A stretch of 46,538 nt of DNA, taken from assembly GCF_003611695.1 (NCBI RefSeq), contig NZ_RAWE01000061.1, positions 1-46,538 on the forward strand. The letters are read 5' to 3'. Under the pieces are notes generated by a model. The model did no database searches, was not told the DNA's origin, and saw nothing but the letters and a program-made list of their open reading frames with translations. The stretch comes from Corallococcus carmarthensis. Lineage in GTDB: Bacteria > Myxococcota > Myxococcia > Myxococcales > Myxococcaceae. This document shows positions 1 through 46,538 of this stretch, piece after piece. Each line of letters begins with the position of its first letter. Position 1 is the stretch's first letter. A program made the translations under genes and the position numbers.

Positions 1-137
1 CACGCAGAGTGTTCCCGAGGGAAAGGGGGCGGAGGGCGGGCTGTCTGGCCTCCGCGCGGCGGGGAGTCGGCTCGCTGGGGGAAGCTTGCCGGGGCCTGTG
101 GGGGTCCGCATCCCTCAAGACACAAGGAGGCGTGAAG

Positions 138-575
138 ATGGCGGACAAGAGGCTCTGGATCCTGGTGGCCAACGCGAGTCGCGCCCGGCTCTTCGCCACG
201 GATGCGAAGGCGGAGAAGTGGGACCTCATCGAGCAGTTCCAGCATGACGAGAGCCGGACCAAGCCCGTCGAGCTGTTCAATCAGGCGGACAACCCCAACG
301 CAGGCACCCTGCACGGCCCGGTGTCGGAGAACGACCCGAACGGCCGGCGGGAGCTGGAGCACGAGCGCTTCGCGCGGGAGCTGTCCGGGCGCCTGGACAG
401 GGGCGTGGACTCGCACGCGTTCGACCAGCTGGTCATCGCGGCACCCCCGGCGTTCCTGGGCATGCTCCGGGGGCTGCTCAGCACGCGCGTGAGGCAGCGG
501 GTGCGGCTGGACCTGGACGCGGACTACTCCAACCTGCCCGCGCGGGACCTGCCTGACCGGGTGCCCGTGTTGTAG
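138..575 (+). CDS. Host-attachment family protein
   Basis: This 145-residue protein resembles the family named 'protein required for attachment to host cells', first linked to plant attachment in rhizobia but widespread in free-living bacteria, where its role is unclear. The sequence opens with a beta-strand (ILVANASRARLF), followed by a Pro/Asn-rich loop and an acidic/basic helix (ELEHERFARELSGRLDRG), then a hydrophobic strand (QLVIAAPPAFLGMLRGLL), the pattern expected of this small soluble alpha/beta family. The frame is open from near the window start, but the ATG at 138 follows AAGGAGG at 124-130 and begins the conserved part, so it is chosen. No signal peptide is seen, so it is probably cytoplasmic. 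It stands alone ahead of a hairpin terminator. Confidence 0.8.
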   Translation: MADKRLWILVANASRARLFATDAKAEKWDLIEQFQHDESRTKPVELFNQADNPNAGTLHGPVSENDPNGRRELEHERFARELSGRLDRGVDSHAFDQLVIAAPPAFLGMLRGLLSTRVRQRVRLDLDADYSNLPARDLPDRVPVL

Positions 576-599
576 GCGGCCAGTCGTCCAAGCGGTTCA

Positions 600-640
600 G
601 GGCCCGGGTTCTGGTATAGGAATCCGGGTCCCTCTTCTTC
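600..640 (+). terminator. Hairpin terminator after host-attachment gene
   Basis: An inverted repeat (arms 600-611 and 620-632, one bulge, loop TGGTATAG) is followed by the pyrimidine-rich run TCTTCTTC. It lies between the stop at 575 and the chemoreceptor start at 654, which fits an intrinsic terminator with a weak T tract. It could instead be a leader hairpin for the chemoreceptor. Confidence 0.5.
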
Positions 641-653
641 GCGCCGGCGTGCC

Positions 654-2546
654 ATGCCTTCTTTCATCCTGCCGTCCCTGACGCTGCGTGGGCGGCTGCT
701 GCTGTACATGACCCTGGTGTCCTGCGTGCCGCTGCTGGTGCTGACCGGCTTGCAGGACAAGCTGATGCGTCAGCAGACGGAGTCGCAGCTGGACGCCTCG
801 CTGCGGATGGAGGCGGAAGGGTTCAAGGACCTGCTGGAGTCCACCCTGGCGGAGCGCGAGGCGAGCGCGCACAGCTGGGCGGAGGACCCGGTCCTGCGCC
901 AGGCGCTGCGCACGAAGGACCCCGCCGCGAGCGACGCGATGCTTTCGCTCCTGCAGCGGCGCTACCTCACCCTCAACGGCATCGTGCTCTTCAGCGACGA
1001 CGGCGTGGCGGTCTCCGCCAGCACACCCAAGCTGCGCGAGGCGTACGCCGGTGGAGCGGAGGCGGTGCGTCAGGCGGCGTGGTTCCGCCAGGCGCAGGCC
1101 GGCAGCACCACCGCCGAGGGCGTGGAGGTGGAAGACCCCATCTACGGCGTGCACGTGCTGCCCCTGGCGGTGCCGGTGATGGACGAGCACAACCAGCGGC
1201 TGGGCGTGCTGCTCGCCGCGTTCGACTGGGGTCAGGTGGGGGAGCTGGTGAAGCCCGCGCTCGCCCGGGCCCAGCACCGTGGCCACGACAGCTTCTCCCT
1301 GGAGCTGCAGGGCGCGGATGGCCGGACGCTGTTCGACACGCGCAAGGGCGCGCACGACGACACGGGCCGCGTGGCCGTGGTCGCGGTGAACGGCTCGGAC
1401 GTGCGCGACGTGGGAGACGGCTGGAAGTTCATCGCCCAGCTGGACCCCGAGGAGGCCTATGGGCCCCTCAACGAGATGCGCCGGCTGGTGCTGGGGCTGG
1501 CCGCCCTCTTCGTGGCGACGGTGGGCCTGGGCTCCTGGGTGCTGGCGCGGGGCATCACCCGGCCGCTGCGCGCGCTCAGTGAAGTGGTCCGCCGCGTCGT
1601 GAAGGAAGGCGACCTCACCCAGGTGATGGAGGTGAAGGCGGGGCGGGACGAGGTGGGCGAGCTGACGCAGGCCTTCGGGCAGATGATGAAGAACCTGCGC
1701 GAGACGGCCACCAGCCTCCAGGAGGCCACCCACGTCCTCAGTGAGACCGTGGCGGAGTTGAACCTCGCCTCCGAGGTCCAGGAGCGCAACGTGGCCCGGC
1801 AGGCCGCCGCGCTCCAGGAGACGCAGGTGACGGCGCAGGAGATCAAGCAGACGTCGCTGCTGGCCGCGGAGAAGGCGGAGACGGTGCTGGGCGTGGCGTC
1901 GCGCGCGGAGGAGGTGGGCCGGGCGGGCGAGGTCGCCATCCGCGACAGCCTGGGCGGCTTCCAGGGGCTGCACGAGCAGTCCGGGGAGATGGCCATGCGC
2001 ATCGTGCAGCTCAACGAGCGAACGCAGCAGATTGGCGGCATCACCCAGACGGTGAAGGACCTGGCGGACCAGTCCAACATGCTCGCGCTCAACGCGGCCA
2101 TTGAAGCGGTGCGCTCCGGCGAGCACGGCAAGGGCTTCAGCGTGGTGGCGCGCGAAATCCGCAACCTGGCGGATCAGTCCATCCAGGCCACGGAGAAGGT
2201 GCGCGACATCCTGGGGGACCTGGGCCACGCCATCATCTCCACGGCGAAGATGACCGAGCAGAGCCACTCCAGCGTCGCGGAGGGCCTGGAGCAGGTGCGC
2301 ACCAGCGGCGAGCACCTGAAGGAGCTGGCCACCATCGTCCAGGACAACGCCGCGGCGGCGCGGCAGATCGCCGGGGCGGTGAACCAGCAGAACGCGGGCA
2401 TCGCGCAGATCTTCAGCGCGGTCACGGACCTGTCCTCCATGATGACGGAGACGCAGACCAGCCTGAGGTCCACCACCGGCGCCGCGAAGCGGCTGCAGGA
2501 AGTCGCGGGCCAGATGGAAGGCGTCGCGCGCGCCTACCGCATCTGA
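654..2546 (+). CDS. Methyl-accepting chemotaxis protein
   Basis: A 630-residue transmembrane chemoreceptor. A hydrophobic segment at about residues 15-33 starts it, a periplasmic sensing region of about 240 residues follows, and a second membrane helix lies at about 277-300 (LVLGLAALFVATVGLGSWVL). A HAMP linker (GITRPLRALSEVV) and a long coiled-coil signalling domain come next. The hairpin tip is recognisable (NMLALNAAIEAVRSGEHGKG, with GFSVVAREIR after it) and would contact CheA/CheW. There is no C-terminal NWETF-type tether for CheR/CheB. No other che gene is in the window, so this is an orphan receptor whose kinase lies elsewhere. The ligand cannot be told. The HAD gene follows after 14 bases and is probably co-transcribed. 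Confidence 0.93.
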   Translation: MPSFILPSLTLRGRLLLYMTLVSCVPLLVLTGLQDKLMRQQTESQLDASLRMEAEGFKDLLESTLAEREASAHSWAEDPVLRQALRTKDPAASDAMLSLLQRRYLTLNGIVLFSDDGVAVSASTPKLREAYAGGAEAVRQAAWFRQAQAGSTTAEGVEVEDPIYGVHVLPLAVPVMDEHNQRLGVLLAAFDWGQVGELVKPALARAQHRGHDSFSLELQGADGRTLFDTRKGAHDDTGRVAVVAVNGSDVRDVGDGWKFIAQLDPEEAYGPLNEMRRLVLGLAALFVATVGLGSWVLARGITRPLRALSEVVRRVVKEGDLTQVMEVKAGRDEVGELTQAFGQMMKNLRETATSLQEATHVLSETVAELNLASEVQERNVARQAAALQETQVTAQEIKQTSLLAAEKAETVLGVASRAEEVGRAGEVAIRDSLGGFQGLHEQSGEMAMRIVQLNERTQQIGGITQTVKDLADQSNMLALNAAIEAVRSGEHGKGFSVVAREIRNLADQSIQATEKVRDILGDLGHAIISTAKMTEQSHSSVAEGLEQVRTSGEHLKELATIVQDNAAAARQIAGAVNQQNAGIAQIFSAVTDLSSMMTETQTSLRSTTGAAKRLQEVAGQMEGVARAYRI

Positions 2547-2560
2547 GACGGGAGCCACCT

Positions 2561-3169
2561 GTGTCCGCCGTCCCCACCGTGAAGGCCGTGCTGCTGGACC
2601 TGGGCAACGTGCTGGTGTTCCACGACAACGCGCTGCTCTTCGCGAGGCTCGCGGCGCGGGCGGGGCTGGAGCCGCGGGAGGCCGCGCGGCGGCTCACCGG
2701 CGCGGGGTGGACGGCGGCGAACCGGGGCCTGCTGGACGCGGAGGGCATCCGCCAGGACGTGTGCGGCGCGCTGGGCGTGGACCTGCCCATGGAGGAGTTC
2801 GCGCCCCTGTGGAGCAGCCACTTCACGGTGCACGACGCGGTGCTGCCGCGCGTGGAGGGGCTCATCGGGCGGGTGAAGCTGGTGCTGGTGTCCAACACCA
2901 ACGCGCTGCACGTGGCCTACTTGAAGCCCCTGCTGCCGCTGCTCCAACGCTTCGACGCGCGGGTGATGAGCTGCGAGGTGGGGCACGTGAAGCCGGAGCC
3001 GGCCATCTACCGGCTCGCGCTGGAGAAGGCGGGCTGCGCGCCCGAGGAGGCCGCCTTCTTCGACGACCTGCCGGAGTTCGTGGACGCGGCCCGGGCGCTG
3101 GGACTGCGCGGGCACGTCTTCACGGACGCGCCCACGTTCGACTCGCAGCTGAAGTCGCTGGGGCTGTGA
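2561..3169 (+). CDS. HAD-superfamily hydrolase
   Basis: A 202-residue soluble HAD-fold protein. Motif I is LLDLGNVLV, where the first Asp is the expected nucleophile and the second is replaced by Gly, as in the HAD-IA subgroup with FDLGGVL-type motifs. Motif II is the Ser in LVLVSNTN, motif III the Lys in HVKPEPAIY, and motif IV the acidic pair in FFDDLPEFVDAAR. Since the general acid/base Asp two residues after the nucleophile is absent, the substrate class is uncertain; dehalogenase- or phosphatase-like small-molecule turnover are both possible. It starts with GTG 14 bases after the chemoreceptor stop and looks translationally linked to it, but no functional connection is evident. Confidence 0.85.
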   Translation: MSAVPTVKAVLLDLGNVLVFHDNALLFARLAARAGLEPREAARRLTGAGWTAANRGLLDAEGIRQDVCGALGVDLPMEEFAPLWSSHFTVHDAVLPRVEGLIGRVKLVLVSNTNALHVAYLKPLLPLLQRFDARVMSCEVGHVKPEPAIYRLALEKAGCAPEEAAFFDDLPEFVDAARALGLRGHVFTDAPTFDSQLKSLGL

Positions 3170-3193
3170 GCGACCAGCGCGACCAAGCCTGAA

Positions 3194-3213
3194 ATCCATT
3201 CGATCGAATGGAT
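3194..3213. promoter_or_regulatory. HipB operator O1 (perfect 20-bp palindrome)
   Basis: ATCCATTCGATCGAATGGAT is identical to its own reverse complement. The position, symmetry and repetition upstream of hipB match the autoregulatory operators that HipB-type antitoxins bind. It ends one base before the first TTGACA. Confidence 0.8.
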
Positions 3214-3214
3214 G

Positions 3215-3242
3215 TTGACATGTTGGGCGGTTACGTTATGCG
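3215..3242 (+). promoter_or_regulatory. Promoter P1 for hipBA
   Basis: A consensus -35 (TTGACA, 3215-3220) is followed 15-16 bases later by TTATGC/TATGCG (3236-3242) as a weak -10. The promoter is bracketed by operators O1 and O2, so a bound antitoxin would be expected to block it. Confidence 0.55.
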
Positions 3243-3254
3243 TACTGGCCCGAA

Positions 3255-3274
3255 ATCCATTCGATCGGATGGAT
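3255..3274. promoter_or_regulatory. HipB operator O2 (one-mismatch palindrome)
   Basis: ATCCATTCGATCGGATGGAT differs from O1 at a single base. It lies just downstream of the P1 start region and directly upstream of the P2 -35. Confidence 0.78.
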
Positions 3275-3275
3275 A

Positions 3276-3303
3276 TTGACATGTTGGGCGGTCACGTTAT
3301 GCG
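3276..3303 (+). promoter_or_regulatory. Promoter P2 for hipBA
   Basis: This is the 61-base-shifted copy of P1: TTGACA at 3276-3281 and TTATGC/TATGCG at 3297-3303. It is bracketed by O2 and O3 and is nearer to hipB, so it is the likelier main start. Confidence 0.55.
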
Positions 3304-3315
3304 TACTGGCTCGAA

Positions 3316-3335
3316 ATCCATTCGACCGGATGGAC
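3316..3335. promoter_or_regulatory. HipB operator O3
   Basis: ATCCATTCGACCGGATGGA is the third, more diverged copy of the palindrome. It lies just before the hipB Shine-Dalgarno (AGGAG, 3339-3343), in the 5' leader. Confidence 0.72.
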
Positions 3336-3353
3336 TCCAGGAGCAAATGGTCC

Positions 3354-3608
3354 ATGGATCAACTTAAAGCCACTTGGATCCGCGCCCTTGCACAAACGGT
3401 CAAGACCCAACGCATAAAGCTTGGACTGACCCAACAAGACCTCAGCGTCCTAGCTGGGTGTGGGCCTGTTTTCATCTACGACATTGAGAGCGGCAGGAAG
3501 GCAACCCTGCGCTTGGACAAGCTTCTGGACGTCCTCAATGTGCTGGGACTCCAGTTGGCGATTGAGCCGCTTCAGCAACGCCTGCAGGCGAGTGAGCAAA
3601 CTTCATGA
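3354..3608 (+). CDS. hipB: HipB-type antitoxin, XRE-family repressor
   Basis: An 84-residue helix-turn-helix protein. The XRE domain runs from about residue 14 to 67: TQRIKLGLTQQDLSVLAG (helices 1-2), a recognition helix around GPVFIYDIESGRK, then RLDKLLDVLNVLGLQL. HipB proteins dimerise, neutralise HipA and repress their own operon; the palindromes just upstream fit that. The start at 3354 is chosen because AGGAG lies 10 bases before it; an earlier ATG at 3330 overlaps the third operator. The stop overlaps the hipA start (ATGA at 3605), the usual translational coupling of an antitoxin to its toxin. Base composition is lower in G+C than the neighbouring genes, which suggests acquisition by transfer. 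Confidence 0.88.
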   Translation: MDQLKATWIRALAQTVKTQRIKLGLTQQDLSVLAGCGPVFIYDIESGRKATLRLDKLLDVLNVLGLQLAIEPLQQRLQASEQTS

Positions 3609-4837
3609 TTCGCCCGACTGATGTTGCGGTCGCAGAGGTATGGCGAGAATCCACCCACGTTGGCTCTATTACTCGAACAACTCACGGTTCCAACTTCGAG
3701 TACACGGCGGACTTCTTTGAGCAACACAAAGGTATGCCCAGAGGCATCGCCGTTCACCTGCCCTACTCAAGGCGCCGCACCGAAACTCTAGGCACCAACC
3801 TGCACACCTATTTCGCAGGGCTCCTTCCTGAAGGACTGCGCCTACGGGTTCTCGTTGAACATACCAAGACATCTGAGGACGACCTTCTCAGTCTGCTGGT
3901 GGCGTCGGGGGTCGATACTGTTGGGGATCTTTCCGTCATTCCTCCTGGACAACCCTTTCCCCAAACAGCGTCTCGAAGAGCGAAATGGAAGCCCGAGTCC
4001 GTTCTCTTCTCCGAACTCTTTGCCCAAAGCCTCCCGCCCATGGGGGTGGCAAGCACCGAGCCGACGATCCCAGGCGTTCAGGAGAAGATCTCCGCGTCCA
4101 CCATCTCCTTCCCGGTCTCCTCGTCGGGACAGCGGGACTACATCGTGAAGCTCAACCCGCGGGGAAAGCCTGAGCTCGTGCGCAACGAGCACTTCTTCAT
4201 GGGCATGGCGAAGCAGTGCGGCTTGCGCGTCGCCACCACAAAGCTCATCCATGACCGCGATGGAAACGACGGGCTGCTCGTCGAGCGCTTTGATCGCAGC
4301 TGGATGAAGGTGGAGAAACGCCTGCGGCGCGTACATCAGGAGGATGCCTGCCAGTTCCTGGATCGCTACACCAACGACAAGTACCGCCTCACATGCGCTG
4401 CCATCGCTGAGGGCCTGCGCGACAACTGCGTCGCGCCCGTCCCTGAACTCGCGCGCTTCCTTCTGCTTCTCGCGTTCAGCTATCTCATCGGGAACGGGGA
4501 CCTGCACGCCAAGAACGTGAGCATTCTGGCGGATGGGCCCGACGGCGGCTTCCGCCTGTCGCCTGCCTACGACCTGCTCACCACCCTGCCCTACGGCGAT
4601 CAGCGCATGGCCCTGAAGTTCGAAGGGCGCGACGACAACCTCCGGCGCGCCCACTTCATCGCTTTTGGTGAGCGCTACGGCGTGAATGCGAAGGCCGTCA
4701 GCGTCATGCTCGACAAATTGTGCGCCAGCGCGGAGCCCTGGCTGGAGCGTCTGGAGGAAATCGGCTTCGACGCGCTCCGCACGGACTTCCTGCGGCGGAC
4801 GATGCACAAGCGCCTGGGGGAACTCCGCGCCCTGTAG
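3605..4837 (+). CDS. hipA: HipA-type Ser/Thr kinase toxin
   Basis: A 410-residue HipA-family kinase. E. coli HipA phosphorylates glutamyl-tRNA synthetase and slows growth. Visible parts: an N-terminal subdomain (about 1-115, with HTYFAGLLPEGLRLR), the P-loop-like segment TIPGVQEKIS (154-163), an ATP-site Lys at 182 (YIVKLNP), the catalytic loop GNGDLHAKN with Asp299 and Asn304, and the metal-binding Asp323 in AYDLL. All kinase residues seem present, so the toxin is probably active. At the place of the E. coli autophosphorylation Ser150 there is Thr154. The first half is A+T-richer than the second. The gene overlaps hipB by four bases and ends four bases before a convergent GST gene. The target is unknown. 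Confidence 0.92.
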   Translation: MIRPTDVAVAEVWRESTHVGSITRTTHGSNFEYTADFFEQHKGMPRGIAVHLPYSRRRTETLGTNLHTYFAGLLPEGLRLRVLVEHTKTSEDDLLSLLVASGVDTVGDLSVIPPGQPFPQTASRRAKWKPESVLFSELFAQSLPPMGVASTEPTIPGVQEKISASTISFPVSSSGQRDYIVKLNPRGKPELVRNEHFFMGMAKQCGLRVATTKLIHDRDGNDGLLVERFDRSWMKVEKRLRRVHQEDACQFLDRYTNDKYRLTCAAIAEGLRDNCVAPVPELARFLLLLAFSYLIGNGDLHAKNVSILADGPDGGFRLSPAYDLLTTLPYGDQRMALKFEGRDDNLRRAHFIAFGERYGVNAKAVSVMLDKLCASAEPWLERLEEIGFDALRTDFLRRTMHKRLGELRAL

Positions 4838-4841
4838 GCTC

Positions 4842-5492
4842 CTACCGGTAGCGCGCGAGCGGCGGCTCGCCCAGGGCGGCCTCCGTCCACTTGAGCATCG
4901 CGGGCAGGCCCAGCACCGCGTCGCGGTACGCCACGTTCTCCGGGCGGAACGGGACGCCGTAGGTGACGAAGCGGGTGATGACGGGCGCGAAGAACGCGTC
5001 CGCGATGGAGAAGGCGCCGAAGAGGAAGGGCCCGCCCTTGCCGTAGCGCTCGCGGCAGCCCGCCCACAGGCCCTGGACGCGCGCGATGTCCGCGTGCACG
5101 CCCGGCGCGTCCAGCCCCGGCACCGTCTTGCGCGCGCTGATGTCCATGGGCAGGTGCGTGCGCAGGGCCTGGAAGCCCGAGTGCATCTCCGACGTCACCG
5201 AGCGCGCCATCGCGCGCGTCGCGCTGTCCGCGGGCCACAGCTTCGCGGCGGGGAAGGCCTCCGCCAGGTACTCGCAGATGGACAGCGAATCCCACACCAC
5301 CGTGTCGCCGTGCTTGAGCACCGGTACCCGGCCGCTGGGCGAGTGCATGGCGATGAGCGCCGCCGTCTCCGGCGTGTCCAGCGGCACCAGCACCTCCCGG
5401 AACGGCTGGCCGGTGTGGGCCAGGGCCAGGTAGGGGCGAAGCGACCAGGAGGAGAAGTTCTTGGAACCAACGACCAGGGTGAGCTCGGACAT
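4842..5492 (-). CDS. Glutathione S-transferase family protein
   Basis: A 216-residue two-domain GST. The thioredoxin-like half opens with TLVVGSKNFSSWSLRPYLAL, holding the Ser/Tyr-type activation region, then the cis-Pro strand RVPVLKHGD and the glutathione-contact motif DSLSICEYL. The all-helical half follows, with the N-capping Asp stretch FSIADAFFAPVITRF. The ORF extends upstream, but the ATG at 5492 begins the conserved strand and is preceded by TAAGGTG, so it is used. It is cytoplasmic and acts in glutathione conjugation or thiol reduction; the substrate is not readable. Its 3' end meets hipA almost directly. Confidence 0.88.
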   Translation of the reverse strand: MSELTLVVGSKNFSSWSLRPYLALAHTGQPFREVLVPLDTPETAALIAMHSPSGRVPVLKHGDTVVWDSLSICEYLAEAFPAAKLWPADSATRAMARSVTSEMHSGFQALRTHLPMDISARKTVPGLDAPGVHADIARVQGLWAGCRERYGKGGPFLFGAFSIADAFFAPVITRFVTYGVPFRPENVAYRDAVLGLPAMLKWTEAALGEPPLARYR

Positions 5493-5530
5493 GGCGCGGC
5501 ACCTTACCGCCGCGCGACAGGCCGTCAGCC

Positions 5531-6142
5531 TCAACTGTCCGCGGGCACCCGTTTACGGCCCAGCAGTGAACGCACGCGCGACATGAGCGCGCGCTCGTTC
5601 CGGGCCTCCGCCGGCGAGTCGATGCGGAACACCGCCACCGGCAGCCGGATGTTCTTCAGTTCGTTGCGGCCCAGGCGCACGGGCGGCGCCTTCAGCCGGC
5701 CCTCCAGCTGCGCGGCCACGGTCTCGCTGACGTAGACGGTGCCCGGGCGCGCCAGGGACTCGATGCGGGCCGCCAGGTTGACGCCCTCGCCGAAGATGTC
5801 GCCGTCGCGGTGCACCACCATGCCCAGGTGCGCGCCCGCGCGGACGGACATCCGCTGTTCGGTGGGCACGGCGCGGTTGCGCGCGTCCACGGCGGCGCGC
5901 CACTCCAGCGCGAACGACACCGCGGGCAGACCCGACTCGAACTCCAGGAGGAAGCCGCCCTCCTCCATCCGCTTCACCTCGCGGCCACCGTGGCGCGCGA
6001 GCAGCCCCCGTACGAGCTGGCCGTGCTCCTCGTGCAGCGCTTGTTGTAGCGACTCATCCCGCCAGCGTTGACCTGCGGGGGCCTCCATGTCCGTGAACAT
6101 GATGGCCGACATCGTCCGGGGCTCCGGGGCCTCTACCACCAT
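5531..6142 (-). CDS. Class III adenylate/guanylate cyclase domain protein (atypical)
   Basis: A 203-residue single-domain class III cyclase homologue with no membrane or receptor part. The first metal Asp is present (Asp18 in IMFTDMEA), as are the purine-selecting Lys57 and the Asp in GDIFG, typical of adenylate cyclases, and the GEGVNLAARIES segment with its Asn and Arg. The second metal site is odd: where the family has GDGF, this protein reads EEGGF with one extra residue, so the second metal Asp is missing unless Glu61 takes its place. It may be weakly active or act only as a partner or regulator. ATG at 6142 is chosen because GGAGGGAGG precedes it. It stands alone. Confidence 0.82.
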   Translation of the reverse strand: MVVEAPEPRTMSAIMFTDMEAPAGQRWRDESLQQALHEEHGQLVRGLLARHGGREVKRMEEGGFLLEFESGLPAVSFALEWRAAVDARNRAVPTEQRMSVRAGAHLGMVVHRDGDIFGEGVNLAARIESLARPGTVYVSETVAAQLEGRLKAPPVRLGRNELKNIRLPVAVFRIDSPAEARNERALMSRVRSLLGRKRVPADS

Positions 6143-6448
6143 CGTGCATCCTCCCTCCCCCCGGCGTGTGACGACCGAGATGCTACCGCACGACAGGCGC
6201 CAGCTCCCAACCACCCCGGGAAGGCGCCCGGACGGCTGTGTTCCGGGGAACGCAACCGCGCGAAGTCAGAGGCGGACACAGATCCGCACCCCCAACGTAG
6301 TGCGTTCCTGACGCGGCGCACCAAGCACCTCACGGGTTCTGGGTCGCGGCTGTCCGGCACCCGACGCGTCGCGGTGGGAGACGTCCAGTGCGCGTCAGGT
6401 GATGGGTGCGCGCCACGTCCGCGCACCGCCACGGAGGGCCCGCGGGCC
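6143..6448. other. Divergent intergenic region
   Basis: About 306 bases lie between the divergent starts of the cyclase (minus) and the unknown basic protein (plus). It must hold both promoters, but I see no convincing -35/-10 pair, palindrome or coding signal, only the cyclase ribosome-binding site at its left edge and a GGAGG (6433-6437) at its right edge. Confidence 0.5.
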
Positions 6449-7288
6449 ATGATCCACTCAGACGAGAAGGTCCGGCAGATGGCGCGTTCGCTGCTGCCGT
6501 CGAAGAACCGGGAGGCCGCGCGCGCGGCGCGCAGGCACATCCACCGCTCGGCCCGCAAGGAGGCCCGCCAGGAGCTGGCGACGTGGATGCGGTTCGGGGA
6601 CATGGAGCACGACCTGCCTCCCTTCGCGCCGTGGGAGCGGCCGGAGATCCGCTTGGAAGTGAGGTGGCGGCGCGGCGGCGACAAGGTGAACCCGTTCATC
6701 CGCTGGGCCACCGCTCGCACGCGCGAGGTGCGCCGGGAGGATCGCCTGAGCCACGTGCGGCGCCTGCTGCCCCAGGGCGTCATCGGCGAGCACGCGCTGG
6801 GCCACGTGGAGTACGCGAAAGCGTTCCGGGACCCCGTCCTCGACGCGTGGCGCCCTCTGCAATGGGTGCGCTGGGAGATGAACCGCAAGGGGCACCGGAT
6901 GGATCGCGGCGAGCTGGCCCAGCTGCTGCGAGCGCTCCTGATGGAGCCCGACGGCCACCGCACCTTCAATCGCTTCCTGCGCGAGCGTCGCGCCTGGGCA
7001 TCCTCGCCGCGCAACCCGGAGTCCTGGAGCAGGGGCCTTCCGCCGCACCGGCCGCTGCTGGGCGCGCATGACATCCTTCCCTTCCTGGACACCCTGAAGC
7101 TGGATGCCAGGGGCAACAACGTCCGCGCCAGGGAACAGCAGGAGCCGCCGACGCAATGGGTGCAGCTGTTCCTCCGGCGCTTCAAGGACCACCGCGGCCA
7201 CATCCCCTCCGTGCGCGCCGCGCTGGAGGCGGAAGGACTGATGGAACCCGTCGTCACGGCACGACCGCGGCAGGTCCACGGGCGATGA
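6449..7288 (+). CDS. Unknown basic cytoplasmic protein
   Basis: A 279-residue protein I do not recognise. It is strongly basic and helical, rich in Arg and Trp (for example RRHIHRSARKEARQEL, PLQWVRWEMNRKGHRMDRGE), with no signal peptide or membrane segment. Four Trp-containing blocks are spaced through it and a Lys/Arg-rich tail ends it. The charge could mean nucleic-acid binding, but no known fold is visible. The start at 6449 is preceded by GGAGG (6433-6437). A collapsed copy of its two ends lies directly downstream, so the family has duplicated in tandem here. Confidence 0.7.
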   Translation: MIHSDEKVRQMARSLLPSKNREAARAARRHIHRSARKEARQELATWMRFGDMEHDLPPFAPWERPEIRLEVRWRRGGDKVNPFIRWATARTREVRREDRLSHVRRLLPQGVIGEHALGHVEYAKAFRDPVLDAWRPLQWVRWEMNRKGHRMDRGELAQLLRALLMEPDGHRTFNRFLRERRAWASSPRNPESWSRGLPPHRPLLGAHDILPFLDTLKLDARGNNVRAREQQEPPTQWVQLFLRRFKDHRGHIPSVRAALEAEGLMEPVVTARPRQVHGR

Positions 7289-7388
7289 TCCACTCGGATG
7301 AAAAGGTCCGGCAGATGGCGCGCTCGCTGCTGCCGTCCACGGCACGCTGAAGGCGGAAGGACTGCTGTCGCCCTTCTGCCACCACTGA
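7285..7388 (+). pseudogene. Collapsed tandem duplicate of the 6449-7288 gene
   Basis: The ATG at 7285 overlaps the previous stop (ATGA). The next 18 codons repeat the upstream gene's N-terminus (MIHSDEKVRQMARSLLPS) with only a few synonymous changes. The copy then stops at 7350. In another frame, LKAEGLLSPF and a stop at 7386-7388 match the parent's C-terminal LEAEGLMEP. About 250 internal codons are missing and the frame is broken. It is a remnant and not expected to be functional, although the 21-residue ORF could still be translated by coupling. Confidence 0.8.
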
Positions 7389-7443
7389 GCCCGGCCGGAG
7401 GCGAAGGGACGAAGGACGCCCCTCCACCTCGGGCCTTCGAGCC

Positions 7444-9522
7444 TCAGCGAGCCGGAGCCGCGGACGCCGCCTGCGCGCCCTTCAGCTCGTTGACCACGCG
7501 CGCGGCGCCGTAGACGTGCTCCAGCGCGGCGAGGATGCCGTCGCCGTGCACGGCTACCGCGCGGTTCGTCTCCGGCACGTAGAGGTAACGGCCGCCCAGC
7601 GACGGCAGGTTGCCGTCGAAGATGAGCCCCACCACCTGCCCGTCACGGTTCACCACCGGCGAACCGGAGTTGCCGCCGATGATGTCGTTGGTCGTCGCCA
7701 TGTCCAGCGGCGTCGCGTCCGGCACCTTCCCCTTCGCCTTCACCCACGGCGCCGGCAGCTTGAAGGGCTCCTTGCCCGTGTCACGCCCGTACGCGCCGCC
7801 GAACGTGGTCAGCGCGGGCACGGCCTTGCCGTTGTCGTCCCAGCCCTTCACCTGCCCGTAGTTGAGCCGCAGCGTGAAGGTCGCGTCCGGCGCGCCCGCC
7901 GTGCCGTTCACCAGCAAGTAGGCCTTCGCCAGCCGCTCGCCGTTGCGCTTGAGCACCGCCTCCACCGTGTCCTCGTAGCGCTTGCGCGACGCGCGCGTCT
8001 CCGCGTCCACCTTGCGCGCCAGGATGATCATCGGATCCTTCGACGCGTCCACCGCCGCCTTGCCGCCGTCCAGCAGCGCCTTGCGCACCTTCACGTCGCC
8101 CAGCTTCGAGCCACGCACCAGCGCCTTCGCCAGGTCCGCCGGCGCCTCCTTCTCCAGCACCATGCGCACGAACGGATCATCCGCGCCCAGCGTCTCGCGC
8201 AGCTTGTTGAAGCCGAACGTCAGCGTCAGCGCCTCCAGCTCCGCCGGGATGGGCGCTTCACGCAACAGCCGCTGCTTCAGCGCCGGGAGCTGGCCGTCGG
8301 TGTACTCGCGCAGGCGCTCCCCGTTGGCCTTGGGCAGCTCCTCCGCCGCTCGCACCAGCGCCTGCGCGTAGGAGAAGAGGTCGGAGCGGAACGCGTCCCC
8401 CGCGCCCTTCATCCGGTAGTCGTTCATCATCCGGCGCCACAGGTCCAGCGCCTGCGCCGTCTCGTCCCACATGCCCTGCGTCAGAGCCCTGGCCTGGGGG
8501 TTCGCGTCGATGCGCTTCTTCAGCTCCGCCTCCTCCTGCCGCTTGCGCGCGAGGACCACGGGGTCCGCCAGCGTCTCCTGCCGGCCCTTCAGCGCCTTGA
8601 GCCCGTTCTCCACGCCGCGCAGGCTGGAGCGCGCCACGCGGTAGCGCTCCGGCGACGCGCTGGTGAACTCGCGCAGCGCGCCGCGCATCTCCGACAGCTG
8701 GAGCAGCGTCTGGGGCAGCGCCACGTCGCGCTGGAACTCCAGCTCCGCCACCGTGCTCTTGCGCTCCGTGCCGCCCGGGTGGCCGGAGACGAAGACGAGG
8801 TCGCCCTCCTTCGCGCCCTCCTTCGCCCACGGCAGGTAGTCCGGACTCTTCGCGGGCGCGTCGTCCTGCCACACGCGCACGAAGGACACGTCGTAGCCGT
8901 AGCGCGGGAAGTTGAAGTTGTCCGCGTCCCCGCCAAACGCCGCCATGGAGAACTCCGGCGCGAACACGAGCCGCACGTCCTGGAAGCGGCGGTACTTGTA
9001 GAGCTGGTATTTGCCGCCGTTATAGAGCGTCACCACGTCGCAGCGCACGTCCGCGCCGATGGTGCACGCGGCCTCCACCGCGGCCATCTCCTTCTTGAGC
9101 GCGGTGTTGAAGGCCGCGCCGGAGAGGCTCTTCGTCGCCGTGTTCATCCGCTCGGTGACGTCCGTCATCTCCACCAGCTGGTTGGCTTCAATCTTGGGAC
9201 AGCGCCGCTCCTCCTTCGCCGTCTTCGCCTGGAAGCCCTTCGCCAGCAGGTCGTCCTTCGCGGTCGTCAGCTCCTCGATGCAGCTGCGCACGCAGTGGTG
9301 GTTCGTCATCACCAGGCCGTCCGGCGACACGAAGCTCGCGGAGCAACCACCGGCGAGCCGCACGGAGCCCAGGCGGACCTTGTCCAGCCACGCCTGGGTG
9401 GGCTCGAAGCCGTAGGCCTTCTTCACCTGGGCGGCGGGAAAGGCGTCGTAGGTCCACATGCCCTCTTCCGCCGCGGCGGGGAGGGACGACAGCAGGCCAA
9501 GCGCGAACAGTCTGCGGTACAC
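7444..9522 (-). CDS. S46-family dipeptidyl peptidase (DPP7/DPP11-like)
   Basis: A 692-residue exported serine peptidase. A short signal peptide (RLFALGLLSSLPAAA) precedes the mature protein. The chymotrypsin-like catalytic domain shows the His in GLVMTNHHC (75/76) and the Ser in GGNSGSP (Ser619), separated by the long helical insert typical of S46 enzymes, which cut dipeptides from peptide N-termini. In this family the residue 18 after the Ser sets specificity: Arg in DPP11 (Asp/Glu), Gly in DPP7 (hydrophobic). Here it is Gly637 (FDGN), suggesting DPP7-type preference. The start is GTG at 9522, with AAGGAAGA upstream. It would serve protein feeding in the periplasm or outside, fitting a predatory lifestyle. 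It is monocistronic. Confidence 0.93.
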   Translation of the reverse strand: MYRRLFALGLLSSLPAAAEEGMWTYDAFPAAQVKKAYGFEPTQAWLDKVRLGSVRLAGGCSASFVSPDGLVMTNHHCVRSCIEELTTAKDDLLAKGFQAKTAKEERRCPKIEANQLVEMTDVTERMNTATKSLSGAAFNTALKKEMAAVEAACTIGADVRCDVVTLYNGGKYQLYKYRRFQDVRLVFAPEFSMAAFGGDADNFNFPRYGYDVSFVRVWQDDAPAKSPDYLPWAKEGAKEGDLVFVSGHPGGTERKSTVAELEFQRDVALPQTLLQLSEMRGALREFTSASPERYRVARSSLRGVENGLKALKGRQETLADPVVLARKRQEEAELKKRIDANPQARALTQGMWDETAQALDLWRRMMNDYRMKGAGDAFRSDLFSYAQALVRAAEELPKANGERLREYTDGQLPALKQRLLREAPIPAELEALTLTFGFNKLRETLGADDPFVRMVLEKEAPADLAKALVRGSKLGDVKVRKALLDGGKAAVDASKDPMIILARKVDAETRASRKRYEDTVEAVLKRNGERLAKAYLLVNGTAGAPDATFTLRLNYGQVKGWDDNGKAVPALTTFGGAYGRDTGKEPFKLPAPWVKAKGKVPDATPLDMATTNDIIGGNSGSPVVNRDGQVVGLIFDGNLPSLGGRYLYVPETNRAVAVHGDGILAALEHVYGAARVVNELKGAQAASAAPAR

Positions 9523-9652
9523 GGGGAGTCTTCCTTCGTGGGGAGGGGAAACGGGCAGCCGGTTTTGTCAATGCGGCCGGGCGCGCGTCAACCGCTTGAG
9601 ACGCCGGGTATTCCAAGCCCATCCGGGGAGCGTGGGGTATGCTGGCGGGCCC

Positions 9653-10795
9653 ATGTCCGTGAAGCACCACGTCTACCTCGTCCCCGGCTTCTTCGGGTTC
9701 ACCAACCTGGGCGAGCTCCTCTACTTCGGCCACGCGTACGAGTTCCTCAAGAAGGACCTCGCCCGCCGGGGAGTCGACGCGGAGGTGGTGACGATCGTCT
9801 CGCACCCCACTGCATCCATCCGCCAGCGCACCGCGGACCTGCTCAAGGCCGTGAGCGAGACGGCCTCCGGGGACGACGGCCCCATCCACCTGGTGGGCCA
9901 CTCCACCGGCGGCCTGGATGCCCGCCTGTTCGTCAGCCCCGGCGCGCAGGTGTCGGACGCCCTGGAGCTGGAGCCCTTCGCGCGCCGCGTGCGCACGGTG
10001 GTGACGCTGTCCGCGCCGCACGCGGGTACGCCGCTGGCCACGTTCTTCCTGGGCCTCTTCGGCCAGCAGCTGCTGAAGCTCCTGTCGCTGTTCACCATGT
10101 ACGTGCTGCGCTTCGGCCGGCTGCCCCTGAGCGTGGTGTTCCGCTTCGGGCACCTGATGGCGCGGGCGGATGATCAGCTGGGGTGGAAGGCCACGCTGCT
10201 GGATCAGCTCTTCGACCAGCTGCTGGGGGACTTCTCCAGCGAGCGGCGCGACGCGGTGACGAAGTTCCTGTGGGACGTGGGGCGCGACACGTCGCTCATC
10301 CCCCAGCTCACGCCGGAGGGCATCGACCTGTTCAACGGCGGCACGCATGACCGGCCCGGCGTGCGCTACGGCTCCGTGGTGACGCAGGCCCGGCCGCCGT
10401 CCCTGCGTACGCGGCTGGCCGCGGGCCTGGACCCGTACGCGCAGCTGACGCACACCATCTACGCGTTCGTGTACGGCCAGACGCAGCGGATGCCGCTCAC
10501 GCAACTGCCCCTGCACACGCCCGCGCAGACAGCGGCGCTGGTGCAGGCCTACGGCGCGATGCCCGGCCCCACCGCGTGTGACGGCATCGTGCCCACGCGC
10601 TCGCAGGTGTACGGCCGCGTGCTGGCGGCGGTGCGCGCGGACCACCTGGATGCCATTGGCCACTTCGACCAGCCGGCGCACCAGCCCCCGCACGTGGACT
10701 GGCTCATCTCCGGCTCCGGCTTCCGCCGCCCCCAGTTCGAGGCGATGTGGAAGACCATTGGCGACTTCCTCATGGAAGAAGAGCCGACGCGGTAG
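9653..10795 (+). CDS. Alpha/beta-hydrolase, lipase-like
   Basis: A 380-residue alpha/beta-hydrolase. The oxyanion-hole strand is HHVYLVPGFFGFTNLG, and the nucleophile elbow GHSTGG places Ser84 as catalytic Ser, with the strand IHLVGHSTGGLDARL around it. A hydrophobic stretch at about residues 128-160 could form a lid or interfacial segment. A late DHLDAIGHFDQP supplies plausible Asp/His members of the triad. The strand order resembles triacylglycerol lipases, but the substrate is not established. No signal peptide is present. The start at 9653 is used because the N-terminal extension is G/R-rich shadow sequence; its ribosome-binding site is weak. It leads into the metallo-beta-lactamase gene after about 30 bases. 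Confidence 0.82.
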   Translation: MSVKHHVYLVPGFFGFTNLGELLYFGHAYEFLKKDLARRGVDAEVVTIVSHPTASIRQRTADLLKAVSETASGDDGPIHLVGHSTGGLDARLFVSPGAQVSDALELEPFARRVRTVVTLSAPHAGTPLATFFLGLFGQQLLKLLSLFTMYVLRFGRLPLSVVFRFGHLMARADDQLGWKATLLDQLFDQLLGDFSSERRDAVTKFLWDVGRDTSLIPQLTPEGIDLFNGGTHDRPGVRYGSVVTQARPPSLRTRLAAGLDPYAQLTHTIYAFVYGQTQRMPLTQLPLHTPAQTAALVQAYGAMPGPTACDGIVPTRSQVYGRVLAAVRADHLDAIGHFDQPAHQPPHVDWLISGSGFRRPQFEAMWKTIGDFLMEEEPTR

Positions 10796-10826
10796 TTGCC
10801 TCCCCGCTTCTCCCTGGAGCCGTCCC

Positions 10827-11690
10827 CTGAAGACCCTTCGCCTGTGGTCCGTGTGTCTCGCGCTCACCGCCTGCGCCAGCACGAACACCGCTTCGCGCAC
10901 GTCCCCTGCCGCGCCCGGTGTGCGGCTCTACGCCATGGATTGCGGCCGGGTGCAGCTCGGTGACTCAGGCATGATGGCGGACGACGGCTCGATGAAGGGC
11001 GTGGCCAGCGAAGGCGTCATCCCGTGCTACCTGATCCGTCATCCGAAGGGGGATCTGCTCTGGGACAGCGGCCTCTCCGAAAGCATCGCGGACCTGCCGG
11101 GCGGCCTGCGTCCGGAGGGCCAGCCCGTGCACTTCGAGGTGAAGAAGAAGCTCACGGCCTCGCTGGGTGAGCTGGGGCTCGCACCGGCCGACATCGAGTT
11201 CGTGTCGTTCTCCCACCTGCACTTCGACCACGCGGGCAACGCCAACCTGTTCGCGGGCTCGACGTGGATCGTGGACGCGGAAGAACGCGACGGGGCCTTC
11301 TCCGAGCAGGCCGTGCGGCGCGGTGAGGTTCCTCACTACAGCGCCCTGGAGCGGGCGAAGACCGTGCGCATCGAAGGCGACGCCGCCTACGACGTGTTCG
11401 GAGACGGCACCGTCACCATCCACCAGGCTCCCGGGCACACGCCCGGCCATACCGTGCTGCTGGTGAAGACCACGAGCTCCGGCGCCGTCCTGCTGACCGG
11501 CGACCTGTGGCCCCTGCGCCAGTCGCGCGAGCGGCGCCTGGTGCCGGTGTACAACTTCAACCGCGAGCAGACGCTGGAGTCCATGAAGCGCGTGGAGGCG
11601 CTGGCGAAGGACTCGCACGCCCGCGTCGTCCGCGAGCACGTGCCCGAGGACTTCGCCGCGCTGCCCGCGTTCCCCACGCCGCTGGAGTAG
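10827..11690 (+). CDS. Metallo-beta-lactamase-fold lipoprotein, lactonase-like
   Basis: About 287 residues. The zinc site is clear: SHLHFDH (His130, His132, Asp134, His135), GHTPGH, the bridging Asp in LLTGDLW and a late His in REHVPED. The opening LYAMDCGRVQLGD and overall order match the N-acyl-homoserine-lactonase (AiiA/AttM-like) branch, so it may open lactone rings and quench quorum signals; other esters or lactones are possible. A lipobox (LALTAC, Cys16) indicates a lipoprotein. No ATG, GTG or TTG gives a full signal peptide; CTG at 10827, with GGAG seven bases upstream, is the best start. It lies about 31 bases after the hydrolase, likely in one operon. Confidence 0.82.
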   Translation: MKTLRLWSVCLALTACASTNTASRTSPAAPGVRLYAMDCGRVQLGDSGMMADDGSMKGVASEGVIPCYLIRHPKGDLLWDSGLSESIADLPGGLRPEGQPVHFEVKKKLTASLGELGLAPADIEFVSFSHLHFDHAGNANLFAGSTWIVDAEERDGAFSEQAVRRGEVPHYSALERAKTVRIEGDAAYDVFGDGTVTIHQAPGHTPGHTVLLVKTTSSGAVLLTGDLWPLRQSRERRLVPVYNFNREQTLESMKRVEALAKDSHARVVREHVPEDFAALPAFPTPLE

Positions 11691-11693
11691 GTC

Positions 11694-12185
11694 CTACCCG
11701 CGCTTGAAGACGGCCAGGAAGCGCGATTCGGCAACGCACTGGCCGTCAGTGCCCAGCAGGCGCACGGGGATCCACGCCTCCGCCTTGTCGCCCGTCGCGC
11801 GCAACTCCGACGCGAGCTTCGCGAGCAGTTCCTCCGGGGGCTCGCACACCGCGCTCACCGCCGTCTTCGCCTTCGCGTGGAAGGCGACCTCCATGCGGTT
11901 GACCAGCAGCTTGTACTGGCTGGGCGGGAAGCGGCGGAAGAGCATCACGCCCATCGTCAGCTCCATCACCGTCACCTGGGCGCCCAGGTACACGCTGCCC
12001 ACGTGGTTCTTCGTCTTGCGGTCCAGCGGCACCGTGGCCTTCACGCGCGCGTCCGTCACCTCGTCCACGCGGTAGCCCATGGCCGCCGCCAACGGGACGA
12101 TGTTCTTCACCGCGAGCGTCGTCAGCGCGTTCGCCGCGCCCGGTGACACCTGCCGCACCTTCTCCACCAGCTCCAACGCGAACAT
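11694..12185 (-). CDS. DUF4442/PaaI-type thioesterase
   Basis: A 163-residue hot-dog-fold protein of the DUF4442 type. Typical elements are the central helix and strand NHVGSVYLGAQVTVMELTMG, and the following FRRFPPSQYKLLVNRMEVAFHAKAKT. Such proteins hydrolyse acyl-CoA or related thioesters. The ATG at 12185 follows a GGAGG and removes a Pro/Arg-rich extension that runs into the divergent amine oxidase. It ends three bases from the lactonase-like gene, with which it converges. It shares a 79-base divergent promoter region with the amine oxidase. Confidence 0.8.
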   Translation of the reverse strand: MFALELVEKVRQVSPGAANALTTLAVKNIVPLAAAMGYRVDEVTDARVKATVPLDRKTKNHVGSVYLGAQVTVMELTMGVMLFRRFPPSQYKLLVNRMEVAFHAKAKTAVSAVCEPPEELLAKLASELRATGDKAEAWIPVRLLGTDGQCVAESRFLAVFKRG

Positions 12186-12264
12186 CCGGTCCTCCACCCT
12201 TCCCGTCTGACGTCCCGCACCCATCCTAGCCACCCGCCGCTTCCGGCATAGAGTCCGCGGACCT

Positions 12265-13635
12265 ATGGGTGAAAGCGTGGACGTGGTCGTCATCGGCGCG
12301 GGCGTCGCGGGACTCACCGCGGCCCGGGACATCGCTCGCACCGGCGCCACCGTCGCCGTGCTGGAGGCGCGGGACCGCGTGGGCGGCCGTACCCTCACCC
12401 GTGAAGTGGGCGGCGGGCTCGTGGACCTGGGCGGCCAGTGGGTGGGCCCCAAGCAGCGTCACGTGCTCAAGCTCGCGGACGGCCTGGGCCTCCAGCGCTT
12501 CGCCCAGCACCACCAGGGCACCAAGGTGCTGGAGGTGCGCGGCGAGCGCCGCACCTACAAAGGCAAGGTCCCGTCCCTGCCCCTGCTGTCGCTGCTGGAC
12601 CTGCAGCGCATCGTCTGGAAGCTGGATGGCCTGGCCAGGCGCGTCCCCCGGGAACAGCCTTCCGCCGCGCCCAAGGCCGCCGAGTGGGACGCCCTCACCG
12701 TGGAGGAGTGGAAGCAGCGCCACGTGCCCACCTGGGGCGCCCGCGCCGCGCTGGACATCGCCACCCGCGCGGTGTTCGCGGCGGAGCCCTCCGAACTGTC
12801 CTTCCTGCACTTCCTCTCCTACGTGCACTCCAACGGCGGCCTCATGCCGCTGACCGAAATCGAGGGCGGCGCCCAGGCGGAGCGCTTCGTGGACGGCGCG
12901 CAATCCCTCTCACGTCGGCTGGCGGAAGCGCTGCCCCCGGACCGCGTCGTCCTCTCCGCGCCCGTGAAGGCCCTGCTCCAGGATGCGCGCGGCGTCACCG
13001 CCACCACGGAGGACGGCCGCGCCTTCCGCGCGCGCTACGCGGTGGTGGCCACGCCGCCCGCGCTCGCGGAGCGCATCGACTTTGGCGCGGACCTCCCCGC
13101 CGGCCGCCGCCGCGCGCACGCGGACATCCCCATGGGCAGCGTCATCAAGGTCGTGGCCACCTACGCCACGCCCTTCTGGCGCGAAGCGGGCCTGTCCGGC
13201 GAGGCCGTCAGCGACTCAGGGCCGGTGCGCCTGTGCTTCGACGACTGCGGCCCCCATGGGCACCACCCCGCGCTCGTGGGCTTCTTCCTGGGCGACACCG
13301 CCCGCGCGTGGACCGGCCACCCCGCCGAGGAAATTCACCGCGCGGCGCTGGCGGACTTCGCGCGCTTCTTCGGCCCCCAGGCCCTCACGCCCGTGGCCGT
13401 CGCGGCGCTGGACTGGAAGCAGGAGGCGTTCAGCACAGGCTGCTACGTAGGCCTGCCCCGCCCCGGCACCCTCACCGCCATCGGCGACGCGCTGCGGGCT
13501 CCGTTCGGACGCGTGCATTGGGCCGGCACCGAGACGGCCATCGAGGGCTGCGGCTACCTGGACGGCGCGGTGGAGTCCGGAGAGCGCGCCGCCACGGAAG
13601 TCGCCGCCCGGCTGACCGCCCCCGACGCGGGCTGA
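12265..13635 (+). CDS. Flavin-dependent amine oxidase
   Basis: A 456-residue flavoprotein of the monoamine-oxidase/protoporphyrinogen-oxidase fold. The FAD-binding start is VVVIGAGVAGLTAARDIAR with VLEARDRVGGRT, followed by GGLVDLGGQWVG. A C-terminal FAD contact reads VHWAGTETAIEGCGYLDGAV. The middle part holds the substrate cavity. It would oxidise an amine with release of hydrogen peroxide; the substrate cannot be read. No signal peptide is present. The ATG at 12265 is the first codon of the flavin strand region. A Dps gene downstream could protect against peroxide, but the 163-base gap between them and a hairpin in it argue against one operon. Confidence 0.88.
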   Translation: MGESVDVVVIGAGVAGLTAARDIARTGATVAVLEARDRVGGRTLTREVGGGLVDLGGQWVGPKQRHVLKLADGLGLQRFAQHHQGTKVLEVRGERRTYKGKVPSLPLLSLLDLQRIVWKLDGLARRVPREQPSAAPKAAEWDALTVEEWKQRHVPTWGARAALDIATRAVFAAEPSELSFLHFLSYVHSNGGLMPLTEIEGGAQAERFVDGAQSLSRRLAEALPPDRVVLSAPVKALLQDARGVTATTEDGRAFRARYAVVATPPALAERIDFGADLPAGRRRAHADIPMGSVIKVVATYATPFWREAGLSGEAVSDSGPVRLCFDDCGPHGHHPALVGFFLGDTARAWTGHPAEEIHRAALADFARFFGPQALTPVAVAALDWKQEAFSTGCYVGLPRPGTLTAIGDALRAPFGRVHWAGTETAIEGCGYLDGAVESGERAATEVAARLTAPDAG

Positions 13636-13721
13636 GCGCCCGGGCCGTCCGGCCGCCTGCCCTTCGAGCCAGCCGTGCGGCCAGGCGACGCGTGCCGCGC
13701 CATGGCCAAGGACGCAGGGCA

Positions 13722-13738
13722 TCCCCACCCTGTGGGGA
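13722..13738 (+). terminator. Perfect 7-bp hairpin upstream of dps
   Basis: TCCCCAC, a CCT loop and GTGGGGA form a perfect stem. It lies between the amine oxidase stop and the dps start. It may end the oxidase transcript or act in the dps leader; there is no T tract. Confidence 0.35.
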
Positions 13739-13798
13739 GCGCCGGGACGTCATGCCGACGGTCTGCCGCGCGCACACCACCAACGAGGGATCAGGACC

Positions 13799-14362
13799 AT
13801 GTACTCGACCAGCCACGTGAACCTTCCCCAGGACGCGCGCGAAGAGCTCATCGACATGCTCAACACGCTGCTCGCCAACGCCGTTGACCTGCACTGGCAG
13901 GTGAAGCAGGCGCACTGGAACATCCGGGGGACGCACTTCTACAGCCGTCACCTGCTCTTCGACGAAGTGGCCAAGCATGCGCGCAAGCATGCGGACTCCT
14001 ACGCCGAGCGCGCGGGCGCGCTGGGTGGCTACGCCCAGGGCACCATCCGCCTGGCCAGCAACAACAGCCAGCTGCCGGAATACGACCTGCAAGCCGTGGA
14101 CGGCGAGTCCCACATCCGCGCGCTCGTCGAGCGCGTGGGCCGCTACGCCGCCAGCCTCCGCGACGGCATCACCAAGTCCGATGACGCGAACGACCCCGTC
14201 ACCGCGGACATCCTCACCCAGACCCTGGGCGAGACCGAGGAGGACCTCTGGTTCCTGGAGAGCCACCTCAACGGCGACGCGCGTCCGGGCATGACCACGC
14301 CCGGCAAGGGCGGCAACCGCCGGGGCCGCCCCGCCGAGGACATCAGCCAGGTCACCACCTGA
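13799..14362 (+). CDS. dps: Dps-family DNA-protecting ferritin
   Basis: A 187-residue ferritin-like protein. Dps forms a dodecamer that oxidises Fe(II) with peroxide and shields DNA. The di-iron motif is visible: HWQVKQAHWNIRGTHF (first ferroxidase His) and HLLFDEVAKHARKHADSYAER (His, Asp, Glu of the partner site). The fold continues with a helix-rich middle and a C-terminal helix (TLGETEEDLWFLESHL). A tail of about 30 residues, rich in Gly/Arg/Lys (GKGGNRRGRP), is longer than usual and could bind DNA. GAGGGATCAGGACC before the ATG supplies a ribosome-binding site. Confidence 0.92.
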   Translation: MYSTSHVNLPQDAREELIDMLNTLLANAVDLHWQVKQAHWNIRGTHFYSRHLLFDEVAKHARKHADSYAERAGALGGYAQGTIRLASNNSQLPEYDLQAVDGESHIRALVERVGRYAASLRDGITKSDDANDPVTADILTQTLGETEEDLWFLESHLNGDARPGMTTPGKGGNRRGRPAEDISQVTT

Positions 14363-14380
14363 CGCACCCGTCTCCCCGCC

Positions 14381-14407
14381 TCCCCGGCAGGTTCTCCTGC
14401 GCGGGGA
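14381..14407 (+). terminator. Hairpin terminator after dps
   Basis: A stem of TCCCCG-GCAGG and CCTGC-G-CGGGGA with loop TTCT has eleven base pairs and one bulge. It is 19 bases after the dps stop. No clear T run follows. Confidence 0.5.
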
Positions 14408-14425
14408 AGGCTGGGAGCATATAGA

Positions 14426-14457
14426 ACGCGTCCCTGGATTCCAGGAGGACGCGTCCC
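14426..14457 (+). promoter_or_regulatory. Symmetric leader element before the SDR gene
   Basis: ACGCGTCCC occurs twice (14426-14434 and 14449-14457). Between the copies lies CTGGATTCCAG (14433-14443), an inverted repeat, and the second copy sits in the palindrome GGACGCGTCC (14447-14456). The ribosome-binding site AGGAGGA is inside. A repressor or leader structure here could control translation start; this is inference. Confidence 0.35.
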
Positions 14458-15333
14458 ATGGCGGCAGCGGTTCACGAAGACCGTCTCGACGGCAAGGTGT
14501 GCCTCATCACCGGGGCCACCGGTGGCATTGGCCAGGAGACGGCGAAGGCGCTGGCGCGGCGGGGGGCCACGCTGGTGCTGTCCGGCAGGGATGAGGCCCG
14601 CACGGCGGCCACGGTCGCCAAGGTACGCGAGGCCGCCCCCGGCGCGCAGGTGGAGTCGCTGCTCGCGGACCTGTCCTCCCTCCAGTCCGTGCGCGACCTG
14701 GCCCAGGCGTTCCGCGCCCGCCACCCCCGGCTGGACGTGCTCATCAACAACGCGGGCCTCATCATCGACCGGCGGCAGGTGACGGTGGACGGCTACGAGG
14801 CCACGTTCGCCACGAACCACCTGTCCCACTTCCTCCTCACGCACCTGTTGCACGACCTGCTGGTGGCGAGCGGCCCCGCGCGCATCATCAACGTGTCCTC
14901 CGAAGGGCACCGCCTGGCGCGCGCGGACTTCCTGGATGATCCGCAGACGGCGAACCGCCGCTACGACGGCATCCGCGTCTACGGCAACGCCAAGCTCTCC
15001 AACATCCTCTTCTCGCGCGGGCTGACGAAGCGGCTCGCTGGCACGCAGGTCACCGCGAACGCGCTGCACCCCGGCGCGGTGGCCACGGGCTTCGGGCACA
15101 ACAGCCAGGGCATCTTCCGCCATCTCATCAAGCTGGCCGGGCCCTTCATGCTCTCCCCCGAAAAGGGCGCGAGGACCTCCATCTACCTGGCGTCGTCGCC
15201 GGAGGTGGCGGGCGTGAGCGGCGAGTACTTCATCAAATGCCGCAAGGCGAAGCCGTCGTCCGCCGCCCGGGATGACGCGCTCGCGGAGCGGCTCTGGCAG
15301 GTGAGCGAACAGCTCACGGGAGTGAAGGCATGA
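14458..15333 (+). CDS. Short-chain dehydrogenase/reductase
   Basis: A 291-residue SDR of the retinol-dehydrogenase-like group. The cofactor loop is TGATGGIG (Rossmann start VCLITGATGGIGQETAKALA) with the following Arg suggesting NADP(H). Further marks are the NNAG motif (VLINNAGL), the catalytic Ser in IINVSSEG and the YxxxK pair in YGNAKLSN. Substrate is unknown; lipid aldehydes or ketones are typical. The start at 14458 has AGGAGGA upstream. Its stop overlaps the next GST start (ATGA), so the two are coupled, and SelO follows. Together they could form a small redox operon. Confidence 0.9.
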   Translation: MAAAVHEDRLDGKVCLITGATGGIGQETAKALARRGATLVLSGRDEARTAATVAKVREAAPGAQVESLLADLSSLQSVRDLAQAFRARHPRLDVLINNAGLIIDRRQVTVDGYEATFATNHLSHFLLTHLLHDLLVASGPARIINVSSEGHRLARADFLDDPQTANRRYDGIRVYGNAKLSNILFSRGLTKRLAGTQVTANALHPGAVATGFGHNSQGIFRHLIKLAGPFMLSPEKGARTSIYLASSPEVAGVSGEYFIKCRKAKPSSAARDDALAERLWQVSEQLTGVKA

Positions 15334-15947
15334 TCGACCTGTACACGTTCAAGACCCCCAACGGCCGCAAGGTTTCCATCGCCCTGGAAGAGCTGGGCAT
15401 TCCGTACAAGACGCACTCGGTGGACATCTCCAAGGGCGACCAGTTCAAGCCCGAGTTCCTGGCCATCAATCCCAACAACAAGATCCCGGCCATCGTGGAC
15501 CACGACGCGGTGGGAGGCCGGCCCCTGGCCCTCTTCGAGTCCGGCGCCATCCTGCTGTACCTGGCGGAGAAGACGGGCGCGCTGATGCCCACGGATCCGC
15601 GCGGCAAGGCGGAAGTGACGCAGTGGCTGATGTTCCAGATGAGCGGCGTGGGGCCCATCCTCGGTCAGCTCAACCACTTCGGGCGCTTCACCTCCACCAA
15701 GATCCCGTATGCCATCGACCGCTTCCAGACGGAGGCGAAGCGCATCCTGGGCGTGGTGGACCGGCAGCTGGCGTCGCGTGACCACCTGGCCACCACGTAC
15801 TCCATCGCGGACATCGCCACGTACCCGTGGCTGAAGGGCGCGCGGGACTCCTTCCCGGACCTCTTCAACGACACGCCCAACATCATCCAGTACCTGCACC
15901 GCGTGGGCAGCCGTCCCGCGGTCCAGCGGGGCATGCAGATTCCCTGA
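15330..15947 (+). CDS. Glutathione S-transferase, YfcG/Nu-class-like
   Basis: A 205-residue GST. The N-terminal thioredoxin-like half starts MIDLYTFKTPNGRKVSIALE, where Thr/Asn near the N-terminus is a mark of the bacterial Nu class (E. coli YfcG/YghU), enzymes with disulfide-bond reductase activity that bind two glutathiones. The cis-Pro strand is NNKIPAIVDHD and the glutathione contact ALFESGAILLYLAE. The helical half holds YSIADIATYPW, the N-capping motif. It is coupled to the upstream SDR by a four-base overlap and lies 18 bases before selO. A role in thiol redox repair fits, because SelO modifies redox proteins. Confidence 0.9.
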   Translation: MIDLYTFKTPNGRKVSIALEELGIPYKTHSVDISKGDQFKPEFLAINPNNKIPAIVDHDAVGGRPLALFESGAILLYLAEKTGALMPTDPRGKAEVTQWLMFQMSGVGPILGQLNHFGRFTSTKIPYAIDRFQTEAKRILGVVDRQLASRDHLATTYSIADIATYPWLKGARDSFPDLFNDTPNIIQYLHRVGSRPAVQRGMQIP

Positions 15948-15965
15948 CGCCTGTCGTGACCCTCC

Positions 15966-17432
15966 ATGGCCTCGCTCGAACAGCTCGTCTTCGACAACAC
16001 CTATGCCCGCCTGCCCGCCGGGTTCGCCGCCCGGGTGAACCCCGCGCCCTTCGGGGACGCGCGCGTGGTGAGCGTGAACCCGGCCGCGCTGCGGCTGCTG
16101 GGATTGGACGCGGAGGAGGCCGCGCGCCCGGAGTTCGCGCGCGTGTTCGGCGGGGCCACGCCGCTGCCCGGCATGGAGCCCCTGGCCATGGTCTACGCGG
16201 GGCACCAGTTCGGCGTGTACGTGCCGCGCCTGGGAGACGGCCGCGCGCTGCTCCTGGGCGAGGTGCGCGCCCCGGACGGCGGCAAGTGGGACCTGCACCT
16301 GAAGGGCGGCGGGCCCACGCCCTTCTCACGCGGCGGTGATGGGCGCGCGGTGCTGCGCTCCACCGTGCGCGAGTACCTGGCCGGCGAGGCCCTGCACGCG
16401 CTGGGCATCCCCACCACGCGGGCCCTGTGCATCCTGGGCAGCCAGTCGCCGGTGTACCGCGAGGACGTGGAGACCGGGGCCATGCTGGTGCGCCTGGCTC
16501 CGTCGCACGTGCGCATCGGCACCTTCGAATACTTCCACCACACGGAGCAGCCGGGCCACGTGGCCACGCTCGCGGACCACGTCATCGCCGGGCACTTCCC
16601 CCAGCTCGTGGGCCAGGAGGGGCGCTACGCGCGCTTCTTCGCGGAGGTGGTGGAGCGCACCGCGCAGCTCGTCGCGCGCTGGCAGGCGGTGGGCTTCGCG
16701 CACGGCGTGATGAACACCGACAACATGTCCGTCCTGGGGCTCACGCTGGACTACGGCCCCTATGGGTTCCTGGACGACTTCGACCCCGGCTTCGTCTGCA
16801 ACCACTCCGACCACCAGGGCCGCTACGCGTTCGACCAGCAGCCGCGCGTCGCGCTGTGGAACCTGGCCTGCCTGGGTGAAGCGCTGCTCACGCTCATCAC
16901 CGAGGACGAAGCGCGCGCCACGCTGACCCTCTTCCAGCCCACGTTCGCGCGGCACTTCCTGGCGCGCATGCGCGAGAAGCTGGGTCTGACGGAGGTCCTC
17001 GACGAGGACCGCGAGCTCGTGCAGGACCTGTTCGCGCTGATGGCCGGCTCGCACGTGGACTACACGCGCTTCTTCCGCGCGCTGAACCGCTTCGACTCGA
17101 GCGTGGGCGCGCGCAACGACGCCTTGCGCGACCACTTCCTGCCGCCGGAGGGCTTCGACGGGTGGGCAGAACACTACCGGGCGCGGCTGGCGGCGGAAGG
17201 GAGCGTGGACGGCGAACGCCACGCGCGCATGGACCGCGTCAACCCGAAGTACGTCCTGCGCAACTGGGTGGCCCAGCAGGCCATCGCCCGCGCGCAGGAG
17301 GGGGACTTCGCGGAGGTGGAACGCGTGCTCGCGCTGGTGTCCGCGCCCTTCGACGAACACCCCGGCCAGGAGTCCTACGCGGAGTCCCCGCCCACGTGGG
17401 GACGGCACCTCGTGGTGAGCTGCAGCTCCTGA
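15966..17432 (+). CDS. selO: SelO protein adenylyltransferase (YdiU family)
   Basis: A 488-residue SelO/YdiU pseudokinase. SelO binds ATP upside-down and transfers AMP to Ser/Thr/Tyr of redox proteins. Seen: DLHLKGGGPTPFSRGGDGRA (nucleotide-binding region), an RGE-like region REYLAGEALHALGIPTTRAL, the active-site loop HGVMNTDNM (Asn250, Asp252) and the metal-binding DYGPYGF (Asp262). The protein ends in Cys-Ser-Ser, with Cys third from the end, the position of selenocysteine in animal SelO. Length is near E. coli YdiU (478). It follows the GST by 18 bases, so co-expression with redox enzymes is likely. Confidence 0.95.
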   Translation: MASLEQLVFDNTYARLPAGFAARVNPAPFGDARVVSVNPAALRLLGLDAEEAARPEFARVFGGATPLPGMEPLAMVYAGHQFGVYVPRLGDGRALLLGEVRAPDGGKWDLHLKGGGPTPFSRGGDGRAVLRSTVREYLAGEALHALGIPTTRALCILGSQSPVYREDVETGAMLVRLAPSHVRIGTFEYFHHTEQPGHVATLADHVIAGHFPQLVGQEGRYARFFAEVVERTAQLVARWQAVGFAHGVMNTDNMSVLGLTLDYGPYGFLDDFDPGFVCNHSDHQGRYAFDQQPRVALWNLACLGEALLTLITEDEARATLTLFQPTFARHFLARMREKLGLTEVLDEDRELVQDLFALMAGSHVDYTRFFRALNRFDSSVGARNDALRDHFLPPEGFDGWAEHYRARLAAEGSVDGERHARMDRVNPKYVLRNWVAQQAIARAQEGDFAEVERVLALVSAPFDEHPGQESYAESPPTWGRHLVVSCSS

Positions 17433-17516
17433 CGCACGGGCACAACGGGATGCCGGGCAGGCGGGCAGGCGCACGCGGGCAGGAATCCCGCGCGCGCGGT
17501 GCCTAGCTTGGAAGGC

Positions 17517-18017
17517 ATGATTGAACCTCCCGTTCCGCCTCGCATCGTGTTCCGTGCCCTGGGTCCCGGCCTCGTCGGCGCCGCCGCGCTGACGCTGGTG
17601 CACGAGAGCGCCCGCCGCGTCTTGAAGCACCCGCCACGCATGGACGTGCTGGGCATGCGCTCCCTGGAGAAGGGCATCCGCTATTTCGGCGGCGAGCCCG
17701 CCAAGGGCCGCCAGCTGCACCGCCAGACGCTGGTGGGGGACCTCCTGTCCAACTGCCTCTTCTTCTCGCTCGTGGCCCTGGGACGCCCCAAGCGCCCCTA
17801 CCTGCGCGGGGCGGCGCTGGGCCTGCTCGCCGGCCTGGGCGCGGTGGTGCTGCCACCGAAGCTGGGGCTGGGCCGGGCGCCCTCCCAGGCCCGTCCGTCC
17901 ACGTCGCTGCTCACCGTGGCCTGGTACACGCTGGGGGGTCTGGCCGCGGCCCGCGCGACACGGAAGCTGGTCGCGCGCCGGCAGCCGGAATCGTCCCTGG
18001 GGCGGCCCCTGCATTAG
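17517..18017 (+). CDS. Unknown small membrane protein
   Basis: A 166-residue protein I do not recognise. Hydrophobic stretches at about residues 16-30 (GLVGAAALTLV), 78-92 (LLSNCLFFSLVAL), 100-113 (LGLLAGLGAVVLPP) and 130-145 (LLTVAWYTLGGLAAARA) suggest three or four membrane helices, with basic loops between (ESARRVLKHPPR, GRPKRPYLRG). Either GTG at 17499 or ATG at 17517 can start it; the latter is chosen as it lies after a GGAAGG. It may be an inner-membrane protein of unknown role, between SelO and a zinc-motif membrane protein. Confidence 0.6.
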   Translation: MIEPPVPPRIVFRALGPGLVGAAALTLVHESARRVLKHPPRMDVLGMRSLEKGIRYFGGEPAKGRQLHRQTLVGDLLSNCLFFSLVALGRPKRPYLRGAALGLLAGLGAVVLPPKLGLGRAPSQARPSTSLLTVAWYTLGGLAAARATRKLVARRQPESSLGRPLH

Positions 18018-18080
18018 CGGCGGTCTCCGGCCGGGTGGTGACTGGAACGCACCGCGTGCGGTGGACTACAAATCCCCGCG

Positions 18081-19034
18081 ATGCATCACGTCGACATCCC
18101 GTCCGGAGAGCTGAACGAGTTCGACCTGCCACCGGTCTGCATCATCACCGGTGAGCGGCAGGGCGTGGTCTTCAAGCAGGTGAAGTTCTCCTGGTATCCG
18201 CGCTGGGTGGGCTTCCTCGCCCTCCTCAACCTGCTCATCGCCATCATCGTCGCGGCCGCGATGACGAAGCGGGTGAAGGGAACCCTGCCCTTCACGGAGG
18301 AGGCCTGGAGCCGGTGGAAGCGCGGACAGGTCATCATGGGCGTCTCGGTCGTGGCCGCGATCGCGCTGCTCATCGCGGCGGTTTCCCTGCTGTCGGCCGA
18401 CGTCATCCCGCTGGGCCTGGCCGCGCTGGCGTCGTGCGTGGCCATCCCCGTGCTCGCCTGGGTCTACTTCCTGCGCGGCCGGGGGCCCCAGGTGCGGCGC
18501 ATCGACAAGGACTCCATCGCGCTCGCCATCCCCAACGGTGTCGCCGCGCATGCCATCACGGTCCACTTCCTGGCCGGGCTGCGTCCGCTGGAACGGGAGG
18601 ACGCGGAGGACCTGGACGCGGACGGCGTTCCGGTCCGCGCCGTCTGCGCACGGCACGAAGACATCGTCGCGAACCATGTGTGCACCCGTTGCGGCGCGTT
18701 CATGTGCCCGCGGTGTGAGAACCGCGTCCGCCGCGAGGCACCGCCGCTGTGCCCGGGCTGCTGGGAGCTGCGGACCCGCAACATCGCCGTGGAGGCGAAG
18801 GACCCGGGCATCACGCTGGCGGACTCGGGCCTGCTCGTGGGCGTCATCTCGGTGATTCCCATGTGCTACGCGGCCCACGTCGCGTCGCTGGTGCTCAACA
18901 CCGTGAGCCTGGTGCGCAACCGGCATGCGGACTCGCCCCGCGTCAACCGGAAGAAGGCCATCGCCGGGCTCGCGCTCACCGGCACCGGCCTGTTGCTGAC
19001 GCTCGCGATGCGGCTGTACTCCGGGGGCGGGTAG
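18081..19034 (+). CDS. Membrane protein with Cys/His zinc motif
   Basis: A 317-residue membrane protein I do not recognise by name. After a soluble start, helices lie at about 42-60 (WVGFLALLNLLIAIIVAAA), 90-110 and 112-135. A cytosolic-size insert carries Cys/His pairs: CARHED, CTRCGAF, CPRCEN and CPGCW, laid out like a B-box or zinc-ribbon of two sites. Two further helices end it (GVISVIPMCYAAHVASLVL, KAIAGLALTGTGLLLTLA). The family type 'DUF-plus-B-box' occurs in myxobacteria and often has an unknown role. A four-helix, one-zinc-domain layout would fit a sensor or scaffold. It stands alone. Confidence 0.7.
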   Translation: MHHVDIPSGELNEFDLPPVCIITGERQGVVFKQVKFSWYPRWVGFLALLNLLIAIIVAAAMTKRVKGTLPFTEEAWSRWKRGQVIMGVSVVAAIALLIAAVSLLSADVIPLGLAALASCVAIPVLAWVYFLRGRGPQVRRIDKDSIALAIPNGVAAHAITVHFLAGLRPLEREDAEDLDADGVPVRAVCARHEDIVANHVCTRCGAFMCPRCENRVRREAPPLCPGCWELRTRNIAVEAKDPGITLADSGLLVGVISVIPMCYAAHVASLVLNTVSLVRNRHADSPRVNRKKAIAGLALTGTGLLLTLAMRLYSGGG

Positions 19035-19124
19035 GCGCCCGGCACCTCGCCAGGGTTGGCGAGTGAAACTCCCGGCTCGGTGGCACTTGCCGAAGGTGGA
19101 AGGGCGACCCCAGCCTGAAGGTTC

Positions 19125-19664
19125 ATGGCCACCGACTTCACCCGCCTGCCGCTGCGCGGCGTCCAGGATGCGTTGCACGTCGTCGTCGAGTCGCCCCGCG
19201 GTTCGACGGTGAAGCTCAAATACGACGCGAAGCTCCAGGCCTTCACGCTGTCCCGGCCGCTGACGCGCGGCTTCCGCTACCCGTTCGACTGGGGCTTCAT
19301 CCCCAGCACCCAGGGCCCGGATGGAGACCCGCTGGACGCGCTGGTGTACTGGGACGTGCCCACCTGGCCCGGAGTGGTGCTGCCCTGCCGGCCGCTGGGC
19401 GTGCTCCAGGTGGACCAGAAGAAGCGGGACGCGAAGAACGGCGAGCGCGAACGCAATGACCGCCTGCTGCTCGTCCCGGTGAACGCCACCCGTTCGGACG
19501 ACCTCAATTCCTACCAGGACCTGTCCGAGCGCGAGCGTGAGGAGCTGGAGCACTTCTTCCTCGCGGTGGTGCACTTCGCGGACAAGGACGCGCGCATCCT
19601 CGGTTGGGATGGCCCGGACGCCGCGGAGCGCATGGTCCAGCAGTACACCCTCAAGGAGGACTGA
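19125..19664 (+). CDS. ppa: Inorganic pyrophosphatase, family I
   Basis: A 179-residue soluble pyrophosphatase that hydrolyses PPi and drives biosynthesis. The family I signature is seen as DGDPLDALV (the metal Asp residues), preceded by FRYPFDWGFIP (active-site Tyr region) and followed by CRPLGVLQV. Further Lys/Arg/Asp contacts (KKRDAKNGERERNDR) lie where family members bind phosphate. The length is that of the bacterial hexameric enzymes. The next gene, a CHAD protein that may bind polyphosphate, starts five bases after its stop with a ribosome-binding site inside the ppa end, so a phosphate-metabolism pair is likely. Confidence 0.93.
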   Translation: MATDFTRLPLRGVQDALHVVVESPRGSTVKLKYDAKLQAFTLSRPLTRGFRYPFDWGFIPSTQGPDGDPLDALVYWDVPTWPGVVLPCRPLGVLQVDQKKRDAKNGERERNDRLLLVPVNATRSDDLNSYQDLSEREREELEHFFLAVVHFADKDARILGWDGPDAAERMVQQYTLKED

Positions 19665-19669
19665 CGCGC

Positions 19670-20557
19670 ATGCCGCCTCCCACTCCCATCCGGGGCCTGG
19701 GCCCCGACACCGCGCTGGGCGACGCCGCCCGCCGCATCCTCGCCGGCCGGCTCGCCGACGTGCGCCACCCGGAAAGCCAGCTGGACGGAGAGCTGGACGA
19801 GGACGGCGTGCACGACATGCGCGTGGCCACCCGCCGCCTGCGCGCCGCGCTCCAGGTGTTCCAGGACACCGGCAAGCTCACCCGGCTGGAGGCGGACGTG
19901 AAGCGCCTCCAGGACGCGCTGGGCGACGTGAGGGATTTGCACGTCCAGGACCAGTGGCTGGACACCGCCGCGAAGGGAAAGAAGGACGCGGGCAAGGCGC
20001 TCGCGGGCCTGCGCTCGGCCCACCTGTCCGGCCTGGAGGGCAAGGAGAAGACGCTGCGCAAGGAATTGGAGCGCTGGACGGACCGCACCGTGCCGCGCCT
20101 CCTGAAGAAGCTGGACACGCTGGAGGATGCGCACCGCTTCGCCAGCAAGCGCGTGCGGGGCCACCTGCGCCAGCGCCTGCGCCGCGTGGAGAAGCGCCTG
20201 GAGCGCTACGCGGACGCGCCCGACGCCGCGTCCGCGCACGCCCTGCGCAAGGACCTGAAGAAGCTGCGCTACGAGCTGGAGATCTTCCAGCCCGCCTTCC
20301 GCCGCACCGTGGGCGCGCTGCTGGAGGTCCTGGTGCCCCTGCAGGACGGCCTGGGACAACTGCACGACTCGGACGTGCGCCTGGAGCTGTTCGAGCGCGC
20401 CGCCGCGGAGGCCCCGCCCGGCCAGCGCAAGGCCGCGCGCAAGCTCCTGCCCCAGGCCCGCGACGAGCGCGCGGAGCGCTCCGCGGAGATCGCCCGCGAG
20501 GTGCAGCGCTGGCACGCGGAGGCCATTCCCAAGCGGCTGCGCAAGGCACTGACCTGA
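19670..20557 (+). CDS. CHAD-domain protein
   Basis: A 295-residue helical CHAD protein. CHAD domains are basic, His/Arg-rich helical bundles that bind polyphosphate. The conserved motif VHDMRVATRRLRAALQVF and the later LKKLRYELEIFQ are clear, with paired helices of about 30 residues and many Lys/Arg residues. No CYTH domain is attached. The ATG at 19670 is chosen because AAGGAGGA precedes it. It lies five bases after ppa, which fits a link to inorganic phosphate metabolism: pyrophosphate and polyphosphate. A strong hairpin follows it. Confidence 0.9.
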   Translation: MPPPTPIRGLGPDTALGDAARRILAGRLADVRHPESQLDGELDEDGVHDMRVATRRLRAALQVFQDTGKLTRLEADVKRLQDALGDVRDLHVQDQWLDTAAKGKKDAGKALAGLRSAHLSGLEGKEKTLRKELERWTDRTVPRLLKKLDTLEDAHRFASKRVRGHLRQRLRRVEKRLERYADAPDAASAHALRKDLKKLRYELEIFQPAFRRTVGALLEVLVPLQDGLGQLHDSDVRLELFERAAAEAPPGQRKAARKLLPQARDERAERSAEIAREVQRWHAEAIPKRLRKALT

Positions 20558-20558
20558 A

Positions 20559-20588
20559 GCAGGGCCGCTCCAGTCAGGCAGGCCCTGC
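20559..20588 (+). terminator. Hairpin terminator after the CHAD gene
   Basis: GCAGGGCC and GGCCCTGC form a perfect 8-bp stem with a 14-base loop, immediately after the stop at 20557. No T run follows, so it would be a strong stem of the high-GC kind. Confidence 0.55.
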
Positions 20589-20688
20589 GCTTCCGCAAGA
20601 CCGGCTCCCTGACGCACCCGGGTACAATCAGCCTTTCTGGCGGTTCTGATAGACACCCGGGGCTGTCTCCATCCCGAGGAGTCTGTCC

Positions 20689-22833
20689 TTGTCCCCGAAT
20701 CGCTTCCCGCTCCTGGCCTTCGTGGCCGGGAGCGTCTTGTGTGTCATTGCCTCGCCGCGTCCAGCCCACGCGGCGGGCACCCCCAAGGCGGTCCACCTTC
20801 CGCCCCAGCTCACCAGCGCCACCCAGTCCACGACCGCCGTCCACCCGGGTGACACGGCGTGGCTCCAGCTCCAGGCCATGGACCCGGAGGGCAGTCCGCT
20901 CACCTTCTCCTGGGAATCCACCACGGGCACGTCCGGCACGCCGGTGTCGGACGCCAGCTCCAGCACCCTGGAGTGGACCGCGCCGCAGTGTCTGGCGAAC
21001 GGCCCGCCTCAGGTGAGGGGCACGGTGACCAACGGTTACGGCCTGTCCACGCAGGCGCTGTTCGACTTCGACTTCACGCAGTCCCTGGACTTCGACTACC
21101 AGCCGGAGTTCGCGGCCTCGGGCTTCGATGAGCTCACGAACATGATGCTCACGAACGAGGGGTGGCTGCGCTTGAACACCCATCAGGGACAGCTCTCCAG
21201 CGAGCGCATCGTGTTCCCCAACGAGCAGCACCTGTCGGTCACGTTCGTCCACGAGTCCGCGGGCGCCAGCCACTCGCTCGGCTACATGTACTACGACGAC
21301 CTCGTGGCGCGCGGCTACGTGGACACCCGTGGCACACCGGGCGACTCGTCGGATGACACGCTGGTGGATGCCAATGGCAACGGCGTCGCGGACCTGCACG
21401 AGGACCTCTACAACCTGGCACCCGTCAGCGGCCCCCAGGCGCGCCCGTACATCGGGACGGTCCGCCGCTGCGCGCCCCGGTCCTTCACCTCCCAGGGCGT
21501 CGGCCTCAGCATGCCGGACCTGGCGGTCAACGCGGCCTGTACCCCCGCCTTCGTCCGGCAATCCATCCCGGACGCCCGGCCCGGCACGCACCCGCCCACC
21601 GCCGTGGACGTCGTCGGCAGCTCGCCCACCGAGGACAGCGCGCCCAACGCCAACGGCTACTCGGACCTGGGCCTCTTTGCGCGCATCCCCAACCTGCTGG
21701 AGCCCGCCCACGCGATGAACAACCAGCTGGGCCTGGGGCATCTGCTGTTCCTCCTGGCGGACGACGACGACGACCGGACGACCTTCAACCAGCTGGGCAT
21801 CGTCCCGGACACCGACGACTTCGAGGACGGCATCCCCGACTACGACGTCTCCCGCTACGACGCCCACGGCCTCCTGCGCCCCGTCAATCCGGATCCGGGC
21901 ATCACCCCCAACGACCGCACCGTGGACCTGGGCCGCCTTCCGGCGGGCAAGGAGCTCGTCTTCTTCCTGGTGACCCAGTACCAGTCCGTTCACAGCCTGG
22001 ACGAGAACCAGGTCTACCCGTGCCTGCGCAAGGCGCTGAATGGTCAGTGCACGCTGCACCTGAAGGCGCCCATCCAGGTGTTCTTCTCCAAGGCGAAGTG
22101 GAACCTGGACCAGGACCCCGTGGGCCAGATGCCCGTGGCGCAGCGGAACATCGGCTGCGAATACAACGAGCAGTGCAACGTGGCCTCCCCCCAGAGCTCC
22201 GCGACGGCCTGCTACGTGGCCAATTCCTCGCAGCGGCTGTGCGGGTGGCTGGACTGGGAAGCCCTCATGCGCCTGCGGCAGCCGGACCATGGCAGCCTCT
22301 TCCTGCCCATGGCCGCCGCCAGCGTCTTCCCGTCGGGCAACGGCAACATGCCGCACCTCATGATGAACGCGCCCCTCACGACCAACGGCCAGTGGCTGAT
22401 GGGCTTCGAGGACCTTCCCGGCGGCGCCGACCGCGACTTCAACGACGTCGTCTTCCTGCTGCGCACCGTGACGGAGGGCCGCGTGCGCTCGCGCGTGCTC
22501 AGCCAGGACGACGCGAGCTGCAGGATTGCCCAGGTGTCCTTCCGCAAGTCCGACGGCCTGGACGCGAGGTGCTCCCCCCAGACCTCCATCACCTATGCGC
22601 TGGCCACCGACTGCAAACTCTGTAGCGCGGGCACCTGCGTCCCCAACCCCACGCCCACCTGGTACCCCCTGTCGCTGCCCCGGGGCACGGCCAGCACCAC
22701 GGTGGACGTCTCCAGCACGCCAGGCCAGCAGCTCTGCTGGAAGGCCCAGACGGCCCCGGGGGCGGACTTCCTCTGCCAGCCCACCATCCTCTCCGTGGAC
22801 GTGGGCTACGTCTCCGAACCCGTCGCGCCCTGA
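20689..22833 (+). CDS. Secreted DUF4114-type protein with Ig-like domain (paralogue 1)
   Basis: A 714-residue secreted protein. A signal peptide (LLAFVAGSVLCVIASPRPAHA) is followed by an Ig/cadherin-like beta domain at about residues 30-125 (VHPGDTAWLQLQAMDPEGS), a large middle part and the DUF4114 mark at about 572-591 (GFEDLPGGADRDFNDVVFLL). Acidic loops (DANGNGVADLHED, ADDDDD, PDTDDFEDG) look like calcium sites. The C-terminus carries Cys pairs (CKLCSAGTC). The start is TTG with GAGGAG upstream; the same TTG is kept in paralogue 2. Function is not known; such proteins can be surface or matrix components. An IS remnant begins six bases after its stop. Confidence 0.8.
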   Translation: MSPNRFPLLAFVAGSVLCVIASPRPAHAAGTPKAVHLPPQLTSATQSTTAVHPGDTAWLQLQAMDPEGSPLTFSWESTTGTSGTPVSDASSSTLEWTAPQCLANGPPQVRGTVTNGYGLSTQALFDFDFTQSLDFDYQPEFAASGFDELTNMMLTNEGWLRLNTHQGQLSSERIVFPNEQHLSVTFVHESAGASHSLGYMYYDDLVARGYVDTRGTPGDSSDDTLVDANGNGVADLHEDLYNLAPVSGPQARPYIGTVRRCAPRSFTSQGVGLSMPDLAVNAACTPAFVRQSIPDARPGTHPPTAVDVVGSSPTEDSAPNANGYSDLGLFARIPNLLEPAHAMNNQLGLGHLLFLLADDDDDRTTFNQLGIVPDTDDFEDGIPDYDVSRYDAHGLLRPVNPDPGITPNDRTVDLGRLPAGKELVFFLVTQYQSVHSLDENQVYPCLRKALNGQCTLHLKAPIQVFFSKAKWNLDQDPVGQMPVAQRNIGCEYNEQCNVASPQSSATACYVANSSQRLCGWLDWEALMRLRQPDHGSLFLPMAAASVFPSGNGNMPHLMMNAPLTTNGQWLMGFEDLPGGADRDFNDVVFLLRTVTEGRVRSRVLSQDDASCRIAQVSFRKSDGLDARCSPQTSITYALATDCKLCSAGTCVPNPTPTWYPLSLPRGTASTTVDVSSTPGQQLCWKAQTAPGADFLCQPTILSVDVGYVSEPVAP

Positions 22834-22839
22834 CGGCGG

Positions 22840-24222
22840 CTAGAGCGCCCATCAGGAATCAGCCCGAGGAAAATCGATCTCTTACGAGCACGGTCGACGC
22901 GAGCTGTCGCCGAGTGCTCAGGTCACCTCCGCATGGAGGTGCCGGTTGGACCGATGGAAGCCCACGATGGAGTGCAGTGCCCGCGAGCAGAAGCTCCTGA
23001 GGCTTGCCGACAAGAGTCGGAAGCTCTTCGTCTTTCTGCGCGAGCACCGGCATGAGCTGTTCGACGACGCTTTTCAGGCCGAGTGGGAGTCGATAGCCGC
23101 CCTTTAGAAGGGGCCGGGCGGGTTGAGGACACCCTCAGCCTGCTCGGCCACGCAGGCCGCAAGGTGGCCGAGGGCATGGCGCTCGCGCTCGGAACCGACG
23201 TCGAGGAGGTGTGTCAGCAGGCCGATGCGCCGTTGTTGCGGGCCAGCAGCATCAAGGCCGGCCTCGACATCGATTGGAGCGCGCCCGACGCGAAGCTCGA
23301 CGCACTCAATCGCCTGTGCCGACAACTCGACGGCCTCATGGCCTGGGTGGCGAAGCAGTCGAAGTCGTGCGTCGCGGCTCCGCTGACTCGCTACATCGAA
23401 GCGCTCGCGCAGGTGCGCGAACAGGACCTTGAGCCGCACCCCAAGGGTGGCGTTCAGATTCGACAAGGCGTGGCGGCCGACAGGCGCATCTCCATCGAAG
23501 ACCCGGACATGCGCCACGGGCGCAAGAGCAAGCGTTTCAATGGCTACAAGCAGCACCTCAGCACCGACCTCGACACCGACCTCGTGGTGGCCTGCGCCGT
23601 GACGCCAGCCAACCGCCCCATGAGGAGGCAACCGGTGCACTGCAGGAAGACATGGCCCACCAGGACCTCTTCCCCGACGTCCTCCTCATCGACAGGGCGT
23701 ACCTCAACAGCGCAATGACCGAAGACGTGCTGGCGAGCGGCGGCGACGTCGTCTGCCGGCCGTGGCGAGGAGCCAGCGCGAAGCCCGGACTGTTCGGCAA
23801 GCGCGACTTCAAAGTGAACATCCGCGACGGCACCCTCACGTGCCCTGCTGGCGAGGTGGAGCCCTTCGAGCCCGGCGCCGTCGTGCAATTCGACCCGGAA
23901 GCCTGCGGGCCGTGCAAGCTGCGCTCAAGTTGTACCCAGGCCTCATCCGGCAAGGGGCGCAGCGTCACGATGGGTGACGATGAGCGGCTCCAGCAGCGCC
24001 TTCGCTCACGTCCGCAGTCGCGCGCGGGCCGCGCACAACTCCGCGAGCGTGTCGGCGTCGAACATCGCCTGGCTCAGCTCGCCAACCGCCAGGGCCCGAA
24101 GGCCCGTTACAGAGGCACGCGCCGCAACCACTTTGACCTCAGGCGACTCTCGGTCGTCCAAAACCTCGAGGTCGCCGCGCGTTACCTTCGCGCGTCGTGA
24201 CCTGACCTGTTCGGCGCTCTAG
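22840..24222. mobile_element. Decayed IS1182-type insertion sequence with intact ends
   Basis: The element is 1383 bases long. Its ends are inverted repeats: CTAGAGCGCC at 22840-22849 and GGCGCTCTAG at 24213-24222, perfect over 10 bases and extended by a partly matching CAGG further in. Inside is a broken transposase gene on the plus strand. Known relatives are about 1.6-1.9 kb, so this copy has lost internal sequence. The ends' outer CTAG is palindromic and may be target site or part of the repeat. Confidence 0.85.
22967..24200 (+). pseudogene. Broken IS1182-family transposase
   Basis: The gene is in three frames. Frame one runs from the ATG at 22967 (REQKLLRLADKSRKLFVFLR, HELFDDAFQAE) to a stop at 23105-23107. 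Frame two then resumes at GVDSRPLEGAGRVEDTLSLL (about 23086), the segment that in intact relatives follows some 120 residues later, so an internal deletion has joined them. Frame two carries RISIEDPDMRHGRKS. At about 23620 one base is missing, and frame three continues with DVLLIDRAYLNSAM, the next DDE-type Asp, and ends at 24200 (NHFDLRRLSVVQNLEV). It cannot make an active transposase without help. Confidence 0.88.
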
Positions 24223-26123
24223 GGCAGCATGGTGATGCGATTGAGCGCGGGGGCGGGCAAGGGGCTCGCCTGGCTGCTGTGTGCCTTCAGGTATGCCTCC
24301 AGCGCGTCGCTGTCCACGGCGCCACCCAGCCGGTTCTTCCCCTCGGCGAGCACCGGGAAGCCATCACCCCCACTCGCGAGGTAGTTGTTCGCGGTGACGC
24401 GGTACTCCGCCGTCAGGCTCACTGGCACGCCGTTGAGCCGGATGGACGCCGGGTCGACGCGGCTTCCGATGGGCGCCGACGCGCTGAACGCATAGGTGAA
24501 GCCCGCCGACGGAAGCAGCATGAGGGTGGCTCCCGACGGCCGCCACTGCCGCTCCAGCAGTTGCTCGATTTGCGCGCCCGTCAGCGTCAGGGTGACCAGG
24601 CTGTTGCCGAACGGCTGCGTGGTGAAGGCCTCACCGTAGGTGACCTCGCCCTGGGCGATGTCCGCGCGCACGCCGCCCGGGTTCATGAAGGCCACCTGCG
24701 CCCCACCCAGGTTCGCGGGCTTCGTCGCCTCCAGCTGCGAGTCCGCGATGACGAAGCCCAGGGTGGACTGGCCCGCGGAGTCCGTCTGTGTCCTGAGCGT
24801 CTGCGACACCCAGCCGATGACCCGGTTGGCCCTCAGCGTGACGAGCTCCTGGTACTTCGTCACCAGCTCCTTCACCGCGCCGACCTCCTGCACGTCGCGA
24901 GTGACGATGACGTTGTTCGCTCGCGCCTCCACGACGTCGCCCGTCGCCTTGCTCAACGTCAGGTCGATGTCCGTGACGAGCTGCCCCATCGACGAGGCGC
25001 TCGTGACGACCTTGCCATCGATGACGCAGTTGTAGGCCTGATGCGTGTGGCCGCTGACGATGACGTCCACCGCGTCATCGAGGCCCTTGGCCATGCCCAC
25101 GATGGCACCTGAGATGAGGCCGTCCGCACCCTCGCCCTTGCATTCGTTCACCAGCGAGCCCGAGGTCGGAATTCCGCCCTGGTGCACCACCACGATGATG
25201 GCTTCGACGCCCTGCCGCCGCAGCTCCGGCACCAGCGCGTTCACCGTCTGCACTTCGTCCTTGAAGGTGAGCCCCGCCACGCCCGTGGGCGTGACGATTT
25301 CCGGCGTGTCCTCCAACGTCATGCCGATGAAGGCCACCTTCACGCCCTCGAACTCGCGCACGTCGTAGCGGGGGAACAGCGTGCGGTCCACGCCCGTGGC
25401 CACGTTGGCCGCCAGGAACTTGAACTTCGCGCCCGGGAAGCCATCCCCGTCCAGGCAGCCATCTACCAGGTGGCAGCCGCCCGACTGCATGCGCAACAGC
25501 TCCGTGCTGCCCTCGTCGAACTCGTGGTTGCCCACCGCGACCAGGTCCAGGCCGATCAGGTTCATCGCCTCGACGGTGGGCTCGTCGTGGAAGAGCGCGG
25601 ACAGCAGCGGCGAGGCGCCGATGAGGTCTCCCGCCGCCACCACCACCGTGTTCGGATTGGTGGCCCGCAGGGCCGCGATGTGCCGGGCGAAGTACGTCAC
25701 CCCGCCCGCGTTCACCCGCACCGGCCCACCGTTGGGGTCCACGCCCGTCAGAATCTGGCCCGCGGGGGCCTCGAGCTGTCCGTGGAAGTCATTGAACGCC
25801 AGCACCTGCACGCTCACCGTGGTGGGACCCGCGTCGGGCGTCCCCGCGTCGGGCATCCCCGAGTCGGGCGTCCCCGCGTCCGTGCCGGAATCCGGGGGCG
25901 GCACCTGGACGGAATGCTGCTCACAGCGCTTGTCCTCGCAGACCCACTCCGTGTTCGAAGCCGGCGGTCCCTTGTCTTCACGGCAGTCGGCGGCGTCCTG
26001 GCACTCGTCACCTCCGCAGCCGCCATGGGCGAAGAGGAACATGCCGGTGACGAACGCTCCGGCGAGCAGGAAGACGCTGGGACGCGCTCCCAGAAGTGAC
26101 GAGCGCGGTGTGGCTTGTTGCAT
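24219..26123 (-). CDS. Secreted 5'-nucleotidase / metallophosphatase
   Basis: A 634-residue exported two-domain 5'-nucleotidase. A hydrophobic signal segment (FLLAGAFVTGMFLF) is followed by a Cys-containing start and a Pro-Asp-Ala-Gly-type linker. The metal-binding domain shows the Asp and His of LAFNDFHGQ, GDLIGAS, GNHEFDEG, VVHQGG and SGHTHQAYN. The C-terminal substrate domain shows MNPGGVRADI and ASGGDGFP. It would dephosphorylate extracellular nucleotides. The start at 26123 begins the signal segment. The TAG stop is inside the IS end (24219-24221), so the insertion may have changed the last residues. The protein still ends in the usual LNRITMLP. Confidence 0.9.
   Translation of the reverse strand: MQQATPRSSLLGARPSVFLLAGAFVTGMFLFAHGGCGGDECQDAADCREDKGPPASNTEWVCEDKRCEQHSVQVPPPDSGTDAGTPDSGMPDAGTPDAGPTTVSVQVLAFNDFHGQLEAPAGQILTGVDPNGGPVRVNAGGVTYFARHIAALRATNPNTVVVAAGDLIGASPLLSALFHDEPTVEAMNLIGLDLVAVGNHEFDEGSTELLRMQSGGCHLVDGCLDGDGFPGAKFKFLAANVATGVDRTLFPRYDVREFEGVKVAFIGMTLEDTPEIVTPTGVAGLTFKDEVQTVNALVPELRRQGVEAIIVVVHQGGIPTSGSLVNECKGEGADGLISGAIVGMAKGLDDAVDVIVSGHTHQAYNCVIDGKVVTSASSMGQLVTDIDLTLSKATGDVVEARANNVIVTRDVQEVGAVKELVTKYQELVTLRANRVIGWVSQTLRTQTDSAGQSTLGFVIADSQLEATKPANLGGAQVAFMNPGGVRADIAQGEVTYGEAFTTQPFGNSLVTLTLTGAQIEQLLERQWRPSGATLMLLPSAGFTYAFSASAPIGSRVDPASIRLNGVPVSLTAEYRVTANNYLASGGDGFPVLAEGKNRLGGAVDSDALEAYLKAHSSQASPLPAPALNRITMLP
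25831..25875 (-). repeat. Three 15-bp tandem repeats coding a Pro-Asp-Ala-Gly linker
   Basis: Three near-identical 15-base units (5' GCGTCGGGCGTCCCC on the plus strand) code for repeats such as PDAGT/PDSGM in the 5'-nucleotidase linker. Such repeats can gain or lose copies by slippage without breaking the frame. Confidence 0.8.
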
Positions 26124-26185
26124 CGACGGAACTCCAACGAACAGGGAGGGGGAACCTACCCTGGTTCGTGGACGATGGCGCGACT

Positions 26186-26575
26186 TCATGGCGGCACGGT
26201 GAAGCTCGCGCCCCGACTTCGTCTCGACACGGGTCTGCGGCTGTCGCCCGTATTGATGGTGCGGATGGCGGCGCTTCGTTGCCACACAGCAGCAACTCCG
26301 CGGGACCTCCGGTGCGACCCACCAGGACGGCCACCTGACCGTGCGCGCGACCGAAGCGCTCCGCCTCCGCGCGGGGCAGTCCCGGGATGAAGAGGCTCTG
26401 CTCGGACCCACTGCAGTCCTCGGCCTCGCCAATGGCGGGCGCCACCACCCAGCCGCCCGCGACGAGCTGGGACGTCAGCCGCTCCTGCTCCCGCTGATTC
26501 TCTTCCTTGCCGCGAGGCCGCGAGCGGGAACACCAGGGACAGCGCCAGGAACAGGGGGAAGCGGGGCGTCTTCAT
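26186..26575 (-). pseudogene. Small secreted-protein gene with two compensating frameshifts
   Basis: From ATG at 26575 a signal peptide (FPLFLALSLVFPLAAS) is read in frame one. The next part of that frame is Gly/Arg-rich shadow, while the adjacent frame reads protein-like sequence (NQREQERLTSQLVAGGWVVA, then IPGLPRAEAERFGRAHGQVA, ending PAELLLCGNE). The reading then returns to frame one for IRTINTGDSRRPVSR and a stop at 26186. One extra base early and one change in the other direction later would explain it. The gene is about 390 bases, original product about 130 residues. Either it is a recent pseudogene or there are two sequence errors. Confidence 0.6.
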
Positions 26576-26664
26576 GGGAGAAGCCTGACACAACAGGGCA
26601 ACCCCGTCTTACATGACAGGCCTGATAGACTTTGGGAGCCATCTCCATCCCAAGGAGTCTGTCC

Positions 26665-28494
26665 TTGTCCCCGAATCCCTCACGGTTCCTGGCCCTCGTG
26701 GCCGGGAGCGCCTTGCTTGTCATTCCTTCCGTACGCCTGGCCCATGCGGCCGACTCCTGCACCTCTGGGGGCCTGTACCTGGACGTCCAGCCCGAGTTCA
26801 CGGCGGCGGGCTTCGACCTGCTCCAGCAGGTGACCCTCACCCCGCTCCAGGCGCTACGGCCCGACGCCCCCTGGCTGCCCCCGTCCGCGGAGCAGTTCGT
26901 GCTCCCGAGCGACCAGCGGATCTCCATCTCCTATCTGTATGAGAGTTCCGGCGCGAGCCATTCGCTCGGCTACCTGTACGTGGACGAGCTCCAGGCGCGG
27001 GGCTACGTCAACGCGCAAGGCGACCTGGTGGATGCCAATGGCAACGGCATCGCTGATCTGCATGAGGACCTCTACAACCTGGCTCCGGCCACGGGTGCCC
27101 AGGCCCGCCCGTACGTGGGCCTGACCCGCCGCTGCACCAACACCTTCACGTCGGGAGGCTTCACCTACAGTCAGCCGGCGCTGGCGCTCAGCGCATCCTG
27201 CTCCAGTGCCTTCAATGCCAGCCGGGCCCTGGCGGACGCACGTCCGGGCTCCCACCCCGTCGTGAACATCGACCTCGTGGGAACGGCCCCGACGGGCGCC
27301 CCCGGGAATGGCTATTCGGACAACGGCCTCTTTCCTCGCCTCCCCAACCTGCTGGAGCCGGCCCATGCCTCCAATGGCAACAAGGGCCTGGGCCACCTCG
27401 TGTTCCTGCTGGCCGATGACGACTCCGACACTGACACCTTCCAGTCCATGGGCACCGTCAGTGATGGCTCCTCGCTCAACGACGGCGTGCCCGACTACGA
27501 CGTCTCCGCCTACGACGCCCACGGGCTGCCGCGCGCCACCAACCCGGATCCAGGCATCACCCAGGCGGACCGCACGGTGGACCTGGGCGTCATCCAGGGC
27601 GGCCGGGAGCTGGTCTTCTTCCTCGTCACCACCTACGCGATGTCCCACAACATGGACGAAGGCACCGTCTACCCCTGCCTGCGCAAGGCGGCCAACGGCC
27701 AGTGCACGCTGCACCTGAAGACGCCCGTGTCCGTCTTCTTCTCCAAGTCGAAGTGGAACCTGGACCAGGACCCCGTGGGCCAGGCCCCCGTCGCGTCCCG
27801 CAACATCGGGTGTAGCTACGACGCGTCCTGCAATCCCACCGCACCGGCTTCGTCCCCCTCGGCCTGCACCGTGGCCAGCAGCAGCCAGAAGCTGTGTGGC
27901 TGGCTGGACTCCGATGCCCGGCTCCGGCTCAACACCCCTGCCTACGGCAACCTCCCCCTGCCCAGGGAGGCCACCACGGTCCTGCCTTCCGGCAACGGAA
28001 ACATGCCGCACCTGCTCATGGGCTTGCCCAGCACGAGTCCGAGGCAGTGGGTGCTGGGCTTCGAGGACCTCAGCGGCGGAGGCGACCGGGACTTCAACGA
28101 CGTCGTCTTCCGGGTGAGCACCGCCCCGATGCCCAGCATCGCGCGCTCGACCGTGCTGAGCCCCGACGCCCCGGGCTGCGCTCTCTCCCAGGTGATGCTG
28201 CGCAAGGACCAGACCCTGGGCATCCCAGGCTGCGACGCCTACGCATCCATCACCTACGCGGTGGCCACCGACTGCCGCACGTGCACCTCCGGCCTCTGCT
28301 TCTTCAACCCCACCCCCACCTGGCGGCCGGTGACGTTCTCCGGTTCGTCGCCCTCGGCCATCCTCGACGTGTCCAGCACGCCCGGACACCAGCTCTGCTG
28401 GAAGGCGGAGTTCACCTCCAGCATGCCCACGTACTGCGAGCCCACCCTCAACAACCTGGACGTGGGCTACGAGGCCGTGCCCGTGGCCGACTGA
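26665..28494 (+). CDS. Secreted DUF4114-type protein (paralogue 2)
   Basis: A 609-residue secreted paralogue of the protein at 20689. Signal peptide FLALVAGSALLVIPSVRLAHA; the mature part starts with a short Cys-containing stretch and lacks the Ig-like domain of paralogue 1. From YLDVQPEFTAAGFDLLQQ on it is collinear: LVDANGNGIADLHEDLYNLA, NGYSDNGLFPRLPNLLEPAH, YDVSAYDAHGLPRATNPDPG, and GFEDLSGGGDRDFNDVVF (DUF4114) near residue 466. Its TTG start, the AAGGAG before it and the preceding leader are nearly the same as in paralogue 1. Acidic loops suggest calcium binding; a structural or adhesive role outside the cell is inference. A hairpin terminator follows. Confidence 0.8.
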   Translation: MSPNPSRFLALVAGSALLVIPSVRLAHAADSCTSGGLYLDVQPEFTAAGFDLLQQVTLTPLQALRPDAPWLPPSAEQFVLPSDQRISISYLYESSGASHSLGYLYVDELQARGYVNAQGDLVDANGNGIADLHEDLYNLAPATGAQARPYVGLTRRCTNTFTSGGFTYSQPALALSASCSSAFNASRALADARPGSHPVVNIDLVGTAPTGAPGNGYSDNGLFPRLPNLLEPAHASNGNKGLGHLVFLLADDDSDTDTFQSMGTVSDGSSLNDGVPDYDVSAYDAHGLPRATNPDPGITQADRTVDLGVIQGGRELVFFLVTTYAMSHNMDEGTVYPCLRKAANGQCTLHLKTPVSVFFSKSKWNLDQDPVGQAPVASRNIGCSYDASCNPTAPASSPSACTVASSSQKLCGWLDSDARLRLNTPAYGNLPLPREATTVLPSGNGNMPHLLMGLPSTSPRQWVLGFEDLSGGGDRDFNDVVFRVSTAPMPSIARSTVLSPDAPGCALSQVMLRKDQTLGIPGCDAYASITYAVATDCRTCTSGLCFFNPTPTWRPVTFSGSSPSAILDVSSTPGHQLCWKAEFTSSMPTYCEPTLNNLDVGYEAVPVAD

Positions 28495-28528
28495 GGGCTC
28501 CGGAAACGCCGCCTTCCGCACACCCGCC

Positions 28529-28558
28529 GCCCCGGACCCCTGGTGTGGGGGCCGGGGC
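28529..28558 (+). terminator. Hairpin terminator after DUF4114 paralogue 2
   Basis: GCCCCGG-A-CCCC and GGGG-G-CCGGGGC pair over 11 bases with one mismatch and a six-base loop. It is 35 bases after the stop. It lacks a T tract, as is common at this GC content. Confidence 0.6.
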
Positions 28559-28744
28559 GTGCCCACCTCCCTGTTGGATGTGATCCGCCCTGTGCCCGGG
28601 TCGGAGGGCAGGCAACCCTCCCCGCGGGGCACCCGGAAGAAGTGTCGGAACCCCGCGCTGTAAAAACTGCCGGGTTCCGCCCTAAGCATCGCAGCCACTT
28701 CGCGCAACGGCCTGGAATCATTGAGGTTGCCTGTCGGCTGGCAT

Positions 28745-28760
28745 TGGCCCGTGCGTTGCT
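28745..28760 (+). promoter_or_regulatory. Sigma-54-type promoter for rpoH
   Basis: TGGCCCG-N4-TTGCT matches the -24/-12 consensus TGGCACG-N4-TTGC(A/T) with one difference; GG and GC are separated by the required ten bases. Transcription would begin near 28771, some 53 bases before the start codon. Sigma-54 promoters are common in myxobacterial development and stress genes. Confidence 0.55.
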
Positions 28761-28823
28761 AAAGGTCTCCCCGTCGCAGCAAACGGCGGTCACACACCCC
28801 GCCCTCTTCCCCGAGAGACCCCC

Positions 28824-29711
28824 ATGCAAGCTTCCAGCTCCTTCTCTTCCGCTGACTCGCTCTCCACGTACCTCTCGGAGATCAACCAGTACCCGCTGCT
28901 GAACCCGCAGGACGAGCAGGCCCTGTCTCGCGCCTTCCGCGCTGGCGACCTGTCCGCGGGTCACCGCCTGGTGACGAGCAACCTGCGCTTCGTGGTGAAG
29001 GTGGCGTACGAGTACCGCTCCTACGGCCTGAAGATGTCCGACCTCATCCAGGAGGCGAACATCGGCCTGATGAAGGCCGTGCAGAAGTTCGACCCTGAGA
29101 AGGGCATCCGCCTCATCTCCTACGCGGTGTGGTGGATCCGCGCGTACATCCAGAACTACGTGCTGCGCAACTGGAGCCTGGTGAAGCTGGGCACGACGCA
29201 GGCGCAGCGCCGGCTGTTCTTCAGCCTGGCCCGCACGCGCCGCGAGCTGGAGAAGCTGGGCGCCGGCGACGGCCACATCGTCAACGCGGATGAAATCGCC
29301 AAGAAGCTGAACGTGAAGCCCACGGAAGTGCGTGAGATGGAGCAGCGCATGGGCGGCCGGGACCTGTCCCTGGACGCGCCGGTGGGCGAGGACGGCGATG
29401 CCACGCACCTGGACTTCGTGGAGTCCGAGGCCGCCTCCCACGCGGACGAGGTCGCGGACCGTCAGCAGGCGGGCCTCACCCGCACGCTGGTGCAGCGCGC
29501 GCTGACGCGCCTGGATCCCCGCGAGCGCTTCATCATCGAGCAGCGCGTGATGAGCGACTCGGAGATGACCCTGAGCGAGCTGGGCGAGCACTTCGGCTTC
29601 TCCCGCGAGCGCGCCCGTCAGCTGGAGATCCGCGCCAAGGACAAGCTGAAGGCGGAGCTGGCGAACCTGATGGCCGAGGCCGGTCTGGACCAGGCCGAGC
29701 TGGCCGCGTAA
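28824..29711 (+). CDS. rpoH: RpoH-like (sigma-32 type) RNA polymerase sigma factor
   Basis: A 295-residue group 3 sigma factor. Region 1.2/2 reads [14 protein letters not shown] and [17 protein letters not shown]; the core-binding motif is [14 protein letters not shown] (73-86) with the -10 recognition stretch [20 protein letters not shown]. The RpoH box QRRLFFSLA (128-136) sets it in the heat-shock sigma group. Region 4 ends with the -35 helix-turn-helix [19 protein letters not shown]. Myxococcus xanthus SigB and SigC are proteins of this kind, with roles in development, so this may be their counterpart. Upstream is a sigma-54-type promoter. It converges with a coiled-coil lipoprotein. Confidence 0.92.
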
Positions 29712-29729
29712 CGCGCGGAGGCACTTCAA

Positions 29730-29792
29730 GACTGCGACAGTCACGGCCCTGGGCCCTCGCGTTGGGAAGCGCGAAGGCACGGGGCCGTGGCA
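29730..29792. terminator. Bidirectional terminator between convergent genes
   Basis: A small hairpin (GACTG-CGA-CAGTC, 29730-29742) is followed by a longer one with outer arms CACGGCCC (29742-29749) and GGGCCGTG (29782-29789) and an inner stem TCGCG/CGCGA (29757-29774). It lies between the ends of rpoH and the convergent lipoprotein gene and can work in both directions. Confidence 0.6.
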
Positions 29793-29807
29793 TGTCCGGT
29801 GTCTGGA

Positions 29808-30665
29808 TTACCGGGGCACGCCCGGCGAGGACTCGCCGCTCTCCACCGGAGCGGGCGCGGCCGGCTGCGCGCGGGACGTGGCGTCGATGCGCAGCGCCTG
29901 CGGCTCGCCGCTGCTTTCGTCCGTGCGGTAGGAGGCGCGGATCTGCGCGCCCTCCTGGATGTCCGCCGCGCTCGCGGCCCGGCCGTCCACCCGCACCTGC
30001 GTGCTGGGGCCCACCTTCAGGCGCAGTCGCGGTTCTCCGCGCTGGCTGAGCAGCACCTCCTGGGCGCTGGCGCTCAGCACCTCGCCGGCGATCTGCTGTT
30101 CCTGCGTGGCCTGCGAGCCCTGCGCGGTGGGCGCCGCCTGCGAGTTCCGGGCGATGGCGGCCTGCTGCGTGGCGGCGTTCGCGGCCTGCGGCTGCTGGGT
30201 GTTCTGCTGCGCGATGCGCTGGTTCGCGGCGGCGCTCTCGTTGGAGGCCTGCTTCTGCTGGGTGGCGAAGTTCTGCTGCGCCAGGCGCTGGCCCTCCAGC
30301 GCACTGGTCTGGGCCTGCTGGGCCACGGACTGGGCCTGCTGGGTGCGCGCCTGGGCCTGCTGCTGGCTCGTCTGGGCCTCCTGGGCCTCCTTCTGGGCCC
30401 TGGCCTGGGCCTCCTGGAGGTCCTGCTGCTTGCGCTGGACGTCCTCCTGGGCGCGGGCGGCCTCGCGCTGCTGGCTGGAGGCCTCCTTCTGCGCATCGCG
30501 CGCGTCGTCGAAGGCCTTCTCCGACTGGGCCTGGGCCTGGGCCACCTGCTGTTCGGGGGTGTTCTCCACCTTCTCCTGGCGAGAGCGGTCTCCATCCTGG
30601 CAGGCGGTGGTGCCCGCCATCAGGGCGGCGACTCCGGCACCCAGCCATGCTGCGCGCGATTTCAT
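29808..30665 (-). CDS. Gln/Ala-rich coiled-coil lipoprotein
   Basis: A 285-residue lipoprotein. Signal and lipobox are AALMAGTTAC (Cys at about residue 22). A long coiled coil rich in Gln, Ala, Glu and Lys follows (residues 30-190; for example AQEDVQRKQQDLQEAQARAQ). The C-terminal 80 residues form a small beta domain (LRLKVGPSTQVRVDGRAASA) like those that bind at the cell wall or carry an OB-type fold. It is likely anchored in the outer or inner membrane and could act as a spacer. I know no name for it. Its Shine-Dalgarno is in a hairpin. The RpoH-type gene is the convergent neighbour. Confidence 0.7.
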   Translation of the reverse strand: MKSRAAWLGAGVAALMAGTTACQDGDRSRQEKVENTPEQQVAQAQAQSEKAFDDARDAQKEASSQQREAARAQEDVQRKQQDLQEAQARAQKEAQEAQTSQQQAQARTQQAQSVAQQAQTSALEGQRLAQQNFATQQKQASNESAAANQRIAQQNTQQPQAANAATQQAAIARNSQAAPTAQGSQATQEQQIAGEVLSASAQEVLLSQRGEPRLRLKVGPSTQVRVDGRAASAADIQEGAQIRASYRTDESSGEPQALRIDATSRAQPAAPAPVESGESSPGVPR

Positions 30666-30671
30666 GGGGTT

Positions 30672-30693
30672 CTCCTGTCAAAGGGATGACAGG
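30672..30693 (-). promoter_or_regulatory. Hairpin that includes the lipoprotein Shine-Dalgarno
   Basis: In the mRNA, CCTGTCA-TCCCTT-TGACAGG forms a perfect seven-base-pair stem (30693-30674). Its last three bases, AGG, are the first part of the AGGAG ribosome-binding site, which lies just before the start at 30665. Folding would hide the site; melting or a ligand would free it. This is inference from the sequence. Confidence 0.5.
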
Positions 30694-30824
30694 TGAAAGA
30701 TGGCGGTGGCCCGTGGAGCGCCAAGCCATGTGACCGCGAGCGCACGCCCGTCCGCCCGCCCTGCGGCAGGCGCTCACTTTGGGGCTACCGCGTCCGGAAG
30801 AATGGCGATAAGGGGCGCCCCCCC

Positions 30825-32081
30825 ATGCGCGCCTGCGGACTCGACTTCGGAACCAGCAATACCGCCCTGGCCCTGCCGGACGGCACCGTGCTGCCGCTGC
30901 AGCCCCACACCCCGGAGCCCCGGCTGTTCCGCTCCGTGCTCTTCTTCGCGGAGGACGAGCGGGAGGTGTTCACGGGCGCGGACGCCATCCAGCGCTACCT
31001 GGAGGACAACAACGGCCGGTTCATCCAGTCCGTGAAGTCCTTCCTGCACAGCTCGTCCTTCCGGGCGACGCAGGTGAAGGGGCGCACGTTCACCATCGAG
31101 GACCTGGTGGCCATCCTGCTGCGCCGCGTGCGCGAGGCGGCCGGGGCGCACCTGGGCGAGGCGCCGGACGCGGTGGTGCTGGGCCGGCCCGCGGTCTTCA
31201 CGCCCGACGCGGAGGCGGACGCACTGGCGGAGAAGCGCCTGCGCAAGGCGGCGGAGCTGGCGGGCTTCACGCACGTGCAGTTCCTGATTGAGCCCATCGC
31301 GGCGGCGCTCGCGTACGAGGCGCGGCTGACGAAGGACGAGCTGGTGCTGGTGGCGGACTTCGGCGCCGGCACGACGGACCTGACGCTGATGAAGCTGGGC
31401 CCGTCGCGCAGGGGGAACCTGGACCGGCGGCCGGACGTGGTGGGGTCCACGGGTGTGCGCATCGGTGGTGACCGCTTCGACGCGGAGATCATGCGGCACA
31501 AGCTGTTGCCGCGCTTCGGGGCGGGGTCCACGTACAAGGTGAAGGGCTTCAGCCACAAGCGGCTGCCCATTCCGCAGCACGTGCTGGCGAAGCTGCTCAA
31601 CTGGCACGAGATGTCCTTCATCCGGGAGAAGTCCACGCAGGAGCTGCTGGAGGTGATGCTCGACACGAGCGACCACCCGGCGGAGATCCAGGCGCTCTAC
31701 GACCTGGTGATGGACAACCTGGGCTACCGGCTGTTCCGGTCCATTGAAGCGGCGAAGGTGAAGCTGTCCAGCGAGGACGTGGCGACCATCGACTTCGACG
31801 AGGCGCGCATCCACCTGCACGAGCCGATGACGCGGGCGGAGTTCGAGACGGCGAGCCGCACGTTGTTGGATGAACTGACCCAGTGCACGGAAGGGCTGTT
31901 GGCGAAGCACCCGGAGGCCAGGGACATTGACGCGGTCTTCCTGACGGGCGGTTCGTCGCAGATTCCGGCGGTGCGGGACCTCTACGTGAAGCGCTTCGGA
32001 GAGGAGCGCGTGCGCACCGCGGACGCCTTCACCTCCGTGGCGGAGGGCCTGGGCCGCGCGTCCGCGTGGCTGACGGGGTGA
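30825..32081 (+). CDS. Hsp70-family protein, YegD-like
   Basis: A 418-residue protein with the Hsp70/actin ATPase fold but no substrate-binding domain, like E. coli YegD (450 residues) rather than DnaK. Phosphate loop 1 is GLDFGTSNTAL, phosphate loop 2 is ADFGAGTTDLTLM, and the adenosine motif is FLTGGSSQIPAVRDLY. An insertion (HKRLPIPQHVLAKLLNWHE) sits in the middle. YegD's role is not known; a chaperone-like or ATP-dependent switching role is likely. ATG at 30825 begins the phosphate loop strand. It shares a divergent region with the coiled-coil lipoprotein; a small lipoprotein starts three bases after its end. Confidence 0.88.
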   Translation: MRACGLDFGTSNTALALPDGTVLPLQPHTPEPRLFRSVLFFAEDEREVFTGADAIQRYLEDNNGRFIQSVKSFLHSSSFRATQVKGRTFTIEDLVAILLRRVREAAGAHLGEAPDAVVLGRPAVFTPDAEADALAEKRLRKAAELAGFTHVQFLIEPIAAALAYEARLTKDELVLVADFGAGTTDLTLMKLGPSRRGNLDRRPDVVGSTGVRIGGDRFDAEIMRHKLLPRFGAGSTYKVKGFSHKRLPIPQHVLAKLLNWHEMSFIREKSTQELLEVMLDTSDHPAEIQALYDLVMDNLGYRLFRSIEAAKVKLSSEDVATIDFDEARIHLHEPMTRAEFETASRTLLDELTQCTEGLLAKHPEARDIDAVFLTGGSSQIPAVRDLYVKRFGEERVRTADAFTSVAEGLGRASAWLTG

Positions 32082-32084
32082 ACC

Positions 32085-32579
32085 ATGGTGGGACAGGCAG
32101 CACGGCGACGGTGGCTTCAGGTCGCGGTCGTGCTGCCCCTGTCCATGGCGTGTGTCGGGCCCACGGACCGGACGCGGGTCACGGGGCGGATGCTCCCCGG
32201 GCAGATCCGCTTCGTGACCATCGTCGAAGCGGATCCGGGTGAGTCGGGCGGCTGGCGGGCCGCCTGCATCCACATCCGGAGCTCACGCGACAACACCGGC
32301 CAATCCATCCTGTGCAGGTTCGGGATTGAAACGCCCATTCACAACGTCGAGGGCCCCATCTCCACCCCGCTGGCCCAGCGAATCGCGGCGGACCGCATCA
32401 ACGAGGCCACGCAATCCATCTTCAGCGCCGCCACGTTGGAGTCTCCCCTGGGAATGCTTTGTGAGTCGGTGAAGGCCACACTGCGAACGACCGTTCCCGC
32501 GTCCATCGCGGGCTCAAGGGTCCCGTCCGAGTGTCACGCGCGGTCCGTTCCCGTGCAGTTCGGTGATTTCAACCTTTGA
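32085..32579 (+). CDS. Small unknown lipoprotein
   Basis: A 164-residue protein. A signal peptide ends in the lipobox LSMAC (Cys about 23), so a lipid-anchored product is expected. The mature part is mixed beta and helix (GQIRFVTIVEADPGES, AACIHIRSS, LAQRIAADRINEATQSIF) with three Cys residues that could pair. I do not recognise it. It follows the Hsp70 gene by three bases. The G+C of its second half is lower than that of the flanks, as is that of the next gene. Confidence 0.6.
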   Translation: MVGQAARRRWLQVAVVLPLSMACVGPTDRTRVTGRMLPGQIRFVTIVEADPGESGGWRAACIHIRSSRDNTGQSILCRFGIETPIHNVEGPISTPLAQRIAADRINEATQSIFSAATLESPLGMLCESVKATLRTTVPASIAGSRVPSECHARSVPVQFGDFNL

Positions 32580-32597
32580 TGCCGGAGCCTGAGCGCC

Positions 32598-33164
32598 ATG
32601 CATCCCAGCACGGAGCAACTGTTGGTCATCGCCAAGCACTACTGGCCTGCATCGGTCTCCGACGGGGACGAGCCCAGTCCTGAACTTGCTCGCCTCTTCA
32701 AACGCTTTGATGAAGCGCTTCAGGATCTTGGCCAGTGGCGTGGGTTTCTCGACCATCTGCGCACGCTGTTTCCAGGCTTCTCGATAGCAGACGGCACGGG
32801 CCCCACGCGATGCAGCTTCCGCTGCATCGTCTATCCCGCGAAGGGCTCCCCCCTGCCGCCCATCCCCTGGGCCATCATGGGCTGTATGAGCGTGCTTGCT
32901 CCGGTCTTCACCGTGTATGGCATCACGTTCGAATACGAGGGGCGCAAGCGCCGCGCGGCCCATCTGCACCTGATGCCCCTGCCCGGAGCCATGCAGGAAA
33001 CGGCGCGCATCGTCGCCCGGGAGCTGGAGGCCCGCTACCACGTCAGCGAGCTGCCCCGCGAGGTGGCCGCGACCCCAGTGCCCGTGGTCGTCGAGTGGAC
33101 CCAGCCGCCCCAGACCACCCTGTTCGACGCGCTCTTCGACAGCGAGCCCACCAACATTCCGTGA
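32598..33164 (+). CDS. Unknown cytoplasmic protein
   Basis: A 188-residue soluble protein with no signal peptide. Its start, STEQLLVIAKHYWPA, and the two aromatic helices (LARLFKRFDEALQDLGQW, RGFLDHLRTLFPGF) are followed by beta-strands (FTVYGITFEYEGRKRRAAHL) and an acidic end (FDALFDSEP). I do not recognise the family. The size, variable composition and place after a small lipoprotein are like those of immunity-type proteins in myxobacterial toxin loci, but no toxin is here, so this is a weak guess. It converges with the minus-strand lipoprotein gene 13 bases away. Confidence 0.55.
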   Translation: MHPSTEQLLVIAKHYWPASVSDGDEPSPELARLFKRFDEALQDLGQWRGFLDHLRTLFPGFSIADGTGPTRCSFRCIVYPAKGSPLPPIPWAIMGCMSVLAPVFTVYGITFEYEGRKRRAAHLHLMPLPGAMQETARIVARELEARYHVSELPREVAATPVPVVVEWTQPPQTTLFDALFDSEPTNIP

Positions 33165-33177
33165 GCCGACAGGGCGG

Positions 33178-33660
33178 CTACGGGTCGCCACCGTCCAACG
33201 CAGCCCCTTCCAGGACTCCAGCATCCACGGCCGGAGGCGCCTCCGGTTCCGCCCCCACGCTGCGCCGGAGGATCCGGCCGTCGAGACTGACCGCGTAGCG
33301 CGCGCCAGTGTCCACGCTGATGAAGGCGTCGCCACAGGCTCCCGGGTCCTCGTGGATCAGGATGAAGAAGACCTCTCCCTGACGGATGACACGGTAGCGA
33401 TAAGCCTCCGGGGTTCCCCAGCACGGCGTGTCCTTGGACCGCTTCGGGAAGAAGTCCTCCATGGCGACCTGGACGGCACGAAGCACGCTGCCGTCCACCA
33501 CATACGCCTGCGTATCCGCCCCCACCTGCACCGCTGACTGCGCATAGAACGGCGGGAACGCGATGCTCCGGTCCCCCTCCCATTCAGGGGGCCGGGTTCC
33601 CTGTCCACGCAGGCAACCCGCGAACAGCAGCGCCCCGCCCAGCACGGCGATGGACGCCAC
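33178..33660 (-). CDS. Small lipoprotein at the end of the TonB-receptor operon
   Basis: A 160-residue lipoprotein: hydrophobic start AVLGGALLFAGC (lipobox FAGC), then a beta-rich domain (AYVVDGSVLRAVQVAMEDFF, YRYRVIRQGEVFFILIHEDP) and a Pro/Glu/Ala-rich tail. I do not recognise it. The start is GTG at 33660, five bases after the preceding gene's stop, which shows translational linkage. It closes the compact minus-strand operon of OmpA-like protein, TonB-dependent receptor and another lipoprotein, so it probably works in the same outer-membrane assembly. Confidence 0.65.
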   Translation of the reverse strand: MASIAVLGGALLFAGCLRGQGTRPPEWEGDRSIAFPPFYAQSAVQVGADTQAYVVDGSVLRAVQVAMEDFFPKRSKDTPCWGTPEAYRYRVIRQGEVFFILIHEDPGACGDAFISVDTGARYAVSLDGRILRRSVGAEPEAPPAVDAGVLEGAALDGGDP

Positions 33661-33665
33661 GGCCC

Positions 33666-34559
33666 TCAGGGCCCCACGTCCACCGTGCGTGTGGTCCAGT
33701 CCGTGCCGCCCCGGCCGTCGCGGGCCACCACCCAGACGGTGATGCGCTCGGGCGTCGCGGCCGTCGTGTACGTCGTCGTCGGATCGCCGGGCTTGCCGTC
33801 CACCGGCTCCAGCGAACGGAACGCGCCCACCTCGCCCTCTCCCGTCACGAACCAGCTGTAGAAGACCTGCTCCGTCCTCGTCCCGTCCGCCGTGGAGTAG
33901 GACTCCTCGCTGCCCTCACCCAGCACCGGCGTGAACGTCACCTCCGCGTCCAGCGGCAGCGGCCCCACCAGCGGCGCGTCGTTCCACAGCACGTCCTGCA
34001 TCACCGGGTTCTGGTTCGGCGCGTCCGTCGAACGCAGCGTGATGCGCCGCACGCCCCGCTCCACGCCCTCCGGCGTCCCGCTGCCGTCCGTCGCCTCGTA
34101 CCCCACGAACAGCGGCAACCCCACCCGCAGCACCTCCTGCACCGCCGGGTCGTTGAAGTCGAACGTGCCCCCGTCCCCACCGCCCGTGCTGCCCGTGGCC
34201 TGCTGGAACGATTCGATGAGCAGCGCCTGCACCGCCGGGTCGCTCAACGACAGCACGCCGTTGTTCAGCGCCACCCCGCTGTCCCCCGGACACGCCACGT
34301 CCCCATAGGGGTTCACGTCCGGCCGGCACAGCGCGTACGTCACCGTCACCGGACGCGCGTCCGGCGTCACCGCCAGCGCCGTGAACGTCACCGGCGGCGG
34401 CAGCGTGGAGGCGTTGGGGTCCAACGCCAGCTCCGGCGGCTCCGCCTTGATGCCGAGCACCCGCACGCTGCGAATCTCACTCTGGGCATCGAAGTCGGCG
34501 CCACCGCACGCGCTCAACCCCAGCAAGGCAATGGCAGACAACAGGACGGGAGTGCGCAT
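33666..34559 (-). CDS. Lipoprotein with beta-sandwich-like domains
   Basis: A 297-residue lipoprotein: signal LSAIALLGLSAC (lipobox LSAC), then a mature part of beta-strands in two Ig-like blocks (PPVTFTALAVTPDARPVTVT; later GPLPLDAEVTFTPVLGEGS and DPTTTYTTAATPERITVWVV). It ends in GTDWTTRTVDV. It may lie on the outer membrane. It starts four bases after the TonB-dependent receptor, with its ribosome-binding site within that gene, so it is likely an accessory subunit, perhaps a surface substrate-binding lipoprotein. No specific family is recognised. Confidence 0.7.
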   Translation of the reverse strand: MRTPVLLSAIALLGLSACGGADFDAQSEIRSVRVLGIKAEPPELALDPNASTLPPPVTFTALAVTPDARPVTVTYALCRPDVNPYGDVACPGDSGVALNNGVLSLSDPAVQALLIESFQQATGSTGGGDGGTFDFNDPAVQEVLRVGLPLFVGYEATDGSGTPEGVERGVRRITLRSTDAPNQNPVMQDVLWNDAPLVGPLPLDAEVTFTPVLGEGSEESYSTADGTRTEQVFYSWFVTGEGEVGAFRSLEPVDGKPGDPTTTYTTAATPERITVWVVARDGRGGTDWTTRTVDVGP

Positions 34560-34563
34560 GGCG

Positions 34564-37182
34564 TCAGAAGGCTCCCTTCAGGCCGAGCACGGGCAGGATG
34601 GGCAGCCCCTTGAAGAACTCGCGCTTGGAGTAGTTGTAGTTGTAGGCCACGCCCTCGACCGACTGGTTGTTGTACGCGTTCGTCAGGTCCAGGTAGAGGT
34701 CCAGGTTCCAGGTGTCGAAGATGAGGTTCTTGTCCACGCGGATGTCCAGCTGGTTGAACGACGGCAGCCGCTGGGAATTGACCAGCCCGTAGTACGGGAT
34801 GAACACGTCCGTCGTGTCGTCGCGCTTCGCCCCCTGCACCGGCGTCGTCGGGTTGCCCGACGCGAAGCGGAACCGCGCGCCCACCTCCCAGCCCTTGGGC
34901 AGCTTGTAGCTGGCGATGGCCGTCAGCACGTGCGTCTGGTCGTTGTCGAACTTGCGCCAGCGCGCGTCCGGCGCGTCCCGGCGCTCGCTGCGGCTGAGCG
35001 TGTACGAAATCCAGCCGAACAGCCGGTCCGTCAGCGCCCGGCGCACCAGCAACTCGAAGCCGTAGATGCGCCCCACGCCGCCGTTCTTCAGGTTCTCCGG
35101 CACCGACTCGCCATTGCGCTCCACGCGCGCGTTCGAGCGGACGATGAGGTCGTCCAGGTCGTTGTAGAAGACCTCGCTGCCCACGAACCACTCCGGCCGC
35201 GCCTGCCACTCCGCGCCCACGCTGTACTGGAGCGACCGCTTCGCGCCCAGGTCCGGGTTGCCGAAGCCCGGCGACGGCTCATCCTGCACCGGCGGGCTGT
35301 GGTAGACGCCCGCGCCGCCCTTCAGCGTCAGCGTCTCCGTGAGCGCGTAGCGCACCGCGAGCCGCGGGTTCACCGTGCGCTTCACCTCCTGCTGATCCGT
35401 GAAGATGTAGCTCTCCGTGCGCACGCCCGGCACCACCAGCAGGTCCTTGATGGGCCGCCACCGCACCTCCGCCCAGGCGGACGGGTAGTACTGGGTGAAC
35501 TTCCCGTCGATGTTGATGAGGTCCTCCGCCACCAGCGGCGACGGCGGCTCGCCCTCGCGCGGCGGCTGCTGGATGCTGGCCCTCACCTTCGCCAGGTTCG
35601 CCACCACGTCCAGACCGCCCGCCACCGTCACGCTGTCGTTGAAGGCGTACTCAATCGTGGGCCGCAGGAACAGGTCCGTGGACGCGATGCGCAGCCCGCG
35701 CTCGCCAATCTGGAAGTCCAGGAGCGTGTTGCCGATGAGCGCGTGCGTGTCGAGCGTCAGCTTGCCTTCGCGGAACTGGTGCCGCAGGCGCAGCTGGTTG
35801 AAGCCTGTCGTCACGTCCAGGCTGCCATTGACGGACGGGTCGCCGTCCGCCGGCTGGTCCAACAGCAACGCCAACCGGTCGCGCGACGTGAGGCCCTGGA
35901 GCGTGAAGGTGTTCTTGCGGTCCGGCTTCCACACCAGCTTCGCCTGCGCGTCGTAGTAGCGCGGCGCCACCTGGAGGCTGTCGTCGTCGAACGGCACCGC
36001 CTTGAGCACCAGGTCGATGTACGAACGCCGGCCGCCAATCGCGAAGCTCAGCGTGTCCGTGATGGGGCCTTCAATCACCGCGTTGGATTCAATGAGGCTG
36101 ATGCCCACCGTGGCGTGGTAGCGGTCCGTCCGGGGCTCGCGGCTGCGCACGTTGATGACGCCGCCGGTGATGTCGCCGTAGTACGCGGAGAAGTTGCCGG
36201 GCAGGTAGTCCACCGCCTCCAGCAGGTCCGAGTTGTACACGGAGGTGAGCCCACCGAAGTGGTACAGGATGGGGATGCGCAGGCCGTCCAGGAAGACGCC
36301 GGACTCCTGGGGGCTGGTGCCGCGGATGACCAGCGCGCCGCCGTTGAACGCGGGCCGCGCCACGCCCGGCAGGTTCTGCACCACCTTGAGCGTGTCACCC
36401 TGCGTGCCCGGGATGCGCTGCACCTCCGCCACCGTGATGGTGGTGCGCGTCACCTCCTTGCGCTCGCGGTCGCTGCGCACCACCGTCTCGTACTGGCTGA
36501 AGATGCGCTTCTGCACGTAGTACTTCGTCTGCGTCTCCTTGCCCTCCTCGATGGTCTCCTGCGTCTTGAAGCGATCGTAGTTGCCCATCACGACGACCAC
36601 CGGGTGCGTGCCCACCGGGACGCCCCGGAAGGCGAAGCGCCCGTCGTTGTCCGTGACGGTGGAGCGGTCCAGCTCCGTGAGCACCACCTCCGCGCCCACC
36701 AGCGGCTTGCGCGTGCCGCGCTCCAGCGCCTGGCCGCTGAAGTTCACGGGCCCCTGCGGCTCCGCGACGCCGCCATCCGCAGCGGTCTCTTGCGGAGGCT
36801 CCGGCGCGCGGAAGACGAACTGGTAGGCGTACTGGATGCGCACGGGCGCGGGGACGTTGTCCACCTCCGCGGGCTCGAACTGGAACTGCTTCACCGCCTC
36901 CGTGGCGGCTTCGTCGAAGCCGTGGCCCGCGGGCTGGGTGATTTCGACATTCGTGACGGCGCCCGTCTCCGAGATGTCGATGAACATCACCACCGTGCCC
37001 TCCAACTGCTGGGCGGCGGCATCCGGCGGGTAGGCCGCTTCGACCTGGCGCAGGAGGGCGGGCGGCTTCGTCAGCACGCCCGTGGGAACGCCGGCATCAC
37101 CAGCGAGGGTCCCTGCGTCCGGAGCCTGTGCCACGGCTCCGGTCGCAAGCAATACACAGACGACGCAGAGGAGCGTTCTCAT
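34564..37182 (-). CDS. TonB-dependent receptor with fused TonB C-terminal-like domain
   Basis: An 872-residue outer-membrane receptor. Signal RTLLCVVCVLLATGAVAQA; residues 45-125 read like the C-terminal domain of TonB (YPPDAAAQQLEGTVVMFIDI, GFDEAATEAVKQFQFEPA). Then comes a carboxypeptidase-regulatory-like beta domain (147-225), a plug (about 240-345, LVIRGTSPQESGVFLDGLR) and a beta-barrel to the end, closing with aromatic-rich strands and final Phe. Plugs are normally pulled by a separate TonB through a TonB box; here a TonB-like domain is part of the receptor. The substrate is unknown. It lies 30 bases after an OmpA-like lipoprotein gene and four bases before a lipoprotein gene. Confidence 0.9.
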   Translation of the reverse strand: MRTLLCVVCVLLATGAVAQAPDAGTLAGDAGVPTGVLTKPPALLRQVEAAYPPDAAAQQLEGTVVMFIDISETGAVTNVEITQPAGHGFDEAATEAVKQFQFEPAEVDNVPAPVRIQYAYQFVFRAPEPPQETAADGGVAEPQGPVNFSGQALERGTRKPLVGAEVVLTELDRSTVTDNDGRFAFRGVPVGTHPVVVVMGNYDRFKTQETIEEGKETQTKYYVQKRIFSQYETVVRSDRERKEVTRTTITVAEVQRIPGTQGDTLKVVQNLPGVARPAFNGGALVIRGTSPQESGVFLDGLRIPILYHFGGLTSVYNSDLLEAVDYLPGNFSAYYGDITGGVINVRSREPRTDRYHATVGISLIESNAVIEGPITDTLSFAIGGRRSYIDLVLKAVPFDDDSLQVAPRYYDAQAKLVWKPDRKNTFTLQGLTSRDRLALLLDQPADGDPSVNGSLDVTTGFNQLRLRHQFREGKLTLDTHALIGNTLLDFQIGERGLRIASTDLFLRPTIEYAFNDSVTVAGGLDVVANLAKVRASIQQPPREGEPPSPLVAEDLINIDGKFTQYYPSAWAEVRWRPIKDLLVVPGVRTESYIFTDQQEVKRTVNPRLAVRYALTETLTLKGGAGVYHSPPVQDEPSPGFGNPDLGAKRSLQYSVGAEWQARPEWFVGSEVFYNDLDDLIVRSNARVERNGESVPENLKNGGVGRIYGFELLVRRALTDRLFGWISYTLSRSERRDAPDARWRKFDNDQTHVLTAIASYKLPKGWEVGARFRFASGNPTTPVQGAKRDDTTDVFIPYYGLVNSQRLPSFNQLDIRVDKNLIFDTWNLDLYLDLTNAYNNQSVEGVAYNYNYSKREFFKGLPILPVLGLKGAF

Positions 37183-37212
37183 GAAGGGTGCGGGGGTCTC
37201 CCGCGCACCCTC

Positions 37213-38025
37213 CTAGCGCCCTCCGAGCCCCGGGGCGAGCACGATTTCGATGCGCCGGTTCTGGCTCTTGTGCTCCGGAGTGTCGTTGGGTACGAGCGGC
37301 TGGTACTGCCCGTAGCCTGCGGCCGACAGCATGGTCGGGTCCACGCCGGAGTCCTGGAGCGACCGCACCACCGCCATCGCGCGCGCCAGGCTCAGCTCCC
37401 AGTTGGTGGGGAACTGTCCGCCGCCGGTGGGCACGTCGTCCGTGTGTCCTTCCACGCGCACGATGCGGCCCTTCACCGTCTTGAGCGCGTCGGCGATCTT
37501 CACCAGCGCCTCCTGCCCTTCCTTGCCCACGCGCGCGGAGCCGGACGCGAAGAGGATCTTGTCCTTGAGCTGCACGGTCATCCGGCCCTTCATCTCCGAC
37601 AGCTCAATCTTGCCGTCGGAGATCTCCTGCTTGAGGGACTGGGCCAGGCTCTCGTACTCGGAGCTCTTCTTCTCCAGCTCCTCCTTCGCCTGCGCGAGCT
37701 TCTTGGAGTTGCGCGCCAGCTCGTCGTTGAGCGCGGAGAGCTGCGCGTTCTTCTCCTCCAGGGCGCGGCGCTCGGCCGCGGCGCCGGTGAGGCGGTTCTC
37801 GGAGGCGTCGAGGCGCGTCTGAAGCGCGGTCTTCTCCTGCTCCAGCGCGGCCTGCTTCTCCTCCAGCTCCTTGATCTTCGCCTCGGCCGCCACGCGGGCC
37901 GCCTTCTCATCCGTGAGGTTCTTCGTCAGCCCCTCCGCCTCCAGGGCCTTCTCGTTGAACTTCCCCTGCGAGACGCAACCCGTGGAGAGGGCGACGAGGG
38001 CAGCCAGAACCAGACGTGTCCGCAT
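37213..38025 (-). CDS. OmpA-family lipoprotein with coiled coil
   Basis: A 270-residue envelope protein. Lipobox ALSTGC (Cys about 17) is followed by a long coiled coil (25-145; AALEQEKTALQTRLDASENR) and the OmpA/MotB peptidoglycan-binding domain (150-262): LFASGSARV, VEGHTDDVP, NWELSLARAMAV, GYGQYQPLVPND and SQNRRIEIVL. It would tether the outer membrane to peptidoglycan. ATG at 38025 begins the signal and GGAGG lies upstream. It is the first gene of the minus-strand operon that continues with the TonB-dependent receptor, 30 bases on; such a tether could stabilise the receptor complex. Confidence 0.9.
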   Translation of the reverse strand: MRTRLVLAALVALSTGCVSQGKFNEKALEAEGLTKNLTDEKAARVAAEAKIKELEEKQAALEQEKTALQTRLDASENRLTGAAAERRALEEKNAQLSALNDELARNSKKLAQAKEELEKKSSEYESLAQSLKQEISDGKIELSEMKGRMTVQLKDKILFASGSARVGKEGQEALVKIADALKTVKGRIVRVEGHTDDVPTGGGQFPTNWELSLARAMAVVRSLQDSGVDPTMLSAAGYGQYQPLVPNDTPEHKSQNRRIEIVLAPGLGGR

Positions 38026-38056
38026 AGGTGCGATTCCTCCTGACAAGGATGTTGGT

Positions 38057-38083
38057 GGGTCTGAGATTACCGCTCTCAGGCCC
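38057..38083. promoter_or_regulatory. Inverted repeat in the ompA-like leader
   Basis: CTGAGA-N7-TCTCAG at 38061-38079, extended by GGG and CCC with one imperfect pair, lies 32 bases upstream of the OmpA-like start. It may be an operator, a leader hairpin or the terminator of the chalcone-isomerase-like gene. Confidence 0.35.
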
Positions 38084-38142
38084 GCCGCCTAGGAGAAACG
38101 CGCATCCGATTTGGGGACCAACTTCCCGGTTGGACGAGCCAG

Positions 38143-38694
38143 CTACTTGGGGAAGATGGGGTGGGTGTCCAGCCAGGAGCTGAAGAGGGCGTCCGCGAAG
38201 GGCTTGCCCGGGATGTGGACGCCGCCGGACGCGCCGCCGGAGACGTGGAGGCCGGAGCCGGGCAGGTAGGTGAGGACCAGGTCGTCACCCTTGCGCACGT
38301 CATGGAGGGACGACAGGAGCTTCTCCAGGGACTGGTTGAGCGCGTCCTGGCGCATGGCCGGGTTCTGGCGCAGGCCTTCCCGGAAGCTGCCCACCAGCTG
38401 GTCCTTCGTGATGGTGCGCAGGAAGCGGAAGTGCAGCCGTTTCAGGCTGTTGGAGGACACGGCCTCCTTGAAGCAGGTGGGCTCCTCCTCCATGTAGAGG
38501 CTCCACACGTAGATGTTGAAGAAGAGCTTCTTCTTCAGCTCCATGTGGGTGAGCGCGAGTGTGCGCCCCTCCACCTGGAGGGAATCCGGCATGTTGACCC
38601 CGCCCGCCTGTCCCGCGTGGGCCATACCGCCCACCAGCAGGAGCATCCCCAGCGCGAACCCTCGCGCCCCCATTTTCAACGCCGTCCCCATCAT
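38143..38694 (-). CDS. Secreted chalcone-isomerase-fold protein
   Basis: A 183-residue exported protein. Signal peptide FALGMLLLVGGMAHAG, then the chalcone-isomerase-like fold: MPDSLQVEGRTLALTHMELK, FFNIYVWSLYMEE, RLHFRFLRTITKDQLVGSF, LVLTYLPGSGLHVS and FADALFSSWL. Bacterial homologues are not plant flavonoid enzymes; some bind fatty acids, and heme binding has been reported for related proteins. ATG at 38694, with AAGGGGAAGG upstream, is the likely start. The adjacent ATG at 38691 is an alternative. It stands alone, upstream of the OmpA-like gene. Confidence 0.85.
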   Translation of the reverse strand: MMGTALKMGARGFALGMLLLVGGMAHAGQAGGVNMPDSLQVEGRTLALTHMELKKKLFFNIYVWSLYMEEEPTCFKEAVSSNSLKRLHFRFLRTITKDQLVGSFREGLRQNPAMRQDALNQSLEKLLSSLHDVRKGDDLVLTYLPGSGLHVSGGASGGVHIPGKPFADALFSSWLDTHPIFPK

Positions 38695-38899
38695 CGCCTT
38701 CCCCTTCACCTCTTCCGAGCCGGTGATCGCAACGGTGCGCATGCTCTTCAAAACCGCCACCGGTCACGATCATTGGTTTGTGCACCATTGGACGGCAACC
38801 GGACGCCCAAGGCAAGGCTGTTGGGGGTACAAACGACTCCCCGGCTGGAGGGCGGACGGGACGGATGGCGCGGAGTGTCACGAAACCCGGGAGATGAGC

Positions 38900-39432
38900 T
38901 TACTCCGGATGTGGGCCAGAGCGGGTCAGCGACTCGCGGAACTCGTCCACCAGCTTCCAGAACAACACCCACACATCGTGTTTGCGTCCCGCGGCTTTCT
39001 CGATCGCGGCGACCGGACCGCAGGATGCGCTCCACCCTCTGGAGGCGTGACGGAAGCCGTCACGGGCGCGTCGCGACACACCTCTGCGGCGTGAGCCAGG
39101 CAGTAACCGCCCAAGCCGACGGAGGGCGCCACCTCATACAAGGTGTACTCATCCGCCAGCACCTTCCGCGTCCAGAACGCGTCCACTCCCAGGTCACGGC
39201 AGCGTTCGGCGGTGGCGGGGTTCCCCGCCTTCCATTCATGGATGTCGACCAGCACGTTCTGCCGCTCGAAGCGCGCGAGCGACCACCAGCGGGCTCCAGA
39301 GAAGTCTACCCGGGCTCTTTCACAGGTGTGCAGGACCAGCTCCAGGTGGAGGAGCGCTCTGCTCCAATCCATCCGCACGCCCGTCACCTCGGCGTCGTGG
39401 ATCGGCAAGTTCAAGAACGACATGGCTGCCAT
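38900..39432 (-). pseudogene. Unknown gene with a late frameshift
   Basis: From ATG at 39432, the first 125 residues are protein-like (SFLNLPIHDAEVTGVRMDWS, WWSLARFERQNVLVDIHEWK, YTLYEVAPSVGLGGYCLAHA). The frame then turns into Ser/Cys/Arg-rich shadow sequence that ends at 38926. In a second frame, from about 39030, sense resumes: GPVAAIEKAAGRKHDVWVLF, followed by KLVDEFRESLTRSG, and stops at 38900-38902. One base is missing near 39030-39060. The original product would be about 176 residues, with no signal peptide and no recognised family; its start is like that of small immunity proteins. It is a recent frameshift or a sequence error. Confidence 0.6.
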
Positions 39433-39433
39433 G

Positions 39434-39790
39434 TTACGCCGCCGCGGCGTCGAGCAGCTGATCCATGTCCACGGGCTTGCGCAGGTAGGCGCGTGCCTCG
39501 AGCAGGTCCTTGCGGCTGTCGAGCTGCGGATCCGCGCTCATCACCACCACCGGGATGTCCGCGAAGCGATCATCGGCCCGTTGCTCCGACCGGAACTGGA
39601 AGCCGTCCTTCACCGGCATCATCAGGTCCAGCAGGATGACATCCGGAAGCGGCTGCATCCCCTCCAGCATCGCCAGGCCCTGCGCTCCGTTCTCCGCGCA
39701 GTCCACCGTGTGGCCCTCGTCCTCCAGGAGCTCCCGGACCGCCTCCCGGATGTAGAAGTCGTCCTCCACCACCAGGATTCGCCGGGTCAT
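39434..39790 (-). CDS. Single-domain response regulator
   Basis: A 118-residue receiver with no output domain. The acidic pair is VVEDD, the phosphorylated residue Asp55 (ILLDLMMP), the Ser switch is VVVMSAD, and the Lys is Lys105 (LRKPVD). It starts within the end of the hybrid histidine kinase gene (four-base overlap), so the two are a pair. It could take phosphate from the second kinase core and pass it on, or act by binding a partner as CheY does. The frameshifted gene starts one base after its stop. Confidence 0.9.
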   Translation of the reverse strand: MTRRILVVEDDFYIREAVRELLEDEGHTVDCAENGAQGLAMLEGMQPLPDVILLDLMMPVKDGFQFRSEQRADDRFADIPVVVMSADPQLDSRKDLLEARAYLRKPVDMDQLLDAAAA

Positions 39791-42700
39791 GCCCCGCCTC
39801 CCGCGAGCGTCATGCCACCCGAGGCCTGGGCGTGCGCGGGGCTCCGGGGCAGCAGCACCACGAAGCACGCGCCTCCGTCCGGCGGCCCCTCCACCGAAAT
39901 CCTCCCGCCGTGCGCCGCGACGATCTGCTTGGAGATGAAGAGCCCCAATCCCAGACCTCCCGCGTTGCGCGAGGCAATCCCCCGGTCGAACCGGTCGAAG
40001 ATGCTCTCCCGCTGCGCCTCCGGAACGCCGGGGCCATGATCGCGCACCTCGATGCGCATCAGGTCTCCCAGCTCCTGCAGCCGCACCACCAGCGGCCCTC
40101 CGGGCGCGTACCGCATCGCGTTGGTGATGAGGTTCGTCAACACCTGCTCCAACCGGTGCGCGTCCACGTCCCCCACCATCCCGGGCGGAGCCTCCAGCCT
40201 CGACGGGCACCCCACCTGCGCGAGCTGCCCGGACAGGCGCTCCAACACGTCGGAGGCCAGCTGCACCAGGTCCACCTCCCGGCAGTTCAGCTCGAACGTG
40301 CCCGACCGGATGCGGGCCACGTCCAGCAGGTCCTCCACCAGGCGCGTCAGCCGGTCCACCTGCACCAGCGACACCGTCAACGACCGGGCCAGCCGCTCCG
40401 GATTCCCGGCACGCCCCTCCGCCACGGCCTTCACGTTCCGCTCCGCCATCTGCAACTGCAACAGCAGCGACGTGATGGGTGTCTTCAATTCATGCGAGGC
40501 AATGGAAAGGAACTCATCGCGCGCGCCGAGCAGCGCCTTCAGCTCCTGCTCCACCCGCTTGAGCCCGGAGATGTCCCGCAGGGAGAGGATGGTCCGCGAG
40601 GGCTGCTGTCCCAGGGCCGGCACGACGTCGGAGTCGACGACCAGATGCAGCCGCTTCGTGACCGAGTGCCCCACCACCTCCAGGTCGCGAAGGGGGATCT
40701 CCAGCGCGCGCTCCAGCACGAGCGGTCCCCCGGCCTCGTCGGTGAGATGGAACCCGAGGCCGTGCTCCGCGGTGGCCAGGTCCGTGGGGAAGCGGCCGTC
40801 CGCCAGCTGGTGGGCCGCGCGGTTCGCGAAGGTGAACTCGCCTGAGTCCGGATCCATCAACAGCGTGGGCGTCGGCAGCCGGTCCAGCACCGCCTCCAAC
40901 CACCGCTGCTGCTGCTCCAGCTGCTCCGCGTGCGCCTCCTGCTCCGCGGCCCGCAGCCGCATGGCCGCCATGGTGAGCTGCGCCTGCACGCGGGCCAGCA
41001 GCTCCTTCGCCGCGAACGGCTTCGTCAGGTAGTCGTCCGCGCCCAGCTCCAGCCCGCTCGCCGTGGCCTCCTCGCCCGCGCGCGCGGACAGCAGGATGAC
41101 CGGCAGCGTGCGCAGCGCTTCGTCCGCGCGCAGCTGCTGCACCAGCTGGATTCCATCCATCACCGGCATCATCACGTCCGACAGCACCAGGTCCGGCCGC
41201 GACTCCCGCGCCGAGCGGAGCGCCTCCGCCCCGTTCGCCACCGCCGTCACGTCGTAGCGCCGCGACAGGAGGCGGCGGACGTAGTCGCGCATGTCGGCGT
41301 TGTCGTCCGCGAGCAGGATGCGTGGACGGGGCCCTGTCTCCTCCACCGGCGCCGGAGTGCCCGGCGGCGCGGCCGGCACGGGCACCGGCTCCTCCGAGGG
41401 GTCCACCGACCAGCGCAGCGCCTCCTCCACGAACGCCTCGACCCGGATGGGATTGGCGGGAGGCCGCTCTGCCTCCAGCACCGGCAGCCCCATCGCGAAG
41501 CCACGCCCGAACGGCACCCGGACGAAGAAGGTGGAGCCCTGCCCCTCCACGCTCTTCACCTCCACCGCCCCCCCGTGGAGCTTCGCCAGGTCGTGCACGA
41601 GCGCGAGCCCGATGCCGCTGCCCTCGTGCGTGCGCCCGCGGGCTTCCTTCACCCGGTGGAAGCGCTGGAACACCTTCCCCAGCTCCGACTCCGGGATGCC
41701 AATGCCCGTGTCCCGGACCGACAGCCGCGCGAAGCCATCCTCCCGCCGCAGCTCGACGCGGATCTCCCCGGCGTGCGTGAACTTGAACGCGTTCGACACG
41801 AGGTTGAGGACGATCTTCTCCCACATCTCCCGGTCCACGAAGACCGGCTCTCCGAGCGGCTCCGCGTCCACCACCAGCTGCATGCCCCCGCGCTCGACGG
41901 CGGAGCGGAACGCGCTCGCGATGTCGCGGGTGAGGGCGGACAGGTCCGTGGCCTCCACGGTGGCCTGGGCGCGGCCCGCCTCGATGCGGGAGAAGTCGAG
42001 CAGCGCGTTCACCAGCTTGAGCAGCCGCAAGGCATTGCGGTGCACGACCTGCAACTCGCCGTGGGCCGCCTCCGGCAACGCGCCCCGCACCCCCGCCAGC
42101 AGGTCCTCCACCGGTCCGAGCATCAGGGTGAGCGGCGTGCGGAACTCGTGGCTCACGTTGCTGAAGAAGGCCGTCTTCGCCTGGTCGATCTCCGCCAGCG
42201 CCTCCGCCCGGCGCCGCTCCGCCTCATAGGCGCGCACGTTCCCGAGCGCCGCGCTCACCGCCGTGCCCAACATGTCCACGAAGGCGCGGTAGGTGCCGTC
42301 GAGCGGGAGCCGCTGGCTCACCCCGATGACCAGGTACCCGAGCGGTGCTTCCACGCCCGCGACGCGCACCGGCAACACGAAGGACGACTTCACGGGCTCC
42401 GGGTACGGCCCCGCGACGACGGGCCCGAAGCGGGCCTCCAGGTCCGCGACCTGCTCCACCCGTCCGCTCTTCGCCGCCCGCTCCAGCGGCCACGCTTCGT
42501 CGTCAGCGGTGCCCGTGAGGCGGATGACCTCCGGCGCGAAAGGCATTCCGGCCACGGTCCCGCACAGGCCCCGGAGCCGCGCCTCGTTGCCGTCCGCGGA
42601 GGTCACATAGAGCAGCGCGAAGGGCACGTCGAAGCTGTACGCCCCCAGCGTCGCGAGCAGCAGCTCACACGCCTCGTCGAACACCAGCGCCTGGCCCGCG

Positions 42701-43221
42701 CGGTCCGCGATGTCCCGCAGGGTCCGCGTCCGCCGCTCGGCGAGCATGGAGGGCGTCGTCTCCGTGACGGGGTGGAAGAGGCCCACCACCCTGCCGGACT
42801 CGTCGCGGATGGGGCTCAATGAGAAGGTGAAGAACGTCTCCTCCGGGTAGCCATTGCGCTCGAGGAACATCCGCTGGTTCTCGAGGTAGGACGTCTCCCC
42901 GGCGAGCGCGCGCTCGAACGGCTCGCGGAGGGCCGACCAGGCGGAGGCCCAGGTGACGCGGTAGCTCTCCCCCATCGCGCGCGGGTGCACCGCGCCGCAC
43001 AACACGCGGTAGCCCGCGTTGTAGATCTGGTTGTGGCCGTCACCCCAGATGATGTTGATGGGGAAGTTCGACGCGAGGCAAAGACTCACCGTCGTGCGCA
43101 GGCTCTGCGGCCAGGACTCGATGGGCCCCAGCGGGGAGCGGGACCAGTCCAGTGAGGCGATGAGGGCGGCCATCTCGCCCCCGCCTGCAAGCCATTCGAG
43201 CTTCCCGGGGAGCGGAGCCAT
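39787..43221 (-). CDS. Hybrid sensor histidine kinase with two kinase cores
   Basis: A 1144-residue soluble multidomain kinase. In order: a PAS-like sensor (SPLGPIESWPQSLRTTVSLC onward, 20-150), a GAF-like domain (about 165-330), kinase core 1 with His358 (SNVSHEFRTPL) and its ATPase (NAFKFTHAGE, GSGIGLALVHDL), a receiver with Asp682 (LVLSDVMMPVMDG), a second PAS (PTPTLLMDPDSGEFTFANRA) and kinase core 2 with His910 (ASHELKTPIT) and ATPase (GGLGLGLFISKQIVAAHGG). No membrane helix is seen. A PAS-GAF-HK-REC-PAS-HK chain allows internal phosphate transfer. It overlaps the receiver gene by four bases. ATG at 43221 is used because the PAS starts soon after; its ribosome-binding site is weak. Confidence 0.93.
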   Translation of the reverse strand: MAPLPGKLEWLAGGGEMAALIASLDWSRSPLGPIESWPQSLRTTVSLCLASNFPINIIWGDGHNQIYNAGYRVLCGAVHPRAMGESYRVTWASAWSALREPFERALAGETSYLENQRMFLERNGYPEETFFTFSLSPIRDESGRVVGLFHPVTETTPSMLAERRTRTLRDIADRAGQALVFDEACELLLATLGAYSFDVPFALLYVTSADGNEARLRGLCGTVAGMPFAPEVIRLTGTADDEAWPLERAAKSGRVEQVADLEARFGPVVAGPYPEPVKSSFVLPVRVAGVEAPLGYLVIGVSQRLPLDGTYRAFVDMLGTAVSAALGNVRAYEAERRRAEALAEIDQAKTAFFSNVSHEFRTPLTLMLGPVEDLLAGVRGALPEAAHGELQVVHRNALRLLKLVNALLDFSRIEAGRAQATVEATDLSALTRDIASAFRSAVERGGMQLVVDAEPLGEPVFVDREMWEKIVLNLVSNAFKFTHAGEIRVELRREDGFARLSVRDTGIGIPESELGKVFQRFHRVKEARGRTHEGSGIGLALVHDLAKLHGGAVEVKSVEGQGSTFFVRVPFGRGFAMGLPVLEAERPPANPIRVEAFVEEALRWSVDPSEEPVPVPAAPPGTPAPVEETGPRPRILLADDNADMRDYVRRLLSRRYDVTAVANGAEALRSARESRPDLVLSDVMMPVMDGIQLVQQLRADEALRTLPVILLSARAGEEATASGLELGADDYLTKPFAAKELLARVQAQLTMAAMRLRAAEQEAHAEQLEQQQRWLEAVLDRLPTPTLLMDPDSGEFTFANRAAHQLADGRFPTDLATAEHGLGFHLTDEAGGPLVLERALEIPLRDLEVVGHSVTKRLHLVVDSDVVPALGQQPSRTILSLRDISGLKRVEQELKALLGARDEFLSIASHELKTPITSLLLQLQMAERNVKAVAEGRAGNPERLARSLTVSLVQVDRLTRLVEDLLDVARIRSGTFELNCREVDLVQLASDVLERLSGQLAQVGCPSRLEAPPGMVGDVDAHRLEQVLTNLITNAMRYAPGGPLVVRLQELGDLMRIEVRDHGPGVPEAQRESIFDRFDRGIASRNAGGLGLGLFISKQIVAAHGGRISVEGPPDGGACFVVLLPRSPAHAQASGGMTLAGGGA

Positions 43222-43340
43222 CGTGAGGAGATAAGTACCCTGGGCCCAAGCATCAAGGCGAATGACCGATTCCCGGGCCTTTGGACCGTCCATCACCTGA
43301 CGGTCCCGCGATCCGTGAAGCCGGCGTAGGCTCTCCGTCC

Positions 43341-45518
43341 ATGAGCGCTTCGGCCACACCCCAGGTCCACTTCCGCACCTGCAATCTCTGTGAAGCCATG
43401 TGCGGCGTGCGCATCGAAGTGGCGGACGGACGCATCACGTCCATCAAGGGAGACGCGGAGGACCCCTTCAGCCGGGGCCACATCTGTCCCAAGGCCGTGG
43501 CGCTGCGCGACCTTCACGAGGACCCGGACCGGCTCCGCCATCCCATGAAGCGCACCGCCTCCGGCTGGGAGCGCGTGTCCTGGGAGGACGCGTTCCGCGA
43601 CATCAGCCAGCGGCTCCATGACCTCCAGAAGGAGCACGGGCCGAACGCCGTGGGCGCGTACCTGGGCAACCCCAACGTCCACAACCTGGGCGCGATGATG
43701 TTCGGGCCCGGACTCCTCCGCGCGCTGCGCTCGCGCAACCGGTTCTCCGCCACCTCCGTGGATCAGCTCCCCCACCAGCTCGCGGCCCACCTCATGTTCG
43801 GGCACCAGCTGCTGGTGCCCATTCCAGACATCGACCGCACCCGGTACATGCTCGTCCTGGGCGCGAACCCGCTCGCGTCCAATGGCAGCCTGATGACGAC
43901 GCCCGACGTGCGGGCCCGGCTGCGCGCCATCCAGGAGCGCGGCGGCAAGGTCGTCGTCATCGACCCTCGCCGCACGGAGACGGCGGTCATCGCCGACCAG
44001 CACGTCTTCGTCCGGCCCGGCACCGACGCGCTCGCCCTCTTCTCCCTGCTGTACGTCGTCCTGGAGGGGAACGCGCACCGCATGGGCCGGCTCGCGGCGT
44101 TCGTGGATGGGCTGGACACCGTGGTGCCGCTCGTCCGCGACTTCCCTCCGGAGCGCACGGCGCCTCACACCGGCATCGCGCCGGACGTGCTCCGCGGCAT
44201 CGCCCGGGACTTCCTCGCCGCGGACGGGGCCGTCTGCTACGGGCGCGTCGGCGTGTCCACGCAGCCGTTTGGCTCGCTCTGCCAATGGCTCATCAACGTC
44301 CTCAACATCGTCACCGGCAACCTGGACCGCGAGGGCGGCGCCCTCTTCACCCTGCCCGCCTTCGACCTCATTGGCGGGCCTCGCGCGTTCGGCGTCAGCC
44401 CTGGCAGCCATGGCCGCTGGAAGAGCCGGGTCCGGGGCCTGCCGGAGTCCTCCGGAGAGCTGCCCGTCGCCGCGCTCGCGGAGGAGATCCTCACCCCGGG
44501 CGAGGGCCGCATCCGCGCGCTCATCACCCTGGCCGGCAACCCCGTGCTGTCCACGCCCAATGGCACACAACTGGACACCGCGCTGGGTCAGCTCGACTTC
44601 ATGGTGAGCGTGGATCCGTACCTCAACGAGACCACCCGCCACGCGCACTACATCCTGCCGCCCGCGTCGCTGCTGGAGCGCGGGCACTATGACCTCGTCT
44701 TCCACGTGCTCGCCGTGCGCAACACCGCGAAGTACTCGCCGCCGGTGTTCCCCGCCGGTCCGGACTCACGCCAGGACTGGGAGATTGTCCTGGAGCTCCA
44801 GCACCGCCTGGAGACCCTGCGCAAGGGGCGGAGTGTCCGCGCGCTGCTCCAGTACCAGGCCCTCAAGCGGATGGGGCCGGAGCGCCTCCTCGACCTGGGC
44901 CTTCGCATGGGGCCGTATGGCTCGCGCTTCCATCCACTCAAGAAGCAGGGCCTGTCGCTCGCGAAGCTTCGCGCCGCGCCGCATGGCATCGACCTGGGGC
45001 CGATGAAGCCCAGCCTGCCGGGCCGGCTTCGCAACCGCTCCAAGCGCATCCAGCTGGCGCCAGAGCTGCTCGTCGCGGACGTGGCCCGGCTCCGCGCCGC
45101 GTTCCCGGACGACGCGGCGCCCCGCGAGGGCGAGCTGCTGCTCATCGGCCGGCGGCACCTGCGCGACAACAACTCGTGGATGCACAACGTGCCGGGGCTC
45201 GTGAAGGGCCGTCCCCGCTGCACGCTCATGATCCACCCGGACGACGCTTCACGCCTGGGGCTGAGCGAAGGCGTCAATGCCACCATCCGCTCGCGCGTGG
45301 GTGAGGTCACCGTGCCCGTCGCCGTCACCGCCGACGTGATGCCCGGCGTCGTCAGCCTGCCGCATGGCTATGGCCACCAGCGTCCGGGCATCCGCCTCCA
45401 GGTGGCTGGCGCGCATGCGGGCGCCAGCATCAACGACCTCACGGATGATCAGGCGCTGGACGTCGTCAGCGGCAACGCCGCCTTCAGCGGGACGCCGGTG
45501 CGGGTGCGACCGGCCTGA
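43341..45518 (+). CDS. Molybdopterin oxidoreductase
   Basis: A 725-residue enzyme of the DMSO-reductase superfamily. The 4Fe-4S site is C-x2-C-x3-C-x27-C (Cys14, 17, 21, 49). The pterin-binding regions include LVLGANPLASNGSL, VVVIDPRRTETAVIAD and the C-terminal NNSWMHNVPGLVKG with LSLPHGYGHQ-like motifs. Around the metal-ligand position, ATSVDQLPHQ has no Cys or selenocysteine, so it is unlikely to be a standard formate dehydrogenase. It lacks a Tat signal and no partner subunit is adjacent, so it is probably a soluble single-subunit enzyme of unknown substrate. ATG at 43341 is chosen because the cluster motif lies near the N-terminus. Confidence 0.92.
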   Translation: MSASATPQVHFRTCNLCEAMCGVRIEVADGRITSIKGDAEDPFSRGHICPKAVALRDLHEDPDRLRHPMKRTASGWERVSWEDAFRDISQRLHDLQKEHGPNAVGAYLGNPNVHNLGAMMFGPGLLRALRSRNRFSATSVDQLPHQLAAHLMFGHQLLVPIPDIDRTRYMLVLGANPLASNGSLMTTPDVRARLRAIQERGGKVVVIDPRRTETAVIADQHVFVRPGTDALALFSLLYVVLEGNAHRMGRLAAFVDGLDTVVPLVRDFPPERTAPHTGIAPDVLRGIARDFLAADGAVCYGRVGVSTQPFGSLCQWLINVLNIVTGNLDREGGALFTLPAFDLIGGPRAFGVSPGSHGRWKSRVRGLPESSGELPVAALAEEILTPGEGRIRALITLAGNPVLSTPNGTQLDTALGQLDFMVSVDPYLNETTRHAHYILPPASLLERGHYDLVFHVLAVRNTAKYSPPVFPAGPDSRQDWEIVLELQHRLETLRKGRSVRALLQYQALKRMGPERLLDLGLRMGPYGSRFHPLKKQGLSLAKLRAAPHGIDLGPMKPSLPGRLRNRSKRIQLAPELLVADVARLRAAFPDDAAPREGELLLIGRRHLRDNNSWMHNVPGLVKGRPRCTLMIHPDDASRLGLSEGVNATIRSRVGEVTVPVAVTADVMPGVVSLPHGYGHQRPGIRLQVAGAHAGASINDLTDDQALDVVSGNAAFSGTPVRVRPA

Positions 45519-45525
45519 GCTCCCT

Positions 45526-46538
45526 TCAGCGGTACACCGGCGCGGGCAGCACGGGCGGCACCACCGGCGCGGCGGCCGTCACCTTCGCCTTGACGCGCCA
45601 CACCAGCGGCGTGAGCGCCCCCACCAGCACGAACACCGCCTGCACCGTGTGCGCGAGCAGCGCGATGGACATCGCCTTCGCGGCCGTCGTCCCCATCGCC
45701 CCCGCCGCCAGCGAGAACATCCCGTCCGTCACGCCCACCTGCCCCGGCACCAGCGAGCCCATCGCCAGCGCCACCAGGTAGAGCCCCTGCGTGAACAGCG
45801 CCTGCACCACCGTCGCGTCGATGCCCACCGCGTGCGCCAGCACCGCGTACTGCATCACCTGCAACACGCGGCTGCCCAGGAACGCCAGCATCGGCCGCCA
45901 CGGACACAGCCCTCCGGCGCACACCGACGCCTGGAACGCCTCCGCGTGCGTGCCCCACTTGCCGCACCGCCTTTGCATCCACGCGCCCAGCCGCTTCGCC
46001 CGGAGCCCCGCGCGCACGCCCAGCGACGCGAGCAGCAAGACGAAGCCGTGCACCAGCATCGCCACCGTGAACGCGCTCCAGCCCGTCATCAGGTACGCCG
46101 CCAGCGCGCATGGAAAGGAGATGAGCCCTCCGGCCCCCAGGGACGCCGACTGCGACGTGGCCGCCGCCGCCGCCGCCGCCGCGCCCCCGGTGTAGGGCGT
46201 CAGCATCGTCGCCTTCGTCGCCTCCGCCGCCGTCCGGCCCGCCGGCGCCATGCTCGACACCGCCGTGCCAATCAGCTGCGCTCGCACCAACACCGACAAC
46301 GGCACCTGTCCCGAGCGGGCGCCATAGGACAGCCGCGTCGCCGTGGCATCGCAGGTCTGCCGTCCCATTTCGAGGAGCACCACCCAGGGGAGCAGCGGCA
46401 GCGCGGCAGCGAGCGTGGTCTTCAGCTCACCCGCGCCTGCCTTGTGCACCAGGGTCCCCAGCATGCCCAGTCCGCCCATCGCGAACACGGGTTTGAGCAC
46501 CGTGAGCAGCCTGCGTCTCCAGACGCACGGTGTGGCGG
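45526..46538 (-). CDS. Flippase-like membrane protein (LPG-synthase TM type), 5' end cut
   Basis: At least 337 residues, still open at the window's right edge, so the N-terminus is partial. The GTG at 46500 is not the likely start because the frame continues upstream with a basic, protein-like stretch (RRRLLTVLKP). Six to eight membrane helices are seen, with marks of the lysylphosphatidylglycerol-synthase membrane domain (DUF/UPF0104): SSMAPAGRTAAEATKATML, SRVLQVMQYAVLAHAVGI and GSLVPGQVGVTDGMFSLAAG. Members translocate lipids across the membrane; no catalytic synthase domain follows. A Pro/Val/Ala-rich tail ends it. It runs convergent with the molybdopterin enzyme. Confidence 0.82.
   Translation of the reverse strand, partial: ATPCVWRRRLLTVLKPVFAMGGLGMLGTLVHKAGAGELKTTLAAALPLLPWVVLLEMGRQTCDATATRLSYGARSGQVPLSVLVRAQLIGTAVSSMAPAGRTAAEATKATMLTPYTGGAAAAAAAATSQSASLGAGGLISFPCALAAYLMTGWSAFTVAMLVHGFVLLLASLGVRAGLRAKRLGAWMQRRCGKWGTHAEAFQASVCAGGLCPWRPMLAFLGSRVLQVMQYAVLAHAVGIDATVVQALFTQGLYLVALAMGSLVPGQVGVTDGMFSLAAGAMGTTAAKAMSIALLAHTVQAVFVLVGALTPLVWRVKAKVTAAAPVVPPVLPAPVYR
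46160..46183 (-). repeat. GCC triplet microsatellite (poly-Ala)
   Basis: Seven GCC units followed by GCG code for part of an eight-residue Ala run in a loop of the flippase-like protein. Triplet slippage there would change the length but keep the frame. Confidence 0.8.

Follow-up and report, generated by a model that had tools for sequence, protein, structure and literature searches.

Upstream of hipB in Corallococcus carmarthensis, positions 3191 to 3343 of contig NZ_RAWE01000061.1 probably form a HipBA autoregulatory array, in which HipB dimers would occupy three operators (O1, O2, and O3) and block the promoter-like element P2, with the 61-bp operator pitch as a conserved constraint and one promoter-bearing unit, A, as a recent copy. 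The palindromes, their conserved pitch, the place of the promoter signal, the near-identity of the two units, and the co-occurrence with hipBA carry this reading. The array is real and well conserved and belongs to a known type of regulatory arrangement, and its unusual part is the locally duplicated promoter. The window, meaning the whole stretch of DNA analyzed, is 46,538 nt long.

Operators and promoter-like elements upstream of hipB

Three 20-bp palindromes precede hipB. O1 (ATCCATTCGATCGAATGGAT, 3194 to 3213) is perfect, with 10/10 pairs, O2 (3255 to 3274) has 9/10 pairs intact, and O3 (3316 to 3335), from which the hipB start is 18 nt on, has 7/10. They lie 61 and 61 bp apart from start to start, a 22-nt direct repeat is present three times, and the half-sites of O1 and O2 read ATCCN12GGAT. 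A preliminary description of this DNA had claimed three palindromic units at a 61-base period, with O1 perfect, O2 carrying one mismatch, and O3 diverged, and both parts of this claim are confirmed. Its further suggestion, that the period is close to six helical turns and would place bound dimers on the same face, holds roughly. However, at 10.5 bp per turn, 61 bp corresponds to 5.8 turns, and an exact six-turn, same-face spacing is ruled out. With up to three mismatches allowed, the O1 pattern had three matches in the 10.8-Mb genome, O1, O2, and O3 only, compared to 0 for a reversed control. A dispersed repeat is ruled out because the palindrome pattern is confined to the hipBA site.

Two 61-bp units on the plus strand, A (O1 and the promoter copy P1, 3187 to 3247) and B (O2 and P2, 3248 to 3308), are identical at 57/61 positions. 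Each carries a promoter-like TTGACA-16-TATGCG element, also on the plus strand, and the two elements share identical −35 and −10 letters. For P1 (3215 to 3242), in the O1-O2 spacer, TTGACA lies at 3215 to 3220, one base 3′ of O1, and TATGCG lies 16 bp farther 3′, at 3237 to 3242; for P2 (3276 to 3303), in the O2-O3 spacer, the corresponding positions are 3276 to 3281, one base 3′ of O2, and 3298 to 3303. Judged by its sequence, AGGAG at 3339 to 3343 (plus strand) is the likely ribosome-binding site of hipB. A strict sigma-70 consensus scan found no promoter, and a search for a terminator found none. A softer sigma-70 model, compared to 100 shuffles, gave a P value of 0.03 for the O2-O3 spacer and 0.08 for the O1-O2 spacer. 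The promoter scores of P1 and P2 are modest, and their −10 element is weak. Of the two TTGACA promoters bracketed by operators that had been proposed, both elements are present as described, but the weak −10 and the empty strict scan qualify their standing as promoters.

The hipBA genes and their place in the genus

The antitoxin/repressor gene hipB (3354 to 3608, plus strand) has an in-frame alternative ATG at 3330, within O3, and overlaps by 4 nt the toxin kinase gene hipA (3605 to 4837, plus strand). HipB matches HTH_3 (E = 1.5e-8) and scores 68.3 bits against NCBIfam couple_hipB, below the cutoff of 71.65. HipA matches Couple_hipA (E = 5.8e-16) and HipA_C (E = 2.7e-47), both above their cutoffs. 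It is a single 410-amino-acid protein that holds the N-terminal HipA and HipA_C kinase domains together, as expected of a HipBA toxin, and a small HTH antitoxin gene adjoins hipA upstream on the same strand, which is the HipBA gene order. A HipBST system would have its toxin split into HipS and HipT, and here there is one HipA gene. The gene pair is an ordinary HipBA with an unsplit toxin. Solved structures of HipT and HipA align with this HipA across the catalytic region, including GNGDLHAKN and SPAYDLL, the catalytic and metal-binding stretches. The nearest solved HipB structure is Legionella HipB(Lp) of HipBST (8ezt; E = 5.8e-10). Two more HipA_C genes occur in the same genome (C56:4677-5390 and C134:13292-13954), and the O1 pattern is absent from both.

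Comparison across the genus, together with base composition, shows that hipBA is accessory at this locus. The upstream DNA of a named C. interemptor locus (L023) is identical to that of a genome assigned to the same genus as the source genome, in line with Corallococcus as that genus. The upstream HAD gene is present in 16/16 genomes. The gap between the HAD and GST genes is only 2 to 30 nt in 13/16, where hipBA is missing at that place, and no operator was found within 400 nt after the HAD gene in those 13 genomes. The array directly follows the HAD gene in 3/16 genomes, including the source genome. By these sequences, the array and hipBA come and go together at this place in the genus. The proposal that hipBA is preceded by an array whose operators enclose a promoter-like element was borne out, as was the expectation of related palindromes upstream of hipB in relatives, and operators are absent where genus genomes are without hipBA. 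The G+C content of positions 3170 to 3608 is 53 to 55%, compared to 72 to 73% in the flanking HAD and GST genes. A phage or plasmid origin of hipBA was rejected: viral contigs gave no match to the HipA patterns in a search that reaches close relatives only, no phage record matched HipB at an E value of 1e-4, and the four plasmid records with HipA at an E value of 1e-40 were each less than 60% identical. Elsewhere in the window, an 86-nt direct repeat (6416 to 6501 and 7252 to 7337) is 83% identical between its copies, both of which carry a MIHSDEKVRQMARSLLPS start.

Operator pitch and promoter placement among relatives

Relatives were gathered by nested genome searches with differing E limits (18/96 family, 18/145 order, and 22/195 phylum genomes), and named genomes added 30 loci. 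Removal of three loci without HipB by the first search and of seven duplicates reduced the 53 loci to 43, which span Myxococcota, Bdellovibrionales, Legionella, and others. A palindromic operator model was refined from O1, O2, and O3 as the seed. In a leave-clade-out rescan, the model applied to each locus had been trained without that locus's own clade, the clades being 13 single-linkage clusters at 55% HipA identity, and the threshold was one that shuffles of the same region passed in 5% of cases. By this model, whose training sites derive from the model seeded with O1 to O3, at least two operators were present in 40/43 relatives and at least three in 32/43. This search for the palindrome upstream of hipB in relatives, with a count of units, had been proposed in the preliminary description. 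Sites per locus (n = 43) numbered three in 26 loci, four in 6, two in 8, one in 2 (L016 and L051), and none in 1 (L037). A model-free search recovers 61-bp palindrome pairs in L037 and L051. Control stretches of equal length in hipA had no site in 42/43 loci and one site in 1/43.

Neighboring spacings were 60 to 62 bp in 65/78 cases (60 bp in 12, 61 bp in 41, and 62 bp in 12), and at least one such spacing was found in 37/43 loci. By place, 33/40 last, 28/32 penultimate, and 4/6 third spacings fell in this range. The 13/78 off-pitch spacings were 72 and 72 bp (L006), 31, 41, and 42 bp (L020), and eight others of 57, 58, 75, 86, 89, 125, 135, and 199 bp (L010, L011, L012, L017, L021, and L048); some of them look like missed or spurious sites. 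A scan with the frozen model covered 32 further loci, of which 14 were copies of used loci and one was a copy within the set. All spacings (15/15) in nine new nonredundant clade loci were 60 to 62 bp, and no array was found by the frozen model in eight further HipB-relative loci (L036, L070 to L073, and L076 to L078). Members of this hipBA clade typically have two to four operators, mostly spaced at 60 to 62 bp, and therefore the period predates the local duplication. An explanation of the array by the repeated unit itself, as had been put forward, is not supported.

Within-locus spacer identity was 26 to 51% in 31 other pairs, compared to 93% at the C. carmarthensis locus. Since the pitch is kept, mostly within one base pair across large evolutionary distances, while the spacer sequence is not, the geometry itself appears to be selected. 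That many distant relatives keep the 61-bp spacing despite differing spacers points to a requirement for a fixed geometry among the bound repressors.

Several loci show individual features. L006 (C. interemptor) has two spacers of 52 bp, each exceeding its C. carmarthensis counterpart by eleven bases, and a pitch of 72 and 72 bp, as if an insertion of one turn had been followed by copying of a whole unit. L020 has five operators at 41, 31, 41, and 42 bp, none at the 61-bp pitch. The last operator falls within the predicted hipB frame in L014, L015, L016, L017, L018, L019, and L022, where operator letters also specify early HipB residues, for example, MARKSSRSAG in L016. In the Myxococcus-type loci L008, L009, and L010, the last palindrome contains an ATG that may be the hipB start (L008 and L009 by eye); in L010, this palindrome is 57 bp after the preceding operator. 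In L075, from a genome in the genus of Legionella quinlivanii, the HipB match is interrupted by an in-frame TAA.

Promoter signal was scored in the 60- to 62-bp spacers only, using a simple sigma-70 model against shuffles. The last spacer had a mean z of 1.14 and a P value of ≤0.05 in 15/42 cases, compared to a mean z of 0.15 and 4/34 cases for the penultimate spacer, and the last spacer beat the penultimate one in 23/31 paired loci (Wilcoxon P = 0.003). Because the signal is concentrated in the last spacer, the order O1, O2, promoter, O3, and hipB looks like the ancestral plan.

The C. carmarthensis locus departs from this plan in its second promoter-like element. Near-identical spacers were found in none of the 31 other spacer pairs and in none of 45 equal-spaced triplets from a wider survey. 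The view that a repeated promoter-operator cassette is unusual therefore stands for the duplicated promoter spacer but not for the array itself, which is common. Units A and B differ at 3190, 3207, 3214, and 3232. By eye, the B letter at 3207, 3214, and 3232 occurs in at least one of three compared relatives' units and the A letter in none, whereas at 3190 the three relatives are split. Since the B letters are shared with relatives at three of the differences, unit A may be the younger copy. The change at 3207 in unit A is the one that renders O1 a perfect palindrome. The duplicated promoter unit may raise or smooth expression, and it could, as had been suggested, tune repression or persistence.

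These features would fit a mechanism in which HipB dimers, alone or with their HipA partner, bind O1, O2, and O3. O2 and O3 would flank the operon promoter, P2, with transcription starting just upstream of O3, and since the two operators bracket P2, their occupancy would block RNA polymerase and so repress the operon. Neighboring complexes at a set distance and rotation would make cooperative contact or bend the DNA. We infer such contact or shared bending from the O1-O2 distance, which is kept no less strictly than the O2-O3 distance even though it usually holds no promoter signal. A constant rotational offset, rather than exactly the same face, would be kept at 61 bp. A recent duplication or conversion may have turned the O1-O2 interval into a copy of the promoter-bearing unit, and P1 would be a second promoter, probably weak, under the same operator control.

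It is unlikely that the 61-bp pitch is kept merely so that a promoter fits between two operators, with no contact between neighbors needed. The last spacer does hold the promoter signal and is 60 to 62 bp in 33/40 loci, but the penultimate spacer is equally strict (28/32) with a signal near background (4/34). Moreover, the 27- to 28-bp pitch of other clades is too short for a whole promoter, and 54- to 56-bp pairs occur as if evenly repeated. The least probable reading is that one operator-promoter unit was recently duplicated in tandem and that the period reflects nothing more. It would explain why units A and B are identical at 57/61 positions, with A seeming, by eye, to be the altered copy at three of the four differences. 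However, no additional copy of the spacer accompanies O3, which nonetheless lies at the same pitch, and relatives with unrelated spacers hold 60 to 62 bp. Recent tandem duplication is rejected as the cause of the pitch and retained for the second promoter.

Hardly less improbable is that the palindromes serve a regulator other than HipB. The assignment of HipB to O1 to O3 is made by inference, but the palindrome type and pitch track the Hip clade, the sites are confined to hipBA in their own genome and missing where hipBA is missing, and Legionella HipB is reported to bind its own array (PMC10653801). The most plausible of the rival readings, although still an improbable one, concerns the roles of the promoters: P1 would be the main promoter, or P1 and P2 would be used equally, and the duplication would double expression or stage derepression. 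The −35 and −10 letters of P1 are identical to those of P2, but in relatives the last spacer is where promoter signal is concentrated, the penultimate one being close to background, and transcripts from P1 would have to traverse two more operators. We favor an autoregulatory array with P2 as the operon promoter.

The closest described arrangement is that of Legionella pneumophila HipBST, in which three similar, evenly spaced operators lie upstream of hipB, as at C. carmarthensis hipBA, and O1 overlaps the predicted promoter (PMC10653801). Legionella HipB is reported to shift each of the three operators, and the one other place reported to have the operator motifs is a probable duplicate of the locus (PMC10653801). 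The same text differs from the present case in several respects: the toxin is split into HipS and HipT, with HipS neutralizing, whereas C. carmarthensis HipA is unsplit; O2 and O3 are asymmetric; the 18-nt operators are separated by 53-bp gaps, which by our own arithmetic gives ∼71 bp centre to centre, if the gaps run end to start, compared to 61 bp here; and a near-identical promoter-bearing spacer is not described in the parts covered (PMC10653801). Its authors regard complexes of intermediate occupancy as possible, unlike the cooperativity in Escherichia coli (PMC10653801). The three operators of C. carmarthensis at 61 and 61 bp are thus an evenly spaced Hip array with a pitch unlike the published Legionella one.

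At hipBA of E. coli K-12, HipA is reported to act as a corepressor and the operator to be bent by 70 degrees (PMC3376134; PMC3920265). The operators there are TATCCN8GGATA, with half-sites closer together than in the ATCCN12GGAT of C. carmarthensis, and by our own count the O1O2 oligonucleotide has a center-to-center distance of 28 bp, compared to 61 bp (PMC3376134). For Caulobacter crescentus hipBA1 and hipBA2, the authors speculate that repeats occur at intervals fitting the E. coli HipA/HipB/promoter complex (PMC7029023). Palindrome spacing also matters for cooperative antitoxin binding at yefM-yoeB, where altered spacing perturbs binding to one palindrome; however, that antitoxin and toxin are unrelated to HipBA and the palindromes are 12 bp apart (PMC3920265).

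The reason for multiple operators at hipBA-type operons, and the crosstalk of the HipB and HipA complexes on them, matter for the frequency with which cells become tolerant. Where binding data are missing, the conserved pitch offers a route to the annotation of HipB operators in genomes, and the duplicated promoter unit of C. carmarthensis is a natural variant for relating promoter number to repression.

Operator pitch across the wider Hip family

The model-free search, in which the DNA upstream of hipB is examined for two palindromes that resemble each other, was applied to 22 loci first and then to a wider set composed of 60 automatic loci, 120 hand-chosen regions, the earlier loci, and ten plasmid stretches. 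HipA_C was found, among the matches listed, in 120/195 Myxococcota genomes and 180/369 genomes of Legionella's class. A HipB-HipA pair was present in 188/224 survey loci. The other 36/224 HipA_C loci had no recognized pair; many are from the family of C. carmarthensis, and they include L104, L106, L108, L114 to L116, L118 to L120, and L122 to L128. The best palindrome pair exceeded the 99th percentile of 100 shuffles in 115/188 loci, compared to 10/188 control stretches inside hipA (∼2 expected). The 115 best distances were 27 to 28 bp (n = 15), 30 to 33 bp (n = 12), 39 to 42 bp (n = 13), 48 to 50 bp (n = 21), 54 to 56 bp (n = 5), 60 to 62 bp (n = 18), 71 to 72 bp (n = 6), 98 to 100 bp (n = 10), and elsewhere (n = 15).

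A signal was found in 38/49 clusters (single linkage at 50% HipA identity), of which 35/38 were self-consistent. For a test of periodicity, distances of at least 84 bp and of 53 to 57 bp were halved as two periods, and the 3/38 inconsistent clusters were dropped. Among the 35 cluster pitches, the period was 10.75 bp, with an R of 0.67 that 0/5,000 uniform draws equaled. Without the clusters at least 45% identical to the 61-bp set, 29 pitches, still including one 61-bp cluster (L098, 44.7% identity to that set), gave a period of 10.65 bp (R = 0.63; 0/5,000). Pitches within 1.5 bp of 28+11n numbered 27/35, or 21/29 in the reduced set, with 27% expected, and the 8/35 clusters off these rungs had pitches of 30, 31, 31, 32, 33, 41, 41, and 78 bp. 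Since the clusters share ancestry and some of the data had already been seen when the rungs were set, significance under the uniform null is overstated. On a FastTree of 139 HipA proteins (155 before rows of <200 residues and identical rows were dropped), the six pitch classes (28, 31, 40, 50, 61, and 72 bp) need at least 17 changes, a count that omits 13/139 "other" rows. This number of changes speaks against one inheritance, on a quick tree in which 35/135 inner branches are poorly supported and long branches may be meeting.

These results raise the proposal, for and against which we see the case as evenly balanced, that Hip operators act as a helical ruler. Each clade would have its own pitch, about one turn apart from the next (27 to 28, 39 to 40, 49 to 50, 61, and 72 bp) and changing by whole turns only, because neighboring HipB2A2 complexes would have to meet at a fixed rotation to form a higher-order repressor. 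C. carmarthensis would stand on the 61-bp rung with a freshly duplicated promoter unit. The clades at 30 to 33 and 41 bp are off the rungs and would need a second phase. In the literature covered, mostly outside subscription journals, no conserved pitch across Hip clades is stated beyond the Legionella and Caulobacter remarks. The family-wide helical pitch is a more interesting lead than the array itself, and the published E. coli and Legionella spacings, 28 bp and ∼71 bp by our own counts, would fall on its rungs.
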